Assembly: GCA_027858295.1 (NCBI GenBank)
Contig: JAQICZ010000005.1
Coordinates: 1-54,543, forward strand
Source: Nanobdellota archaeon
GTDB lineage: Archaea; Nanobdellota; Nanobdellia; Pacearchaeales; GW2011-AR1
Length of the DNA: 54,543 nucleotides
Direction of reading: 5' to 3'
In this document: piece by piece, positions 1 to 54,543 of the stretch
Numbering within the stretch: position 1 is the stretch's first letter
How the letters are laid out: each line of letters begins with the position of its first letter
Translations under genes and position numbers: made by a program
The notes under the pieces: model-generated
Seen by the model: only the letters and a program-made list of their open reading frames with translations
What the model was told of the DNA's origin: nothing
Database searches by the model: none

Positions 1-425
1 TTTTAAATTTTTTATAAATATCCAAACCGCCTCCCCCACCCTCCCTGACGACGGGGCAGGTTGGGTTATTGGATTCTAGTTTTTGTAGATTCGATTTAGA
101 GATTTTCTGTTAATCTAATAAATCTTTGCACACAGCGTGAATGATTATTTTAATTTTATTAATTAGCTAGCTTTTTCTTTTTATTATTCTTAAATTCTTC
201 TGAAATGCTTTGGCATTTCTTATTCCCTCCCGCAATTCATTTCAGCTTTTATTTTGCGGAATGACGCTGATATAAAAGCCCGGCCCCACCTCCGCCCAAA
301 CGACGAGTTTAGTTATCTGAGTTTCATTTTGGTTTGAATTTTTTAAGAATAATATATGATTTTTCTGATTGTGATTATTATTTTCACGTAGCGCGAACGA
401 TTATTTGAATTCTCTTGGAATGTAA
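1..425. repeat. Repeat-filled intergenic region (families A and C)
   Basis: No convincing gene. A C-rich stretch at 30-60 resembles the ones near 47390, 49700 and 54520. At about 125-172 there is a reverse-oriented C end (TGCACACAGCGTGAATGATT followed by AT-rich DNA). At about 206-290 there is a family A copy with TTCATTTCAGC and CGCTGATATAA arms that can pair as a hairpin. A further C end lies at 385-410. The similar copies elsewhere in the window show this is repeat DNA. Confidence 0.7.
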
Positions 426-459
426 AATATTTAAGTAGGGTTTCTTTTATTTTTCTAAG

Positions 460-1416
460 ATGGTGAAGATTTTAGTTGTTGGTGATTTGCATGGTGTGAA
501 GCCGCAGATTCATTTCAAAGATTTTGATTGCATTATTCAGCCCGGTGATGTCTGTGGGAGTGATAAGATTAGGAAGATGTATAAAAAATATTTTAGAATT
601 ATTGATGTCTTAGGAGAGTTTGCTCCTTCTTTTGAGGAGTTTGCTGATATGGAGTTTGGTTCTGGTGGACATGATGAACTAGTTGAGGAGTCTATGGTTA
701 AGGGGCGTGAGATAATTGAATATTTGAATTCTTTTGGTGTGCCTGTTTTTATTGTTCCGGGGAATTGGGATAATAGTTATGGGAAGACGAGGATTAAGAA
801 TATGGAGAAGAATGATTATAATTATGACAAGACTTGGGTTGATTGGTGGTTGGGGAAGAGCATGAATAAGAAGTTGGTTGAGGGGTTGGATAATATTTAT
901 GATTGTCAGTTTTCTTGTTATGAATTTGAGGGTGTTAATTTTGTTGGGTTTGGGAATACGAGTGGACCTGAGAAGTTGAAGGAGAGGTTGAAGAAGGGGA
1001 AATATGGTCGAAAGGATAAGTTAAAGTTAAGGAAGAAAGTTTATGAGTTGTATGGCCGATTGGAAGGATTGTTTCGTGTGGCTAAGGGAAAGCCAGTTGT
1101 TTATATTAGTCATAATGTGCCTTATGGGAAAATGGATAAGGTTATTGAGGAGGGGAGTTATGCAAATGGTAAGCACGCGGGCTCAACAGTTTCTAAGGAG
1201 ATGATTATGAAGTATCAACCTCTGGTTTGTGTTGGTGGACATATCCATGAATGGTTTGGTCGGCGAACCAAGATGGGTAAGACTACTGTTTTGAATGCTG
1301 GTTTTGGTCATCATGTTAATACTTTGATTGATATTGATGAGAAGAAGGGGCGGATTAGGTCTGTGAAATTTTGGGATGGGAAAAAGTTGTATTCTAAAAG
1401 TGGGCAGATTAAGTGA
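460..1416 (+). CDS. Calcineurin-like metallophosphoesterase
   Basis: The protein has 318 aa. The family motifs are in order: GDLHG near residue 8, QPGDV near 27, GNWDN near 102, SHNVPYG near 217 and GGHIHEWFG near 260. These supply the Asp, His and Asn ligands of a two-metal phosphoesterase. It is longer than the short YfcE/MJ0936 type because of a Lys-rich insertion around 170-205. Substrate unknown. A TATA-like AAAATATTTAA lies about 30 bp before the ATG, so the transcript is probably leaderless. The stop codon TGA is the first base triplet of a family D repeat. Confidence 0.85.
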   Translation: MVKILVVGDLHGVKPQIHFKDFDCIIQPGDVCGSDKIRKMYKKYFRIIDVLGEFAPSFEEFADMEFGSGGHDELVEESMVKGREIIEYLNSFGVPVFIVPGNWDNSYGKTRIKNMEKNDYNYDKTWVDWWLGKSMNKKLVEGLDNIYDCQFSCYEFEGVNFVGFGNTSGPEKLKERLKKGKYGRKDKLKLRKKVYELYGRLEGLFRVAKGKPVVYISHNVPYGKMDKVIEEGSYANGKHAGSTVSKEMIMKYQPLVCVGGHIHEWFGRRTKMGKTTVLNAGFGHHVNTLIDIDEKKGRIRSVKFWDGKKLYSKSGQIK

Positions 1417-1532
1417 TTTTGTTTATTTTTCACCAATACATCATTAAGTAATTTCTTACGTACGGGAAGTACGTGACTAAAGGGCTTAATAATATCTTGA
1501 TGAAAACTAATTCAAAATCTTGGGCAATAGCA
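1413..1532 (+). repeat. Family D stop-codon hairpin repeat, copy 1
   Basis: It begins at the TGA stop of the phosphoesterase gene (TGATTTTGTTT), with GATTTTG / CAAAATC inverted ends at 1415-1421 and 1513-1519. A central hairpin has arms ACGTAC and GTACGT around GGGAA. About 100 of its bases are closely repeated at 46096-46200, and a more diverged copy is at 5297-5412. It could serve as a 3' UTR or terminator. Confidence 0.75.
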
Positions 1533-1631
1533 GAGGTATGAATACTCGGAAGATTAAAAAGTGATTATTTCTATGCATTATAAATTTAATTGAGCTCCTT
1601 GTTGGGTTTTTTGAGGATAGAATTAATAGTT

Positions 1632-2063
1632 ATGTTTTATATTTGTTCTCTAATGGATTGGAAAGATGGTAATGTGTTGGGTTTTGTGCGTCGGGTTTCT
1701 CGTGATTTGGTTGTTGTTGATGTTATGCTTAAGGCGAGTGAGAGGAAGTTGATGACGGCGGTTAGAATTGATTTGGATAATGTTACTTTTTCTTCGAAGG
1801 TTGCTCTTCTTTATGATTCGATTGTTGAGGTTCTTCGGGGGTTGTCTTTGAATAGGGGGTATGAGATTTGTAATGATGAATGTTTTTATTCTTTTCTTTT
1901 GGAGTTTCTTGATGATGATGATTTTTCTTTTAGGTTTACTCAGTTTCGGAAGTTAAGAAATTCTATTAACTATAAGGGTGAGGTTTATTCTGTTCATGAG
2001 GTTGATTTTTTTGTTAAGGAGATGATTAAGTTTCGTCGGGATATTTTGAAGAAGTATTTTTGA
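1632..2063 (+). CDS. Small HEPN-like protein
   Basis: A 143-aa protein. The C-terminal half carries FRKLRNSINYKGE, which resembles the RN-x-I-x-Y-x-G signature seen in HEPN-fold helical proteins; the classical R-x4-6-H ribonuclease motif is not present. The middle is Asp-rich (LDDDDFSF). The frame stays open upstream to a TTG at 1590, but a TATA element (ATTATAAATTTA, 1577-1588) makes a start at ATG 1632 or 1653 more likely. No operon partner. The HEPN assignment is an inference from motif resemblance only. Confidence 0.6.
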   Translation: MFYICSLMDWKDGNVLGFVRRVSRDLVVVDVMLKASERKLMTAVRIDLDNVTFSSKVALLYDSIVEVLRGLSLNRGYEICNDECFYSFLLEFLDDDDFSFRFTQFRKLRNSINYKGEVYSVHEVDFFVKEMIKFRRDILKKYF

Positions 2064-2084
2064 TGTTTGGTATAATGTTTAAGG

Positions 2085-2520
2085 TAGGGGGCAGATTGAT
2101 ATGAACGCAGGTTAAGTTAATGTTTCTGGGGGTTGCATACTTGGCTGGAGATAGCAGAGTTTTGGGGCATTGAGTGTGGAGCCATTGATGTTGAATGGAG
2201 CCGAGTATTGTATTAACATATCTGGGGGAGTTATCGATTGTAATATTTTATTTTGCAGAGGGCAGATTGATATAAAGGCACTAATGGCATGACCCGATAT
2301 GGGAAGCTGGGCCTCAGTTGAGTTAATGTTACCCTCCGGGTTCGGTCGTTTGAGTTTGATTTTTTGGTATATTGTAAATTGCACAATTGAGATTCTGTTA
2401 ACTCAGGTATTATTCCAATATATCTGAGGGAGTTATCAATCTAAATATTATTTGGAATAAGGCAGATTGATATGGGGCCAGTTGAATTAATATTACCCTG
2501 CGGGTGAGGGAATTGTTGGA
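2085..2520. repeat. Array of three diverged family B repeats
   Basis: GGCAGATTGATATG-like units start at 2090, 2261 and 2461, each followed by a GTTGAATTAATATTACC-like segment. A second shared piece, TCTGGGGGAGTTATCGAT, recurs near 2221, 2419 and again near 27011. The middle copy includes the segment GGCATGACCCGATATGGGAA, which is also present near 7691 and 47516 as part of the family G context. No coding sequence is supported; the open frame on the minus strand here is repeat-derived. Confidence 0.7.
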
Positions 2521-2612
2521 GGTTTTTTGCTTAATTGATAATTGGTTTGATCAGCCTTTCTCTCATCAGATTAAAAAAGTAATTTAGAATCTAATTTTAG
2601 AAATCATTAAAT

Positions 2613-2643
2613 TTTAGCGGAATGCAGTTAGCGGTTAGCAATG
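2613..2643. repeat. Heptanucleotide tract
   Basis: Successive 7-mers TTAGCGG, AATGCAG, TTAGCGG, TTAGCAA lie just beyond the 3' end of the minus-strand zinc protein gene. Same 7-bp phasing as the tracts listed elsewhere. Confidence 0.6.
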
Positions 2644-2648
2644 CCTCC

Positions 2649-2864
2649 TTATCTCTTAGGGATTGTAACAGCACAGTTTGAACAGATTACTGTGTATGTT
2701 CCTGTTGGTCCTAGAATAAACTTTGAGAATGAAGGGTTTAGGTCTTTTTTACATTTAGCGCACATTCCTTTCTGGTCTTTCATTGCTTGTCTTCTTGGTG
2801 AATGTGCTATTTTAACATCTTTTTGTTCTTTGCTTTTTAATAGGTCTAAATATGCGTTTCCCAT
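2649..2864 (-). CDS. Small zinc-binding protein (two CxxC pairs)
   Basis: A 71-aa protein with CAKCKKDL and a second knuckle CSNCAVTIPKR, so one four-Cys zinc site is likely. The sequence KDQKGMCAKC resembles the cores of HNH-type or zinc-ribbon modules, but no His-Asn-His triad is visible. The ATG at 2864 is supported by a TATA element (TTTATAAC, minus strand, about 2887-2893) 26 bp upstream, giving a leaderless transcript. A plus-strand open frame overlapping it (2641-2892) has no such support. Function unknown. Confidence 0.75.
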   Translation of the reverse strand: MGNAYLDLLKSKEQKDVKIAHSPRRQAMKDQKGMCAKCKKDLNPSFSKFILGPTGTYTVICSNCAVTIPKR

Positions 2865-3000
2865 GTACTCAAAAAAAGGTCTTGGGTTATAAAGATATTT
2901 GTGTTTTATGATATAGGAACTAGTTGATTAGTCTAGGATCGATAATTGATAAGTGAGGTGGCAGGGGTAATTTTATAAATTTGTGGAATTGGTTATATTT

Positions 3001-3435
3001 ATGGAAGATAAAAGAAAACTGCCAAAGTCTAAGTTTAATTGGGAGCTTGCTGGTACTGGGAATGATGGGTTTAGACATAGATATTCTGTTTTGAAGGATG
3101 AGAGTTTCAGGAATAATTTTTTGAATTTTATGGATACGTTGAAGTTTGATTGGAAAGTTGTTGAGAGTAATTTTTCTTATAATGAGGAAGATGGGAGTTG
3201 GGTTGATGTGAAGATTATTGATATTATTGATGTTTGTTGGCATTTTCAGAATGAAGTTTATGACGTTGATGTTTTTTTTGGTTCTTCAAAGATTATATTA
3301 CTTGTTAGAACTAAAGAGAGGAGAACATTAATTGATGATGTTATTAGTGTAAGTGAATTTATTTCTCCTTTGACTATTGAAGAGCTGGAAGAGATTGAGC
3401 TTGAAGGTGAGAGAGTAGTTCCCGAGAGTAATTAG
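3001..3435 (+). CDS. Hypothetical protein, acidic
   Basis: A 144-aa soluble protein, rich in Asp and Glu, with no recognised motif. The frame is open from a GTG at 2983, but the TATA element TTTTATAAAT at 2971-2980 sits 26 bp before ATG 3001, so MEDKRK is the expected N-terminus. The C-terminal 30 residues are strongly acidic. It is followed by the DHH gene, which has its own TATA, so the two are probably separate transcripts. Confidence 0.7.
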   Translation: MEDKRKLPKSKFNWELAGTGNDGFRHRYSVLKDESFRNNFLNFMDTLKFDWKVVESNFSYNEEDGSWVDVKIIDIIDVCWHFQNEVYDVDVFFGSSKIILLVRTKERRTLIDDVISVSEFISPLTIEELEEIELEGERVVPESN

Positions 3436-3484
3436 ATGATATGATGGCAATTAATCTTATAAATCACTGAGCTTTGTGTCTATT

Positions 3485-4522
3485 ATGAAGATTGATTATA
3501 TTAAGGGGTCAAGGGAGGATTTTTTGAAGTTTGTTGATTCTATTGCTGATGGTGAGAGAGTAGGGGTATTTATTGATATTGATGTAGATGGACTTTCTAG
3601 TGGAGTTTTTTTAGAGCAGATTCTTTTGGCTGAGAAAAAGAATGTTGTTATGGTTGAGTTCTTGGATAGAGGTAATGATATGGTGAAAGAGGTCTCTGTA
3701 AAGATTGAGGATGCTGGAATTACTAAGGCATTCTTCTGTGATATGGGTATTGACTCTATTGATTTTGAAGGCTTTAAATCTTTGAGAGAAGAAATTGGTG
3801 TCTTTTTAATTGACCATCATCCAATGAATGAGGAAGTTAAGGATTGGGATAACATAATTAAGACAACAAGTGATGATTGTTCTGCTATGGTTTGTTTTTT
3901 CTTGGGCGAGGATATTATAGATTTTGATGAATGGAAATGGCTATGTTGTTCGGCAATATTCTCAGACTACTCATATAAGGCTAAGAAGAATATGGATTAT
4001 ATTCAGTCTGTATATCCAGATGTTACAATTGATAATATTTCTTCAACTGTTCCAGGTCTTAATGGTAGAAAGATAAATTCTGCCATTATTTATTATGATG
4101 ATAATAAAAAATATGTTTATGACTTAGTTAAGCATAGAGATTTGGATAAGATTGAGGAAATTCATAACATATTGGAAGATGAAATTGAGAGATTGATTGA
4201 GAATTTTTCTAATAATGCTGAGCATTATGATGAGAGAGGTTTACATTTTCATGAAATTGATTCTAAGTTCAAGGTATTATCTACGGTTACTAGTCTTGTG
4301 TCTAAAATGAAACCGGAGCATAGTTTTGTTTTTATGCAGAGACGGCAGGGTGTTATGAAATTTAGTGCCAGGAATCAAGGTAATACTGAGGATGTTGCAG
4401 CTTTGATGAAGAAATGTGTTGCTGGTCTTGAAGATGCTAGTGGTGGAGGACATAAGGCTGCTGCTGCTGCTAAAATTAAGGAAAGGGATTTGGATATCTT
4501 CAAAAAAAGGCTTCTTGAGTGA
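3485..4522 (+). CDS. DHH/DHHA1-family phosphoesterase
   Basis: A 345-aa protein. The N-terminal DHH domain has DIDVDGLSSG (motif I) near residue 31, CDMGID near 87 and IDHHP (motif III) near 110. The C-terminal DHHA1 domain has the substrate-binding GGGHKAAAAA near 320. Relatives include RecJ-like exonucleases, exopolyphosphatases and nano-RNases; it lacks long extra domains, so a short-RNA or oligonucleotide phosphodiesterase role is plausible but not proven. A TATA element (CTTATAAAT, 3456-3464) supports ATG 3485 over the GTG at 3476. The heptanucleotide tract begins right after the stop. Confidence 0.85.
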   Translation: MKIDYIKGSREDFLKFVDSIADGERVGVFIDIDVDGLSSGVFLEQILLAEKKNVVMVEFLDRGNDMVKEVSVKIEDAGITKAFFCDMGIDSIDFEGFKSLREEIGVFLIDHHPMNEEVKDWDNIIKTTSDDCSAMVCFFLGEDIIDFDEWKWLCCSAIFSDYSYKAKKNMDYIQSVYPDVTIDNISSTVPGLNGRKINSAIIYYDDNKKYVYDLVKHRDLDKIEEIHNILEDEIERLIENFSNNAEHYDERGLHFHEIDSKFKVLSTVTSLVSKMKPEHSFVFMQRRQGVMKFSARNQGNTEDVAALMKKCVAGLEDASGGGHKAAAAAKIKERDLDIFKKRLLE

Positions 4523-4532
4523 TTATTTAAGC

Positions 4533-4595
4533 GTATACAGTGAACTGTCAACAGTCTACGGTTCGCCGCTGTAACTGTATAGTCGTGTCGTAGGG
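4533..4595. repeat. Heptanucleotide tract
   Basis: 7-bp-phased units GTATACA, GTGAACT, GTCAACA, GTCTACG, GTTCGCC, GCTGTAA, CTGTATA start 11 bp after the DHH gene stop. The shared pattern is GTNNACN. Confidence 0.7.
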
Positions 4596-4643
4596 AAACA
4601 AGGACGATAAACCTTAAAAAGAGAGATTTCATTTGAAGTTTAG

Positions 4644-5300
4644 ATGAAAGTAGGAGAGGTTGAAATTAAGTGGCTTGGTCATTCAGGCTTCTTGATTGAG
4701 AATTCAAAAATTATTTATATTGACCCTTATAATATTCGTGAAGGGTTGCCGAAAGCGGATATAATTTTAATTACGCATAGTCATTATGATCATTGTTCTG
4801 TCGCTGATTTGCAAAAGATTGTGAAGGAGGGAACTCGTATTTTTGTGACTGCTGATGGGCAGAGTAAGATTGCTCGTTTTGAGGTGCCAATTAGGATGGA
4901 AGTTGTTTCTCCGGGGCAGAGTTTTGATCTTGGAACGGTTAAGATTTCTACGCTTGCTGCATATAATACAGATAAGCCTTTTCATTCTCAGGATGAGGGT
5001 TTGGTTGGTTATTTAATTAAGACTAATGACGTGATTATTTATCATGCGGGGGACACTGATAAAATTGATGAGATGCAGAAGCTGACTGGGTATAGTAATA
5101 ATTTTGTGGCTTTGCTTCCTGTTTCTGGTCGTTATGTTATGACGGCTGAGGAAGCTCATGAGGCGGCTAAGTTGATTAGGCCCAATATTGCGATTCCCAT
5201 GCATTGGGGGTCTATCGTTGGTGGTCGTGAAGATGCTGAGGAATTTAAGGAGCTTTGTGAAGCTGATGGGATACATGTTGAGATTCTGAAGAAAGAGTGA
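4644..5300 (+). CDS. Metallo-beta-lactamase fold hydrolase (UPF0173-like)
   Basis: A 218-aa protein of the single-domain UPF0173/UlaG-like branch. Seen: WLGHSGF at the N-terminus, HSHYDHCS (HxHxDH metal site) near residue 47, HAGDTD near 134 and IPMHWGS near 184. Family members are metal-dependent hydrolases of uncertain substrate. Monocistronic; its stop codon TGA opens a family D repeat. Confidence 0.88.
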   Translation: MKVGEVEIKWLGHSGFLIENSKIIYIDPYNIREGLPKADIILITHSHYDHCSVADLQKIVKEGTRIFVTADGQSKIARFEVPIRMEVVSPGQSFDLGTVKISTLAAYNTDKPFHSQDEGLVGYLIKTNDVIIYHAGDTDKIDEMQKLTGYSNNFVALLPVSGRYVMTAEEAHEAAKLIRPNIAIPMHWGSIVGGREDAEEFKELCEADGIHVEILKKE

Positions 5301-5412
5301 TTTTGTTTCTTTTTCATTTATACTTCGTTATTTTCTTGCTCGTGTACATGAGTACACAACGCAAGTAAATGCCTCGTCTAAATAAAAAATAAATCAAAAT
5401 TTTGGCAGACTA
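5297..5412 (+). repeat. Family D stop-codon hairpin repeat, copy 3 (diverged)
   Basis: Begins TGATTTTGTTTC at the hydrolase stop. The hairpin arms are CTTGC-TC-GTGTAC and GTACAC-AAC-GCAAG around ATGA. The arms differ from copies 1 and 2 by paired changes. It ends near AATCAAAATTTTGGC. Confidence 0.65.
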
Positions 5413-5454
5413 TTGTCAAGATAAATTATTAAATGGGGTTTTCTTTAGTTTTTT

Positions 5455-5700
5455 ATGGAGAGGGAACCTTTAATCTGGTCGAGTTTTTTTATGGCGTTTG
5501 GTGTAGCTGTGCTATTTGGGTTTAGGCAGATATTTACTGGGAATTTTGTTCTGGAAGGATTTCGGCAGTACCAGTTTGCGAATAGTTTAATGTTTTATAT
5601 CGGACTTGTATTTTTGGTTTTTGGAATAGTTGTTTTTGCTTATTTTAAGTATAGAAGTAATGTCAATAAAAATAAAATTAGAAAGGCATCTGAATTTTAA
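5455..5700 (+). CDS. Two-TM small membrane protein with TGN motif
   Basis: An 81-aa protein. TM1 is about residues 7-27, TM2 about 44-65, with a basic C-terminal tail. The loop starts FRQIFTGNFV. It is a paralogue of the protein at 7167-7442: both have a TM, FR-x3-TGN, a 20-residue loop, a TM and a Tyr-Arg-rich tail. TATA (AAATTATTAAATGG, 5423-5436) sits about 26 bp before the ATG. TGN after a hydrophobic segment can mark a signal-peptide region in DPANN secreted proteins; here it probably marks the outer loop. Function unknown. Confidence 0.7.
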   Translation: MEREPLIWSSFFMAFGVAVLFGFRQIFTGNFVLEGFRQYQFANSLMFYIGLVFLVFGIVVFAYFKYRSNVNKNKIRKASEF

Positions 5701-5753
5701 TTTTTGAAATTGAATTTAGTTAGATTTATATTGTTTATTTTATATTGTTTTTT

Positions 5754-6623
5754 ATGAAGTCAAAAAAATTAGTGATTGCAACACATAATTCAAAATTTCA
5801 TGCTGATGATATTTTTTCTATTGTTATTTTAAAAAAGATTTTTGGAGCTGTTGAAATAGTTAGAACTCGAGATGAAGCATTATTGAAGAAAGCAGATTTT
5901 AGAGTAGATGTGGGAAATAAATATAATCACAAAACAAAAGATTATGACCACCATCAAGAGAATTCTCCAGTAAGAAAAAATGGAGTTCCATATGCTTCTT
6001 GTGGCTTGATTTGGAAACATTATGGTAAGAAATTGGTGAATTCTAAAGAGGCATTTGATTATATTGATAAGGTTTTGTTTGAGGTTGTCGATGCTGGGGA
6101 TAATGGTATTGAATTAAATCGTGAAAAATCTCAGGTTATACCTATCGTAGAAGCTATTAGTTTATTTAATTCTAATTGGGATGAAGATAAATCTAATGAT
6201 GATTCTTTTGATGAGGCTGTTTCTTTTGCGTCTTTATTTTTTGATAGAATTCTTTCGAAAGCGAATTCTATTTCTAAGGGAGAAGATATAGTTGATAGAT
6301 GTTTGAAGGAAATGAAGGATGGAATTGTTATTTTGTCGCATCCTAGATTACCCAAAGATAAGTTGTCTGATAGTGATGCTAAGTTTTTTATTGAACCAAG
6401 TACTGTTGATCGTTGGGTTTCTGTTGGTGTGCCTGTTAGACCAAAGAGTTTTATTAGAAAGAAATATTTCCCTGATTCTTGGGCTGGACTTTTGGATAAT
6501 AAATTAGAGGAAGTCTCTGGAGTTAAAGGAATAACTTTTTGTCATAAGCATAAATTTATTATTTCTGGAAAGACGAAAGAAGCTGTTCTAGAGGCAACAT
6601 TGTTAGCTTTGAATACTGAATAA
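5754..6623 (+). CDS. MYG1/UPF0160-family protein
   Basis: A 289-aa protein. N-terminal IATHNSKFHADDIFS matches the MYG1 signature THxGxFHxDD, followed by RVDVG and DYDHHQ, the DHH-like metal residues. Near the C-terminus come SWAGL and FCHKHKFI. MYG1 proteins are predicted metal-dependent exonucleases or hydrolases; the eukaryotic member processes RNA. Start chosen at ATG 5754 because a TATA element (GATTTATATTG) lies 26 bp upstream; the frame is open from TTG 5745. Confidence 0.85.
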   Translation: MKSKKLVIATHNSKFHADDIFSIVILKKIFGAVEIVRTRDEALLKKADFRVDVGNKYNHKTKDYDHHQENSPVRKNGVPYASCGLIWKHYGKKLVNSKEAFDYIDKVLFEVVDAGDNGIELNREKSQVIPIVEAISLFNSNWDEDKSNDDSFDEAVSFASLFFDRILSKANSISKGEDIVDRCLKEMKDGIVILSHPRLPKDKLSDSDAKFFIEPSTVDRWVSVGVPVRPKSFIRKKYFPDSWAGLLDNKLEEVSGVKGITFCHKHKFIISGKTKEAVLEATLLALNTE

Positions 6624-6624
6624 T

Positions 6625-6813
6625 CTATCTTTTGAAACATTCTTGGGCATCTTGTTCTGAACCTTTTCTAAATCTGAATAAAAATATTTGGGTGAATTCT
6701 ATTGCGATGATTTTGCAGATTTTTTGTAGTTTTGATGTTTTTGCAAATTGAGCGATTGCTAGGATTATTATGATGAGAGAGAGCATAATTGGAATTATTA
6801 GTAGCCAGTTCAT
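6625..6813 (-). CDS. Small single-TM protein (uncertain)
   Basis: A 62-aa frame: residues 1-22 form one hydrophobic helix (WLLIIPIMLSLIIIILAIA), followed by a basic, partly amphipathic tail ending CFKR. It lies tail-to-tail with the MYG1 gene, 1 bp apart. The promoter region is a heptanucleotide tract, so no clear TATA is seen. Likely real because its composition is protein-like, but it could be chance. Confidence 0.45.
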   Translation of the reverse strand: MNWLLIIPIMLSLIIIILAIAQFAKTSKLQKICKIIAIEFTQIFLFRFRKGSEQDAQECFKR

Positions 6814-6871
6814 GGGTTAGTAATTAGTTTTTAGTTTTTAGTTGTTAGGATTTGGGTTGTTAGGGTTAGGA
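6814..6871. repeat. Heptanucleotide tract
   Basis: Units GGGTTAG, TAATTAG, TTTTTAG, TTTTTAG, TTGTTAG, GATTTGG follow in 7-bp phase from the start codon of the small TM protein, then a looser GTTGTTAGGGTTAG. Confidence 0.7.
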
Positions 6872-6924
6872 ATATGGATTTTTTGTAGTAATTATTTTTA
6901 TAAATTACTTAGCTGTCGCTAAAT

Positions 6925-7040
6925 TATCCCCTCTCAGAAATCATCTCAGCTCTTTTCTTTGCTGAATATCGCTGATATAAAAGCCCGCCCATAAGGCAAT
7001 AATATTATTCACTGCGTTGCGGGTATGGATTATTTTGTTA
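6925..7040. repeat. Family A hairpin repeat
   Basis: TCATCTCAGCTCTTTTC and GCTGATATAAAAGCCCGCCC match the copies near 206, 16055, 20430 and 37340. The arms ATCTCAGC / GCTGATAT can pair. A degraded C end (CTGCGTTGCGGGTATGG) follows near 7011. Confidence 0.7.
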
Positions 7041-7166
7041 TCTTTTTAGTCTGGATCATTTTTTGATGATTTTTCTATTTGTGAGTAGTATAATATGAAA
7101 ATTGATTTGTTTTCTTTATCCAGAAAATGCTTTAAAGATTATGAATTGATTTTGTTTAATATTGTG

Positions 7167-7442
7167 ATGGTGAATAAAATAAGGGTCAGTGCATATGCTC
7201 TTTTCCTATTTGGAATTGTATTTCTATTTATGTTTAGGATGAATTTGACAGGGAATGTTACTCAGGATATTAATGATGGTGAGAAGGTTTATCATGGAGT
7301 GGTTTCTGGGATTTATTTGACGATTGGTGTTTTTGTTCTGTTAGTTGGTGTTTTTGTATTTTTATATTATAGGTATAATGAGAGAGTGGATAGAAATTTG
7401 ATTAGCTTTTTTGATTATTTACGGGGAAAAGCTGAGGCTTAG
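7167..7442 (+). CDS. Two-TM small membrane protein with TGN motif (paralogue)
   Basis: A 91-aa protein from ATG 7167: TM1 about 7-26 (ALFLFGIVFLFMF), FRMNLTGNV, a 22-residue loop, TM2 about 50-72, then a Tyr/Arg-rich tail. It aligns along its length with the protein at 5455-5700. The frame is open from ATG 7095, adding 24 residues, but the paralogue begins at this internal Met and an AT-rich TTTAAAGATT lies about 30 bp upstream of it, so the shorter form is preferred. Function unknown. Confidence 0.65.
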   Translation: MVNKIRVSAYALFLFGIVFLFMFRMNLTGNVTQDINDGEKVYHGVVSGIYLTIGVFVLLVGVFVFLYYRYNERVDRNLISFFDYLRGKAEA

Positions 7443-7454
7443 GGTTTTTGTTTG

Positions 7455-7880
7455 AGACAGAAGGCAGATGGCTATGAAAGTAGATTGATATGAAGGCCGG
7501 GTTGAATTAATTCTACAGGCATACTTGGATTATTATTTGTGGTGGTTAAAATTAATATTACTTTATTTGAGATGAACAATTTATGTCTGCCAACGCAGTG
7601 GATAATATTATGCCTTAATTGCTGAGCTTGTGAAGGTATTTTTAGGAATTGCTGGACCGCGGTTCAGTTATTAGGGCAGAAGGTACCAATGGCATGACCT
7701 GATATGGGAAGCGGGTCCTCAGTCTTGACAATTATTGATATTAAGACCCCACCCAATTTGTAGGTTGCCCACCCTAATTGTTGTCAAAACATTTAATTAC
7801 TCGTTCGCGCTGCGTGCATATTTGGTTGGAGGTCTTCAGGGTTTCTGGGCATACTTGTTCTCAGTGGTTTGTTAATTGTG
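7455..7880. repeat. Composite intergenic repeat (families B, G, C)
   Basis: Two GCAGAT units (7463, 7481) are followed by a family G element at 7682-7790 with pairing arms TTGACAATTA (7725-7734) and AATTGTTGTCAA (7776-7787), then a C end TCGTTCGCGCTGCGTGCAT at 7802-7820. An unrelated piece, TTTATGTCTGCCAACGCAG (7581), recurs near 26441. A weak heptad tract lies at 7885-7905. No gene is seen between 7443 and 7942. Confidence 0.7.
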
Positions 7881-7942
7881 GTTTGATGTAAGCGGTTAGT
7901 TCATAGCATTAGTTTATTAAATTGAATTTTTCTTTGTTTTTT

Positions 7943-8818
7943 ATGGGATTTAAAGAAATGCTTTTGGAAAAGTTAGAAGGTAAGGTTAGTTCTGCTGAAT
8001 CTATAATGATTCCTAAGGGTTTTCAGAAGACTGGGGAGATGATTATTATTAATTTGCCTATTGAGCTCTCGGAGAAGTTTTCTTTGATTGGAGAGGGGAT
8101 TATGGCTGTTTTTCCAAAGATTAGAACTGTTTGTGCGAAGGTTGGTGGAATTGATGGAGAGCTTAGGAGGCCGCAGATTAAGGTGATTGCTGGTGAGGAT
8201 AATTTGGAGGTTCAAAATTATGAGAATGGGGCTTGGTATTGTTATGATGCGTCGAAGATTATGTTTGCAAAGGGCAATGTTTCTGAGCGTGGTAGGTTGC
8301 CTAGTCTTGTTAAGGAGGGTGAAATTATTGTGGATATGTTTATTGGTATTGGGTATTTTTCTTTGCCAATTGCGAAGAGGATTAAGGACGTTAAGATTTA
8401 TGGGATTGATTTGAATGAGGATTCTATTTTTTGGTTGAAGAAGGCGATTGTTAAGAATAAATTGGGGGAAAAGATTGAGGCTATTCAAGGGGACAGCAAG
8501 GAAGTCTGTGAACAGTTGACGGTTGACGGTTTACGGGCGGACCGTGTGCTTATGGGGTATTTGCCACCACCTGAAGAATTTGTTCCTTATGCTCTTTCGA
8601 TTTTGAAGAAAGGTGGGATGGTTCATTATGATGCTTTGATTAGGACTGAACATGTTGAAGAGGATCTCGAGGGAGTGAGGCAACTTTTTCAAAAGGCAGC
8701 AGACAGTTTACGGTCGACAGTTTACGGTCAACGGACTGTGGAGATTGTTAATCCACAAAGGGTTAAGTCGTATAAGCCTAAGGTTGACCATTATGTTGTG
8801 GACTTGAGAGTGTTTTGA
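7943..8818 (+). CDS. taw2: Taw2-like tRNA wybutosine enzyme (Trm5/TYW2 family)
   Basis: A 291-aa class I SAM-binding protein. Seen: N-terminal Trm5/TYW2 domain, then ASKIMFAKGN, VDMFIGIGYFSLPIA (SAM motif I) near residue 130, YGIDLNEDSI near 152, and MGYLPPPEEFVPYA followed by HYDAL. The MGYLPxxxEF motif fits Taw2 (transfer of the aminocarboxypropyl group of SAM to imG-14 at G37 of tRNA-Phe) better than the NLP motif of Trm5. Heptanucleotide tracts lie inside the gene at 8513-8540 and 8703-8737. TATA TTTATTAAATT at 7913-7922 supports ATG 7943. Taw3 is encoded at 20730. Confidence 0.8.
   Translation: MGFKEMLLEKLEGKVSSAESIMIPKGFQKTGEMIIINLPIELSEKFSLIGEGIMAVFPKIRTVCAKVGGIDGELRRPQIKVIAGEDNLEVQNYENGAWYCYDASKIMFAKGNVSERGRLPSLVKEGEIIVDMFIGIGYFSLPIAKRIKDVKIYGIDLNEDSIFWLKKAIVKNKLGEKIEAIQGDSKEVCEQLTVDGLRADRVLMGYLPPPEEFVPYALSILKKGGMVHYDALIRTEHVEEDLEGVRQLFQKAADSLRSTVYGQRTVEIVNPQRVKSYKPKVDHYVVDLRVF
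8513..8540 (+). repeat. Heptanucleotide tract inside taw2
   Basis: Units CAGTTGA, CGGTTGA, CGGTTTA, CGGGCGG. They encode part of EQLTVDGLRADRV, just before the conserved ADRVLMGY strand. Confidence 0.7.
8703..8737 (+). repeat. Heptanucleotide tract inside taw2 (second)
   Basis: Units ACAGTTT, ACGGTCG, ACAGTTT, ACGGTCA, ACGGACT: exactly 35 bp in 7-bp phase. They encode DSLRSTVYGQRT near the C-terminus. Confidence 0.75.
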
Positions 8819-8841
8819 ATTCAAAAGGGGTAGAAAAGATT

Positions 8842-8863
8842 ATAATAATAGTTCTATTATTAT
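8842..8863. promoter_or_regulatory. Perfect 22-bp palindrome at the EEP gene promoter
   Basis: ATAATAATAG, TT, CTATTATTAT overlaps the TATA position and ends 4 bp before ATG 8868. The placement suits an operator for a dimeric repressor, but it may be only a symmetric AT-rich promoter. Confidence 0.5.
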
Positions 8864-8867
8864 CTCT

Positions 8868-9623
8868 ATGAAAGTTAAGATTCTTCAATGGAATATTTGG
8901 TTTCAGGAAAGAGCTGAAAATATATTAAAATTGGTTAAGGAAATTAATCCTGATATTATGTGTTTTCAAGAAGTTACAACTGGTTCTGGGTTTAATGATG
9001 GGCGGGATGTTGCTAAATTTATTTCAGAAGAATTAGGATATTATTATAATTATTCAATTGCCCACAAATATGAATTTCCAATAACTCCTAAGGGTGAAAG
9101 TAATTTTGGTGGAAATGCTATTTTTTCTAGATTTCCTATTATTGAGAAAAAAGAATTTCCAATAGTAAATCCAGATGATAAAAAGGATTTTCCCTATGAA
9201 CGAAGGACTTGTTGTTTCTCTAAAATAGATTTAGGGAATGACAATTTGTTAAATGTTGCAACGGCTCATTCTTCTTATAATAATAAATTTATTGAGAATG
9301 AAGATAAAATAAAAGAAGTGAGAAAATTAGTGGATTTTTTTGAAAAGAGTAAGAAGAATTTCATTTTTACTGGTGATTTGAATATTCATCCAAAGTCTGA
9401 ATCAGTAAAGATTATCGAGAGTAGTCTAAAACATTGTGGACCTGATTATAATGAGCCCACTTGGACAACTAAGCCTTTTTCTTTTATGGGATTTGATGAG
9501 AAAGATCTAAAGTGGCGGTTGGATTATGTATTCGCATCGGAGGATGTTAATGTAATTAGTTCTAAAATTATCAATACCGAATATAGTGATCATTTACCTA
9601 TTTTGGTTGAAGTAGATATCTAA
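8868..9623 (+). CDS. Endonuclease/exonuclease/phosphatase (EEP) family protein
   Basis: A 251-aa protein with the EEP (exonuclease III/DNase I) fold motifs in order: KILQWNIWFQ, IMCFQEV (metal Glu) near residue 35, GGNAIFSRFPI near 82, FTGDLNIHP near 166, LDYVFAS near 219 and SDHLPI near 241. Catalytic Asp, Asn and His are all present. The substrate cannot be told from sequence: DNA, RNA 2',5'-links, phosphodiesters and lipids all occur in this family. No secretion signal. Confidence 0.88.
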   Translation: MKVKILQWNIWFQERAENILKLVKEINPDIMCFQEVTTGSGFNDGRDVAKFISEELGYYYNYSIAHKYEFPITPKGESNFGGNAIFSRFPIIEKKEFPIVNPDDKKDFPYERRTCCFSKIDLGNDNLLNVATAHSSYNNKFIENEDKIKEVRKLVDFFEKSKKNFIFTGDLNIHPKSESVKIIESSLKHCGPDYNEPTWTTKPFSFMGFDEKDLKWRLDYVFASEDVNVISSKIINTEYSDHLPILVEVDI

Positions 9624-9645
9624 ACGGGATTATTATTTTGATGGA

Positions 9646-10378
9646 TTAGATATCTTTTGCTTTATTCCAAATTATTTCGAAGAATATTTTTTGAGCTTTT
9701 GTAAAATCGGGGTGATTTATTTTTATTGAGAGTCTTTTTTGTGCTATTTTGTCTGATTTTATTGTGAAGTGGGTTATTTTATTATCTGAGATTACGAAGG
9801 ATAAATTTTGGAGATTGTAGTTTTTAATTTGGACTCCTTTCTTTTTTAGTTTGTTTAGTAGGTCTTTGTTATCTTCGGTTAGTGGAAGGATAAGTTTTAA
9901 TTTAATGCCTTTTTTTACTAGGGCTGCCCAGTTATCTAAGGCATTTGAAACTGTTATTCTTTCTCCTGACCCGATTATTAATAATTCTTTTTTTGTTTGT
10001 TCGGATATTTGTTTTGTTATTGGGTAAGATTGTTGTCTTCCTAAGAATAGTTCTACCGGGAGGTCTTCTGTTTGTGTTTATTTGGTTTAGGTTTGAAATT
10101 GTTTGTTCTGATATTTTTTTTAGCGAGTCTATTTTGGATTTTGTGTAATTCTCTATGGCTATTTTTGGTTCTTTTGCTTTGTATATCTTTGGGGATTGTT
10201 GGATGCTGAAAATGAAGCCTTTTATTTCTAGTGATTCTAAGTTTGGGTAGACTGAAGTTCTTGGTAAGGATGTTTTGTTTGAGATTTCTTTTCCTGTTAG
10301 GGGTCCGTATTGTATTAGTGCGATGTAGCATTCTGATTCGTATTTTGGGAGGCCTAGCGATTGTAGTTATTTTTGCAT
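9646..10378 (-). pseudogene. Broken TrmB-family transcriptional regulator
   Basis: Reading the minus strand from ATG 10378 gives MQK, a TAA stop (10369-10367), then LQSLGLPKYESECYIALI and the winged-helix segment GKEISNKTSLPRTSVYPNLE with KGF afterwards, the TrmB-family DNA-binding pattern. Near 10070 the frame shifts by one, and the second frame runs TEDLPVELFLGRQQ onward to the stop at 9646-9648, giving the regulator's C-terminal domain. So one nonsense codon at position 4 plus one frameshift. The original length would be about 244 codons. It is divergent from a GH5-like gene across a palindromic promoter, as TrmB sugar regulators often are. Confidence 0.8.
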
Positions 10379-10395
10379 TGTAGTAGTAGAAAGCT

Positions 10396-10421
10396 AATAG
10401 TAGTATTTAATACTTACTATT
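10396..10421. promoter_or_regulatory. Divergent palindromic promoter, TrmB pseudogene / GH5-like gene
   Basis: An imperfect 26-bp inverted repeat (AATAGTA.GTATT versus AATACTTACTATT, arms differing by a 1-bp indel) centred on TATTTAATA. It lies about 26 bp from ATG 10435 on the plus strand and about 30 bp from ATG 10378 on the minus strand, so one TATA-like core can serve both. Confidence 0.55.
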
Positions 10422-10434
10422 ATTTGGTGTTAAT

Positions 10435-11325
10435 ATGTTATCAAAGTTATACGCAAAAGAAAATAAAATCATGAAGGATGATAAAGAATTTCAAATTAAA
10501 GGAATTTCTATTAATTCGCCTGGGTTGTTGATTGAAGAAGGGCATGAGTTTCTGCAAGATATTCGTGAAATTAAGAAGCTTGGAGCAAATGCTATTATGG
10601 TTCCTATTTGTCCAGCATATTTTCAATCAATGGAGAATTATTGTGAAGATGTTTTGGATAGTATTGTTGATTTGTGTGAGGAATTGAATTTATATTGTTC
10701 TTTGGACTGGCATGCTCAAGGTAGTCCTTATACTGATGAGACTCGAGAATATGGGAATAAGAAGATTAATGGATTCAACAAATATGATGCGAGGAAATCT
10801 GTTGCCATTGATGCTTTGATTAAGTTGAGTAAGAGGTATGGGAGAAGAAAGAATGTAATTTTTGAGGCTTTTAGTATGCCAATGAATATATCTAATAAAC
10901 ATCAGGCTGAAATTTCTCAGGAGTTCGTTGATGTTATCAGGAAAAATTCAGAGAATATTGTGATTGTTAATGGAACTTGTTGGACTACTGACTTGAGTTG
11001 GGTTTTGGAAAGACCAGTGAAATCTGAAAATATTGTTTATGGGTTTGTTTATTATCCACTTAAGATGTGTGATGATCTAGAGGTTGTGTTAAAGGTTAAA
11101 GAAAGATATCCAGTAATTTCTCCTGAAGCTGGGTATAAGCAGGGTGGATATTTTCATGGGACAAGAGAGGGTTATGGAGAGAAGCTAAAGAAATATATTT
11201 TAGAAGAAGGGATTTCTTTTTTTGCTTGGTGCTATCATCCTACTCGTGTTCCGGTTGTTTTGAATTCTTGGGATCCTGAGGATTTGAGTGATTGGGGGTT
11301 GTTTTTACGAGATGAGTTTCTATGA
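10435..11325 (+). CDS. GH5-like (cellulase-fold) glycoside hydrolase, atypical active site
   Basis: A 296-aa TIM-barrel protein of the cellulase (GH5) type. Seen: KGISINSPG at strand 1, DIREIKKLGANAI at strand 2, SLDWHAQ at strand 4, VIFEAFSMP where the family has E-x-x-NEP (acid/base Glu), VISPEAGY where the nucleophile Glu lies, and FFAWCYHPTRVP at the last strand. The nucleophile Glu is kept, but the Asn-Glu pair of the acid/base motif reads Ser-Met. There is no signal peptide, so it would act in the cytoplasm. It may be a non-hydrolytic or altered enzyme. Confidence 0.7.
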   Translation: MLSKLYAKENKIMKDDKEFQIKGISINSPGLLIEEGHEFLQDIREIKKLGANAIMVPICPAYFQSMENYCEDVLDSIVDLCEELNLYCSLDWHAQGSPYTDETREYGNKKINGFNKYDARKSVAIDALIKLSKRYGRRKNVIFEAFSMPMNISNKHQAEISQEFVDVIRKNSENIVIVNGTCWTTDLSWVLERPVKSENIVYGFVYYPLKMCDDLEVVLKVKERYPVISPEAGYKQGGYFHGTREGYGEKLKKYILEEGISFFAWCYHPTRVPVVLNSWDPEDLSDWGLFLRDEFL

Positions 11326-11369
11326 ATTCTAAAGAATAGATTTATTAATAATTTTTTATTATATTCTTT

Positions 11370-11816
11370 ATGGAAGAGAAAAAAGTATCAGAAGTAGAGA
11401 AGATTTTTGCTGATGAGATTATTTATGAAACGGATTATTTTAGTGTAAATCAAGATTGGGAAATTGCGATTCCTGGATTTTATATTGTATCACCAAAGAG
11501 AAAAGTAAACTCTTTAATGGAATTTAATGATAAGGAAGATATAGATTTTATAAGAACTGTAAAGAAAATAAGAAAGGCTATGCTTGAAGTTTTGAATATT
11601 GAGTATATTTATTTATTTCAGAATGAGGATACTCCTTGGGATTTTCATTTTTGGATGATGCCTTATTATGATTGGATGAAAGATATTTCTAGAAGAGGCC
11701 CTAGTCTTTTGGCTCCGGTATGGAAGTATGCGAAAGAAAATATGAATACGAAGAAAGATATTAAGAAAACAAGGGATGCTGCAGAGAAGATGAGGGTGTA
11801 TTTTTCTAAAAAATAA
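11370..11816 (+). CDS. HIT-like protein with a reduced motif
   Basis: A 148-aa protein. The segment DFHFWMMPYYDW matches the HIT H-x-H-x-H-xx pattern with the first and third His replaced (Asp and Trp) and the central, nucleophile-position His kept. The preceding YLFQNEDTPW and the N-terminal strands fit a HIT fold. Known relatives hydrolyse or transfer nucleotides (Ap4A, AMP-lysine). The short helical C-terminus is Lys-rich. It lies 44 bp after the GH5-like gene on the same strand with its own AT-rich promoter (TTTATTAATAATTTTTTATT). Confidence 0.6.
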   Translation: MEEKKVSEVEKIFADEIIYETDYFSVNQDWEIAIPGFYIVSPKRKVNSLMEFNDKEDIDFIRTVKKIRKAMLEVLNIEYIYLFQNEDTPWDFHFWMMPYYDWMKDISRRGPSLLAPVWKYAKENMNTKKDIKKTRDAAEKMRVYFSKK

Positions 11817-11850
11817 ATTTAAGGGACAAGTATTATCTTTTGAAATAGAT

Positions 11851-12462
11851 TTATAATAAGTAGATAATTTTATCAATAGACTCTAATATATAATCTGGAT
11901 TCTCTTTCTCTAAGTCTTCTTTGGATTTTTGTCCACCTAAGACTGCTATTGAGATTAGATTGTTATCTTTTGCTAATCTCATTGAGTTTGTTTGGGATCC
12001 TACATAGGCTGTTTTGTTTGGATTTAGATTGTTTTGTTTGAGCAAATCTTTTATTGCTTGGGTTTTGTTGAATTGATTCCCAATTATTCTTGTGAAATAT
12101 TGAGTTAGGTTATTGTTCTTTGCTTGTTGGTTTAGTATTTCTGTTGGAACTCCACTGAGTACAAATGTTTTGATATTTTTATTTTTTATTCGTTCGAGTA
12201 TTTCTTTTACTTTTGGATAGATTGGTGATTCTTTTGCTTTTTTTGTTTCTTCTAAGAATGTTTTATGTATTAATTCCATATTTGGATTTGATTGGAATTT
12301 TTTGTAGAAGTCTTCTATTGGGAGAATGAATTCTTTTTTGAATTCTTCTTGTGTTATTGTGGGGATGTTTATTTGTTTGAAGACACCCATGACTGCGGTG
12401 TAGTTTCTAAGATTATCGTTGATGATTATTCCTGCCCAATCGAAGATTATATTTTTTATCAT
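11851..12462 (-). CDS. HAD-family protein, phosphonatase-type motif I
   Basis: A 203-aa HAD-fold protein. Motif I reads IIFDWAGII: the nucleophile Asp is present and the second Asp is Ala, as in phosphonoacetaldehyde hydrolase (DWAGT). Motif II is FVLSGVPTEI; motif III Lys may be in NKTQAIKDLL; motif IV reads YVGSQTNSM, with Ser where the metal-binding Asp of GD is usual. A helical cap lies at about 20-85. Last gene of a four-gene operon; its ATG overlaps the previous stop by 4 nt. Likely weak or altered phosphatase activity. Confidence 0.75.
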   Translation of the reverse strand: MIKNIIFDWAGIIINDNLRNYTAVMGVFKQINIPTITQEEFKKEFILPIEDFYKKFQSNPNMELIHKTFLEETKKAKESPIYPKVKEILERIKNKNIKTFVLSGVPTEILNQQAKNNNLTQYFTRIIGNQFNKTQAIKDLLKQNNLNPNKTAYVGSQTNSMRLAKDNNLISIAVLGGQKSKEDLEKENPDYILESIDKIIYLL

Positions 12463-13058
12463 TTTAGTAGTTCTGTTAATTCATCATTTAGCTGCTTTGA
12501 ATTTTCAAATAATATTGTTTGCATTCCTATTTTTTTTGCCGTCTCTATCGAATCTTTTCTTTTATCAATGAATACACATTCTTCTGGTTTATTGTTTGAT
12601 TTTTTGTAAGCGATTTCTAATATTTCTGGGTTCGGTTTAAAATCAGTTATGTCTTCTATACTTATAATTTCATCGAAGTAGTTTTGTAGACTCATTGTTT
12701 CTAAATATAATTCTAAATTTGATTTTAGGTTTTGTGAGGCTAGGAATATTTTGATGCTCTTTGCTCTTGCATTTTTTAGAAGCTCTTCTATGTGTGGGAA
12801 TGCTTTTAGATTGTTTTTGATTAAGTCTTTGCTTAATTCTTTTGTTTGTTTTGAAAAGTCTTCGTAGACAATGTTTAGATTGAATTTTTTATTTATTTTT
12901 TTTAGTTGTTCTTGTAGTGATTGGCCTTTCATCTTTTTAATTTCTTCTTTTGTCAGGTTCGCTCCTAATTTTTTTAAGATTTGCTTGTGGCCTTGCCAGA
13001 TAAAAGGTGTTGGGTCGCAGATTGTTCTTGTTGAGAAGATTATTGTTTTTGTTATCAT
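12459..13058 (-). CDS. HAD-like protein lacking the nucleophile Asp
   Basis: A 199-aa protein with HAD layout: motif II IFLASQN, motif III FKPNPEIL and motif IV VFIDKRKDSIETAKKIGM are recognisable. Motif I reads IIFSTRTIC where DxDGT is expected, so both catalytic aspartates are gone. It keeps the fold and helical cap, so it could be a pseudoenzyme partner of the next HAD. It overlaps its neighbours by ATGA on both sides, implying translational coupling. Confidence 0.7.
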   Translation of the reverse strand: MITKTIIFSTRTICDPTPFIWQGHKQILKKLGANLTKEEIKKMKGQSLQEQLKKINKKFNLNIVYEDFSKQTKELSKDLIKNNLKAFPHIEELLKNARAKSIKIFLASQNLKSNLELYLETMSLQNYFDEIISIEDITDFKPNPEILEIAYKKSNNKPEECVFIDKRKDSIETAKKIGMQTILFENSKQLNDELTELLK

Positions 13059-13408
13059 TTTTTATGTAGGGATTCCCACCAATCAAATTTTCTATTGAAT
13101 GGTTTATCTGTAGTTATGGATGTTATTAGGGTTGGCTTGCCTTGATCAAAACTTGGTTTATTTTCATTTTCATATAGTTTTAATTTTTGTGTTATCATGT
13201 TAACTAATCCAAAGTATTTTTGTTCCTCTTGTTCATCTAATCGAACATTTCTCCCATTAAAATATTCTGGTATTTCCCCATTGAAATATGAGCCTTTAGC
13301 TCCTCCATCTTTTGTTAGAATAGTATATCCAGTCTCTATTAGTTGGCTATTGTGGTAAATAAGAGGTCCTCCAATATTTAATATTCCTTTTATTGACTCT
13401 TTTTTCAT
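13055..13408 (-). CDS. Hypothetical protein in the macro/HAD operon
   Basis: A 117-aa protein not recognised. It has a Gly-rich start (GILNIGGPL), GYTILTKDGGAKGSYF and a C-terminal FNRKFDWWESL. No membrane segment and no Cys. It sits between the macro-domain protein and the two HADs with ATGA overlaps on both sides, so it is probably made in fixed ratio with them. Confidence 0.65.
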   Translation of the reverse strand: MKKESIKGILNIGGPLIYHNSQLIETGYTILTKDGGAKGSYFNGEIPEYFNGRNVRLDEQEEQKYFGLVNMITQKLKLYENENKPSFDQGKPTLITSITTDKPFNRKFDWWESLHKK

Positions 13409-14094
13409 TTTATTATTCCCTTTAATTCTTTTTCTGTCAACTGATCAAATGTTTCCATTGGCCCTTCGCTCTCAAAACAAATTATTACTTTTTTTAGATG
13501 AATTGGGTTTGCTATTTTTATTGCATTTAGAATTGATCTTAGAGTTGTTTTCGGATTTAGGCCATAGTCTCCTCTTGTACAGAGAATGGGGGTTGAGATG
13601 GTTTCATATCTGTTTTGATCTATATATCTGAATGCATTAGTTAGTGTTTTTGTTAATGATTCTTCTGAAATTTTATCTACGTCTAGTTCTCTGTCATCTT
13701 TTAGGTGGTAAGTCATTCCTATTACGTGCAAGACGTGTTTTGATTCTGTTTTTGACCATTCTTTATCAATTATGCATTGGCCAGTTTTATAGGGTCTATT
13801 GTTTTCTAATATTCTTCTGAAGGAAGACATTTGTGCTTGTCTTGGTTCCCATTCTTTTATTCTGAATGTTTCTATGTATTTTTGCATAACTGGATTTTTG
13901 AAGGAATATAATATGTCGGAGTAATTATTTTTTTCTACTGGGTTTAATTTGTCGGAGTATTCTCTTATTGCCTTTGCCGTTATTGTTCGCATTAGGAGTA
14001 GTCCGTTTGCTGAGTTTATACTTAAGTCTACGTCTTGTTTTATTGCACAATCTTTTTTTAGTTCTATTTTTATGTTATTTATTTTTGTTTTCAT
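13405..14094 (-). CDS. Macro-domain-like protein
   Basis: A 229-aa protein. INSANGLLLM near residue 26 matches the macro-domain ADP-ribose loop (NxAN), HVLHVIGMTYH near 119 matches the phosphate-binding strand, and TISTPILCTRGDYGLNP near 164 matches the second loop (S-x-P-x-x-xxGxxG). Macro domains bind or hydrolyse ADP-ribose and its derivatives. The region after NSAN is longer than usual and lacks a Gly-rich run, so hydrolysis is not certain. First gene of a four-gene operon that includes two HADs, suggesting nucleotide or ADP-ribose-phosphate chemistry (inference). Confidence 0.65.
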   Translation of the reverse strand: MKTKINNIKIELKKDCAIKQDVDLSINSANGLLLMRTITAKAIREYSDKLNPVEKNNYSDILYSFKNPVMQKYIETFRIKEWEPRQAQMSSFRRILENNRPYKTGQCIIDKEWSKTESKHVLHVIGMTYHLKDDRELDVDKISEESLTKTLTNAFRYIDQNRYETISTPILCTRGDYGLNPKTTLRSILNAIKIANPIHLKKVIICFESEGPMETFDQLTEKELKGIIK

Positions 14095-14233
14095 TTTATT
14101 TTTGTTTCGAGGCAGTTTGACACTTTTTACTTACCAGTGATAACAAGTCTGTTTATATATATATTTTCTTTATATAATATATATTATTTAAATAAATGAA
14201 AAATCTTATAAAATGAGGAGTTTTTGGTGTTTT

Positions 14234-15118
14234 ATGAAAAGAAAGGTTGTTTCGCAGGGTCCGAGTAGTATGATGGTTAGTTTGCCGATTAAGTGGGTGA
14301 AGGAATTTGGTATCGCTAAGGGTGATGAGGTTGATATTAGTCAGCAAGGACAGGATTTATTGGTTTCTTCTGAAAGTAAGAAAGTTGGTGGGAAGATTGT
14401 GATTGAGCTTGAGAGTGATAATGGACTTTATGTTTATCGTCATATTCAGGCTGCTTATGTTAATGGTTATGATGAAATTGAATTTAAATATTCTAGTCCC
14501 AAGATTGCAAATACGGTTCAGGAGTCATTAACTAAGTTTGTTGTTGGTTTTGAATTGATAGCTCAAAGTAAAGAAGGGTGTATAATAAAAAGTATTTCGA
14601 CTGGAAAGGATGAGGAGTTTGATATTTTATTTAAGAGAGTTTTTCAGGGAATTTTGCAGATGGATGAATTGTTTTATGATTTTTTAAAGAAAGGAGAAGG
14701 CATTGAATTGATTTTGAATTTGGAGAAGATTAATAATCGTCAGGTCTTGCATTTGCAGAGAATTCTTCATCGAGGAAAGGTTGGGGGACACTTCCTGTAT
14801 GCTATGTTGGTTCTCTTAGAGAAGCTGGCGAATGAATATAAGTTTATTATTCATAATGAGGCGTATAAGGGTAAAATTGGTCCTAATGTGCTGAAATACT
14901 ATACTCGGCTTCATAAGCAGATTGAAAATGTATATGATGTTTTTGTGAATTACGATTCTAAGAAGGTTTCTAAGATTGTTTTGGAGGATATTCGGACCGA
15001 GGAATTTAAGGTTTTGTTTAAGGAAAATGCTTATTTGACTTATTCTTTTATGAAGATTACGGATTTGCTTCGAAGTTTGTTGTTTCAAGTTGTTAATTTG
15101 GAATTTGTTGGGAAGTAG
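14234..15118 (+). CDS. PhoU/AbrB-domain regulator
   Basis: A 294-aa protein. N-terminal RKVVSQGPSSMMVSLPIKWV and KGDEVDISQQG form a SpoVT/AbrB-like beta-hairpin domain; the rest is helical with two PhoU-like halves (about 100-190 and 195-290). Archaeal proteins of this design are annotated as phosphate-uptake regulators and bind DNA by the AbrB part. No Pst transporter is in the window. TATA CTTATAAAATG at 14202-14212 puts the start at ATG 14234 rather than the open upstream frame. Confidence 0.8.
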   Translation: MKRKVVSQGPSSMMVSLPIKWVKEFGIAKGDEVDISQQGQDLLVSSESKKVGGKIVIELESDNGLYVYRHIQAAYVNGYDEIEFKYSSPKIANTVQESLTKFVVGFELIAQSKEGCIIKSISTGKDEEFDILFKRVFQGILQMDELFYDFLKKGEGIELILNLEKINNRQVLHLQRILHRGKVGGHFLYAMLVLLEKLANEYKFIIHNEAYKGKIGPNVLKYYTRLHKQIENVYDVFVNYDSKKVSKIVLEDIRTEEFKVLFKENAYLTYSFMKITDLLRSLLFQVVNLEFVGK

Positions 15119-15179
15119 GTTCCTGAAAATTTATTCATAATATAGCAAGAACTATAAGCCAATTTCCTCAAGGGGATGG

Positions 15180-16028
15180 ATGAAAGAAATAGAATTTAAA
15201 GATAAATTTTCGTTTTCGAGTAAAGTTGAAGATGGAAAGAGAATTTTTGAGTGTCGTGATGAGATTGGTCCGTTGTGGGGGGCTGAGAAGATGTTGGAGA
15301 TTGCGAACGCTAATGTTGGGGAGGTTGAGGGTTTGGATTTTTTTGAGTTTGGTTCTGCTGAATATAATATTTTTAACAAGATTCCGAAGTCTGGAAAGGT
15401 TAGTCATTTTATGATGCTTGGGACGGATTTGAGTTATGCTTGTTTCGATTCTGAGATCGGTGAGAGTGATTTTGATTTGATTTGTGAGATTATTAATATT
15501 CATAAGAGAATTATGGCAGGGGTTTTTCTTGTTAATGATGATTGTCGTCTGCGAGAGTGTATTGATATTTATTCTAAAGCTTGTCAGGAAAAGGATTTGC
15601 CTGTTCCGTTTGTTTATGAGGTCTTTGCGAAAGAGGTCCCGATTCTTGGAATGTATTATGATTTGAATTTGGATATTTTGAAAGAACGGGTTGCTGAATC
15701 TTCTTGTGGTTCGTATGGCGAGATTAGTGGTCGGGTGTTGGGCTCTGAGAAATCGGTCATTTTTTCTTTTAATGTTTTGAATGCTCCGTCACTTTCTTTT
15801 GAATCTTCTTTTTGGAATATTTCTGGGGCTTTTCATATTCATGGTGTTAATGAGGTTGAGATGCTTGCTGAGTTGGGGCTTTCAGCATATTTTGAGAATA
15901 AGGTTGATAGAAGAGGGCTTTTGAAATTGGGAATTAGCGTTGAAGAGTTTGTTTTGAAGTTTAAAGAGAAGTTTGGTGTTTTAGGGAATGTTCAATATGA
16001 GGATGGATTTTTTTGGTGGTTTTCTTGA
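15180..16028 (+). CDS. Hypothetical protein
   Basis: A 282-aa soluble, acidic protein with no motif I can assign. Features: a short N-terminal beta-rich part (KFSFSSKVEDGKRIFE), scattered Cys (7, not paired as CxxC) and a C-terminal AFHIHGV followed by FFWWFS at the end. 61 bp after the PhoU-like gene, same strand. The ATG at 15180 is the only good start. Confidence 0.65.
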   Translation: MKEIEFKDKFSFSSKVEDGKRIFECRDEIGPLWGAEKMLEIANANVGEVEGLDFFEFGSAEYNIFNKIPKSGKVSHFMMLGTDLSYACFDSEIGESDFDLICEIINIHKRIMAGVFLVNDDCRLRECIDIYSKACQEKDLPVPFVYEVFAKEVPILGMYYDLNLDILKERVAESSCGSYGEISGRVLGSEKSVIFSFNVLNAPSLSFESSFWNISGAFHIHGVNEVEMLAELGLSAYFENKVDRRGLLKLGISVEEFVLKFKEKFGVLGNVQYEDGFFWWFS

Positions 16029-16385
16029 TTTTTGGGAGTATTGTTTCACTTCGTTCAATTATTCCCTCCCGTAATTCATCTCAGCTTTTGTTTCCTGGAG
16101 TGGCGCTGATATGAAGGCCCGGCCAGACGACAAATTTAATTATCCAGTCGCGCTGCGTGCATGGATTGAGTGTTTTTGACAGGTTGGTTTTTGTTGATAA
16201 ATTGGAGACACTTTGATTTTCTACTAGAAGATAGATTAATTCAATTTTCTTAAATTTTTGGAACTACTTTATAAAATTTAGTCTACTCATTTTACGTAGT
16301 AAGTATTATTTATTTTGGTTTCTCTGTTGTTCAGGATTGGTAAATATAATTATCCCTCGCGGTGCGTGAATGAAGGGTATTTTTT
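16029..16385. repeat. Intergenic region with a family A/C repeat
   Basis: 16055-16170 is a clear composite copy: TTATTCCCTCCCGTAATTC, hairpin arms TTCATCTCAGC / GCTGATATGAA, GGCCCGGCC, then AATTATCCAGTCGCGCTGCG. A second C end (AATTATCCCTCGCGGTGCGT) lies at 16350. Nothing coding seen in 16175-16385. Confidence 0.7.
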
Positions 16386-16784
16386 TTACAGAGTAGTTAT
16401 TTTATTGGAAATATTATTATTGATATTCTGTCTTAAGGGTTTTGTAAAAAAATAAAAGAACGCCAATCCTAATAAATCTGCAAATATTTGGTAAAAATAT
16501 ATGTGCGATGAGCCTACTATTAGTTCCCAAATAATGATTTCTGCAAATATGTAGAATACAATTAAAGTATGTATAATGGTCCATTTATATTTAGCATATC
16601 TAGTGTTTCTTGAATTTTTGATATTAAATAAGATTTCTATTCCAACGATTAGTATTAATATCGTTAATGGAATCATTGCGGCTGATATAAAATGTTCAAT
16701 AAATACTCTATATTTAAAATCAATGGATACATTAATATTTATATCTAATCTGTTGAAGAATAGAATAATTGAAATTATTAACAT
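16386..16784 (-). CDS. Four-TM membrane protein
   Basis: A 132-aa protein with hydrophobic helices at about 1-10, 30-50, 70-88 and 95-115 and a polar Asn-rich tail. No known motif. The frame is open a further 27 codons upstream (to 16865), with protein-like sequence EYIENDDEKTIESIIYPTTF but no ATG, GTG or TTG. So either the start is ATG 16784, or translation begins at a rare codon overlapping the end of the decarboxylase gene. Confidence 0.6.
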   Translation of the reverse strand: MLIISIILFFNRLDININVSIDFKYRVFIEHFISAAMIPLTILILIVGIEILFNIKNSRNTRYAKYKWTIIHTLIVFYIFAEIIIWELIVGSSHIYFYQIFADLLGLAFFYFFTKPLRQNINNNISNKITTL

Positions 16785-16839
16785 CCCAATGAAGGTTGTT
16801 GGATAGATTATTGACTCTATTGTTTTTTCGTCATCATTT

Positions 16840-17907
16840 TCAATATACTCTAGGCTTATCGTAAATTATTTCCCAAGAAAGGTTTTGACAGTAGGCTCCG
16901 ACATTCTCAACTTCGAAGTAATCTCCTTCGTGTAGTTTTCCATGCCATTTTCCAACGATGTCGTTGTTGAATAATAATGGTCCTGCTAGTGTATATGTTT
17001 CTGCTTTTTCTGCTGAAACTTTTGATTTTATGTTTTTCATTTCTACTTTGATTGTTTGGCTTGATAGTTTGTTGAATTTGAAATTGGCAAGTGTTATTTT
17101 TGAGAGTGAATTTATTCCAACGTCTAGAACGGCATAATGTTCGTTGTTCTTTTCTTTTATCGCGATAACTTTTGTGATTAATGTGTAAGCATCTGCTACA
17201 AGGTTTCTTCCAGGTTCAAATATAAAAATCCCTTTAAAATTTTTAAAGATTGCTTTAATTTCTTTTAGGTAGTCATTTATTGTTAGTTGTAGATTTTTGA
17301 GTTGGAAATTGTCTGGATATCCACCACCGAAGTTTAGGTATTTAATTTGTTTTAGGTATGGTTCTATTATTTTCAATTGGTCTTTTAGATTCTTTTTGTA
17401 AACTGCTAATTTGTTTAATGTTCCTTGGTGTAATTGGATTGCTTGAATTTGAATTTCATTTTCTTTTGCAATTTTGAAAACTTCTTTTATTTGTTTTTGA
17501 CTGAATCCGAATTTTGATTTTTCGTGACCTAACCTAATTCCAAAGAAATGATTTTTAATCTCTGGATTTCTATTTTTGATTTCTATTATTTTGTCTAGTT
17601 CTGAGAAGGAGTCTATGAAGATTAATACGTCATCTCTAATTGCTATTTTTAATTCTTCATTTGTTTTTGCTGGGCCGTTCATTACTTTGAATGCGTTTTT
17701 TGGAGTTAGTCTGATTTCTCTTAGAGATGCAACCTCGAATCCACAGCCTTCTTTCATTAGAGTTTTGATTACTTCTGGGTTCGTGTTTGTTTTTGTTGAG
17801 AAGCAGATCTGAAAATTGTCTTTGAAGTATTTCTCGCAAGATGTTTCAAATGTTATATAGTTTTCAATTAAATTTTCTTTATAAAATTCATAAAACGGTG
17901 TTTTCAT
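16840..17907 (-). CDS. PLP-dependent group IV decarboxylase (LysA/ornithine decarboxylase-like)
   Basis: A 355-aa alanine-racemase-fold decarboxylase. Seen: FSTKTNTN near residue 36 with the PLP Lys, GCGFEVAS near 56, GIRLGHEKSKFG near 124, HQGT near 160, NFGGGYP near 194, EPGRNLVADA near 231 and LAGPLLFNNDIVG near 308. In place of the usual CGPxCDSxD motif, the Cys and Asp are Ala and Asn, so substrate choice may differ from lysine or ornithine. Could be diaminopimelate, ornithine/arginine or carboxynorspermidine decarboxylase. The membrane protein follows 55 bp downstream. Confidence 0.8.
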   Translation of the reverse strand: MKTPFYEFYKENLIENYITFETSCEKYFKDNFQICFSTKTNTNPEVIKTLMKEGCGFEVASLREIRLTPKNAFKVMNGPAKTNEELKIAIRDDVLIFIDSFSELDKIIEIKNRNPEIKNHFFGIRLGHEKSKFGFSQKQIKEVFKIAKENEIQIQAIQLHQGTLNKLAVYKKNLKDQLKIIEPYLKQIKYLNFGGGYPDNFQLKNLQLTINDYLKEIKAIFKNFKGIFIFEPGRNLVADAYTLITKVIAIKEKNNEHYAVLDVGINSLSKITLANFKFNKLSSQTIKVEMKNIKSKVSAEKAETYTLAGPLLFNNDIVGKWHGKLHEGDYFEVENVGAYCQNLSWEIIYDKPRVY

Positions 17908-18149
17908 AAAAGAAATAGGCGCAAAGTGTTTTTAAGAGTTATTGTATGGTATCTGAAGTAGGGACTCTGGTTTCTTATGTCAGAGCTGGAGGATTGATAT
18001 ATGTATTATCTGTCGCGCGGTGTGCATGAATGGGTGGTGTTTTGACAGAGAAGTGTTATTTGTTATCTTGTTGGGGGTTGTTTGTTCCCATGGATTCATA
18101 CACTTGAAGATAAGTTGGATTCTGTGGTTAACTAAGAATAGTGGTGTTT
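17908..18149. repeat. Short intergenic region with a family C end
   Basis: ATTATCTGTCGCGCGGTGTG at about 18005 is a C end. The rest is T/G-rich with no gene seen. Confidence 0.5.
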
Positions 18150-18992
18150 TTACTTTTGAATATGTTTGATGTGTGCTGTTAATGGTTCTATATGAAATTT
18201 ATTTGATGCTATTAATAATTCTCTTTTGTTTTTAATACTAATTTCCCCCTCTTCGTTAAATGATATATCTAGATTGTTTTTTTGCATTTCTTTTTCTAGA
18301 TTTTTTAAATATTTGATTTCTTCTCCTCCTCTTTGTCTTGTTATATCTATTTTTGCTCCACTATAGTGTTGGACTTGCCACATCGAGTATAAATGGCTTG
18401 CGGATAAATTCCAGCAAAGTGCTCCTTCTTTTTTTAAAAAAGGTTCAATTATTTGAAAACCCTTTGATGTCAGTTCTCCTCCTAGCCCATGATATGGAGT
18501 ACCAGAATGAATGCCTTTTGATTTTAATTTTTTATTTATTGGTCTTTTTTTGTCTGTTGACACAACACCAGCTTCGATTTCTAATTTCCCAAGTTCTCCA
18601 ATAAAAGGAGCTATTCTGTATTTTATTAATCTTCCATAGATAGAATCATATAGGCTAAATACAAAACTAAGATAGGGTCTTTGAGGTGTGAATTCATGGA
18701 TATGATTTGCTGCAGAAAGTGAATACTCTAGTTTTAAATTTGGATATCCTCTAGAATGTAGGGAATTTTCCAAATGATTTGTGAAAGTTTTTAATTCGTT
18801 TGAGTTTGAAAAGTTTTCGAAAAAGTTTTTGAATGTTTTTTTATCTTCTAGTATTTGAGAAAATATTTCAGTTTCATTTAGACCATGATTGTAAAACTTT
18901 ATTGTTTGTTTAATATTTTCTTGTGATTTTTCTTTATTATAAAGCGGGTGGTCAAATTCTATAATTTTTTGCAAATAGTTGTCGATAGTCAT
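18150..18992 (-). CDS. Hypothetical protein
   Basis: A 280-aa soluble protein. No family recognised. Visible: a helical N-terminal 90 residues, then SAANHIHEFTPQRPYLSF, a Gly-rich SGTPYHGLGGEL near 165 and SASHLYSMWQVQHYSG near 195, with several His (six in 120-210) that could bind metal. The ATG at 18992 is preceded by TTATAAGTAAAG-like DNA at suitable distance. Probably lineage-specific. Confidence 0.65.
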   Translation of the reverse strand: MTIDNYLQKIIEFDHPLYNKEKSQENIKQTIKFYNHGLNETEIFSQILEDKKTFKNFFENFSNSNELKTFTNHLENSLHSRGYPNLKLEYSLSAANHIHEFTPQRPYLSFVFSLYDSIYGRLIKYRIAPFIGELGKLEIEAGVVSTDKKRPINKKLKSKGIHSGTPYHGLGGELTSKGFQIIEPFLKKEGALCWNLSASHLYSMWQVQHYSGAKIDITRQRGGEEIKYLKNLEKEMQKNNLDISFNEEGEISIKNKRELLIASNKFHIEPLTAHIKHIQK

Positions 18993-19036
18993 TGTAAAGT
19001 GACAGCTATTCTTTACTTATAATTTTGAGTGTAACG

Positions 19037-19681
19037 TTACACCTTTAGAAAGAAGTCCATAATTTTTTTTTCTGCTTTTCTTAGGTTCTTTTGAAATGTT
19101 GAAAGTGGTTGATTATTGTCTTTTGATAGAGATTTTAGGCTAGATTTTCTTGGGAAGTCATAGTAGTTGTTCTTGTGGGCAAAGTGGAGGGCTTCTTTTT
19201 GCTTTTCTGTTAAATTAGGGTGGATTCCTAAGAAGGATATTTCTTTTAATTTTTCGTTTTTTATTTTCAGAATTGTTGGCTTGAGATTTTGCTTTGTGAT
19301 ACTCATTACCTTTTCTAGTCTTTTTCTATTGAAATGAGACACCTCATATTCTTGTGTAAAGTTAGGAGTTACGGTAACTGGTTTTGTGTAGATTAGACCT
19401 TCACCATATAAACAATGTGTTTCTTTAGGCTGAATAATTGATATGATGAAAAAATCTTTATAGTTTTCAATATTTGTTATTTCTTTTTGTTTTTTGAGTT
19501 CTTTTAGAAAGAGTTTTTTGTTTTCTTCAACCCCTTCTATAAATCCAGCTGCAGATACGATTAATTTTTCTTTTTCTTTATGTGTATTGACTGGGTATCC
19601 TTTTAGTATGAGGTTATATTTATTTGTTAATTTGTTTAGGATATTTTTTTTATTGTTAAAAATACATTTTAGTGTCCACAT
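19037..19681 (-). CDS. HTH-10 (bacterioopsin-activator type) transcription regulator
   Basis: A 214-aa protein. The last 55 residues, LTEKQKEALHFAHKNNYYDF then PRKSSLKSLSK, STFQKNLRKAEKKI, match the HTH-10 domain of archaeal Bat-like regulators (LTxxQxxxLxxAxxxGYYxxPR). The N-terminal 150 residues form an effector-like domain of unknown ligand. It lies 34 bp downstream of the SLOG-like gene and is probably co-transcribed with it. Confidence 0.8.
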   Translation of the reverse strand: MWTLKCIFNNKKNILNKLTNKYNLILKGYPVNTHKEKEKLIVSAAGFIEGVEENKKLFLKELKKQKEITNIENYKDFFIISIIQPKETHCLYGEGLIYTKPVTVTPNFTQEYEVSHFNRKRLEKVMSITKQNLKPTILKIKNEKLKEISFLGIHPNLTEKQKEALHFAHKNNYYDFPRKSSLKSLSKDNNQPLSTFQKNLRKAEKKIMDFFLKV

Positions 19682-19715
19682 GTAGAATTTAGGGGTAGGA
19701 GTTTTATAATGTTAA

Positions 19716-20360
19716 TTATTTAAAACTTTCAATTGCTTTCTTTAATCCAGCTGGAGATTTAACATAAATTAGTTTTATACCTTCTTTTTTCAGATATTGT
19801 TCTGTTTCGTATTCTAATTTTCCTGATTTTAGGAATGGTGAATACACTATTATTGTTAATGGAAATTCCTTTCCTGCGATTAGGTTTTTGTTTATTGAAT
19901 TTAACGGGAATCTTTTATTGTCATGGTGCCATTTGTATATGTAAAGTGATGAGTTTAGTTCTAGTTGTGTTCCGAATGTATTCCCGAGGTAAAGTATGGC
20001 ATTTCCGAAGAGTCCTTTTGTTTGGTTTGTTTTTGCCCAGTCCCCTCCATCTTGAATTTTATTGAATATTTTTTTATTGTCTATTTTAAGATTCATATAT
20101 TGTTCTAGATGTTTTATTCCTACTTTTTTATCTGAGAGTGGAGCTATGCCAATAATTTTCTTCCCGCCTTGAAATTTGTATTCTATTCCGATGTCTAAGG
20201 CGATTCCTTTATCTGGTAAGAGTTCTAATGTTGAATTTGTTTGGGCTAAGACTTTTGCGATTTGTTTTATTTGGGAATCGAATTTGGTCTTTGTGACTTT
20301 TTGTAGGGTTTGATAATAGAATTCTGTGTTTCCGGGGCCTATTATTGAGATAGTTGTCAT
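19716..20360 (-). CDS. SLOG/LOG-like Rossmann protein
   Basis: A 214-aa protein. N-terminal TISIIGPGNT, then a helix (IKQIAKVLA), LELLPDKGIALDIG and IIGIAPLSD resemble the SLOG/LOG superfamily of nucleotide-binding Rossmann-like proteins. A catalytic GGxGTxxE motif is not visible; the region DGGDWAKTN and LGNTFGTQLEL lies in its place. So ligand binding is possible but the LOG hydrolase reaction is doubtful. First gene of a pair with the HTH-10 regulator. Confidence 0.55.
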   Translation of the reverse strand: MTTISIIGPGNTEFYYQTLQKVTKTKFDSQIKQIAKVLAQTNSTLELLPDKGIALDIGIEYKFQGGKKIIGIAPLSDKKVGIKHLEQYMNLKIDNKKIFNKIQDGGDWAKTNQTKGLFGNAILYLGNTFGTQLELNSSLYIYKWHHDNKRFPLNSINKNLIAGKEFPLTIIVYSPFLKSGKLEYETEQYLKKEGIKLIYVKSPAGLKKAIESFK

Positions 20361-20424
20361 GTGTCTTTTAATTTTATTTTGTTTATATTTCTGATGATTA
20401 TTATTGCAAAAATTCTTTAGGAAT

Positions 20425-20660
20425 TTTTGTTATTCCCGCCCGTAATTCATCTCAGCTTTTTTCTTTGCGGGATAGCGCTGATATAAAATCCCGCCCTTAA
20501 GACCGAATTTAATTATCCCTCGCGGTGCGTGCATCGTTTGAGTCTGATTGTCAGAGTGGTTTTTTTGCAAATTACTGATGTTTTTTTATAAAAATCTGAG
20601 ATACTGTCCTGGCGCCATCCCGTTGGCTAATACAGCATTAATAATTCAGTTACGGGCGGA
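20425..20660. repeat. Family A/C composite repeat
   Basis: The best-preserved copy in the window: TTATTCCCGCCCGTAATTC, hairpin arms TCATCTCAGC / GCTGATATAA, a second level of pairing CCCGCCC / GCGGG, then AATTATCCCTCGCGGTGCGT. After it, CGCCATCCCGTTGGCTAATA near 20610 recurs as CCGTCCCGTTGGCTAAGACA near 47413. No gene between 20361 and 20729. Confidence 0.75.
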
Positions 20661-20729
20661 ATGAGTGAACTTATATATTGGATTTTTAGAAAGTATAAAA
20701 TTTATAACTTAAAAATTATTACTTTTCTC

Positions 20730-21302
20730 ATGGATTCATTTAATCAAAGAAAGGAGTCAATACTTTCAAAGGAAGATAAGGCGGCTAAGGGTAGTTGGGA
20801 TTCTAGAGTTGTTGGGTTATGTAATAAGTTAAATGCTAGTGAGGATTATTATACGACATCATCTTGTTCTGGGAAGGCTGTTATTATGGAAGAGAAAGTT
20901 GGGAAGGATGGATCATATTATTTGTGGTCTTCGCATGATGAGATTGGGTTTGATGAATTGAAGGAAGCTGTTGGTCAGTTGACTGTTGACGGTAAACTGT
21001 TGACGGGGATTGTTAAATTTAAGTCTGAAGCTCCGATTATTTTTGTTGTTTGTCGAGATATTGAATCGGCTAAGGAGTTGTTTGGGAAATGTGTGAAATG
21101 TGGATTTAAGGAGACTGGAATTAAGATTACTAAGAAGTTAATTGGGGTTGAAATTAGAAGTGGGGAGAAAGTTGAATTCCCGTTGATGAATGATGGTGAA
21201 CTTTTGCTTTTGGATGAGTTTTTGAGAGTTCTTGTAGAAGAGGTTAATCGGAAGAGGATGGTCGGCTGGGATAAGATTTTGAAGTTGACTTCGAGTTTGT
21301 GA
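20730..21302 (+). CDS. taw3: Taw3/TYW3 tRNA wybutosine methyltransferase
   Basis: A 190-aa protein. FNQRKESILSKEDKAAKGSW, DSRVVGLCNKLN and YYTTSSCSGK are the TYW3 signatures (SKxDxSxKGxxD, TTSSCSGR). It methylates N4 of the yW-86 intermediate at position 37 of tRNA-Phe. A heptanucleotide tract (20976-21010) encodes QLTVDGKLLTG within the middle of the protein. The start at ATG 20730 is supported by TATA AATTTATAACTT at 20699-20710; the open frame from 20661 adds an unlikely 23 residues. Its pathway partner Taw2 is at 7943. Confidence 0.9.
   Translation: MDSFNQRKESILSKEDKAAKGSWDSRVVGLCNKLNASEDYYTTSSCSGKAVIMEEKVGKDGSYYLWSSHDEIGFDELKEAVGQLTVDGKLLTGIVKFKSEAPIIFVVCRDIESAKELFGKCVKCGFKETGIKITKKLIGVEIRSGEKVEFPLMNDGELLLLDEFLRVLVEEVNRKRMVGWDKILKLTSSL
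20976..21010 (+). repeat. Heptanucleotide tract inside taw3
   Basis: Units CAGTTGA, CTGTTGA, CGGTAAA, CTGTTGA, CGGGGAT in 7-bp phase. The first unit is identical to the first unit of the tract in taw2 at 8513. Confidence 0.75.
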
Positions 21303-21727
21303 GCGACAGGACAATAAATATTAAGGCCATTTTGGCAATTATTGTTCACGTCCCGAATTTTGGCGCGCGTCCCACCCGCCCTAATTGTTGCCAAAATATT
21401 GTATTATCACCTGCGGCGCGGGCATGGAATGTTGTAGGCTGTTGACCAATTGAGTTTTAGTTGAACTAAGTATTGTTCCCTATAATCTGGGCTAAGCCAG
21501 GCACCATTCGCTTGGGTTTAAGAGGAATTACCATTCGCATCTTGAATATGGGAAAATAAAATGTCTTATTTGTTACATCTTATTTAGGGTGCCAAAATTT
21601 CAGGCGGGTAAAAACCCTTAGAAAAGTTTTAACGAAATTTTGTATGGGAGTTGTCGATTAAAACATCTAATTAGTTTTTGAGTTTTTACGTCTAAAATCA
21701 ATTTATTCTCTAAACATGTGCTTTCAA
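21303..21727. repeat. Family G repeat and unexplained upstream DNA of ftsZ
   Basis: Family G copy at 21326-21400 with perfect arms TTTTGGCAATTA (21330-21341) and TAATTGTTGCCAAAA (21382-21396), then a C end CACCTGCGGCGCGGGCATGG. In 21470-21560, ACCATTCGC occurs twice 31 bp apart (21501, 21532); 21440-21720 holds no gene I can support and might contain a small RNA or long regulatory region. Confidence 0.55.
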
Positions 21728-21864
21728 TGCTAAATATATTTAAACGTAAAAGTGTTATTTCTAGTCATAGGGACAGAATTCCACTTAGTGGGTTCTCTAG
21801 AGCGGTGACTTAGGTGATCTCTCTAGAAACAGAGAGCTATAAAGGAGATATAAAAAATAAAAAA
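21728..21864 (+). promoter_or_regulatory. ftsZ promoter and structured leader
   Basis: TATA AAATATATTTAAACG at 21731-21745 gives a transcript start near 21770, so this gene has a leader, unlike most here. Hairpins are possible: CCAC-TTA-GTGG (21781-21791) and CTCTCT-AGAAAC-AGAGAG. A GGTGA box lies 5 nt before the GTG at 21814 and an AAAGGAGAT box at 21841-21849 lies 15 nt before ATG 21865. Confidence 0.5.
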
Positions 21865-22944
21865 ATGGTACTTGATTTTGCAAAAGAAGCAATTCAAAAT
21901 TCTGAGTCACATAGCATCAATTTCGATGAATTGAGAGCTGGTAAAGCTTCAATTAAAGTTATTGGATGTGGTGGATGTGGTTCTAACATGGTAACATGGC
22001 TATTTAACAAAGGTATCAACGGTGCGACTATTTATGGTGCTAACACTGATGCTCTACATCTTTCTGTAACTAAAGCTGATGAGAAAATCTTATTAGGAAA
22101 AGAGTTAACAAGAGGTTTAGGTGCTGGTGGTAAACCAACTAGAGGTCGTGAGGCTGCTAAAGAATCTTTAGTAGACTTAAAGAAGGCCGTTTCTGGTGCG
22201 GATATGATTTTCGTGCTTGCTGGTATGGGTGGTGGAACTGGAACTGGTGCAGCTCCTGTTGTTGCTCAATTAGCTAAAGAAACTGGTGCAGTTGTTATCG
22301 GTGTTGTTACAATGCCTTTCGAAAGTGAAAGAGCTAGAATCGATAAAGCAGAATTTGGATTACAAGAATTAAGAGAAGCTACTGATACATGTATTGTCCT
22401 TGACAATAACAGATTAGTAGATATCGCAGGTCAACTTCCTTTAGAACAAGCTTTTGCTGTTGCTAACGAACTCGTTAGTACAATGGTTAAAGGTATTGTT
22501 GAGACTATTACATTGCCTTCATTAATTAACTTAGACTATGCTGATGTTTCATCGATCATGAAGAACGGTGGAGTTGCAGTTATTGGAATTGGTGAATCAG
22601 ATGCGCAAGACCGTGTAACAGACGCCGTAAAGCAGGCCCTTACTCATCCTCTACTTGATGTGGATTACAAAGGTGCTACTGGTGCGTTAATACACATTAC
22701 TTGTGGACCCGATTTAAAATTAGAGGAGTTCGATTGTATAGGTAGAGCCGTTTCAGAGAACTTAAGCCATGATGCTCAAGTGATTATTGGTGCTAGGATT
22801 TCGAAGGATTTCGTAGGAAAAGTAAGAGTAATTACAATCATGACTGGAGTTAAATCACCTTACGTTTTAGGTAAGGACTTTGAAGACCACTCTATGCCTC
22901 GATCTAGGGAAATGTCCGACTTGGGAATTGACGTTATGTATTAA
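21814..22944 (+). CDS. ftsZ: FtsZ cell-division GTPase
   Basis: A 376-aa tubulin-fold GTPase that forms the division ring. Seen: GCGGCGSNMV (nucleotide loop) near residue 51, GGGTGTGAAPV (tubulin signature) near 145, VVTMPF near 166, NNRLVDI near 193 and a C-terminal GVKSPYVLG. Two starts are possible. GTG 21814 has GGTGA 5 nt upstream and adds 17 residues; ATG 21865 gives MVLDFAKEAI. Both are SD-like rather than leaderless. More C-ending codons (AAC, ATC, TTC) than neighbouring genes suggests high expression. Confidence 0.95.
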   Translation: MISLETESYKGDIKNKKMVLDFAKEAIQNSESHSINFDELRAGKASIKVIGCGGCGSNMVTWLFNKGINGATIYGANTDALHLSVTKADEKILLGKELTRGLGAGGKPTRGREAAKESLVDLKKAVSGADMIFVLAGMGGGTGTGAAPVVAQLAKETGAVVIGVVTMPFESERARIDKAEFGLQELREATDTCIVLDNNRLVDIAGQLPLEQAFAVANELVSTMVKGIVETITLPSLINLDYADVSSIMKNGGVAVIGIGESDAQDRVTDAVKQALTHPLLDVDYKGATGALIHITCGPDLKLEEFDCIGRAVSENLSHDAQVIIGARISKDFVGKVRVITIMTGVKSPYVLGKDFEDHSMPRSREMSDLGIDVMY

Positions 22945-22985
22945 TGTCAAGTTTTATAAAGTCTAAATTCTATATATTATTAACT

Positions 22986-23035
22986 TTCCCGGGGGTTATA
23001 GGGGCTTCCGGGACCTTTTCTTTTTATTATTATTT
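22986..23035 (+). terminator. Hairpin terminator after ftsZ
   Basis: CCCGG and CCGGG arms around a 15-nt loop containing GGGTTATAGGGG, followed by a T-rich run CCTTTTCTTTTTATTATTA, 45 bp after the ftsZ stop. Confidence 0.6.
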
Positions 23036-23185
23036 TTAATTTTTATTGTATTATATTGTAAGTATGTAATTTTGATAATCAGGAGATTTATCAAAATAAC
23101 ATATTACAATCTAATGCTAATAAAAAGTAAAACTAAGAATAAAAAGCTAATTTTTGGATTTTTTTTAAATTGTTCTATAAAAATT

Positions 23186-23220
23186 GTTGCAGTTGGCGGT
23201 TTGCTGTCTGCAGCTAGCTA
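23186..23220. repeat. Heptanucleotide tract
   Basis: Units GTTGCAG, TTGGCGG, TTTGCTG, TCTGCAG, CTAGCTA end 3 bp from the nitroreductase stop codon. Confidence 0.7.
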
Positions 23221-23223
23221 AAA

Positions 23224-23802
23224 TTAATATTTAATGTAACCTTCTGGGGCGTAATGCTCGATTGGTTTTGGTTTGTCGATTCTTTTGTTTCCCCAAGTGT
23301 GGAATGAAATTCTATTGTAGAGACTTGCCATTATTTGTCTTGTTTTCGGAATGTCTTTTGCATATCCAATTGGGAAGATTGCTTCGATGTTTCCTTTTAT
23401 TCCAAATAATTGATTTATTTTTTCTTGGTTGAAATGTCCAACCCAACAAGATGAGAGTTCTCTTTCAGTAAGGGAAAGCATAAAGTTTTGGATTGCAGCG
23501 CCTGCTTGTTGTCTCATGTACATATCTCCTCTTTCAGGATATACATTTTTTGTTACTGATGGATCTGAGACAAAGATTACAACGTATGGTGCTTCGGCAA
23601 TAAAGTCTTGGTCGCATAGCTTTGCAATTTGTTCTTTTGCTCCAGCTTCTTCGACGATTAGGAATTTTAGAGAATAATATCCGCCGGCCATTGGTGCGAG
23701 TTTTGTTGCTTCTAGGCAATCTAGTATATCTCTCCAGTCTACTTTTTTCTTTTTGAATGAATGAATACTTCTTCTTTTTTTGATTGCTTTTTGTAGTTGC
23801 AT
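23224..23802 (-). CDS. Nitroreductase-family flavoprotein
   Basis: A 192-aa protein. N-terminal KKRRSIHSFKKK (FMN phosphate-binding RRSxRxF pattern), LAPMAGGYYS, QQAGAAIQNFML near 93 and SSCWVGHF near 115 match the FMN-dependent nitroreductase/oxidoreductase fold, which works as a dimer. The usual C-terminal GxPxE/Kxxx tail is replaced by YAKDIPKTR and a 40-residue extension ending APEGYIKY. Substrate unknown. Monocistronic. Confidence 0.85.
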   Translation of the reverse strand: MQLQKAIKKRRSIHSFKKKKVDWRDILDCLEATKLAPMAGGYYSLKFLIVEEAGAKEQIAKLCDQDFIAEAPYVVIFVSDPSVTKNVYPERGDMYMRQQAGAAIQNFMLSLTERELSSCWVGHFNQEKINQLFGIKGNIEAIFPIGYAKDIPKTRQIMASLYNRISFHTWGNKRIDKPKPIEHYAPEGYIKY

Positions 23803-23881
23803 AATTTATAGAAGTAAGGGGGATTTTTAAGAGTTTTTAGTTAACAGATATAGTTAAAAGTGGTAAAATATTGTTTTTTTT

Positions 23882-24367
23882 ATGGATTTAGAGGTTCTGT
23901 CTCATTCAGAAACCATGAGATTGTCCCCAAAGACAAAAACTATAGTTTTTAGATTTGGGGATGATAAGAAATTATATGAATTTTTTAAGCCGGATAGGTC
24001 AGATAATTTGATTGGAATTAAGGATTATATTTATGATTTTGTAGATAGTGGTAATTCTAATAATTATTTGAATGTTAAGCATTTTGATAATGAACTTGCT
24101 GAAAAGATATTGTTTGATTTGGAGGAGTATATTAGTGGAATTGATAAGTTAGTAATTAGTTCGGAGAGAGGTCAATCTTCTGCCCCTGCTGTTGCAATGT
24201 TTATTAATGATATTTTTGGTTTGGGGTATGATAATTTGAAGAGTTATTTTCCAAAGGCCAATAAGGATATTTATCGTATTGGCATGGAGGCTTGGGATAG
24301 GAGAACATTTCAGGAATGGTGGGGGGAGATTTGTGAGAGGGATAAATATTTCAGCTTAGAAAAATAG
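23882..24367 (+). CDS. Dual-specificity-phosphatase-like pseudoenzyme
   Basis: A 161-aa protein. LVISSERGQSSAPAVAMFI aligns with the P-loop IVVHCxxGxSRSPAVAxxI of protein tyrosine/dual-specificity phosphatases, but His, catalytic Cys and Arg are all Ser (S, S, S). The downstream helix, the Gly-rich loop spacing and the length fit the fold. Expected role: phosphate-group or peptide binding without catalysis. Alternative: distant fold resemblance only. Leaderless start at ATG 23882. Confidence 0.65.
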   Translation: MDLEVLSHSETMRLSPKTKTIVFRFGDDKKLYEFFKPDRSDNLIGIKDYIYDFVDSGNSNNYLNVKHFDNELAEKILFDLEEYISGIDKLVISSERGQSSAPAVAMFINDIFGLGYDNLKSYFPKANKDIYRIGMEAWDRRTFQEWWGEICERDKYFSLEK

Positions 24368-24540
24368 AAGGCAGATTGATATGTTGAAGTATTCGTTCGC
24401 GCTGCGTGCATGTGGGGTGTGTTTGTCTTTGGTGGGGGTTTGTGTTTATTTTGGTAGTATCTACCCGCCTTAATTGTTGGTGTTGGTATAGAAATGGGTA
24501 GTTGGAAAGTTATTTTAGTTTTAGTATACCTATTAATCCC
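24368..24540. repeat. Family B/C repeat
   Basis: GGCAGATTGATATG right after the stop at 24367, then a C end TTCGTTCGCGCTGCGTGCAT (24393) followed by GTGGGGTGTGTTTGTCTTTG, which recurs exactly near 26365, and CTACCCGCCTTAATTGTTGG, a decayed G arm. Confidence 0.65.
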
Positions 24541-24579
24541 TTTATGGTTAACTAGTAAAAGCATTCTGATTTGATAAAT

Positions 24580-24666
24580 TCAAAGACCAATTATTCCGCC
24601 GTCGAGAACTTTATTTTTATCATAAAGAACTATTGCTTGTCCTTCTGAGACTCCGGTGATTGGTTT
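24580..24666 (-). pseudogene. Duplicated 3' end of mnmA
   Basis: On the minus strand this reads KPITGVSEGQAIVLYDKNKV then LDGGIIGL and stop, nearly identical to the C-terminus of MnmA (KPITGVSEGQAIVLYDKTKV, LGGGVIGF) encoded at 28329-28415. About 87 bp of mnmA-derived DNA survives here. It is fused, out of frame, to the 3' end of the gene starting at 25397. Confidence 0.85.
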
Positions 24667-25397
24667 GTTTGAGATAGATTTATTTCATTCAATCTTAGAC
24701 CTAGGGATTTTACTCTTCCGTATGATTTTGATGGATGATCAAAGAACATTGGTGGGGAAGGAGTAATATAAAGGCCGTTTATTGAAAATCTTTCAAAAAT
24801 CATAAAGAATTCTAGAGGACATTCATCTGAATATGGTCTTTGATTAAATTTTGTGAAAGATACTTCTTTCCCATAGATTTGGTCTATATTTTTCAAGTTG
24901 TCGGTTCCTAATAATTTTTTGTAAAGTTTTGAATCAGGGGAAGTTGCAATATGATCATTTGAACCTACGAGATTATGATGTTCTATATATTCATCATTCA
25001 TCCACTTGTTGTGAATAATCTGACCTTCGCCTTTTGCATTATATCTGGTGGTTGAATTTGTTAAAAGTCGATCATCGGAGATAATCGTTGCCAATATGTC
25101 TTTTAATTTTCTTATTTCTTTTTCGTCTTTGTTTGTTTGTTTTAATTCAAATACTGATGTGAAAAGTGCATTGTGGAGTGGAAGGTCTCCTGTATAAAAA
25201 TTTCCTCTTTCTTTTGATTTTTTCATTTCGTTTATCCAAGTAGAAATATCAAGATATGCAATTCCTGCATATTTTTTGTCTATTTTTCTCTCATCAATTA
25301 AATCTTTTTTTATGTCTAATGCAGATGCTTTCCCTCTATATTGCAAATTATTTATTCTCCAGAAATCTTTGTGGTTTTCAAATTCTAAGGTTTTCAT
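24630..25397 (-). CDS. Hypothetical protein with an mnmA-derived tail
   Basis: A 255-aa soluble protein of unknown family. Visible: KDFWRINNLQYRGKASALD at the N-terminus, LVGSNDHIATSPDSKL near 140 and PLEFFMIFERFSINGLYITP near 195. The final 12 or so residues (NQSPESQKDKQ) are translated from the duplicated mnmA 3' end in another frame, so the original C-terminus was replaced by recombination. TATA and ATG 25397 suggest it is still expressed. Confidence 0.65.
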   Translation of the reverse strand: MKTLEFENHKDFWRINNLQYRGKASALDIKKDLIDERKIDKKYAGIAYLDISTWINEMKKSKERGNFYTGDLPLHNALFTSVFELKQTNKDEKEIRKLKDILATIISDDRLLTNSTTRYNAKGEGQIIHNKWMNDEYIEHHNLVGSNDHIATSPDSKLYKKLLGTDNLKNIDQIYGKEVSFTKFNQRPYSDECPLEFFMIFERFSINGLYITPSPPMFFDHPSKSYGRVKSLGLRLNEINLSQTNQSPESQKDKQ

Positions 25398-25480
25398 AAT
25401 TTAGTTTATATTTTAAGATTTTTATATTAAAGCTGTAGAATATCCACAACATTTAAATAAATTGAATTGACTTTATTATT

Positions 25481-26194
25481 ATGGATAAGTTAATTAGTGT
25501 TTTGATTGAGCATGGGTTTGAGGAAAGAAGTGCTAAGATATATCTTTATCTTTTGAAGAATGATGATTCAACTGCTCTTGAGATTTCTAAGGGTGTTAAT
25601 ATTGATAGGACTACTGTTTATGATCTTCTTGAAAAACTTTTTTCTAAGGGGTTGGTTTCTTCTTTGCAGATGAATGGTTCTAGGAGGTTTAGGGCATTGG
25701 GGGCTGAAAAGCTTTTGGTTCATTTTAAGGAGAAATATGATTCTTTAGAGGGTATTTTGCCTGATTTGAAAAATTTGGAGCTTGAGACTGTTGATAAAGT
25801 TAGTTGTGAGTTCTTTATCGGGAGAGATGGGTTGAAAATAGTTTTGAAAGATTTGATTAATTGTGGAAAGGATTACAAGGTTATTGGAATTAGAAAAGAA
25901 TATGAGGAACTTTTGGGTTATTTTAATGAGCAGGGGATAATTAAATTGGAGAACTTTAATGTTAAGGAAATTGCTATTTTGGAGAAGGGTTCTAATGTGA
26001 AAAAGGTTAAGGGTGGGAAGTATCGTTATTTGGATAAGAAGTTAATGTCTCCAATTACAACTTTGATTTACGGGGATTATGTTATTTTTATTATTTGGAA
26101 TGAACCTTATTATTCTGTAAGGATTAAGAGTGATTCTTTTGTAAATGGGCAGTTGGAGTATTTTGATTTGTTATGGGGAATAGCTAAAAGGTGA
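25481..26194 (+). CDS. TrmB-family transcriptional regulator
   Basis: A 237-aa protein. N-terminal winged helix: GFEERSAKIYLYLLKNDDST, ALEISKGVNIDRTTVYDLLE and LFSKGLVSS match the TrmB pattern. The C-terminal domain (about 100-237) is the effector part, TTLIYGDYVIFIIW near 190 and LLWGIAKR at the end. Full-length and intact, unlike the copy at 9646-10378. TATA CATTTAAATAAATTG lies at about 25449-25463. Target genes unknown; no sugar transporter adjoins. Confidence 0.85.
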   Translation: MDKLISVLIEHGFEERSAKIYLYLLKNDDSTALEISKGVNIDRTTVYDLLEKLFSKGLVSSLQMNGSRRFRALGAEKLLVHFKEKYDSLEGILPDLKNLELETVDKVSCEFFIGRDGLKIVLKDLINCGKDYKVIGIRKEYEELLGYFNEQGIIKLENFNVKEIAILEKGSNVKKVKGGKYRYLDKKLMSPITTLIYGDYVIFIIWNEPYYSVRIKSDSFVNGQLEYFDLLWGIAKR

Positions 26195-26507
26195 GAGTTT
26201 ATTTTTTGGTGAGATGGTTAATTGTGATTGTAGTGTTGAGTTTTTTTGATATTGCTTCGCGAGCTCATTTATTTTGAGGCAATTTAATTATCCTTCGTAA
26301 TGCCATTCACATTGTCATATGGCTTGCCACAAATTCTGCGGAATTTCTGTATCGGTGCGTGCATGTGGGGTGTGTTTGTCTTTGGTGGGATTTTATTGGA
26401 TTAGAGAATTGAGATTTATTTTATTTTGAGTTGTTCAATTTATGTCTGCCAGCGCAGCGTATAATATTATGTTTTTTATTGCTGAGCTTGCGAAGGTTTT
26501 ATTTATT
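26195..26507. repeat. Decayed family C repeat region
   Basis: CTTCGCGAGCTCATTTATTT near 26255, AATTATCCTTCGTAATGCCA near 26284 and a C end CGGTGCGTGCATGTGGGGTG near 26353. TTTATGTCTGCCAGCGCAG at 26441 matches 7581. No gene seen. Confidence 0.6.
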
Positions 26508-26783
26508 TTAATGATTAAATCCTGGGGCATAGTTTAAATCATAAGCTGATCTTCTTTTGGGCTCTCTAATTTGTGGTGTTGAATATTTTGAGCCATGATT
26601 AAATCCTGGGGCATAGTTTAAATCATATGCCGATTTGTTTAATTGTTGGGAATCAATTATTTGTTGTGATAAAATTAAGAATTCTTTTCTTGTTAGTTTT
26701 TTTGTAGAATTTTCCTTTACTGTATCTTCAACATGATTCATATTTTTATTCAGATTCAATACTTTATATGTTTTTATGTTCAT
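26508..26783 (-). CDS. Small protein ending in two copies of SAYDLNYAPGFNH
   Basis: A 91-aa protein. The first 50 residues are polar and helical (LTRKEFLILSQQIIDSQQ). Then KSAYDLNYAPGFNH, a linker GSKYSTPQIREPKR, and RSAYDLNYAPGFNH as the exact C-terminus. The two DNA copies (26511-26551, 26595-26635) are nearly identical, so the duplication is recent or selected. Leader-like N-terminus plus repeated C-terminal peptide resembles a precursor peptide, but no modifying enzyme is nearby. A short binding-motif protein is an equal option. Confidence 0.6.
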   Translation of the reverse strand: MNIKTYKVLNLNKNMNHVEDTVKENSTKKLTRKEFLILSQQIIDSQQLNKSAYDLNYAPGFNHGSKYSTPQIREPKRRSAYDLNYAPGFNH

Positions 26784-26852
26784 ATAGGTTGTTTTTGTTT
26801 TTAGGTTGGAGATTAATTATGATGGTATGCTTTTAATAATTGTTGCACTCAC

Positions 26853-26891
26853 GAAGATTTTAAGCCGCCTCTAGACAGGCTTAAAATCTTC
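26853..26891. terminator. Perfect 14-bp hairpin
   Basis: GAAGATTTTAAGCC (26853-26866), loop GCCTCTAGACA, GGCTTAAAATCTTC (26878-26891). It lies between the peptide gene and the structured RNA and is not part of the other repeat families. Could be a terminator, or a folded DNA site. No T-run follows directly. Confidence 0.5.
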
Positions 26892-27112
26892 TTCGTTGGA
26901 GATATTGAATTACGCCTTCGGGGTTCTGGTCGTTTGAGTTTTATTTTTTGGTGGTTTTTTTATTGGATTTAGTGATTGATATTTTTTAAAGTAGGATGGT
27001 GTTTTATAGAATCTGGGGGAGTTATTGATTTTGACATCTAATTTGGTTTTAGGGAATATTTAGTTATTTGTTGCAAAGTTAAATTTATAAGTAATCTAAA
27101 CTATGTTATTAC

Positions 27113-27305
27113 ATTGAGGTCAACAAATTATCAACTAGGATTTAACGTTTTACCAGAAACGTTTACTGTTCAAATCAGAAAGGTAATTTCGTCTTTAATG
27201 CGGGTTTGCATTCTTTTCTTCTGACTCTATGTCTCTCTATAAAGAGCTCTTTATTGAGATTAAACTCGTGGAATGAGCCTAATGCGACTCCTAGTTGAAT
27301 ATAAT
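27113..27305 (+). ncRNA. Candidate structured RNA, unclassified
   Basis: TATA AAATTTATAAG at 27081-27091 predicts a start near 27113. Ends pair: TCAACTAGGA (27131-27140) with TCCTAGTTGA (27289-27298), 10 bp. Inside: AACGTTT / AAACGTT hairpin (27144-27164), AATGC / GCATT hairpin (27197-27212) closed by CAGAA / TTCTG, and a long self-complementary block around AAAGAGCTCTTT (27241-27252) with TCTC / GAGA flanks. A T-rich run follows the closing stem (27301-27326). No open frame of note. RNase P and SRP signature sequences were not found. Confidence 0.6.
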
Positions 27306-27309
27306 ATTT

Positions 27310-28254
27310 TTAAATTTTTATTTTGTAAACCTTTTGTTCTGTTTTGTTTATTTCTTCCATTAGTTTTGCAGTTGCTGATAATCTTTTATTTCCTAGTAAC
27401 TCTTTAATTTCGTAAAGTGTTTTTCCTTGCTCTTCTAAATTTTTAGCATAACCTCTTCTTAAACTTCGAAATTGTAAGTTGGGGTTTTCTTTTAGTAATC
27501 CTGCTTTTTCACAGTCAGATATAAATTTTTTTTGTATAGCTCTTTGTTGCTGTTTAATTGGTAATAATCTAATATGTTCCTCCTTAAATGAGTCATTTAA
27601 AGGGATTATCCTAGCAATTCTAATCGAATCTCCTCTTGCATAGATGGTTCTATTTTTAATATCAATATCTTCTAATCTTAAGTTTGTTATTTCTGATATG
27701 TTTAGTCCAGCTGTGAACGATAAGAAATAGGCTAGGCGGTATTCTCTTTTTTGTGATGCATTCATTAGTCTCATGAATTGTGATTCTGTAATCGTAGGCG
27801 TTACTTTGGAATTATTTTTATCTTTCGGGGTGTGGTAATTGTATTTTGAAATAATAAGGGTTATTAGATTTAGTGATGATTTTAGCATAAATTCATATTC
27901 TTCCTGCGATGTTTTTATATTGCGGTTCTCATGATAATTTAATATTTCAGATAATGCATTAAAATATGTTAGTTCTTCCTTGGTTATTATTTTTGCATTC
28001 TTTAAATATGTCCTATATTTAATATCTGCAAATTTATCATTTGCGTAATTATCTTTATTCTCTTTTCCCCCCAGATCATGTTTTATCATTTCTTCTATAA
28101 TAGCCATAATAAATGTTTTAAGATATGAAGATTGTTTGGATCTTTCTAATGAGCTATCTGGAAGGGCATCTATCAGGTGACTTAATGATTGTTTAAGGTT
28201 GTTATTATGAGTTGCAATAAAACCTTCAATTTTTTCATATTGATTTATTATCAT
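27310..28254 (-). CDS. Tyrosine-recombinase-fold protein without its catalytic residues
   Basis: A 314-aa protein. The C-terminal half has the integrase/Xer layout: YRLAYFLSFTAGLNISEITN (where GLRxSE carries Arg I), LRLEDIDIKNRTIYARG, RIIPLND, FRSLRRGYAKNLEEQG (HxLRH box) and EIKELLGNKRLSATAKLMEE (LGHxxxxTTxxY). Arg I is Asn, the box His is Arg, the LGH His is Asn and the Tyr is Leu; only Arg II remains. The N-terminal 150 residues are helical and not a typical SAM-like core domain. Expected to bind nucleic acid without recombining it. Its 3' end abuts the structured RNA tail-to-tail. Confidence 0.75.
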   Translation of the reverse strand: MIINQYEKIEGFIATHNNNLKQSLSHLIDALPDSSLERSKQSSYLKTFIMAIIEEMIKHDLGGKENKDNYANDKFADIKYRTYLKNAKIITKEELTYFNALSEILNYHENRNIKTSQEEYEFMLKSSLNLITLIISKYNYHTPKDKNNSKVTPTITESQFMRLMNASQKREYRLAYFLSFTAGLNISEITNLRLEDIDIKNRTIYARGDSIRIARIIPLNDSFKEEHIRLLPIKQQQRAIQKKFISDCEKAGLLKENPNLQFRSLRRGYAKNLEEQGKTLYEIKELLGNKRLSATAKLMEEINKTEQKVYKIKI

Positions 28255-28328
28255 AGCATTTGTAGTCTAATTAAGTTTAAAAGCTTTTCGTGTTTAGGAT
28301 GTATTATGTTTTTTATCAAATACGTATT

Positions 28329-29519
28329 CTAAAAACCAATAACCCCGCCACCCAAAACCTTGGTTTTATCGTAAAGAACTATTGCTTGACCTTCTGAAAC
28401 TCCAGTGATTGGTTTATCTAGGGTTGCGATTAGTTTTTTGTTTTTTATTGTTAATGTTGTTGGTATTAATTCGCCTACTTGTCTAATCCTTGAAAAGACT
28501 TTTCTTGGGAGGTTTTGTTTGAATTCTTTTTTGTCTTCGTCGATTAGGTGTAGGTCTGTTACTATTATTTCTTGTCGGAAGTTTAGGGGGTGACCTTGTG
28601 GTGCTGCTACTATTATATTTTTTTTGGCATCTTTTCTTGCGACGTACCATTTTAGAACCTGTCCTGTTGATTGGTCTCGGTTTATCTCAAATCCGTATCG
28701 TGGGCCGAGTCTTTGACCAATTGTGTAATAATATATTCCGTCGTGTTCTCCGATTTGTTTTCCTTCGGGGTCTAGAATTTTTCCTTTTTTTGGTTTTATC
28801 TTTTGTTGTAAGAATTCTTTTAGGTTTATCTTTCCGATGAAGCAAATGCCAACTGTACCCTTTTTATTTGCATTTTGGAATTTGTGTTTCTCAGCTATTT
28901 TTCTTACTTTCTTTTTTGTTAGGTTTCCAATTGGGAATAATGTGTGGGCTAGGTCGTTTTGATTTTGACGATATAAGAAATAGGATTGATCTTTTGATTC
29001 ATCTTTCGCTCGGTGCATCTCGTAGACGTAATTTTTAGTTTTTAGTTTTCGGTTCTCAGTTTTTTTTGACGACTGACGACTGACGACTGATGACTTTTTC
29101 TTGATTCTTGCGTAGTGGCCTGTAGCTATGAGATTAATTCCTCTTTTTTTTGCTTCCTTGATGAACATTGGGAATTTAATTTTTTGATTGCAATCTATGT
29201 CCGGGTTTGGTGTTATTCCTTTTTTGTATTTGTCGAACATTTTGTCAATAACCAATTCTCTGTATTCATCTTCAAAATCTAGTGTTATTATTGGGATTTG
29301 AAGTTTAGCTGCAATTTTTAGAGCATGTTCTCTTTCTTCTACCCAAGCACATTGTCCTGTGATTTTATTTTTAGTGTCTGACCAATTTTTCATGAAGGCT
29401 CCGTAAACATCGTATCCTTGTTTTTGTAGAAGTAGGGCTGCTACTGATGAATCTACTCCGCCGGACATGCCAACTAGGACTTTTTCTTTTGGTTTTTTTG
29501 TGAATAGTTTTTTTAACAT
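28329..29519 (-). CDS. mnmA: MnmA tRNA 2-thiouridylase
   Basis: A 396-aa protein. GMSGGVDSSVAALLL (PP-loop) near residue 18, first catalytic Cys in GQCAWVEE near 54, IDCNQKIKFP, ATGHYARIKKK near 135, DQSYFLY near 180, second Cys in VGICFIGK near 225 and C-terminal beta-barrel ending KPITGVSEGQAIVLYDKTKV. It thiolates U34 of tRNAs for Lys, Glu and Gln. Residues about 143-163 (SSVVSRQSSKKTENRKLKTK) come from a 63-bp heptanucleotide tract between ATGHYARI and DQSYF. MnmA is a bacterial-type enzyme found in some DPANN archaea, suggesting ancient transfer. Confidence 0.92.
   Translation of the reverse strand: MLKKLFTKKPKEKVLVGMSGGVDSSVAALLLQKQGYDVYGAFMKNWSDTKNKITGQCAWVEEREHALKIAAKLQIPIITLDFEDEYRELVIDKMFDKYKKGITPNPDIDCNQKIKFPMFIKEAKKRGINLIATGHYARIKKKSSVVSRQSSKKTENRKLKTKNYVYEMHRAKDESKDQSYFLYRQNQNDLAHTLFPIGNLTKKKVRKIAEKHKFQNANKKGTVGICFIGKINLKEFLQQKIKPKKGKILDPEGKQIGEHDGIYYYTIGQRLGPRYGFEINRDQSTGQVLKWYVARKDAKKNIIVAAPQGHPLNFRQEIIVTDLHLIDEDKKEFKQNLPRKVFSRIRQVGELIPTTLTIKNKKLIATLDKPITGVSEGQAIVLYDKTKVLGGGVIGF
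29032..29094 (-). repeat. Heptanucleotide tract inside mnmA (nine units)
   Basis: Plus-strand units TTTTTAG, TTTTTAG, TTTTCGG, TTCTCAG, TTTTTTT, TGACGAC x3, TGATGAC: exactly 63 bp, so 21 codons, which keeps the mnmA frame open. Confidence 0.85.
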
Positions 29520-29695
29520 AGTAGCTTTCCTCCCCCTAATTTTCTATGGGAATCTTTTTTCTCCCACCCAGCCGCTGATGGAGTTGTTATGGTTTTTTTG
29601 CGGATTCTAGTTTTAGAAGAATATTTTGAATTAAAAAGATTGGGGTAGATTGTTTGTATACAAATGCTTTTATATTGCGTCCCTTATCTTTTTTT

Positions 29696-30268
29696 ATGAC
29701 CACATTAACTGATAATCTTAAAAATCAAATTGAGGACCCGAAGGTTATTTATGATATGGCAACACGTATTCTTTCTAATTTTGGGACTATTGACCATCAG
29801 GGAATTGGTGAAGATACTTGGGAAATTGGATATTCTTTTCAAGATTTTCCTAATAAAAAATTATATATTACTGGGAATAGGCCCATAATGAAATTCGATT
29901 CTGAACAAGACAAAAGTTATGAATTAATGCATAAATTATTTTATGATAATAATAACTTTTCAGCTCGAGAATCTTTAAGTGTTTATTTTAATCTTTTGGG
30001 GAAAATCCCTGAAGAATTTTCTAATTTGAAAATACATTGGAATAATAATCCTTTGATTACAGGTGTTAATAATTTTAATACACTAAATTCTAAGAAGTTG
30101 ATGAATAATAGGATAGAAAATTCTTCTTTGGTTTATTCTGTAGCTGCTAATGAGATTACATTCAAGGAAGGTGAATGGAAAGATTATTTAGCAAAAGTAT
30201 TTTTTTCTACTCTTGATGCAGGATATTATTTTGGAGTTGAATCAGTGAAGGGCATAATTAAGGGTTGA
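29696..30268 (+). CDS. Hypothetical protein
   Basis: A 190-aa soluble protein with no recognised motif. Helical N-terminus (NLKNQIEDPKVIYDMATRIL), then FGTIDHQGIGEDTWEIGYSF, a middle rich in Asn, and TLDAGYYFGVESVKGIIKG at the C-terminus. Start at ATG 29696 fits TATA CTTTTATATTG at 29666-29676; the open frame from 29654 is not favoured. Confidence 0.65.
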   Translation: MTTLTDNLKNQIEDPKVIYDMATRILSNFGTIDHQGIGEDTWEIGYSFQDFPNKKLYITGNRPIMKFDSEQDKSYELMHKLFYDNNNFSARESLSVYFNLLGKIPEEFSNLKIHWNNNPLITGVNNFNTLNSKKLMNNRIENSSLVYSVAANEITFKEGEWKDYLAKVFFSTLDAGYYFGVESVKGIIKG

Positions 30269-30275
30269 TTTTTAA

Positions 30276-30383
30276 TCATCCTGATTTCTTTTTAGAGAAG
30301 AGAATGATTTCTTCTGTTAATTTGAGTAATTGTTTTGTTATTGATTCTGATAATTTTTTTGTTTCTCTAATTATTATTTGCAT
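30276..30383 (-). CDS. Possible 35-aa small protein
   Basis: MQIIIRETKKLSESITKQLL continues to KKKSG: an amphipathic helical peptide. ATG 30383 has GCTTTATTAAT (30404-30414) about 26 bp upstream on the minus strand. It starts inside a family C end. Could be chance. Confidence 0.3.
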   Translation of the reverse strand: MQIIIRETKKLSESITKQLLKLTEEIILFSKKKSG

Positions 30384-30615
30384 GCACTGCGAGGAATATT
30401 TAAGCTTTATTAATTATCTATTGTTTTAACCATCTAGCTTTGCCTTTGCCTCTAACCTATAACAGAATTCTAGTTGAGATTTTTCTAAATGTCTTGAAAA
30501 TTGAATGTAGGTTTTTGGATATTCGCGAGGGATAGTCTTATAAATCAATTATATTTATTTTCAATATAGGATTACCCGAAAGTAGTCTTCTTATCAAAAA
30601 AGGAAAAACAATAAC
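30384..30615 (+). promoter_or_regulatory. Promoter and leader of the zinc-ribbon gene
   Basis: TATA CTTATAAATC at 30537-30546 predicts a transcript start near 30565 and a 50-nt leader with a weak GGA 12 nt before the ATG. Upstream 30384-30520 contains a family C end (TGCACTGCGAGGAATATTTA) and nothing else recognised. Confidence 0.45.
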
Positions 30616-31605
30616 ATGAGAAAACAAAAACCATTGCCAAAAGAGTCGAGTTTTGAAGAATTCGCGAAGAATAGAGCTAGTAGTATGGGTCGTTCTAGAT
30701 TTAAGAAGGATAAAAAGCCTGCTGTTAGTGCTAAAGTTAGAGGTATGTTTGAAGGCAAGGATTCTGATAAGGGTTCAAAGAGAACTAGCTCAAGAAAAAC
30801 TGATTCTGGTAGAAATAATGATAGGAAAACGGATTCGAGACGAACTGACTCAAGAAGAGATTCTGGAAGAAATGAGTCAAGAGGTCGAAGACCAACGAAT
30901 GACAAGCATGATAGAAGAGAGTCTAGAGGAAATTCGTTTAAGGAGAACAGAAGGGTTGATTATAAAGATTCTAGAAATACTGTTCGAGAATTTTTTGATG
31001 CTGTTTGTGCTAATTGTGGTAAGCCTTGCAAGGTTCCATTCAAGCCAACAACTGGAAAACCGATTTCTTGTTCTGATTGTTTTGAAGCTGGAGGGCATAA
31101 GAGTGGAGACCGTAGACCGCAGCCTGCAGGCCGAGGGAAAGGTTCAAGTTGGGAGAGTATTCCTGCTAGTTTGAGAGGAAAGGAGAGAAGATCTAGGCAA
31201 GAGAATTTAGGTGATAGAAGGCAATTTGGAGAAAGTAGTCAAAGATTCGCTAGTACAAATTCTGGAATAAAAGAACTTTTCGATGCTGTTTGTATGAAAT
31301 GTGGAAATAAGTGTAAGGTTCCGTTTAAGCCAATTAATGGGAAGGGTGTTTCTTGTTCAAATTGTTTTGATAAGAATAAAGCTCCTGGACGTGATAGGAA
31401 AAAGTCTGGTGATAAGAGATCTGGATCAAAGAAGACTTATGCTCAGAAGATTAATGATGGCAATAAAAAGGCTTTTGCTGGTCGAGGGCAAAAATCCTCT
31501 AGAGCTCGTTCTTCCAGAAGTAAAGAAGATAAACCTTTATCGGCAAGCCGGGGTGGCAAATCTTCTGGCCGTAGTGATGGAAGATCTTTTAATGGTCGAA
31601 AGTAA
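30616..31605 (+). CDS. Arg/Ser-rich protein with two CxxC zinc ribbons
   Basis: A 329-aa, very basic protein. Zinc ribbon 1 at about 128-156: AVCANCGKPCKVPFKP then ISCSDCF. Ribbon 2 at about 222-250: AVCMKCGNKCKVPFKP then VSCSNCF. This is the CxxCGxxCKVPFKP...CxxCF module found in candidate-phylum bacteria and DPANN. The rest is low-complexity RGR, RRDSGR and SRRTD sequence, as in RNA-binding or condensate-forming proteins. The two ribbons are internal duplicates. Function unknown; RNA binding is inferred. Confidence 0.75.
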   Translation: MRKQKPLPKESSFEEFAKNRASSMGRSRFKKDKKPAVSAKVRGMFEGKDSDKGSKRTSSRKTDSGRNNDRKTDSRRTDSRRDSGRNESRGRRPTNDKHDRRESRGNSFKENRRVDYKDSRNTVREFFDAVCANCGKPCKVPFKPTTGKPISCSDCFEAGGHKSGDRRPQPAGRGKGSSWESIPASLRGKERRSRQENLGDRRQFGESSQRFASTNSGIKELFDAVCMKCGNKCKVPFKPINGKGVSCSNCFDKNKAPGRDRKKSGDKRSGSKKTYAQKINDGNKKAFAGRGQKSSRARSSRSKEDKPLSASRGGKSSGRSDGRSFNGRK

Positions 31606-31644
31606 TTTTTTAGTAAACAACTTCACTGTCGTTCAAAAATAAGG

Positions 31645-31798
31645 CAGTTGAATTATCGACTCTGTCAGAGGCAAATATTATATCATGAACAGAGTAGCTA
31701 TAATTTCCAACCAGTAAAACATAATAATTGTTTTATCAAAAAATATTTGGAGTGTGTCTTTAGATGAATTCAACTGATTTCATATTAATTATGAGTGG
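31645..31798 (+). repeat. Family E repeat, copy 1
   Basis: Perfect 10-bp inverted ends CAGTTGAATT (31645-31654) and AATTCAACTG (31767-31776), inner arms ACTCTGT / ACAGAGT, and a shared trailer ATTAATTATGAGTGG. Matches 34241-34398 in the same orientation. The rest of 31606-31972 is AT-rich with no gene seen. Confidence 0.7.
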
Positions 31799-31972
31799 TA
31801 GTGAATCTGTTTTTTAAGCTTCTTCTTGTAAATGGGTTATGAAAATTTCAAAATTGTAAGGTGTTTATTTTGAGAATGAGATTCTTTGTTTAAAATTATG
31901 ATAAAATTTGTAGCTTCTTTTTGGATAATTATTTTTGATTGATATTAATAATAAGAGAAATTACGGGGTTTG

Positions 31973-32230
31973 ATGTATGAGATATTCTTGCCTAAGACTA
32001 AAATAGAAAAAGTGTTTTATGGGTATTTAGAATCTAGAGGAGATATTAAAGATAAATTGAAGAGGTTGAGTACTAATCCTTTTAGAGAATGTGGTGCTCA
32101 TTCGTTGAAGGGAAATTTGAAGGGCAAGTGGTCTTGTTCTTTAGGTTCAAATATTAGTATGATTTATACAATAGATGTTAATAATAAGAAAATAATTGTT
32201 TGGTCTATTGGGAGTCATAAGATATATTAA
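31973..32230 (+). CDS. RelE/ParE-type toxin
   Basis: An 85-aa protein. LSTNPFRECGAHSLKGNLKG, KWSCSLGSNISMIYTID and IIVWSIGSHKIY match the RelE/YafQ-type toxin: L-x-NP-xxxG-x-H-x-LKG-x-L, the R-x-IY strand (here SMIY) and the final GxHxxIY. Usual action: ribosome-dependent mRNA cleavage. Its 3' end overlaps by 4 bp the 3' end of an opposite-strand RHH protein. TATA ATATTAATAA near 31940 supports ATG 31973 over TTG 31970. Confidence 0.82.
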   Translation: MYEIFLPKTKIEKVFYGYLESRGDIKDKLKRLSTNPFRECGAHSLKGNLKGKWSCSLGSNISMIYTIDVNNKKIIVWSIGSHKIY

Positions 32231-32454
32231 AATTTAAGTTTTATTAGTTTCCCTTTTTTTATGGCCCTTTCACTTTCTCTTAATTGTGCCATCATGTCTG
32301 GGTCGTTTAAGATTTCTTGTTCTTCTAGCTGAGCTAGTTTTTCTCTTAGGGCTGCTCGAATGAATTCTGTTTTTGTTGAATAGTTGTGGTTTTTCATTGC
32401 TCGTTTTATTGAGTCTGCGAAGTTTTTTTCTAGTTTTAGGCTGATGTTTTCCAT
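32227..32454 (-). CDS. Ribbon-helix-helix antitoxin
   Basis: A 75-aa protein. ENISLKLEKNFADSIKRAMK then YSTKTEFIRAALREKLAQLE is a ribbon-helix-helix (CopG/MetJ) DNA-binding domain; the tail EEQEILNDPDMMAQL, KKGKLIKLKF would wrap the toxin. Start at ATG 32454 (open frame to 32520) because TATA CTTATATA (minus, 32478-32486) is 26 bp upstream and operator repeats sit between. Convergent with the toxin, not upstream of it. Confidence 0.8.
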   Translation of the reverse strand: MENISLKLEKNFADSIKRAMKNHNYSTKTEFIRAALREKLAQLEEQEILNDPDMMAQLRESERAIKKGKLIKLKF

Positions 32455-32487
32455 ACTACTATGTAGTATTATGTAGTATATAAGTTT
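32453..32487 (-). promoter_or_regulatory. Antitoxin promoter and operator
   Basis: Plus-strand TACTAC-TAT-GTAGTA inverted repeat, then a tandem copy: TATGTAGTAT twice end to end (32460-32479), between TATA and the start codon. This is where RHH repressors bind to regulate themselves. Confidence 0.7.
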
Positions 32488-32540
32488 TGTGGGAAATATG
32501 AGAAAAATAATTGGATTCACGAATTTACGCGATTTGTCCC

Positions 32541-32648
32541 ATGGATTAGAGCAAGGCTTTGTTTGAGATGAAGGATAAGTTTAGTGATATTATTTCTAGG
32601 GTTGATGTTGTGACGGTTAGAAAAGAGTATAAATTTATCTATTTCTAA
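32541..32648 (+). pseudogene. Possible gene remnant with early stop
   Basis: ATG GAT TAG then a frame SKALFEMKDKFSDIISRVDV, VTVRKEYKFIYF to a TAA at 32646-32648. A stop at codon 3 divides an otherwise protein-like 36-codon frame. May be a relic, or start at ATG 32569 as a 26-aa peptide. Confidence 0.25.
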
Positions 32649-32663
32649 AGAATTTTATTGGCA

Positions 32664-32708
32664 AATGAGTTAAATGTCGTATAAAGAATACGACCCGGGC
32701 AGGGCTCG
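32664..32708 (-). repeat. Duplicated tRNA-Asn 3' end with trailer
   Basis: This 45-bp segment matches 32867-32911 with five differences and covers the tRNA acceptor 3' half (GACCCGGGCAGGGCTCG on the plus strand) plus a trailer hairpin CGTAT / ATACG. The rest of the tRNA is absent. Two 8-bp hairpins follow (CAAGTTTT / AAAACTTG at 32712-32733, AAAAAGTT / AACTTTTT at 32742-32762). Confidence 0.7.
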
Positions 32709-32893
32709 CGCTCAAGTTTTTTTTGGAAAACTTGGCAAGACAAAAAGTTCGTTAAACTTTTTATCTAACCAACGACTAAATTTTTTAGAATTTCGAGTAA
32801 ACTCTTCCAGGGGTTAACGAGTATTGTTAGGTCTAATTGAAATACGAGATGTGATTCTAATTATGGAATGAATCAAATATCGTATAGAAAATA

Positions 32894-32966
32894 CGACCCG
32901 GGCAGGGCTCGAACCTACGACCTGTCGATTAACAGTCGACCGCTCTACCAACTGAGCTACCGGGTC
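32894..32966 (-). tRNA. tRNA-Asn (GTT)
   Basis: 73 nt, intron-free. Acceptor GACCCGG / CCGGGTC, discriminator G; D arm GCTC...GAGC; anticodon stem GTCGA / TCGAC with loop CTGTTAA and anticodon GTT; T arm GTAGG-TTCGAGC-CCTGC. No encoded CCA. A CGTAT / ATACG hairpin and T-rich DNA follow the 3' end. Confidence 0.95.
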
Positions 32967-33032
32967 TTGATAATCATTTTAGATAATTTTCTTATTTAAA
33001 GCTTTTTGTTGTGGATATTGTGGCTTATAAAA

Positions 33033-33593
33033 TTATTCAGAATCGTCTGCATTCTTTAGAGCAGCTTCGTAATCTTCCATTGTTTTTAGTGGAGCGTCTC
33101 TTAACCCTAAGTCAAATTCTGGTTTGGGGAAGTTGTGCTCTAGTTCTTTGTAAACTGCACCGTGTTTTGCACCTTTGATGATTGCGATTACTGCTGTTGC
33201 TGCTCTTTGCATGTTTTCTGGATTTGCAATGATAGCAACGGTATTGTCTTTTATCTCCATTGCTGAATCTGTCAAGTTTGAGAGCGTTTTTAGTGCTTTT
33301 CCACCCTTTCCTATTACTCTTCCACGAACTCTCTCCAAATTGCTTTGATTTGAGTGTTCTTTAACGCTAATGTATTCTAATTGCTTATTTTCTTTTCTCA
33401 TTGAAATTGCTTCAATGTATGGGAATCCAAAGTTTAGGGCATCAAGGACTTGTGTTGCGATGAATTCATTTTCAGCTGTCCCTTCAATTGTTACTTCTTT
33501 TCCTTTGTTTGTGATTTTTACATCTAGTTCTGCCATCAATCTTTTATGATTCTTGATAACTCTTGCAATCTTGTCTATGGTCATAGTTTTCAT
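33033..33593 (-). CDS. KH-domain rRNA-processing protein (Pno1/Dim2-like)
   Basis: A 186-aa protein with two KH modules. The second is typical: RVRGRVIGKGGKALKTL near residue 91 (GxxG loop) followed by DSAMEIKD. The end AVIAIIKGAKHGAVYKELE matches the archaeal/eukaryotic Pno1 (Dim2) family that binds the 3' end region of small-subunit rRNA during maturation; an archaeal homologue also binds aIF2-alpha. TATA GATTAAAAAG lies 25 bp upstream. Near the initiation factor genes at 34.5-36 kb. Confidence 0.82.
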   Translation of the reverse strand: MKTMTIDKIARVIKNHKRLMAELDVKITNKGKEVTIEGTAENEFIATQVLDALNFGFPYIEAISMRKENKQLEYISVKEHSNQSNLERVRGRVIGKGGKALKTLSNLTDSAMEIKDNTVAIIANPENMQRAATAVIAIIKGAKHGAVYKELEHNFPKPEFDLGLRDAPLKTMEDYEAALKNADDSE

Positions 33594-33659
33594 GGAATAA
33601 TTAGAGAAAATGGGATTAAAAAGATTGGGGTGAGATGAATTTTATGAAAAATTGTTGAG

Positions 33660-33745
33660 TATAGCTTCCCGCCGGGATAACCTCATTGAGATGAGGCTTT
33701 AATTATCAGGGCAAATTGAATTATCTGTCGCGCGGCGTGCATAAA
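33660..33745. repeat. Family C repeat
   Basis: CTTCCCGCCGGGATAACCTC near 33663 with an internal CTCATTGAGATGAG palindrome, then AATTATCTGTCGCGCGGCGT at 33719-33738. Confidence 0.6.
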
Positions 33746-33788
33746 ATAAATATGATTACTGGTAAGTTGATTGGAGGTGATATAGAAA

Positions 33789-34175
33789 TTATTTTTTACT
33801 TTTATTTGTGTCTCTCAAAATAAATATGAAATAAATCAATACTATGGCTGCTGGGATTATTGTAATTGGAAGTGCTTGGGGTAATCTAGTGGTATTGAAG
33901 ATTATATTCAAAGTGATTGCTCCAATAATTCCGATTATTGCAACTATTGAGAATGCATTAATATTTCGTTTCTTTCTTAAGATAAATAATTCCGGAACTA
34001 AGTTGAACCAAGCAATAATTGTCCCGATGATGTATATCCCCCCTAATCCTGCTATAATTAATTCATAAATATTTGCAGATGGAATAAGAGTTATAGAATA
34101 AATAAATAATGCTAGTAATAATCCTGTGATTGTCCAGAAGATAGACTTTGATTTTTTTGATAATTTACTATACAT
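33789..34175 (-). CDS. Four-TM membrane protein
   Basis: A 128-aa protein with helices at about 12-32, 37-58, 72-92 and 100-121 and a Lys-rich tail. GGIYIIGTIIAWFNLVPELF sits in TM2. No family recognised. Separate transcript with TATA-like ATTATATTAAAC near 34182-34193. Confidence 0.65.
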   Translation of the reverse strand: MYSKLSKKSKSIFWTITGLLLALFIYSITLIPSANIYELIIAGLGGIYIIGTIIAWFNLVPELFILRKKRNINAFSIVAIIGIIGAITLNIIFNTTRLPQALPITIIPAAIVLIYFIFILRDTNKSKK

Positions 34176-34240
34176 ATGTTTAATATAATTTTATTACTTA
34201 AAATGATTGGGGTAGGTGAAAATTGCTGAGCAGAGCTCAG

Positions 34241-34398
34241 AATTGATATATTAAATTATCGACTCTGTCAGGGGCAAATATTTTATAGTAAACAGGGTCG
34301 TGAGTGACACTTGCAAGATTAAGAATGATTTTTACCAAAAACACACACCTGGTATGCCTTTAGATTAATTCAACTGCCTTTTATTAATTATGAGTGGA
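34241..34398 (+). repeat. Family E repeat, copy 2
   Basis: Shares AAATTATCGACTCTGTCAG, GGGCAAATATT, AATTCAACTG (34367-34376) and TATTAATTATGAGTGG with copy 1. Inner arms are CGACTCTGT / ACAGGGTCG with one G-U pair. The left terminal arm has decayed. Confidence 0.7.
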
Positions 34399-34506
34399 TA
34401 GTAAAAATATTTTATTTAAACTGTTTTTTGTCAATAATCCAGAATTTTTTTGATAATTGTATCTTTTGTTCAAAATTAGGAGAAGAAGCATTTATAGTAA
34501 TTTTGT

Positions 34507-34534
34507 TTTAGCTGTTCGCGGTTTGCACTGTTAC
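34507..34534. repeat. Heptanucleotide tract
   Basis: Units TTTAGCT, GTTCGCG, GTTTGCA, CTGTTAC end 1 bp from the aIF1A stop codon. Confidence 0.6.
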
Positions 34535-34535
34535 T

Positions 34536-34877
34536 CTAGAACTCGTCGTTTTCTGTTTCTAAATGGCCATTTTGCCTTAACCATTTAATTTGATTTGGCT
34601 TGTATTTTAGTAATACGTCTGCTTTTGTGTCGTCTAGTTCCCAAGGTTCTACAATTACAACGTTTTCTGGTCTTAACCATAAATATCTTTTTAATCTTCC
34701 GGGGACTCTTCCAACTCTTTCTTTTCCGTCAAGGCAGTTAACTTTCATTTTGTTCCCCCCATATCGTTGTTCGATGATACCAAGAACTTCTTTTCCTTTT
34801 GGCAGAGGTGCTCTAATTATTTTTGGTTCTTCATTGTCTCTACTGAATTTATTTGGTTTTCTCTTTTTGAATGCCAT
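34536..34877 (-). CDS. eif1A: Translation initiation factor aIF1A
   Basis: A 113-aa protein: basic N-terminus, then the S1-like OB fold GIIEQRYGGNKMKVNCLDGK, RVGRVPGRLKRYLWLRPEN and VVIVEPWEL, then DVLLKYKPNQIKWLRQNG. These are diagnostic for eIF1A/aIF1A, which binds the A site of the 30S subunit during start-codon selection. Confidence 0.95.
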   Translation of the reverse strand: MAFKKRKPNKFSRDNEEPKIIRAPLPKGKEVLGIIEQRYGGNKMKVNCLDGKERVGRVPGRLKRYLWLRPENVVIVEPWELDDTKADVLLKYKPNQIKWLRQNGHLETENDEF

Positions 34878-34940
34878 GTTTATTTATGTTAAAGTCGCTT
34901 TATAAGAATAATGGTATGGTTTCTGAAATTTAATGTGTGA

Positions 34941-35237
34941 TTAAAGAAGTAGAATTGCGTAAGGTGTTCCATCAATTTTCCCGATTGAGTCTTCGTGTAG
35001 GACTCCTAAATCTAGAGCAAGTTGAATTGATTTTTTTCCTACGATGTTGAATGTAGCATCTTCTTTTGTCCAGAATTTAATTTCTTCGATAACTTCTTCT
35101 GGTTTTCTTAGGTGGCCTTTGTAAAATGATTCTTTCACATCTAGTTGGGCTTTTCCTTCGAAAAATTTTTTGCCGATTAGTTCTTCATCTGCTATTGCAA
35201 CGATATTTCTATAGGCTTCGATTATATTTATGTACAT
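34941..35237 (-). CDS. DUF424-like protein
   Basis: A 98-aa protein. IVAIADEELIGKKFFEG, LDVKESFYKGH, FNIVGKKSIQLALDLGVL and GTPYAILLL match the archaeal DUF424 pattern (VAVCDxELxGK, FY, NIVGxxAVxxA). DUF424 genes are often near aIF2-beta, as here. A translation-linked role is likely but unproven. A heptanucleotide tract lies 15 bp upstream of the start. Confidence 0.65.
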   Translation of the reverse strand: MYINIIEAYRNIVAIADEELIGKKFFEGKAQLDVKESFYKGHLRKPEEVIEEIKFWTKEDATFNIVGKKSIQLALDLGVLHEDSIGKIDGTPYAILLL

Positions 35238-35251
35238 TTTTAATTAATTGT

Positions 35252-35277
35252 GAGTAATTAGTTTTTAGTTGTTAGGG
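35252..35277. repeat. Heptanucleotide tract
   Basis: Units GAGTAAT, TAGTTTT, TAGTTGT, TAGGG upstream of the DUF424-like gene; the same TTTTTAG-type units as at 6814 and 29032. Confidence 0.55.
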
Positions 35278-35315
35278 AAAATTTAAATAATAAAATAAAA
35301 AATTTGTATGCTGAC

Positions 35316-35528
35316 TTAGTATGCTTTAGTAGCATTACCGTCTGCAATTGCTTTTTCGGCATTAACCTTAGACATTATAGAACACATAGTTGTTCCGCAA
35401 TCTGGACATTGACCCTTTGCCATATATCCTCCTCTAGCAGTTTGATTAATTGCTGCATTTTTCATAGGTTTGTTTTTACCGTTTTCTTTATCTGTTTTAC
35501 CGCATTTTACGCAATAAGCTGTAACCAT
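35316..35528 (-). CDS. Small zinc-ribbon protein (DUF5679-like)
   Basis: A 70-aa protein: TAYCVKCGKTDK and GQCPDCGTTMCSIM give a CxxC-x30-CxxC zinc ribbon, with a central GGYMAKGQCP. Similar small archaeal proteins are annotated DUF5679. GGAGG-like DNA (AAGGAGGTCAAAAAAAG) lies 9 nt before the ATG on the minus strand, so translation may use an SD site after aIF2-beta. The spacing of 42 bp suggests co-transcription. Confidence 0.75.
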   Translation of the reverse strand: MVTAYCVKCGKTDKENGKNKPMKNAAINQTARGGYMAKGQCPDCGTTMCSIMSKVNAEKAIADGNATKAY

Positions 35529-35570
35529 CTTTTTTTGACCTCCTTGTCCTTGTGTTTTTAGTTGAAGTAG

Positions 35571-35975
35571 TTATACTCTAACTGGGTGCTTGGCACCACA
35601 AGCAAGACAATGTAACATTGTATTCTTACCTTCTTTTGTTAATTCTGTATCTGGTTTCCCACATTCCTTACAAATAACAAAATCATTAACGTATTGTTCA
35701 ATCTTTGGTTGAATCTTTTTAGAAGGCGCTTTCCCAATAATTACAATCCTATCACCTTCACGGCTTCCTTTTACTGCAAGTTCTTTTAATAAATATTTTA
35801 AGAAATGTTCTTCGTTACGCCTGATATGTGAAGCTATTTGTGGGAAATTTGTGATGACTGTTTTTTTACCTTCAAAGAATCCTTCAATTTTTGGTATTTC
35901 AAATCTTTCACCTAAATCTTCAACTACTTTTACTTGATTATATGCTCTATCTAATAATTGTTCGTAAGATTCCAT
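35571..35975 (-). CDS. eif2b: Translation initiation factor aIF2-beta
   Basis: A 134-aa protein: YEQLLDRAYNQV at the N-terminus, ITNFPQIASHIRRNEEHFLK and YLLKELAVKGS (central alpha-beta domain), and a C-terminal zinc ribbon with VICKECGKPDTEL and LHCLACGAKHPVRV. This is the full domain set of aIF2-beta, which joins gamma and alpha to bring Met-tRNAi. First gene before the zinc-ribbon protein. Confidence 0.95.
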   Translation of the reverse strand: MESYEQLLDRAYNQVKVVEDLGERFEIPKIEGFFEGKKTVITNFPQIASHIRRNEEHFLKYLLKELAVKGSREGDRIVIIGKAPSKKIQPKIEQYVNDFVICKECGKPDTELTKEGKNTMLHCLACGAKHPVRV

Positions 35976-36069
35976 ATTCTAACTAGAAATAGTTAGTTTT
36001 TAAGGTTTATTGGAATAGAAAGTTGAAATATTTGGGTTAAAAATTGGCAAATATAGATATTTTTTCTAA

Positions 36070-36595
36070 TTATTTGAAAAGGTGCTTGAAATAATCTGGA
36101 TTAACACCTTCTGTTAAACGGATGATTCCACCATCAACTTTAATTTCTTCTGTTGTTTTTGGGAGACGATTAAACTTGGGGTATCGGATCATATTGTCCC
36201 ATTCTGAATTTCCATTTGTACCTTTGCTTAGAGAAGGAGGGAATTGATAAATCCAATCCCAATTTATTAAATAGAGTTCTCTTGAAATCATCAGTTTTTC
36301 AATTTGATCTAGATCTTTTGTATCTATATTTTCTATTGGAGTTGAAAGTTTGTATAATCCCGCGGCCCAGAATCCAGGCTTCTGATAAGTTTCTGGATAT
36401 TTTATCTGATATTCTAGTGCCATCCACTTATAGTATTTTTTTTTGATTTGGAAATTTTGTAAATTTGACTTCGGAGATTTTATCTTCAGCAATTAAATCA
36501 GGTCCGTTTTTCAAATTGTGGGTCATCCCAAGTTTATCTGCAGCCCATTTTTCATGAAGTATTGGTGTGAGCGAATTGAAATATCTTGAATCCAT
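36070..36595 (-). pseudogene. Frameshifted PD-(D/E)XK nuclease-like gene
   Basis: From ATG 36595 the frame reads MDSRYFNSLTPILHEKWAAD, then NGPDLIAEDKISEVKFTKF, with PD and E-x-K spaced as in PD-(D/E)XK nucleases, and runs out at an A9 run (minus strand, about 36436-36444). Removing one A joins it to a second frame, KYYKWMALEYQIKYPETYQK, which continues to the stop at 36070. Joined product about 174 aa. TATA TTATAAGG lies 27 bp upstream. The indel may be real decay, a sequencing error in a homopolymer, or slippage-controlled expression. Confidence 0.7.
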
Positions 36596-36713
36596 GTTTT
36601 TTAAAAAGAAATTTTAGTTATAAGGATTGTTGGGATTTAATGTGAAAATATGTAGGTCTGAAGATTATAATAACTTTGGTTAGAAATATAAAGTATAAAT
36701 GATTGGTTTTATT

Positions 36714-37304
36714 ATGAATTTGAGAGGATTGATTTTAGGGATTGCAATTTTTGTGTTAACTTTGTTTGTGACGAGTTATGGTGTGAATACCGTTTATCCA
36801 TCTGTTGCGTATGATGATTTTTGTTCTAATACTTATTGGGAAGTTGCTGAGATGAATGAGTCGGTTTGTTTTGATAATGGTGGTAAATGGAATGATTATG
36901 GAGCGACTCCTGTTAAGGTGGATACAATAGAGAGGCCTTTAGAGACGGGGTACTGTGATAAGGATTATTTATGTCGGGAAGCTTATGAGTTGGCAAATGA
37001 AAGGCAGGCGATGAATGTATTTTTGATTGCTGTCCCTTTAGGAATTTTAATTCTTTTAGGAGGATTTTACTTTTTTACTTTGGAGACTGTTGGTGTTGGG
37101 TTAATGGCTGGAGGAGTTGGTACTATGCTTCGTGGGATTTCTAGTTATTGGCAATATTCATCAGACGCTGTAAGATTTTTGGTTTCTTTGGCCGGGCTTA
37201 TTGTTGTTATTTATTTTAGTTATCGGTTTGGGAATAAGATTGAGAATAAGAAGAGTGTTGGGAAGAAAGTTGTTAAGAAAAAGCCGAAAGTTAAAAAGAA
37301 GTAA
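36714..37304 (+). CDS. Membrane protein with Cys-containing outer loop and Lys-rich tail
   Basis: A 196-aa protein: TM1 at about 5-24 (signal-anchor like), an extracytoplasmic loop of about 70 residues with four Cys (DFCSNTYW, SVCFDNG, YCDKDYLC) probably forming disulfides, then TMs at about 96-116, 120-138 and 148-165, and a very basic KKVVKKKPKVKKK tail. Start at ATG 36714 by the TATA AAATATAAAG at 36684-36693. Unrecognised family. Confidence 0.7.
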   Translation: MNLRGLILGIAIFVLTLFVTSYGVNTVYPSVAYDDFCSNTYWEVAEMNESVCFDNGGKWNDYGATPVKVDTIERPLETGYCDKDYLCREAYELANERQAMNVFLIAVPLGILILLGGFYFFTLETVGVGLMAGGVGTMLRGISSYWQYSSDAVRFLVSLAGLIVVIYFSYRFGNKIENKKSVGKKVVKKKPKVKKK

Positions 37305-37746
37305 TTATTAGGATTATTGTAAAATGTTGCAATATTCTTTATTCCCTCATACAATTTATCATAGCTTTTATTTTTTGGAATGATGCTGGTATGAAACTCA
37401 ACCATCCTCTTCTACCGAACCTCCAAACGACCGAATTAAATTATTTGGAATTTATCTTGAGTTTGATTTTTTGGCAGAATAATATATTGCTTTTTTGTTA
37501 ATCTGATTAATCTATGCACGCACCGCTAGGGAGAATTTAATTATATTAATTAGCTATTTTTTTAGGTTGTTTGATTATTCTTTATTCGCCATTCTATAAA
37601 TTCACTGTTATTGCGAGAAAGGCAAGCTATGTTATTAATTATTCCCGGAGGAGATTTGTTCAATATTGAGATGAGTTTTGTATTTTTTATACATACACTA
37701 ATTGATTAGCCCTTGAGTTTAAAGAGAATAGTGTATTTGTTTTGAA
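37305..37746. repeat. Family A/C repeat region
   Basis: TTATTCCCTCATACAATTTA near 37339 with weak arms ATCATAGC / GCTGGTAT is a decayed A copy. A reverse C end TGCACGCACCGCTAGGGAGA at 37515 continues into ATTATATTAATTAGCTA. No gene; TTTAAAGAG near 37719 is the promoter of the ferritin-like gene. Confidence 0.65.
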
Positions 37747-38229
37747 ATGGGAACAAGGGGTAGAGAAATTGTTAGTAAAGATGCTGTCGAATTAGTGAAG
37801 TTGTTCAACAAGGCGCTTGCAGATGAGTGGCTAGCATATTATCAATATTGGATTGGTTCTTTGGTTGTGAAGGGACCAATGAGGCCAGAAGTACAGGTTG
37901 AATTGAAGGCGCATGCGGGAGAAGAGTTAAGGCATGCAGATATGTTGGCTGAAAGAATTATTCAATTGGGAGGGGTGCCTATTTTGGATCCAAATAGTTT
38001 TCAGGTAGAAGCAAATTGTAAATATTTAACACCAAAGGATTTTTCTGTAAAGAAGATACTTGCACAGAATATTTCTGGGGAACAGTGTGCGATTGTTACA
38101 TACAATAAATTGCTTCAGAGGTTGAAAGAGAGTTCAGATTATATTAGTTTTAATATGATTAGAAAAATTTTGGAAGATGAAGTTATGCATGAGCAAGAAT
38201 TAGAAGATTTTGTTAATGATTTAAGTTAA
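37747..38229 (+). CDS. Dps-like/ferritin-like protein
   Basis: A 160-aa four-helix protein. Iron ligands: DEWLAYYQYW near residue 26, HAGEELRHADML near 58 and EDEVMHEQELEDF near 145. Cys occur in EANCKYL and GEQCAIV, as in archaeal Dps-like thioferritins where two Cys lie near the diiron site. It probably detoxifies peroxide and stores iron. Convergent with the RPA gene, 10 bp apart. Confidence 0.85.
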   Translation: MGTRGREIVSKDAVELVKLFNKALADEWLAYYQYWIGSLVVKGPMRPEVQVELKAHAGEELRHADMLAERIIQLGGVPILDPNSFQVEANCKYLTPKDFSVKKILAQNISGEQCAIVTYNKLLQRLKESSDYISFNMIRKILEDEVMHEQELEDFVNDLS

Positions 38230-38239
38230 GATGAAGAAT

Positions 38240-38869
38240 TTATCCAAGATATCTTAGTCTTCCGGGTCTTGGTTCGAAGATTGTTCCTTCTTCTAGAAGT
38301 TTTTTGATTTCTTCGTTTATTACATCTGTTGAGAGTTCTCTGAATTTCATGATGATTTGGTCTGTGTCTATTCCACCATCGTCTTCTGAGCCTTTGATTG
38401 CTCCTAGAATTTGATCTTTAACGGCTACTGCTTCTTCTCTTGTTTCGATTGGTCTTGAAGTTTCTTTTCTTATTTTTTCCATTTCGAGTTTTCTAACAAG
38501 TAGATATTTTGCGTCCATTTCGCTTATACCTTCTGGTTGAACGTATGTTTCATTGTTCCAGTTTCTTACTGTACCGATGATGGTAACTGTTTGTCCTTGT
38601 TGTGTATTTTTGAATTTTTCTGTGTCATCTCCGAAAACTTTTAGTTTTATTTGTCCACTTCCGTCATCAAGTGTAAAAAATGCATATTTTTTGTCTCCTT
38701 CTGATTCATATTTGTCAACAATGTTCCCAATAACGTTAACTCTTGAGATTTTTCTTTCTCTTAATTCTATAAATAAAAATTTGTCGTTATCAAAGATTGG
38801 TTTTCCTAGTAGAATATCACCAATTCGGTATTTGTAAGCGGTATTTCTTTTAAATTGTCCCTCTGTCAT
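38240..38869 (-). CDS. RPA32-like OB-fold protein
   Basis: A 209-aa protein. N-terminal OB fold: RVNVIGNIVDKYES, YAFFTLDDGSGQIKLKVFGD, VTIIGTVRNWNNETYVQPEG. C-terminal winged helix (about 145-209) ending LLEEGTIFEPRPGRLRYLG. This is the layout of archaeal RPA32/Rpa-associated proteins that bind single-stranded DNA. The last 20 residues closely resemble the end of the MCM encoded at 41319, so the two share a wHTH type. Confidence 0.82.
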   Translation of the reverse strand: MTEGQFKRNTAYKYRIGDILLGKPIFDNDKFLFIELRERKISRVNVIGNIVDKYESEGDKKYAFFTLDDGSGQIKLKVFGDDTEKFKNTQQGQTVTIIGTVRNWNNETYVQPEGISEMDAKYLLVRKLEMEKIRKETSRPIETREEAVAVKDQILGAIKGSEDDGGIDTDQIIMKFRELSTDVINEEIKKLLEEGTIFEPRPGRLRYLG

Positions 38870-39001
38870 GGGAAAGAAAAGAGCTTTTCTTTTTTAAATA
38901 TTTATGTTGGTATGTGGGATATCTTGTGGGTTGAGGGAAGAATATTTACCTTAGTTGCTGGCCTATTTTGCTTGTTTTTTTAGTAATTCATTAGTTTGTT
39001 G

Positions 39002-39292
39002 TTAATGTTTTGTTTTTAGTTTGTTATTTTCTTCTTTTAATTCTTTTATTTCATATTCCATTTCTTCAATTCCTTCATTGACATCAAATATGGCATTATT
39101 GTATTCTTGTTCTATTATGCTTCTTGTTATTAAATTTCCTACAATATAGATTGTTGGTAAGATTATAATTAATATAGATAATATCTCGGTGTAAATATCT
39201 GCAAATATGTATGAAAGTAGTATGAATACTACTGAAATTAGTGTTGCAAATATAGTTATTGCTATATCTAGTTTTATTTTTTTATTAAGCAT
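39002..39292 (-). CDS. Two-TM coiled-coil protein
   Basis: A 96-aa protein: TM helices at about 8-28 and 34-55, then a Glu/Lys-rich coiled coil (EGIEEMEYEIKELKEENNKL). It begins 2 bp after the stop of the basic small protein (39295-39441), so the two form an operon. Confidence 0.65.
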   Translation of the reverse strand: MLNKKIKLDIAITIFATLISVVFILLSYIFADIYTEILSILIIILPTIYIVGNLITRSIIEQEYNNAIFDVNEGIEEMEYEIKELKEENNKLKTKH

Positions 39293-39294
39293 TT

Positions 39295-39441
39295 TTAGGG
39301 TCTAGATTCTCTTAATCTTTTTAGTCCGCTTTTTGCTTTTTTGTAACCATTACTAGAATCTTTCTTTCTAGCTTTTTGCTTTTTTGAAGCTTCTTTTTTT
39401 TCTGTTTTCTGTTTTTCTGTTTTCTTTTTTATAATTGTCAT
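39295..39441 (-). CDS. Very basic 48-aa protein
   Basis: MTIIKKKTEKQKTEKKEASK then KQKARKKDSSNGYKKAKSGL and KRLRESRP: almost half Lys/Arg. ATG 39441 has TATA GTTTAAATTA (39461-39470) 25 bp upstream. Placed 2 bp before the membrane coiled-coil gene. Could bind nucleic acid; function unknown. Confidence 0.55.
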   Translation of the reverse strand: MTIIKKKTEKQKTEKKEASKKQKARKKDSSNGYKKAKSGLKRLRESRP

Positions 39442-39488
39442 CTTTTATAGAATGTTTTATTGTTTAAATTATTTACTTTTTATGATAT

Positions 39489-40457
39489 TTATATTATTTT
39501 AGTCAAATCTAATTCGCTCTTGATTTCATTTTTTATTAAAATGATTTCATAGCTTTCTATGAAATTGGGAAAGAGTTCTTTCATTCTTTTGATCTGTTCA
39601 TCTGCTTTTTCATAGCTTTTTGAATTTAATTCCATTTCTAGCATCCAAGAACCTATTTTTTCTTCGAAGTGGATAATATTATATTCGTTTATGCAATATT
39701 GTTTTAAATTCTCTATTTTTTTTGAACTAATATTTTTTGTTTTTAGAATTATTTTGTAAAAATTCATATTTATTTTTTTTAGGTTTAAATCTAGCCTGAA
39801 ACTATGAATAATATTTTTTTTAAGTAATTCTTTGATCCTGTATGCAACAATCCTTGCTGTTGTTTTTGTTTGTTTTGCAATTTCTACTGAGCTGAGTCTT
39901 GCATTTTTTGAGATTAATTTTAATATTTTTTTGTCAGTTTCGTTAATTTTGACATTTTCTATCTCTTTATACCATTCCTTATTATTTCCTGGTTTATTTA
40001 GGAAAAATCCTCTAGAGATAATTTCTATTTTTGTATGTGCTTCTATATTTTGATTTAATATATTTTCTCCGAATTTGTTATGAAGTCCTGAGACTATTCT
40101 GTAAAACTCTTTTATATCCTTAATTCCTATACTGAAAATTAAATCCCATTTCCCAGAACATTCCGCTATCCACCAAGAATTTTTTAATGATATTAAATAT
40201 TCTTTAATATCTGTTTCTATTTTTGAGTTTGTATTCTTAAATTCTAGATATACATTCCATATTGTTAATCCAAGTTTTCCTGCATCTAGAAATGTCAAAT
40301 AATTTTTAATTAGTCCTTCTTTTTCCATTCTTTTCATTCGGTATTCTACTACAGATATGCTTGAATTTGTTTTTTTTGCTAATTGTGTCAATGGTGTTCT
40401 TGCATTGATGTCTAGGTGGTATAGTATTTTATTGTCTAATAGGTCTATTTTTAACAT
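39489..40457 (-). CDS. Tandem Lrp/AsnC-family regulator
   Basis: A 322-aa protein made of two Lrp/AsnC units. Unit 1: LLDNKILYHLDINARTPLTQ, SISVVEYRMKRMEKEGLIKN and a RAM-like part with CSGKWDLIFSIG. Unit 2: NETDKKILKLISKNARLSSV, TARIVAYRIKELLKKNIIHS and FEEKIGSWMLEMEL. Normal Lrp/AsnC proteins are about 150 aa, so this is an internal duplication that could give a covalent dimer. Targets unknown. Confidence 0.82.
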   Translation of the reverse strand: MLKIDLLDNKILYHLDINARTPLTQLAKKTNSSISVVEYRMKRMEKEGLIKNYLTFLDAGKLGLTIWNVYLEFKNTNSKIETDIKEYLISLKNSWWIAECSGKWDLIFSIGIKDIKEFYRIVSGLHNKFGENILNQNIEAHTKIEIISRGFFLNKPGNNKEWYKEIENVKINETDKKILKLISKNARLSSVEIAKQTKTTARIVAYRIKELLKKNIIHSFRLDLNLKKINMNFYKIILKTKNISSKKIENLKQYCINEYNIIHFEEKIGSWMLEMELNSKSYEKADEQIKRMKELFPNFIESYEIILIKNEIKSELDLTKII

Positions 40458-40549
40458 GTTGTAATAAGTTACATATATTTTATAAATATTGTTGTTTATT
40501 AGTATTTTTTATTAGTAAAGTTGAAATATCTTATAGTATTATTTACATT

Positions 40550-40729
40550 ATGGAATTGGGAGATAAATTAGGAAATGTAGTAAATTTGAGAGATATAGGT
40601 GAAGGGCTTAGCCCGAGTTATGATAAAATGGATAAGGTTGTTTATGAAACTCCAAAATATAAGTTGATAAAACCAATTTTTTGTAAGTCTTATACGACGA
40701 CTGTTTCTGCAACTTCTCAGAAAAGATAG
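40550..40729 (+). CDS. 59-aa small protein
   Basis: MELGDKLGNVVNLRDIGEGL, then YETPKYKLIKPIFCKSYTTT and a short tail SATSQKR. ATG 40550 has TATA GAAATATCTTATAG about 26 bp upstream, and the next gene begins 1 bp after its stop. No family recognised; likely acts with the next protein. Confidence 0.6.
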   Translation: MELGDKLGNVVNLRDIGEGLSPSYDKMDKVVYETPKYKLIKPIFCKSYTTTVSATSQKR

Positions 40730-40730
40730 A

Positions 40731-41318
40731 ATGCCAGTTAAAAGTTTAGGTTTTATTCCTAATTCTCCTTTGCAAGTTTATGAAGAAGCTATTGATTCTG
40801 TTAAAGAATTAATTAATAAAAATGGACTTTATTATAAAGAGGAAAGATCTAGATACAATTATTATCAAAGTAGTCGTTCTGATGTTGAGAAGGTTATTCT
40901 TCCAATTAATTTAGGAAAACATGTTTATCGGAGAACTTTTGATGTGGGAAAGGATAGGCTTTTTAGAGATCATTACTTGAGGCTTTCTAGAATAAAAGTT
41001 GAAAGTAAGATTTTTAATTCTGATGAAATGCATGAGAATTTAGTCTTTTACTTTTTTTCAAAAGAGGGATCTTTTGTCTATGGTACTTTGTTTGATACTT
41101 TTGATAGCTCTAAGATTTTGTCTGTGGGTAAGGGGATTGTATTTTCAAAGAGGTCTTTTAGAAGTAATGTTCGAGATTATAGATTAGCTGAGATTAAGGA
41201 TGCTAAAAAGTATTCTTTGGAAGATTTGAGTTTGCATGATAAATCTAGAATTCCCTCAGACATGAAGAAGGTTGGAAGGTTTATGTTGGGACTTAATGAT
41301 TTTAATGATTTTTTATAA
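40731..41318 (+). CDS. Hypothetical protein
   Basis: A 195-aa soluble protein. Recognisable only by composition: Tyr- and Ser-rich stretch KEERSRYNYYQSSRSD, mixed beta segments (VFYFFSKEGSFVYGTLFDTF) and DFNDFL at the end. Second gene of a two-gene operon with the 59-aa protein (1-bp gap). Its stop abuts that of MCM, tail-to-tail. Confidence 0.65.
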   Translation: MPVKSLGFIPNSPLQVYEEAIDSVKELINKNGLYYKEERSRYNYYQSSRSDVEKVILPINLGKHVYRRTFDVGKDRLFRDHYLRLSRIKVESKIFNSDEMHENLVFYFFSKEGSFVYGTLFDTFDSSKILSVGKGIVFSKRSFRSNVRDYRLAEIKDAKKYSLEDLSLHDKSRIPSDMKKVGRFMLGLNDFNDFL

Positions 41319-43409
41319 TCAAATCTTCTGGTAATGCTTTGGCCTTGGTTCGAAGATGATTCCTTCTCTTGATAGTGCTTTTATTCCTTCTTCTATTTTT
41401 TGTTCATTTAGTTTTCCATCTAATTTTTCAACAATCTTTTCTAGTGGTATTATGGTTCCATACTCTTCTGTTAATGCAAAAATAGTATCTCTTACTGTTG
41501 ATGCGGCGTTTCTTTGTGATGATTTCATTGTGCCGGTTATTTTGTCCATGTCAATTTGACCTGTTTCTTCGTCATAACCTGTTTGTGTCAAGTAGTATTT
41601 TAGTAGTTTGATTGCTATGGCTGCATCTATTTTGTCAACTGTTTCTGACAATCTGATTCTTGCTGCTGCTTCGCTCATTCGAATAAGGGAGTTTAGTTGT
41701 CTTGCTGAAATTGGGATTGTTCTCATTTCTTGACCTTCTACAACGTGTCGGTTTCTTAATCCAACATAAAAATCTCTCATTTCTTTTACTGCTTCGTCTG
41801 TTAATTTTGGTTGAACTTTTTGACGAGTGTACGCTACGTATTTCATAAATAGGTCTTTTGGAATTATCATTTCTTTTGATTCTTTTTGATGTTCTTCTAG
41901 AATGTGGTTCGCTACTTTTGTATCATTTTCAATCGAGGGCAAATCTCTTAGGGTGAATATAATATCGAAACGGTTGATTAGTGCTGGTGGAAGATTGATT
42001 TGTTGGGGAATTCCTTGATTGGGATCGAATCTACCAAATTTAGGATTGGCGGCGGCAAGAACTGAGGTTTGGGCATTTAGTGTCGCCTGAATATTTGCCT
42101 TGTTAATTGTAACAGTTTGTTGTTCCATGGCTTCGTGCATTGATGATTGATCTTGTTCTGCCATTTTTTCTAATTCATCAATACAAACAAGTCCTTTATT
42201 TGCTAGAACCATTGCACCTGCCTCTAAGGACCAACCTTTCAAATAATCGTCTTTAACTACGGACGCGGTTAAACCTGCACCGGATGTTGATTTACCTACA
42301 ACGTAACGTCCTTTTGGCGAGGTTTTTGCCATGAATCCTAGGATAACGGATTTGGCGACACCGGGGTCACCAATCATCATGATATGGATATCTCCACGAC
42401 TAATTTGTCCGTCTTTTTTACGTTTCTGAACTCCTCCAAATAGTTGAAGCATTAGGGCTTCTTTAATTTCTTCATATCCCCAAACTGATGGAGCTATTGA
42501 GTCTCTAAGTTTTTCAATAATATTTGGAGAATTTGCAAGTTCGATAATGTGATTCTCATCGTCTTCTGAGATATCTAGTTCGTCGAAAGATTCTTCCATC
42601 GGAATAATATTATTTGCTTCAATTGCTAATTCGAATCTAGTTGAAAGACCTCCGGAAGGTAATGGAACTGGAACTTCTTTTAGAACGCCGATAACTTTTG
42701 CACGTGAACCTGGGGTTGTTCTTTCTTCCATTTTTGGGTCTACTAAATCTTCTTTTAGAAATACATTAATTCTTTTTGGTTGGGCACCACCTGAAAGCAT
42801 GTCTGGAGATTCTTCAATTACTAGTCTTTGGGTATCTACCATTTCTTTTGATAGGCCCTTAAATCCACCTCTTCTCCCACAGGAACATCTTGAGGGTTCT
42901 CTGAATTTTTTTTCAATTTGCAGGACTGAAATGATTGTTCCACATGATGGGCATTCGAATTTAGCATTCACTACTTGTGGTCTAACGTCTGAAGATTGAC
43001 GTATGATTCCTTCAACAACTAGCATTTCGTTTAAGTGTTTTGCACGAATGTTTCTTACTAGAATTTCGTGGGATTTTGGCAGATTAAGAAATCTTACTCT
43101 TACTTTCTCGCCTAGACCAATTTCTTCAATGGCCATTTCTATAACTTGAACAGTTTCTTCTGGTCTGTTAATAGCTTCGTCTGCTAGAATAGTTGAATGT
43201 TCTGCCATCTCTTGGAAATCAATAATGATTACAGAATTTTCTTCTCGGAGTGAAGATTTTAGATTTTTCTTATAGGCTTCAATAAAATTTTTAGCTTCTT
43301 GAATTAATTCTTCTCTTTCTTGGTTGAATTTATCACTCTCTTTAAACTCATCACCTTCGTTCTCCGGGCTTTCGGGCATATCTTGTGTGAAATCAATCTC
43401 TCCATCCAT
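41319..43409 (-). CDS. mcm: MCM replicative helicase
   Basis: A 696-aa protein. N-terminal acidic stretch, then an OB domain with zinc motif CPSCGTIIS / CSCGRRG near residue 145-180. AAA+ core: IMMIGDPGVAKS (Walker A), VCIDELEKM (Walker B), NARFD-type INRFDIIF arginine-finger segment, and a C-terminal winged helix ending SREGIIFEPRPKHY. All ATPase residues are intact and the length is normal for archaeal MCM. It unwinds DNA ahead of the fork as a hexamer. Confidence 0.97.
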   Translation of the reverse strand: MDGEIDFTQDMPESPENEGDEFKESDKFNQEREELIQEAKNFIEAYKKNLKSSLREENSVIIIDFQEMAEHSTILADEAINRPEETVQVIEMAIEEIGLGEKVRVRFLNLPKSHEILVRNIRAKHLNEMLVVEGIIRQSSDVRPQVVNAKFECPSCGTIISVLQIEKKFREPSRCSCGRRGGFKGLSKEMVDTQRLVIEESPDMLSGGAQPKRINVFLKEDLVDPKMEERTTPGSRAKVIGVLKEVPVPLPSGGLSTRFELAIEANNIIPMEESFDELDISEDDENHIIELANSPNIIEKLRDSIAPSVWGYEEIKEALMLQLFGGVQKRKKDGQISRGDIHIMMIGDPGVAKSVILGFMAKTSPKGRYVVGKSTSGAGLTASVVKDDYLKGWSLEAGAMVLANKGLVCIDELEKMAEQDQSSMHEAMEQQTVTINKANIQATLNAQTSVLAAANPKFGRFDPNQGIPQQINLPPALINRFDIIFTLRDLPSIENDTKVANHILEEHQKESKEMIIPKDLFMKYVAYTRQKVQPKLTDEAVKEMRDFYVGLRNRHVVEGQEMRTIPISARQLNSLIRMSEAAARIRLSETVDKIDAAIAIKLLKYYLTQTGYDEETGQIDMDKITGTMKSSQRNAASTVRDTIFALTEEYGTIIPLEKIVEKLDGKLNEQKIEEGIKALSREGIIFEPRPKHYQKI

Positions 43410-43662
43410 GAAGGAAAAAGTATATACTAGTTTATAAAAAAATTGGTGGTTTGGAAAGTTGTTTTTAGAATTTTTGAATTTGTTTTGTTAGTAGTTGAGT
43501 GTTTCTCTTTGGTAGTTCCTCACCCACCCAATGATTTTTTGAGGACCTTGTTAATGAATTTTGTGGGTTGGTATCAAAAGAAGATAATTAATTTATATTT
43601 AGAAAATGATTTTAATAAGATTAATTAGCGGTATACAGTTGGCGGTGAGTGGTTTGTTAAAA
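43410..43662. repeat. Heptanucleotide tract and spacer after tbp
   Basis: 43627-43661 holds the units AGCGGTA, TACAGTT, GGCGGTG, AGTGGTT, TGTTAAA, ending 1 bp from the tbp stop. The rest (43410-43620) is AT-rich with no gene seen. Confidence 0.6.
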
Positions 43663-44253
43663 CTAGAAAGAACCTTTAGTATAACCTTCAAGAGCTTCTT
43701 TAACGTTTACTAGAAGTCTATCCATTGAGAGTTCAAGCTGATCTTTGTTCTTTGTTCCTGTGCAAACCAATTTCCCGTTTGAGAATAGTAGGAACGTTGC
43801 GTTAGGGTCTTCTAACTTGTAAACTAGTCCTGGGAATTGTTCTGGTTCGTATTCAGTGTTCTCCATTTCTAGAGCAAGATAGTTTAGGTTAAGTTGTAAG
43901 TTGATTGTTCCTGAGGCTACAATGTTCTGAACTGTGATTTTTGGTTTGATTGTAACATCAACACTTACTTTTTTCAATTGTTTAATAACTTCATCAATTA
44001 CTTTTCTTACTTGAGGTATTGACTTTGTGCCTGTACAAACTAAATTACCTGAGGAGAAAACTAAGACTGCTGATTTTGGTTCTTTAATTCTTAAAACTAA
44101 TCCTGGGAATGTTTCTGGATTATATTCAGTATTAGGTTGAGTTCTTGCAAGTTTTGTTAATGGAACTGGTTTTTCTAAAGAAGTTGTTGCTACAATGTTT
44201 TGAATTTTATATTCGAACTCTTTTTTTGGTGTCTCAACCTTTTTTGCTACCAT
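43663..44253 (-). CDS. tbp: TATA-binding protein TBP
   Basis: A 196-aa protein with the duplicated saddle: repeat 1 KIQNIVATTSLEK, YNPETFPGLVLRIKEPKSAV, FSSGNLVCTGTKS; repeat 2 TVQNIVASGTINLQ, YEPEQFPGLVYKLEDPNATF, FSNGKLVCTGTKN. The two repeats line up residue by residue. Start at ATG 44253 (open to 44322), with TATA 26 bp upstream inside a 22-bp palindrome. Confidence 0.97.
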   Translation of the reverse strand: MVAKKVETPKKEFEYKIQNIVATTSLEKPVPLTKLARTQPNTEYNPETFPGLVLRIKEPKSAVLVFSSGNLVCTGTKSIPQVRKVIDEVIKQLKKVSVDVTIKPKITVQNIVASGTINLQLNLNYLALEMENTEYEPEQFPGLVYKLEDPNATFLLFSNGKLVCTGTKNKDQLELSMDRLLVNVKEALEGYTKGSF

Positions 44254-44267
44254 GGTATTTAAAGGAT

Positions 44268-44289
44268 AAAAACCTTTATAAAGGTTTTT
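44268..44289. promoter_or_regulatory. Perfect palindrome on the tbp TATA box
   Basis: Arms AAAAACCTTTA and TAAAGGTTTTT form a 22-bp perfect palindrome centred on TTTATAAA, 26 bp from ATG 44253. A symmetric TATA lets TBP bind in both orientations. Confidence 0.7.
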
Positions 44290-44372
44290 GGAACAGATTG
44301 GGTTGTTTGGAAGTAAGGACATGTATGATTTTTTGTATAAATGATTAAAAAGAATTTTTTGGTTGTGGATTT

Positions 44373-45629
44373 ATGGAGAAAGGTAAGGATTATGTTAAGT
44401 TTGAAGATATTCCTAAAGAATTTTATGATCATACTTTGGATGGTGTGGTGTGGGAAGATAAGCTTATTAGTAATTTGAAATTAAGATATGGTTCTAAGGG
44501 GACAACTAATTTTAGCGGAGAGTCAGTTAATATTTTTCCTGATACTTTAGAATTTCAAAAAAATAATAGTGAGGAGTGGTTTGAAAAAATGGAAATGGAA
44601 TCTTCTAAAATTATTGAACCTACTTTTGAAGAGAAAGTAATGTATGACAAGAATTTAAGAGCAATGCTTTATGATAAGGGAATGAATATTCCTAATAATG
44701 AAATGAATCGTGAATTTTATCTTAGAGAAAGATTGACTTTTAATGAGAGAAGTAATTTGGTTGCTTTAGCTAAAGGTTTTTCTAAATTTATGGGTAAGAG
44801 AAATATCAAGAAGGTGGATTATGCATTGTTTGGAGTAGGAACCTCTACTTATCCAGAAGAGTATTATTGTGGGATTGAAAAAATGTTTTTAGATAATGGA
44901 AAGATAGGAAACTCTGTTATTCGTGAAAAGGCAGCTGCATTACAAAAAGGAATTGGTGAGGAAATAGTTGATTGGGAGAAGTCAGTTGAGTTTTGTTATA
45001 ATTATGCTAAGAATTGGGATAGCATTCCTAGGCCGATTAGTAAAGAAGAGTTTTATGAAAAATTAAGTAAAACTCAATTTTCTTATGAAGTTGATAAAAA
45101 GGTTTCTGATATTTTAGAAAACAAAGGGGAAGATTTGGATTTTGCCTTTTCATTGGAGGAGTATTATGGAAGTAAGTCCTTCGGGCCACAATTAAAATAT
45201 TCAAGAGGGAATAGTGAATATGAATTTAAGAATAAAAGAAGTATTGATATCTTAAAAAATAATTTTAAAAGTTTTTTGAAAGAGTCGGGTAATAATTTTA
45301 AAGAAGAAGTTAGTAAACTTGAGAAGGCGGATTATAATTTAGATTGGAATGGTGAATTAATTCGTCGTAAGATAATTACTCCGAATACTGGGCGAGTTGA
45401 GACTTTGAGAGTAAATTTTGATTTAGGACGTTCTATGCATTTTTATTTCTATAATCAAGTGGCTGATATGAAGGTTAAAGGGGAAATTATTCACAATGAC
45501 TCTTTCTCTCAAGTAATTCGTGGAGTTGACAATGGATTAAGTGGGGTAAGTGATTTAGAGGCTGCGGTTAAGAATGGTGAGGAAACTGGGGTTTTTGAGA
45601 ATCCTTTGGTTTTGAAGTGGAAAGAGTAG
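44373..45629 (+). CDS. Hypothetical protein
   Basis: A 418-aa soluble protein, no family recognised. Highly charged. Visible segments: FEEKVMYDKNLRAMLYDKGM near 88, YALFGVGTSTYPEEYYCGIE near 149 and RMNFDLGRSMHFYF-type VNFDLGRSMHFYFYNQ near 350. TATA-like GATTAAAAAG lies 26 bp before the ATG. Probably lineage-specific. Confidence 0.65.
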   Translation: MEKGKDYVKFEDIPKEFYDHTLDGVVWEDKLISNLKLRYGSKGTTNFSGESVNIFPDTLEFQKNNSEEWFEKMEMESSKIIEPTFEEKVMYDKNLRAMLYDKGMNIPNNEMNREFYLRERLTFNERSNLVALAKGFSKFMGKRNIKKVDYALFGVGTSTYPEEYYCGIEKMFLDNGKIGNSVIREKAAALQKGIGEEIVDWEKSVEFCYNYAKNWDSIPRPISKEEFYEKLSKTQFSYEVDKKVSDILENKGEDLDFAFSLEEYYGSKSFGPQLKYSRGNSEYEFKNKRSIDILKNNFKSFLKESGNNFKEEVSKLEKADYNLDWNGELIRRKIITPNTGRVETLRVNFDLGRSMHFYFYNQVADMKVKGEIIHNDSFSQVIRGVDNGLSGVSDLEAAVKNGEETGVFENPLVLKWKE

Positions 45630-45688
45630 TTGATTTTACTGAATATGTTCGTATATGATTTTTTATCGTTTTGGATCTTATCTTTTTC

Positions 45689-46099
45689 ATGACTTCAGAA
45701 AAACAAAAGATTGCCGCTAAAAAGAATATTAAGAAAGCTCAGGCTAAATGGAAATCTATGACTAAAAGTGAACACGCTGCAGCTCAACCGGAGGGTCGTG
45801 CGAGAAAAAGGCCAGGAGAGGTTGGTGAAGGGGATTTTTATCGTATTGAGGTTAGACCAAAGGAGTTGTTTGTGATGTATAGAAATCAAGATGTGGGGGA
45901 TAAAGGTCATTTAGAGAGAGTTGCTGGTCAAAGAAAGAATGGACATTGGGCGACTCAATGCTGGCTTGTTGAGAAAAAGGATGCTAAAGTTGTGGGGGAC
46001 AAGATTGTTGGGAAGACTAAAGAGATTAAGGAATTTTTAAGTAAGCTTGGAAGTGAACCTGTTTTGGTTAAGGGAGATATATTCAAGGCTAAGGAGTGA
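45689..46099 (+). CDS. Basic hypothetical protein
   Basis: A 136-aa protein. Lys/Ala-rich N-terminal helix (KIAAKKNIKKAQAKWK), then RARKRPGEVGEGDFYRIEVR and HLERVAGQRKNGHWATQCWL. Start at ATG 45689 because the frame before it (from 45671) has an AT-rich promoter-like segment. Not recognised; small basic single-domain protein, possibly nucleic-acid-binding. Stop TGA opens a family D repeat. Confidence 0.6.
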   Translation: MTSEKQKIAAKKNIKKAQAKWKSMTKSEHAAAQPEGRARKRPGEVGEGDFYRIEVRPKELFVMYRNQDVGDKGHLERVAGQRKNGHWATQCWLVEKKDAKVVGDKIVGKTKEIKEFLSKLGSEPVLVKGDIFKAKE

Positions 46100-46200
46100 T
46101 TTTGTTTTATTTTCACCAATGCATCATTAAGTAATTTCTTATGTACAGGAAGTACACTGCGAAATGACTTAATAATATCTTGATAAAAATAATTCCAAAA
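46096..46200 (+). repeat. Family D stop-codon hairpin repeat, copy 2
   Basis: Starts on the stop codon (TGATTTTGTTTTATTTTCAC) and matches copy 1: CATCATTAAGTAATTTCTTA, hairpin TGTAC-AGGAA-GTACA, CTTAATAATATCTTGAT, TTCCAAAAT. Confidence 0.75.
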
Positions 46201-46206
46201 TGGGGA

Positions 46207-46241
46207 GGCGGTGATCAGTAATCTGTCTGCGGTTTGCATTT
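46207..46241. repeat. Heptanucleotide tract
   Basis: Units GGCGGTG, ATCAGTA, ATCTGTC, TGCGGTT, TGCATTT end at the stop codon (46242-46244) of the Schlafen-type reading frame. Confidence 0.65.
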
Positions 46242-47327
46242 TCACTTCTTCTTAAACTTCTTATCTACGTATTCTATTAATTCTGAACCTTTAAGCTGGT
46301 AGGTTTGGGGCCCTATTCTGGTGTAGAAGAATTATTGATCTGCGTCTCTTACAAAGATTGCTTTTTTTGAGGGATTCATTTCTAGTCTGGCAATGTGTCT
46401 GTCTTTTAGCTGAATAATTTCTATTTTAATATTATTTAGCTCTTTTTTGCTAAGTTTTAATTTTATTAGGTTTGTTAGGTGAAGTTCAAATTTGTCAATG
46501 TTCTCAAAATTATCTTTTTCAATTCCGAGGATTTTGCCGTCATCTGTTACACCGATGAAAAGGACCCCTCCTTTTGTATTTAGAAATGCTGAAATTGTTT
46601 TTAGAATTCCGTGTTCTATTTTTTTGTCTTTTTCGTTTGTATGTAAATTTGTTCTAAGGGTGGATTTGAATTCTTGAGATTCTGATTCTCCTTTTTTTAT
46701 TTCTTCCACAATTTCTTTTGTAGAATTTATTTTCTTGAACTTGTCTGGGTTTAGATATTTTATTTTTTTTAGTATTTTATGCAGTAGTTTGAAATGTGTT
46801 TTCATATATATTAGTCCGATTATACAGGAGATTGTTGTTCCAATTAGAACGTAGGTTAGATTATTCATCGTGAATAAATAAATCCCTTGGTCTAGGGTTT
46901 GTTTTAGAAGAAGTTTGAGGTAGTATTTTGTAAGCTCTAGAGAAATTGCAAATGTCATTGAGAGGCCAAAGGCGTAGGAGATAATAAGAAAATAATTTTT
47001 CTTTATTTGGTTTGAATTGTAGAGAAGGAATAGAATTAGCAGTGCTATTAATCCAGTTCCCATGCCAAAGACCATTGGTGCTATTATTCCCTTTAATTTT
47101 CCGAGTGTTAAGGTGAATATAATGAATATGAGTAGTAGCAATTCAAATTCTTTTGGAAATTTTATTTTGATTTGTGATTTTAAGAATTGTGGGATGAATG
47201 TTAGGATTAGTAGAAAAATGTTTGTTGAAGCGATGTGCCAGAGGTGATTGTTGATTGATGTGAATATTGAAATGATTAGAATGAGTTTTATTGTTAGAGA
47301 TAGGTAGATTGAGAATTTGTTTCGCAT
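46242..47327 (-). pseudogene. Membrane Schlafen/AlbA_2-domain protein with early stop
   Basis: From ATG 47327 the frame gives 331 aa: about six TM helices (1-185), a linker, then an AlbA_2 (Schlafen core) domain with GESESQEFKSTL, TISAFLNTKGGVLFIGVTDD and IARLEMNPSKKAIFVRDADQ. A TAA at 46332-46334 stops it, but the frame continues with FFYTRIGPQTYQLKGSELIE and YVDKKFKKK to a TGA at 46242, completing the final strand of the domain. So the annotated protein lacks 29 residues. Soluble AlbA_2 proteins occur in defence and tRNA/RNA nuclease systems; membrane anchoring is unusual. Confidence 0.7.
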
Positions 47328-47379
47328 ATTAGGGTGAGGAGAACGGGATTTATATTATTTGTTGGGGTGGATTTATATT

Positions 47380-47420
47380 TTCAAGACACTTACTCGCCCC
47401 TCTCCCCTTGCCGCCGTCCC
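47380..47420. repeat. C-rich repeat also present at the window end
   Basis: TTCAAGACACTTACTCGCCC followed by CTCTCCCCTTGCCGCCG resembles 54508-54543 (TTAAGACATTCACCCGCCCC...). Confidence 0.5.
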
Positions 47421-47506
47421 GTTGGCTAAGACAAGTTGAGTTATCTGGATTCTGTGGGGATGTATTTAATATTTCTTCGTAAGCTCAGTATTGATATGAG
47501 GGCAGA

Positions 47507-47620
47507 AGTACCAATAGCATGACTCGAGAGGGGAAGCTGGGCCTCAGTTTTTGGCAATTATGGATATTAGAGCACCCCACCCATCTTTGGGCTTCCTACC
47601 CTAACTGTTGCCAAAACATT
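47507..47620. repeat. Family G covarying hairpin repeat
   Basis: ACCAATAGCATGACTCGAGA to CCAAAACATTTT, with arms TTTTTGGCAATTA (47548-47560) and TAACTGTTGCCAAAA (47602-47616). Same element as 7682-7790 and partly 21326-21400. Confidence 0.7.
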
Positions 47621-47623
47621 TTG

Positions 47624-47744
47624 AATTATCCCTCGCGGTGCGTGCGAATATTAATCAGATTTGCAAAAAATTATAAACACCATAAAACAAATATAGCACT
47701 CTGCAAACTTTTCTCCCCATCTGCACGCACTGCGAGGGATAATT
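47624..47744. mobile_element. MITE-like element with 22-bp inverted ends (family C)
   Basis: AATTATCCCTCGCGGTGCGT at 47624 and its inverse ending 47744 (AATTATCCCTCGCAGTGCGT when reversed) flank 77 bp with no open frame. Single ends of the same sequence occur at many places in both orientations. The element cannot code for a transposase. Confidence 0.65.
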
Positions 47745-47909
47745 AAATTATATTAATTGCTAATCTTTGTAGGACGATTTATTATCTTCCCCGTTCCCCT
47801 GTCCAGCCTCCTGAAGAGAAGTTGAATTAGTGGTGATTTATGATGATCTTGTTGGTTATATGGGTATGTTTTTTAAATGTAGTTATTATTATTTATATTA
47901 GGTAGTAAA

Positions 47910-49667
47910 ATGAATCCGATTTTTAATATGTTTAAGACTGAATGGAAGTATTTGCAGAAATACCGAGGTAGATTTATTATTTATATGAGTCTTTTTTTAA
48001 TTGCTGCTCTTGTTAGTCTTTTAACACCACTTGTTATTGGAAAGATATTTAATTTTATTCAAGCTGGTGAAGTTGCTGATCCTGCAACATTGATGAAACT
48101 TCTTTGGATGATTTCATTAATATTTGTTATACAAGTTATTTTTTGGTTATTCCATGGAACAGCTAGGGTATTTGAAAATCTTACTGGTTTTATGGTTCAC
48201 AGAAACTATACAAATGATAAAATTAAGAAAGTTTTAGACCTTCCAGTGAGTTGGCATAAAGATCATCATTCTGGTGATACTATTGATAAAATAAATAAGG
48301 GTAGGGGTTCGTTGAAATCATTCTCTGAATATATGACTTTTCAGGTTTTGTATGCTATTGTGAATATTTTTGGTGCGGCTGCCTTTTTGTTTTTTATTGA
48401 TTTTAAGATTGGTATTTTTGTTTTCTTATTTTCAAGTTTGGTGTTATTCATTTCTATGAGTTTTGATAAAAAAATGAATAAGAAGTATAAGGAGATGAAT
48501 AAATTTAGTAATAAATTGTCTTCTGCGGTGTTTGATTATGTTAGTAATATTGTTACTGTTTTAACTTTGAGATTGAAAAAAACTGTTCGGGCGGAAGTTG
48601 ATAAGAAAATTTCTGTAAGTTATCCTTTACATAAAAAGATTCAGTATTTGAACGAATCTAAGTGGGCCATTGCTAGTATTTCTGTTTCTTTTATGGTTGT
48701 TGTCGCGCTAGCCTGGAAAGCTTATTCAGATTATAATGCAAATGGTATTATTCTTCTGGGAACTCTATATATGTTGTATGGTTATATTAATAGTATTGGA
48801 AGGTCTTTCAATAGTTTTGGTCAACTGTATGGTTCATTGACAAGAGAGAGTGCTAATATTGAAAGTGCATATCCTATTGATGAAGCATATGAAAAAGTTG
48901 AAGCAGCTTCTAAAGATAATTTGGCAAAGGATTGGAAACGGATTTTGATTAGAGGTCTTGGGTTTACTTATAATAAGGAAGGAAATGAAAGGCATATAGA
49001 TGATGTTGAAATTGTTTTTAATAGGGGGGAAAAGGTTGCTTTGATTGGAGAGAGTGGTTCTGGTAAGAGTACTATTTTATCTTTATTTAGAGGACTTTAT
49101 GATGTTGACTCGGGTTCAGTTTATTGTGATGGTAAGAAGTTGAAGTATGGACTCTCAACAGTTGGGCATTCAGTTACTTTGATTCCTCAGGATCCAGAAT
49201 TGTTTAATAATAGTATTAGATATAATATTGCTATGGGGTCCTCTGTTTCTAAGAAAAAGTTAGAGAAGGCTATTTCAATGGCTCAATTTGAAAAGGTTGT
49301 TAAGAGATTGAATAAAGGTCTTGATACAAATGTTCTAGAAAAAGGTGTTTCTTTAAGTGGTGGAGAGAAGCAAAGACTTGCTTTGGCTCGTGGGATTCTT
49401 GCGGCTTATGATAGTGATATTGTTTTGTTAGATGAGCCAACTAGTAGCGTTGATAGCTTGAATGAAATAAAGATTCATGATAATCTATTTAAGGAATTTA
49501 AGGATAAGACCATTATTTCATCAATTCATAGATTGCATTTGTTGCCGAAGTTTGATTATATTTATATGTTTGATAAGGGTAAGATTGTTGCTCATGGGAC
49601 ATATGAGAAAATGAAAAAGAATCCTAAGTTTGCTAGGGTGTTGGAGAAGCATGAGACTAAGAAATGA
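47910..49667 (+). CDS. ABC exporter, fused transmembrane and ATPase domains
   Basis: A 585-aa type IV ABC exporter half-transporter. Six TM helices in 1-310 with FIIYMSLFLIAALVSLLTPL at TM1. NBD: LIGESGSGKSTILSLF (Walker A) near residue 378, PQDPELFNNS (Q loop), VSLSGGEKQRLALARG (signature) near 486 and DIVLLDEPTSSVD (Walker B, D loop), then SSIHRLHLLP (H loop). Dimer expected. It may export lipids, peptides or small molecules. Confidence 0.93.
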   Translation: MNPIFNMFKTEWKYLQKYRGRFIIYMSLFLIAALVSLLTPLVIGKIFNFIQAGEVADPATLMKLLWMISLIFVIQVIFWLFHGTARVFENLTGFMVHRNYTNDKIKKVLDLPVSWHKDHHSGDTIDKINKGRGSLKSFSEYMTFQVLYAIVNIFGAAAFLFFIDFKIGIFVFLFSSLVLFISMSFDKKMNKKYKEMNKFSNKLSSAVFDYVSNIVTVLTLRLKKTVRAEVDKKISVSYPLHKKIQYLNESKWAIASISVSFMVVVALAWKAYSDYNANGIILLGTLYMLYGYINSIGRSFNSFGQLYGSLTRESANIESAYPIDEAYEKVEAASKDNLAKDWKRILIRGLGFTYNKEGNERHIDDVEIVFNRGEKVALIGESGSGKSTILSLFRGLYDVDSGSVYCDGKKLKYGLSTVGHSVTLIPQDPELFNNSIRYNIAMGSSVSKKKLEKAISMAQFEKVVKRLNKGLDTNVLEKGVSLSGGEKQRLALARGILAAYDSDIVLLDEPTSSVDSLNEIKIHDNLFKEFKDKTIISSIHRLHLLPKFDYIYMFDKGKIVAHGTYEKMKKNPKFARVLEKHETKK

Positions 49668-49882
49668 TTTTGATTGTTTGGTGATTTATATTAAGGCCGC
49701 CCCGCCCTCCAGCACTCCGTTCCCCCACCTGCCTTTCTGAGGCAGGTTGAATTATCTGGATTCGTTTGGGAGCTTGGTTTGTTGTTGTGGAATTATTTAC
49801 TTATCTGTGAATATAATTGATATTTGCACGCAGCGCGAACGAATAATTTAATTATATCAATTTGTGATTTGTTGGATAGAAT
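49668..49882. repeat. Family B/C repeat region
   Basis: ATTTATATTAAGGCCGCCCC, TGCCTTTCTGAGGCAGGTTG (with a palindromic CCTGCCTTTCTGAGGCAGG) and a reverse C end TGCACGCAGCGCGAACGAAT at 49827. The ABC gene's stop also reads TGATTTTG. No gene seen. Confidence 0.6.
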
Positions 49883-50593
49883 TTAATCCTTTGCGATTTT
49901 CCAGAGCTCTTGGAAATGATTGTAATATGATTCTGCGATTTCTTTGTTTTTTATTAGAATGATTAGTGGCTTCTCTGTTAGTAGATGGATTGATACATAG
50001 TCTCCGAATATGACTGTTGTGGCTTCGCTTTTTGTATTTGAGTATTTTGTTTCTACAACTGGATGTTTTGTTACTTCATGTCCTCTGTATTTTTCATTTA
50101 TGATTATTTTTCCAAGGAAGTCTCCTTTTTTCATTATTTTAACAAGTGCTTGCGCCTCGTAAATTGAGTCATAGGCTCTTCCTGTCCCTCCAAATGAAAC
50201 GAATTTTTTGTATTTGAGTATGAGATGCATTAATGTTCTTAACCCCTCTTTGCCTTCAAACACCTTGATTTCGTATTTGTTTGAAGGGGAAGCCTGAATC
50301 TTGTTTAATTCTTTGATTAAGTCTGTTATGAAAAATTGTTTTTGTTTTATGGGGTTCATTAGGTTTTCTGGTTTTTCTGCTTTGAAGAATTTTTTATTTT
50401 GTTTTATTATGTGGGAGACTAATCCTTTTTCTATTAGGTTATTTAGAATTGTATAGGTTAGGGTTCTGTCCGTTGATATTTTTTTTGAGAGGTCGTTTGC
50501 TGTGAGTTCTTCGTTTTTTAGAAGTTCTAAATATGCTTTTGATTCGTTGCCTGTTAGGCCTGCTTGTGAGAGTTTTTCTTTTAGTTTTTCCAT
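49883..50593 (-). CDS. TrmB-family transcriptional regulator
   Basis: A 236-aa protein. QAGLTGNESKAYLELLKNEE, LTANDLSKKISTDRTLTYTI and NLIEKGLVSH form the winged helix; the C-terminal effector domain contains KVFEGKEGLRTLMHLIL, TTVIFGDYVSIHLL and FQELWKIAKD. Intact. It is divergent from an eight-gene operon across a shared TATA and an inverted-repeat operator, so it most likely controls that operon and itself. Confidence 0.85.
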   Translation of the reverse strand: MEKLKEKLSQAGLTGNESKAYLELLKNEELTANDLSKKISTDRTLTYTILNNLIEKGLVSHIIKQNKKFFKAEKPENLMNPIKQKQFFITDLIKELNKIQASPSNKYEIKVFEGKEGLRTLMHLILKYKKFVSFGGTGRAYDSIYEAQALVKIMKKGDFLGKIIINEKYRGHEVTKHPVVETKYSNTKSEATTVIFGDYVSIHLLTEKPLIILIKNKEIAESYYNHFQELWKIAKD

Positions 50594-50596
50594 TTT

Positions 50597-50629
50597 GTTG
50601 TTATGTTGGGTAACAACTAATGTTTATAT
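50597..50629. promoter_or_regulatory. Divergent promoter and operator, TrmB / unknown operon
   Basis: Inverted repeat GTTGTTA-N7-TAACAAC (50597-50617) next to TTTATAT (50622-50628), which is about 26 bp from both ATG 50593 (minus strand) and ATG 50652 (plus strand). Confidence 0.65.
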
Positions 50630-50651
50630 GGGTTTTGGAGGTTGGGGGAGT

Positions 50652-51143
50652 ATGGAAAAGAAAGAAAGAAAGTTAAAAAATAAAATTAATGCTGCAGGAG
50701 GAATTAGGGAAGATTATTCAAAGCTTGGAGAAACCTTTACTTCTCAATGGAGATTTAGTTATTTTCATAATGAAAAAATGTGGGGTGCTTCACAATATAA
50801 TGAAGAATTTGGAGATACTCTCAGAGAAAAAGGATATTTTGAAAAGAGAGTTTTTGGGGTAGATAATTATTATCTTTCTCAAGTACAGGGGGATGGTATG
50901 ATTTCTTTAAATATTTATAAGATTGAAGATTCAAATTTGATTGAGGAAGTAGTTTGTATTGGGAAAAATTCTTTAGATAGGGAAGATAAATATGAGGTAA
51001 CACTTGCTTTACAAACTATTGGGGGAGATTCTGTAGAGGGGCAACACAACCGGTTAAAAAATTCTTTAGATGAAATAATTCGAAGAGAGGATTATGGTCC
51101 TCTTGAGAATACTAATTGTCATTGGAGGGTTTTTGGGATATGA
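50652..51143 (+). CDS. Unknown-operon protein 1
   Basis: A 163-aa soluble protein. Central SQWRFSYF, ASQYNEEFGDTLREKGYF and C-terminal LALQTIGGDSVEGQHNRLKN then SLDEIIRRED. It is paralogous to the next protein: both have a W-x-F strand, a QY-xEF-xD-L-xxxGYF helix and an L-xT...L-xEIIRR end. Start at ATG 50652 by the shared TATA. It overlaps the next gene by 4 nt. No known family. Confidence 0.7.
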   Translation: MEKKERKLKNKINAAGGIREDYSKLGETFTSQWRFSYFHNEKMWGASQYNEEFGDTLREKGYFEKRVFGVDNYYLSQVQGDGMISLNIYKIEDSNLIEEVVCIGKNSLDREDKYEVTLALQTIGGDSVEGQHNRLKNSLDEIIRREDYGPLENTNCHWRVFGI

Positions 51144-51586
51144 AGAAGGAAAGTAGTTTTCAGGATCAAGTGTATAATGCAAGAGTAAATGATACAGAGT
51201 CTGTTTGGCAGTTTAAATATGATAAAGGGGATGTGGCTCTTGATGAACAATATTCTCAAGAATTTAGAGATAAGCTTGAAAGTGAAGGGTATTTCAAAAT
51301 TAAGAATTTAATTGCTAGAACAGGACTTTATAGGGAAGTTATTAATGATGCTGAGCGAGGAGAGACTATTAGTGGGAACAAACATTTTTTGAGTTTTTAT
51401 CAGTATAAGGGGTCCTTTATTGTTGAAGGGAGAACTTATTTGAATTCTTTTCTAGATGGAAATAAATATCTTGAACCTAGTGGATTGAAGGTTAATGTAT
51501 CTTTGAAGACTCTAGAAGGAACTTTTTATGAATTGAAGCATAGTCAACTAGAAAAGGAATTAAATGAGATAATTCGGAGAGATTAA
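51140..51586 (+). CDS. Unknown-operon protein 2 (paralogue of protein 1)
   Basis: A 148-aa protein: VWQFKYDKGDVALDEQYSQE, FRDKLESEGYF, then VSLKTLEGTFYEL and ELNEIIRRD at the end. Tandem duplication of protein 1. The ATG overlaps the previous stop (ATGA). Function unknown. Confidence 0.7.
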   Translation: MKKESSFQDQVYNARVNDTESVWQFKYDKGDVALDEQYSQEFRDKLESEGYFKIKNLIARTGLYREVINDAERGETISGNKHFLSFYQYKGSFIVEGRTYLNSFLDGNKYLEPSGLKVNVSLKTLEGTFYELKHSQLEKELNEIIRRD

Positions 51587-51588
51587 GG

Positions 51589-51876
51589 ATGGCAAAGAAA
51601 AATATTGAAAATAAATTTAGAGCTGGAGACTGGATTTCAATACCTCATACAGTTGAGCCTGAGATGTATCTTAGATTAGAGGATTCAAATATAGATTATT
51701 ATAATAAAATAAAGAGAGAATCTATTGGTTCTGGACCCAATAAAGTGGGAGAGTTAGAGGTTAAAAAATATTATGAGCAAAAGATAAATGAACATAGAGA
51801 AGAAGCTTCTTTTGCAAATATGTTAGTTGAGACTTACAGATATAAATTATTGGATATTGAAGATGATGAAAAATAA
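51589..51876 (+). CDS. Unknown-operon protein 3
   Basis: A 95-aa charged protein: RAGDWISIPHTVEPEMYLRL at the N-terminus, helical C-terminal half (KKYYEQKINEHREEASF). The ATG is 2 nt after the previous stop, with GGAGA-type DNA (TTCGGAGAGATTAAGG) upstream. The next gene starts inside its end. Confidence 0.65.
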   Translation: MAKKNIENKFRAGDWISIPHTVEPEMYLRLEDSNIDYYNKIKRESIGSGPNKVGELEVKKYYEQKINEHREEASFANMLVETYRYKLLDIEDDEK

Positions 51877-52387
51877 ATTAGAGAAATTGGGAGAAGAAAA
51901 TGTTGGAATTCTGAGTGTGCAAGAAGAAATTAAGTTTTCTTCTTGGAAATATGAATCTAAGGATGTTGAAAAAATCTTTTTAGAGGGTTCTTTAAATTTG
52001 TTGAATAATAAAGAGGGTCTTTTAGAAAAGGCTTCTCTTTGTGTAAGAGAGGCAAATGGATTCGGGACTTCTTTTCATCCTGAAGTATATTTTAGGTTAA
52101 ATAAATTTGATAATTATTTTGAGGGCAAATCTCTAAATTTACAATTCCCATTCAAAGAAAAAGATATTTTCAATTTCATAGAGGGATATTCTTCTAAAGA
52201 CTTATTTTTGAAATGGAATACTTCAAAAAAAGGATTTAGTTTAAATATTTCTGGAGTAGGATATGTTGAATATTTTAATAGGAATATCAAAAGAGATTCT
52301 ATTCTTTTTGTTGGGCAAGGAGGTTTTGATATTAATCCAAAAGAAAATTTAGTAAAATTAAAAAGTTTTTATCAATTGCCAAAATGA
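51863..52387 (+). CDS. Unknown-operon protein 4
   Basis: A 174-aa protein from ATG 51863 (or 51866). Beta-rich: VGILSVQEEIKFSSWKYE, GFGTSFHPEVYFRLNKFDNY, ILFVGQGGFDINPK. It overlaps protein 3 by 11-14 nt and protein 5 by 4 nt. No known family and no TM. Confidence 0.65.
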   Translation: MMKNKLEKLGEENVGILSVQEEIKFSSWKYESKDVEKIFLEGSLNLLNNKEGLLEKASLCVREANGFGTSFHPEVYFRLNKFDNYFEGKSLNLQFPFKEKDIFNFIEGYSSKDLFLKWNTSKKGFSLNISGVGYVEYFNRNIKRDSILFVGQGGFDINPKENLVKLKSFYQLPK

Positions 52388-52662
52388 AAAAAGGATTAGA
52401 AAACTTGACTTTGTTCGGATTAGGAGTTATTAGTGGAGCTGTTGTTGGAGCAATTGACGTTTCAACTACTGGTTTGCCTCTTTTATCAGGATATTTAGAA
52501 TTTGCCACTTTATCTAAAGTCAAGTTAAAAGATACTGACTTTGGAGATATTATGGGAGATGTCGTTAAGGGGCATTTGGGTTATTTGACTGGAGTTGCAA
52601 TTCCTTTTGGTATTAAGTATCATAATGAAATTTATAATTTTGTTGAGGGGGTTTTGAAATGA
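52384..52662 (+). CDS. Unknown-operon protein 5, membrane
   Basis: A 92-aa protein with a Gly-rich helix LFGLGVISGAVVGAID (about 10-26), and a second moderately hydrophobic segment GHLGYLTGVAIPFGIKY. It ends FVEGVLK, where DNA GAGGGGGTTTTGAAATGA supplies an SD for the next gene. Confidence 0.65.
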   Translation: MKKGLENLTLFGLGVISGAVVGAIDVSTTGLPLLSGYLEFATLSKVKLKDTDFGDIMGDVVKGHLGYLTGVAIPFGIKYHNEIYNFVEGVLK

Positions 52663-53123
52663 AGAATAAATTTACAAATGATTTAAAATATTTGTTAAAA
52701 AATTCATGGGATATTTTTCCAGGAATAAATGAATCTCAGTTAATTAAAAATGTTAGTAAAACAAGATATACTTTGTTTTCTGAGAAAAAAACTCCTTCTG
52801 ACTGGAAAATTCTTGGTAGATGTTTAACGAGTTCATTATATATTACTTATGGGTTGCTTTCGTGTTTTTATACATCATTGAATCCCCAAGTTTGGGATAG
52901 AAAAATAGAAGAAAAACGGGTTAGGATAGAATTGAAACAAAAACATCAAGAGAAAATCAGTTTATCTTATGATTCATTTAATATTTTTGAAAATGCTAAA
53001 AATTTTGAAGATAGTATCGGAATTTATCAGAAATATGATTTATCAATAAAGTTAGAACCCGTGGATTTTAAGCAAAAAGAAAGGGTTGTTAGTCAAAAAA
53101 ATTTGGAAGGGGTTTTGAAATGA
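52659..53123 (+). CDS. Unknown-operon protein 6
   Basis: A 154-aa protein: basic N-terminal half, one short hydrophobic stretch (SSLYITYGLLSCFY, about 60-75), then a charged helical tail. It ends NLEGVLK with GAAGGGGTTTTGAAATGA overlapping the next start. Unrecognised. Confidence 0.65.
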   Translation: MKNKFTNDLKYLLKNSWDIFPGINESQLIKNVSKTRYTLFSEKKTPSDWKILGRCLTSSLYITYGLLSCFYTSLNPQVWDRKIEEKRVRIELKQKHQEKISLSYDSFNIFENAKNFEDSIGIYQKYDLSIKLEPVDFKQKERVVSQKNLEGVLK

Positions 53124-53479
53124 GTGATTGGATGCCTGGAGAAAAGAACTGGGGAGCATTTTATACATTGATTGGAATGATTTCAGTCGGATTAGGAACT
53201 CTGGTATATATGACTGTTAAAGATGTAAAATAATTTAATAGATTACCAGGAGAAACTCATCGCGATAAAGTGAAATCATTTATGTTAAGAGATGATCATA
53301 GAAGGGCAGTAATTAATTATGTTGATAAAGATTCTAATGGATTTAGTTTTTCTGAGGATTATAGAATTAAAGAGATGATGGGGGTTCAAGATAGTTCTAA
53401 AAATTATGAACCTTCTTCTGATGATTGGGAGAGAGCATATAAGAAAATGAATAATTCTCTTGAAGGAGTTGTAAAATGA
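53120..53479 (+). pseudogene. Unknown-operon protein 7, TM protein interrupted by TAA
   Basis: From ATG 53120: MSDWMPGEKNWGAFYTLIGM, one TM (AFYTLIGMISVGLGTLVYM), then TVKDVK and a TAA at 53231-53233. The same frame goes on with FNRLPGETHRDKVKSFMLRD, and a soluble domain to SLEGVVK and TGA at 53479. So one stop codon splits a 119-codon frame. The second part could start alone at GTG 53270 or ATG 53282 with GGAGAAA upstream. A 1-codon nonsense change or real split cannot be told apart here. Confidence 0.6.
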
Positions 53480-53883
53480 GTGTTGAAAAAAAAGATTGGG
53501 CAGAGAGAAATTTATCTAAAATTATGGGAGGAGTTATTGGAGTTTCAGTTTATTTGGCTGGAATAGCATTTGTGGATCAGGAGGTTCCTGACATTAGAAT
53601 TCACAAGAATACTTTGGATTCAAAAGTTTGGAATATTGATAATGCTATTTATTCAGTTAATCGTGGAGATGCTTATTATTTGGTTTCTGCTCTTGAGCTG
53701 AAAAAAGATAGTCTGGAGTTAGAGAGAAATGAATTGATTAATTCTTTTGAATATAGGCAATATAAGAATGAAAAGAATAAAAAAGATATAAATTATTTTT
53801 TAGGTTTAGCTGGTTTTTTGGGTTTAGGTATTGGTTCTGGTTATTCTTTTGAAAAGAAGAGGAATAAAAATAAAAAAGTTTAA
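53476..53883 (+). CDS. Unknown-operon protein 8, two-TM protein
   Basis: A 135-aa protein: TM1 about 15-33 (IMGGVIGVSVYLAGIAF), an outer domain of about 65 residues, TM2 about 108-124 (YFLGLAGFLGLGIGSGY) and a basic tail. It overlaps the previous gene by ATGA. Last gene of the operon; a separate promoter follows immediately. Confidence 0.65.
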   Translation: MSVEKKDWAERNLSKIMGGVIGVSVYLAGIAFVDQEVPDIRIHKNTLDSKVWNIDNAIYSVNRGDAYYLVSALELKKDSLELERNELINSFEYRQYKNEKNKKDINYFLGLAGFLGLGIGSGYSFEKKRNKNKKV

Positions 53884-53900
53884 ATACACATGATGTGTAT
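53879..53900 (+). promoter_or_regulatory. Toxin-antitoxin promoter with palindromic operator
   Basis: TATA TTTAAATA at 53880-53887, then perfect palindrome ATACACAT-G-ATGTGTAT (53884-53900) between TATA and ATG 53910. Confidence 0.7.
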
Positions 53901-53909
53901 GTGAAGTGT

Positions 53910-54173
53910 ATGGCACAAGAAATGATTTCTGCAAGAGTAAATTTGAATTCTTATGTAAATAAGGTTTTAGGGATTGTAAAGTTGAAATATGATTTGAAGG
54001 ATAAGTCTGAGGCGATTAATAAATTTGTTGAGATGTATGGTGAGGATATTGTGGAAAAGGGTGCGAGTGAGGAATATACGAAGAAGGTTATGAAGGTTGC
54101 GGATGATCATTTTGAGAAATATGGTAATAGAAGGATGAGCAAGAAGGATCTGGATTTGCTTTTTGATAAGTAG
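53910..54173 (+). CDS. Antitoxin (DUF2683-like)
   Basis: An 87-aa protein: MISARVNLNSYVNKVLGIVK, LKDKSEAINKFVEMYGEDI and KKVMKVADDHFEKYG match the archaeal DUF2683 family, RHH-like proteins usually placed before RelE-type toxins. The toxin starts 1 bp after its stop. Start at ATG 53910 (GTG 53895 is also in frame) by TATA spacing. Confidence 0.8.
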   Translation: MAQEMISARVNLNSYVNKVLGIVKLKYDLKDKSEAINKFVEMYGEDIVEKGASEEYTKKVMKVADDHFEKYGNRRMSKKDLDLLFDK

Positions 54174-54174
54174 A

Positions 54175-54447
54175 ATGTTTGATTATGATTTTTCTGAAAA
54201 ATTGAAATTAAAAGTTAGTAAGCTAATTAAGAAAGACAGGAAAAGAGCAGGTATATTATATAAGAAAATTAATCAAATTAGTTCCTGTGATGTTAATTCA
54301 ATTAATCATTATAAGAATCTTCGTGGGGACATGAAAGATTTTAAGAGAGTTCATATTGATAGTTCTTTTGTTCTGATATTCAAAGTTGATGTGGCGAAGA
54401 ATTTTATTTTGTTTGTAGATTTTGATCATCATGATTATGTTTATTGA
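54175..54447 (+). CDS. RelE/YafQ-type toxin
   Basis: A 90-aa protein: LKVSKLIKKDRKRAGILYKK helices, then YKNLRGDMKDFKRVHIDSSF, VLIFKVD and FILFVDFDHHDYVY, the RelE-family layout with L-R-G-D-xKD-xxRxHI and the terminal D-HH-D-xxY. Expected to cut mRNA on the ribosome. Start at ATG 54175. Confidence 0.82.
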   Translation: MFDYDFSEKLKLKVSKLIKKDRKRAGILYKKINQISSCDVNSINHYKNLRGDMKDFKRVHIDSSFVLIFKVDVAKNFILFVDFDHHDYVY

Positions 54448-54543
54448 TTTTTGTTGGCATAAATATTGTTTGTATGTGATGTGAATGGATAATTTAGTAT
54501 ATTAATTTTTAAGACATTCACCCGCCCCTCTCCCCCTCCGCCG
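54448..54543. repeat. Terminal C-rich repeat
   Basis: AAGACATTCACCCGCCCCTC resembles 47380-47406. Cut by the end of the window; no gene seen. Confidence 0.4.

Follow-up and report, generated by a model that had tools for sequence, protein, structure and literature searches.

The window analyzed here is a 54,543-nt stretch of contig JAQICZ010000005.1 from a Nanobdellota archaeon (assembly GCA_027858295.1). Within it, next to a gene for a recombinase-fold protein, lies a non-coding stretch that is predicted to fold strongly, and a preliminary description had put this stretch forward as a candidate new structured RNA, read from the plus strand. The question raised by the locus is whether the fold belongs to an independent RNA, to the transcript of the adjoining gene, to a feature of the DNA itself, or to nothing functional. 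The preliminary description overlooked the genomic context, as the stretch apparently forms part of an insertion and adjoins the gene of a recombinase whose active site is gone.

The fold and its statistics

All six frames of 27131–27298 are non-coding, and a hidden or decayed protein gene was rejected for the larger region of 26790–27330, where stops occur throughout all six frames. The preliminary description was right on this point and on much of the architecture: the closing stem of 10 bp is present without a mismatch (27131–27140 with 27289–27298), the minimum of three internal stems is matched by hairpins at 27144–27163, 27197–27212, and 27234–27259 (Table 1), a T-rich end is found at 27304–27324, and the stop codon of the recombinase-fold gene adjoins the stretch at 27310–27312. 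The near-palindrome at 27234–27259, TCTCTATAAAGAG/CTCTTTATTGAGA, matches its own reverse complement.

Table 1. Features at and around the foldable stretch (positions in the window)
Feature	Position	Strand	Remarks
Detached mnmA 3′-end copy, in frame; other insertion border	24582..24666	-	tblastn E 1.9e-9
255-aa ORF, function not assigned	24630..25397	-	family scattered in class
TrmB-type winged-helix regulator	25481..26194	+	within insertion
91-aa orphan ORF	26508..26783	-	40-nt internal repeat
TATA element TTTATAAG	27085..27092	+	plausible, not outstanding
Foldable stretch	27127..27303	-	closing stem and four arms, multi-branch; predicted RNA fold -44.0 kcal/mol, z -4.25
7-bp hairpin AACGUUU/AAACGUU	27144..27163	-	predicted fold
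9-bp arm GAGUCAGAA/UUCUGAUUU	27172..27227	-	two G-U pairs
5-bp hairpin AAUGC/GCAUU	27197..27212	-	enclosed by 9-bp arm 27172..27227
26-bp near-palindrome TCTCTATAAAGAGCTCTTTATTGAGA	27234..27259	either	forms 4+6-bp hairpin
8-bp arm UUAGGCUC/GAGUUUAA	27260..27282	-	two G-U pairs
Closing stem, 5′ arm on minus strand UCAACUAGGA	27289..27298	-	partner UCCUAGUUGA at 27131-27140
Tyrosine-recombinase-fold protein, 314 aa	27310..28254	-	PF00589 8e-10
mnmA 3′ end (intact gene); one insertion border	28331..28415	-	85 nt

Relative to dinucleotide shuffles, the frame of 27127–27303, which was picked after the stem had been seen, folded with a z of -3.38 on the plus strand and -4.25 on the minus strand, and none of 200 shuffles folded as well. 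In a wider frame of 210 nt the z values were weaker (-2.27 on the plus strand and -3.17 on the minus strand). When the 54-kb window was scanned with 726 arbitrarily placed segments of the same length, 12 gave a z below -3.5 and four a z below -4; the fold at 27127–27303 ranks roughly in the top 1% of the window and is not unique.

Two other folds emerged from the scan. The strongest was at 22951–23123, immediately downstream of ftsZ (z -5.6, plus strand). A perfect 14-bp inverted repeat, GAAGATTTTAAGCC/GGCTTAAAATCTTC, is situated at about 26855–26891 in the same non-coding stretch and scored a z of -4.1.

Strand preference

The preliminary assignment to the plus strand was not confirmed when the two orientations were compared. 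For 27127–27303, the centroid structure on the minus strand (-43.3 kcal/mol) is close to the minimum free energy structure (-44.0 kcal/mol), whereas on the plus strand the ensemble is diffuse (centroid -33.6 versus minimum -43.7 kcal/mol). Four G-U pairs, two each in the arms 27260–27282 and 27172–27227, exist on the minus strand only; redrawing the minus-strand helices on the plus strand turns them into A-C mismatches and changes the energy from -43.3 to -31.7 kcal/mol, a loss of 11.6. The mean pair probability is 0.96 on the minus strand versus 0.12 on the plus strand for the arm 27260–27282, and 0.71 versus 0.00 for the arm 27172–27227. Because the centroid lies near the minimum and the G-U pairs are available there only, the models favor the minus strand as the more likely orientation of an RNA, if one exists; the z values point the same way. 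On this strand the fold starts 11 nt past the stop codon of the recombinase-like gene, and it would therefore be part of that gene's 3′ untranslated region.

The promoter proposed for the plus strand fared little better. TTTATAAG at 27085 has the look of an archaeal TATA box, yet its score is not exceptional under a matrix, itself a rough instrument, that was trained on the upstream regions of genes within this window.

Search for RNA families and homologues

Known archaeal RNA signatures had been reported absent from the stretch, and this was borne out. Rfam returned nothing relevant for 26900–27500, either at the gathering threshold or at E 10, where the sole match was a chance one to miR-430, outside the stretch. 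Neither archaeal RNase P RNA (RF00373) nor archaeal SRP RNA (RF01857) matched here, and the genome has its own copies of both elsewhere, the former at C4:5774-6131 (90.3 bits) and the latter at C48:1665-1928 (E 1.3e-22; 95.7 bits, slightly below the 96.5 cut-off). A tRNA-like element was rejected, as ARAGORN detects only tRNA-Asn at 32894, and a mobile repeat (MITE) was rejected, as the genome holds a single copy. An integron attC site would be expected to carry the core pair RYYYAAC/GTTRRRY at its stem ends; read by eye, the right end GTTGAAT fits and the left end TATCAAC does not, and the fold is multi-branched rather than a single stem.

Comparison by BLASTN with 55 relatives gave no homologue of the foldable stretch. 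A covariance model search across 378 genomes from the class and 181 from the family also gave none, with a model built from a single sequence and strict filters in the large searches, such that a distant homologue could escape. A borderline covariance match in one genome (G289, E 0.002) lies inside a 94-aa ORF and was taken as chance. BLASTN against phages found nothing, and against plasmids just five weak matches (E 0.5). The exact near-palindrome pattern was found in none of the viral contigs; the exact 20-nt hairpin pattern occurs in three.

A claim of a new structured RNA requires either a transcript or homologues in which paired positions have changed in a compensatory way. The preliminary description had named a covariance search of Rfam and an alignment of homologues as checks: the first returned no family match, in keeping with the proposal, while for the second there were no homologues to align. 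What stands of the proposal is thus a foldable non-coding stretch that matches no Rfam family; homologues, promoter, and strand lend it no support.

The recombinase-like gene

The protein encoded at 27310–28254 matches XerA (NF040815) with an E value of 9e-16 in NCBIfam (58 bits, where the cut-off is 220) and the XerC-like recombinase of PDB 4a8e with an E value of 1e-11. Its catalytic residues, read from an alignment with 15 relatives and from one with its closest relatives, are largely gone: Arg-I is replaced by N185, His-II by R263, His-III by N289, and the tyrosine by L298, leaving Arg-II (R266) as the only one kept of R, K, H, R, H, and Y; the GKGxKDR segment is also lost. Because Arg-I, both histidines, and the tyrosine are missing, the protein is probably inactive in DNA recombination today, though its 314-codon frame is open; it may be domesticated or decaying. 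The closest relatives found by whole-genome search are at most 34% identical, and searches of genome and viral collections with back-translated patterns of the recombinase gave no confirmed relative. A single-sequence structure prediction reached a pLDDT of 48 and was set aside.

A strong downstream fold is not a general property of recombinase genes in the class. The stretches downstream of 56 such genes had a mean z of -0.27, versus -0.19 for control stretches, with z below -3 in four recombinase-gene stretches versus one control. The closest relative of the recombinase within the family (L181, on G436 C29) has its catalytic residues present and is likewise followed by strong hairpins (z -4.1), in a different layout.

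Evidence for an insertion at mnmA

A gap of 74 nt separates the recombinase-like gene from the stop codon of mnmA. Because the end of mnmA is duplicated and relatives have an empty site, the roughly 3.7 kb between the two copies, at about 24.6–28.3 kb, is to all appearances an insertion at the mnmA 3′ end, with the recombinase-like gene at its mnmA border. The two mnmA end copies are 82% identical, with 15 differences in 85 nt, mostly at third codon positions. Among the relatives compared at this locus, which belong to the same genus and family, seven (G001, G003, G004, G005, G007, G010, and G026) have mnmA close to nitroreductase and/or ftsZ, with the insert absent; in the window, the nitroreductase and ftsZ genes lie across the insertion from mnmA, past its border at 24.6 kb. 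The genome assembly is incomplete (64 contigs; completeness 88%), and the genome measures 1.35 Mb, compared with 0.6–0.8 Mb in relatives of the genus.

Site-specific recombination is the usual route to duplicated target-gene ends, and we infer it as the mechanism here; the identical arrangement would result if a circle bearing a piece of mnmA had integrated by a single crossover. As the element's own recombinase lacks the needed residues, the insertion would have been made by an earlier active recombinase, by one acting in trans, or by homologous crossover.

No recombinase was found beside relatives of the 255-aa ORF, which fails as a marker of related elements. The 91-aa orphan ORF contains a 40-nt direct repeat (26511–26550 and 26595–26634) that encodes YDLNYAPGFNH twice. 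A further direct repeat of 42 nt, 31 of them identical, occurs just twice in the genome, at 24400–24441 outside the insertion and at 26353–26394 inside it; this placement hints that the locus has had a more complex history.

Interpretation

The explanation that best fits these observations, advanced tentatively, takes the stretch as a 3′ untranslated tail belonging to the recombinase-like gene, within the element inserted at the mnmA 3′ end. It rests on the better-defined fold of the minus strand and on its beginning just past the stop codon. Transcription of the gene would run into the tail, and the minus-strand RNA would then adopt a closed, multi-branched fold, whose most plausible role would be to protect the mRNA 3′ end or to set its position. 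Counted against it are the lack of a U-run after the structure on the minus strand, the lack of a homologue and hence of covariation, and the 56 recombinase genes of the class, whose downstream folds are on average no lower.

A serious rival, though in itself rather unlikely, operates at the level of DNA: the region of 26.8–27.3 kb could control the inserted element through its many inverted repeats, serving as recombinase binding arms or as a replication or excision site, with the RNA fold as a by-product. The 26-bp palindrome, the perfect 14-bp inverted repeat in the same non-coding stretch, and the location within the insertion, adjacent to a recombinase-fold gene, all favor such a control region. 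However, two of the arms are poor as DNA inverted repeats, needing G-U pairs that only a minus-strand RNA can form; the recombinase looks catalytically inactive, and a repeated binding motif was not found.

It is also unlikely, a shade more so, that the fold arose by chance and is without function, in non-coding DNA of a decaying insertion. Decay of the element is evident in the diverged border copies and lost catalytic residues, the fold is not conserved in any genome searched, and about 1–2% of arbitrary windows do equally well relative to shuffles, the frame here having been chosen post hoc. Yet it is uncommon for a z of -4.25 to come with a well-defined ensemble and a closing stem of 10 bp without a mismatch, and an orphan element need not have relatives among the sampled genomes.

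An independent plus-strand RNA with its own TATA box and a poly-T terminator is improbable. While TTTATAAG is similar to the TATA boxes of neighboring genes, a T-rich stretch follows 27304, and the plus-strand z is itself low, the TATA element is unremarkable, the ensemble is diffuse, two of the minus-strand arms fail to form, and no homologue was found. Very improbable indeed is a new class of RNA in this archaeal lineage, represented by an element-borne structured RNA that derives from the tail of the inactive recombinase gene and is bound by the encoded protein or acts together with it.

On the preferred reading, a 3′ untranslated tail, the stretch is a foldable 3′ region, orphan in sequence, that belongs to an integrated element in decay, and protection of the mRNA 3′ end by the predicted fold is a plausible role for it. 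A new RNA class for the stretch is not supported: where the genome is AT-rich, one sequence that folds strongly but has no relatives is insufficient for such a claim. Should the fold prove functional, the RNA would be linked to a recombinase-like gene whose active site has been lost, and would be a sign of mobile-element domestication in a small-genome archaeon. The lesson of the locus is that strand and genomic context should be checked before a structured RNA is claimed.

Comparison with known systems

The accepted evidence for structured RNA classes of bacteria and archaea is homologues with structure-keeping mutations (PMC2864571). Like the candidate RNAs described there, the present stretch is intergenic, strongly foldable, and without an Rfam match; unlike the classes whose homologues were inspected for such mutations, it is one sequence only. 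The recombinase-like protein shares with XerA (NF040815) a fold recognizable by sequence; unlike XerA, it does not keep the catalytic residues, and its score is under the cut-off.

Archaeal integrated elements with tyrosine recombinases have been reviewed (PMC8371274). In contrast to these, the element at mnmA has a recombinase gene that is whole yet without Arg-I, His-II, His-III, and the tyrosine, its border copies have only the reduced identity given above, and its remaining genes match no known plasmid or virus module. In common with them, it carries a recombinase-fold gene at one border, the end of the target gene is duplicated at both borders, and the site is empty in relatives.
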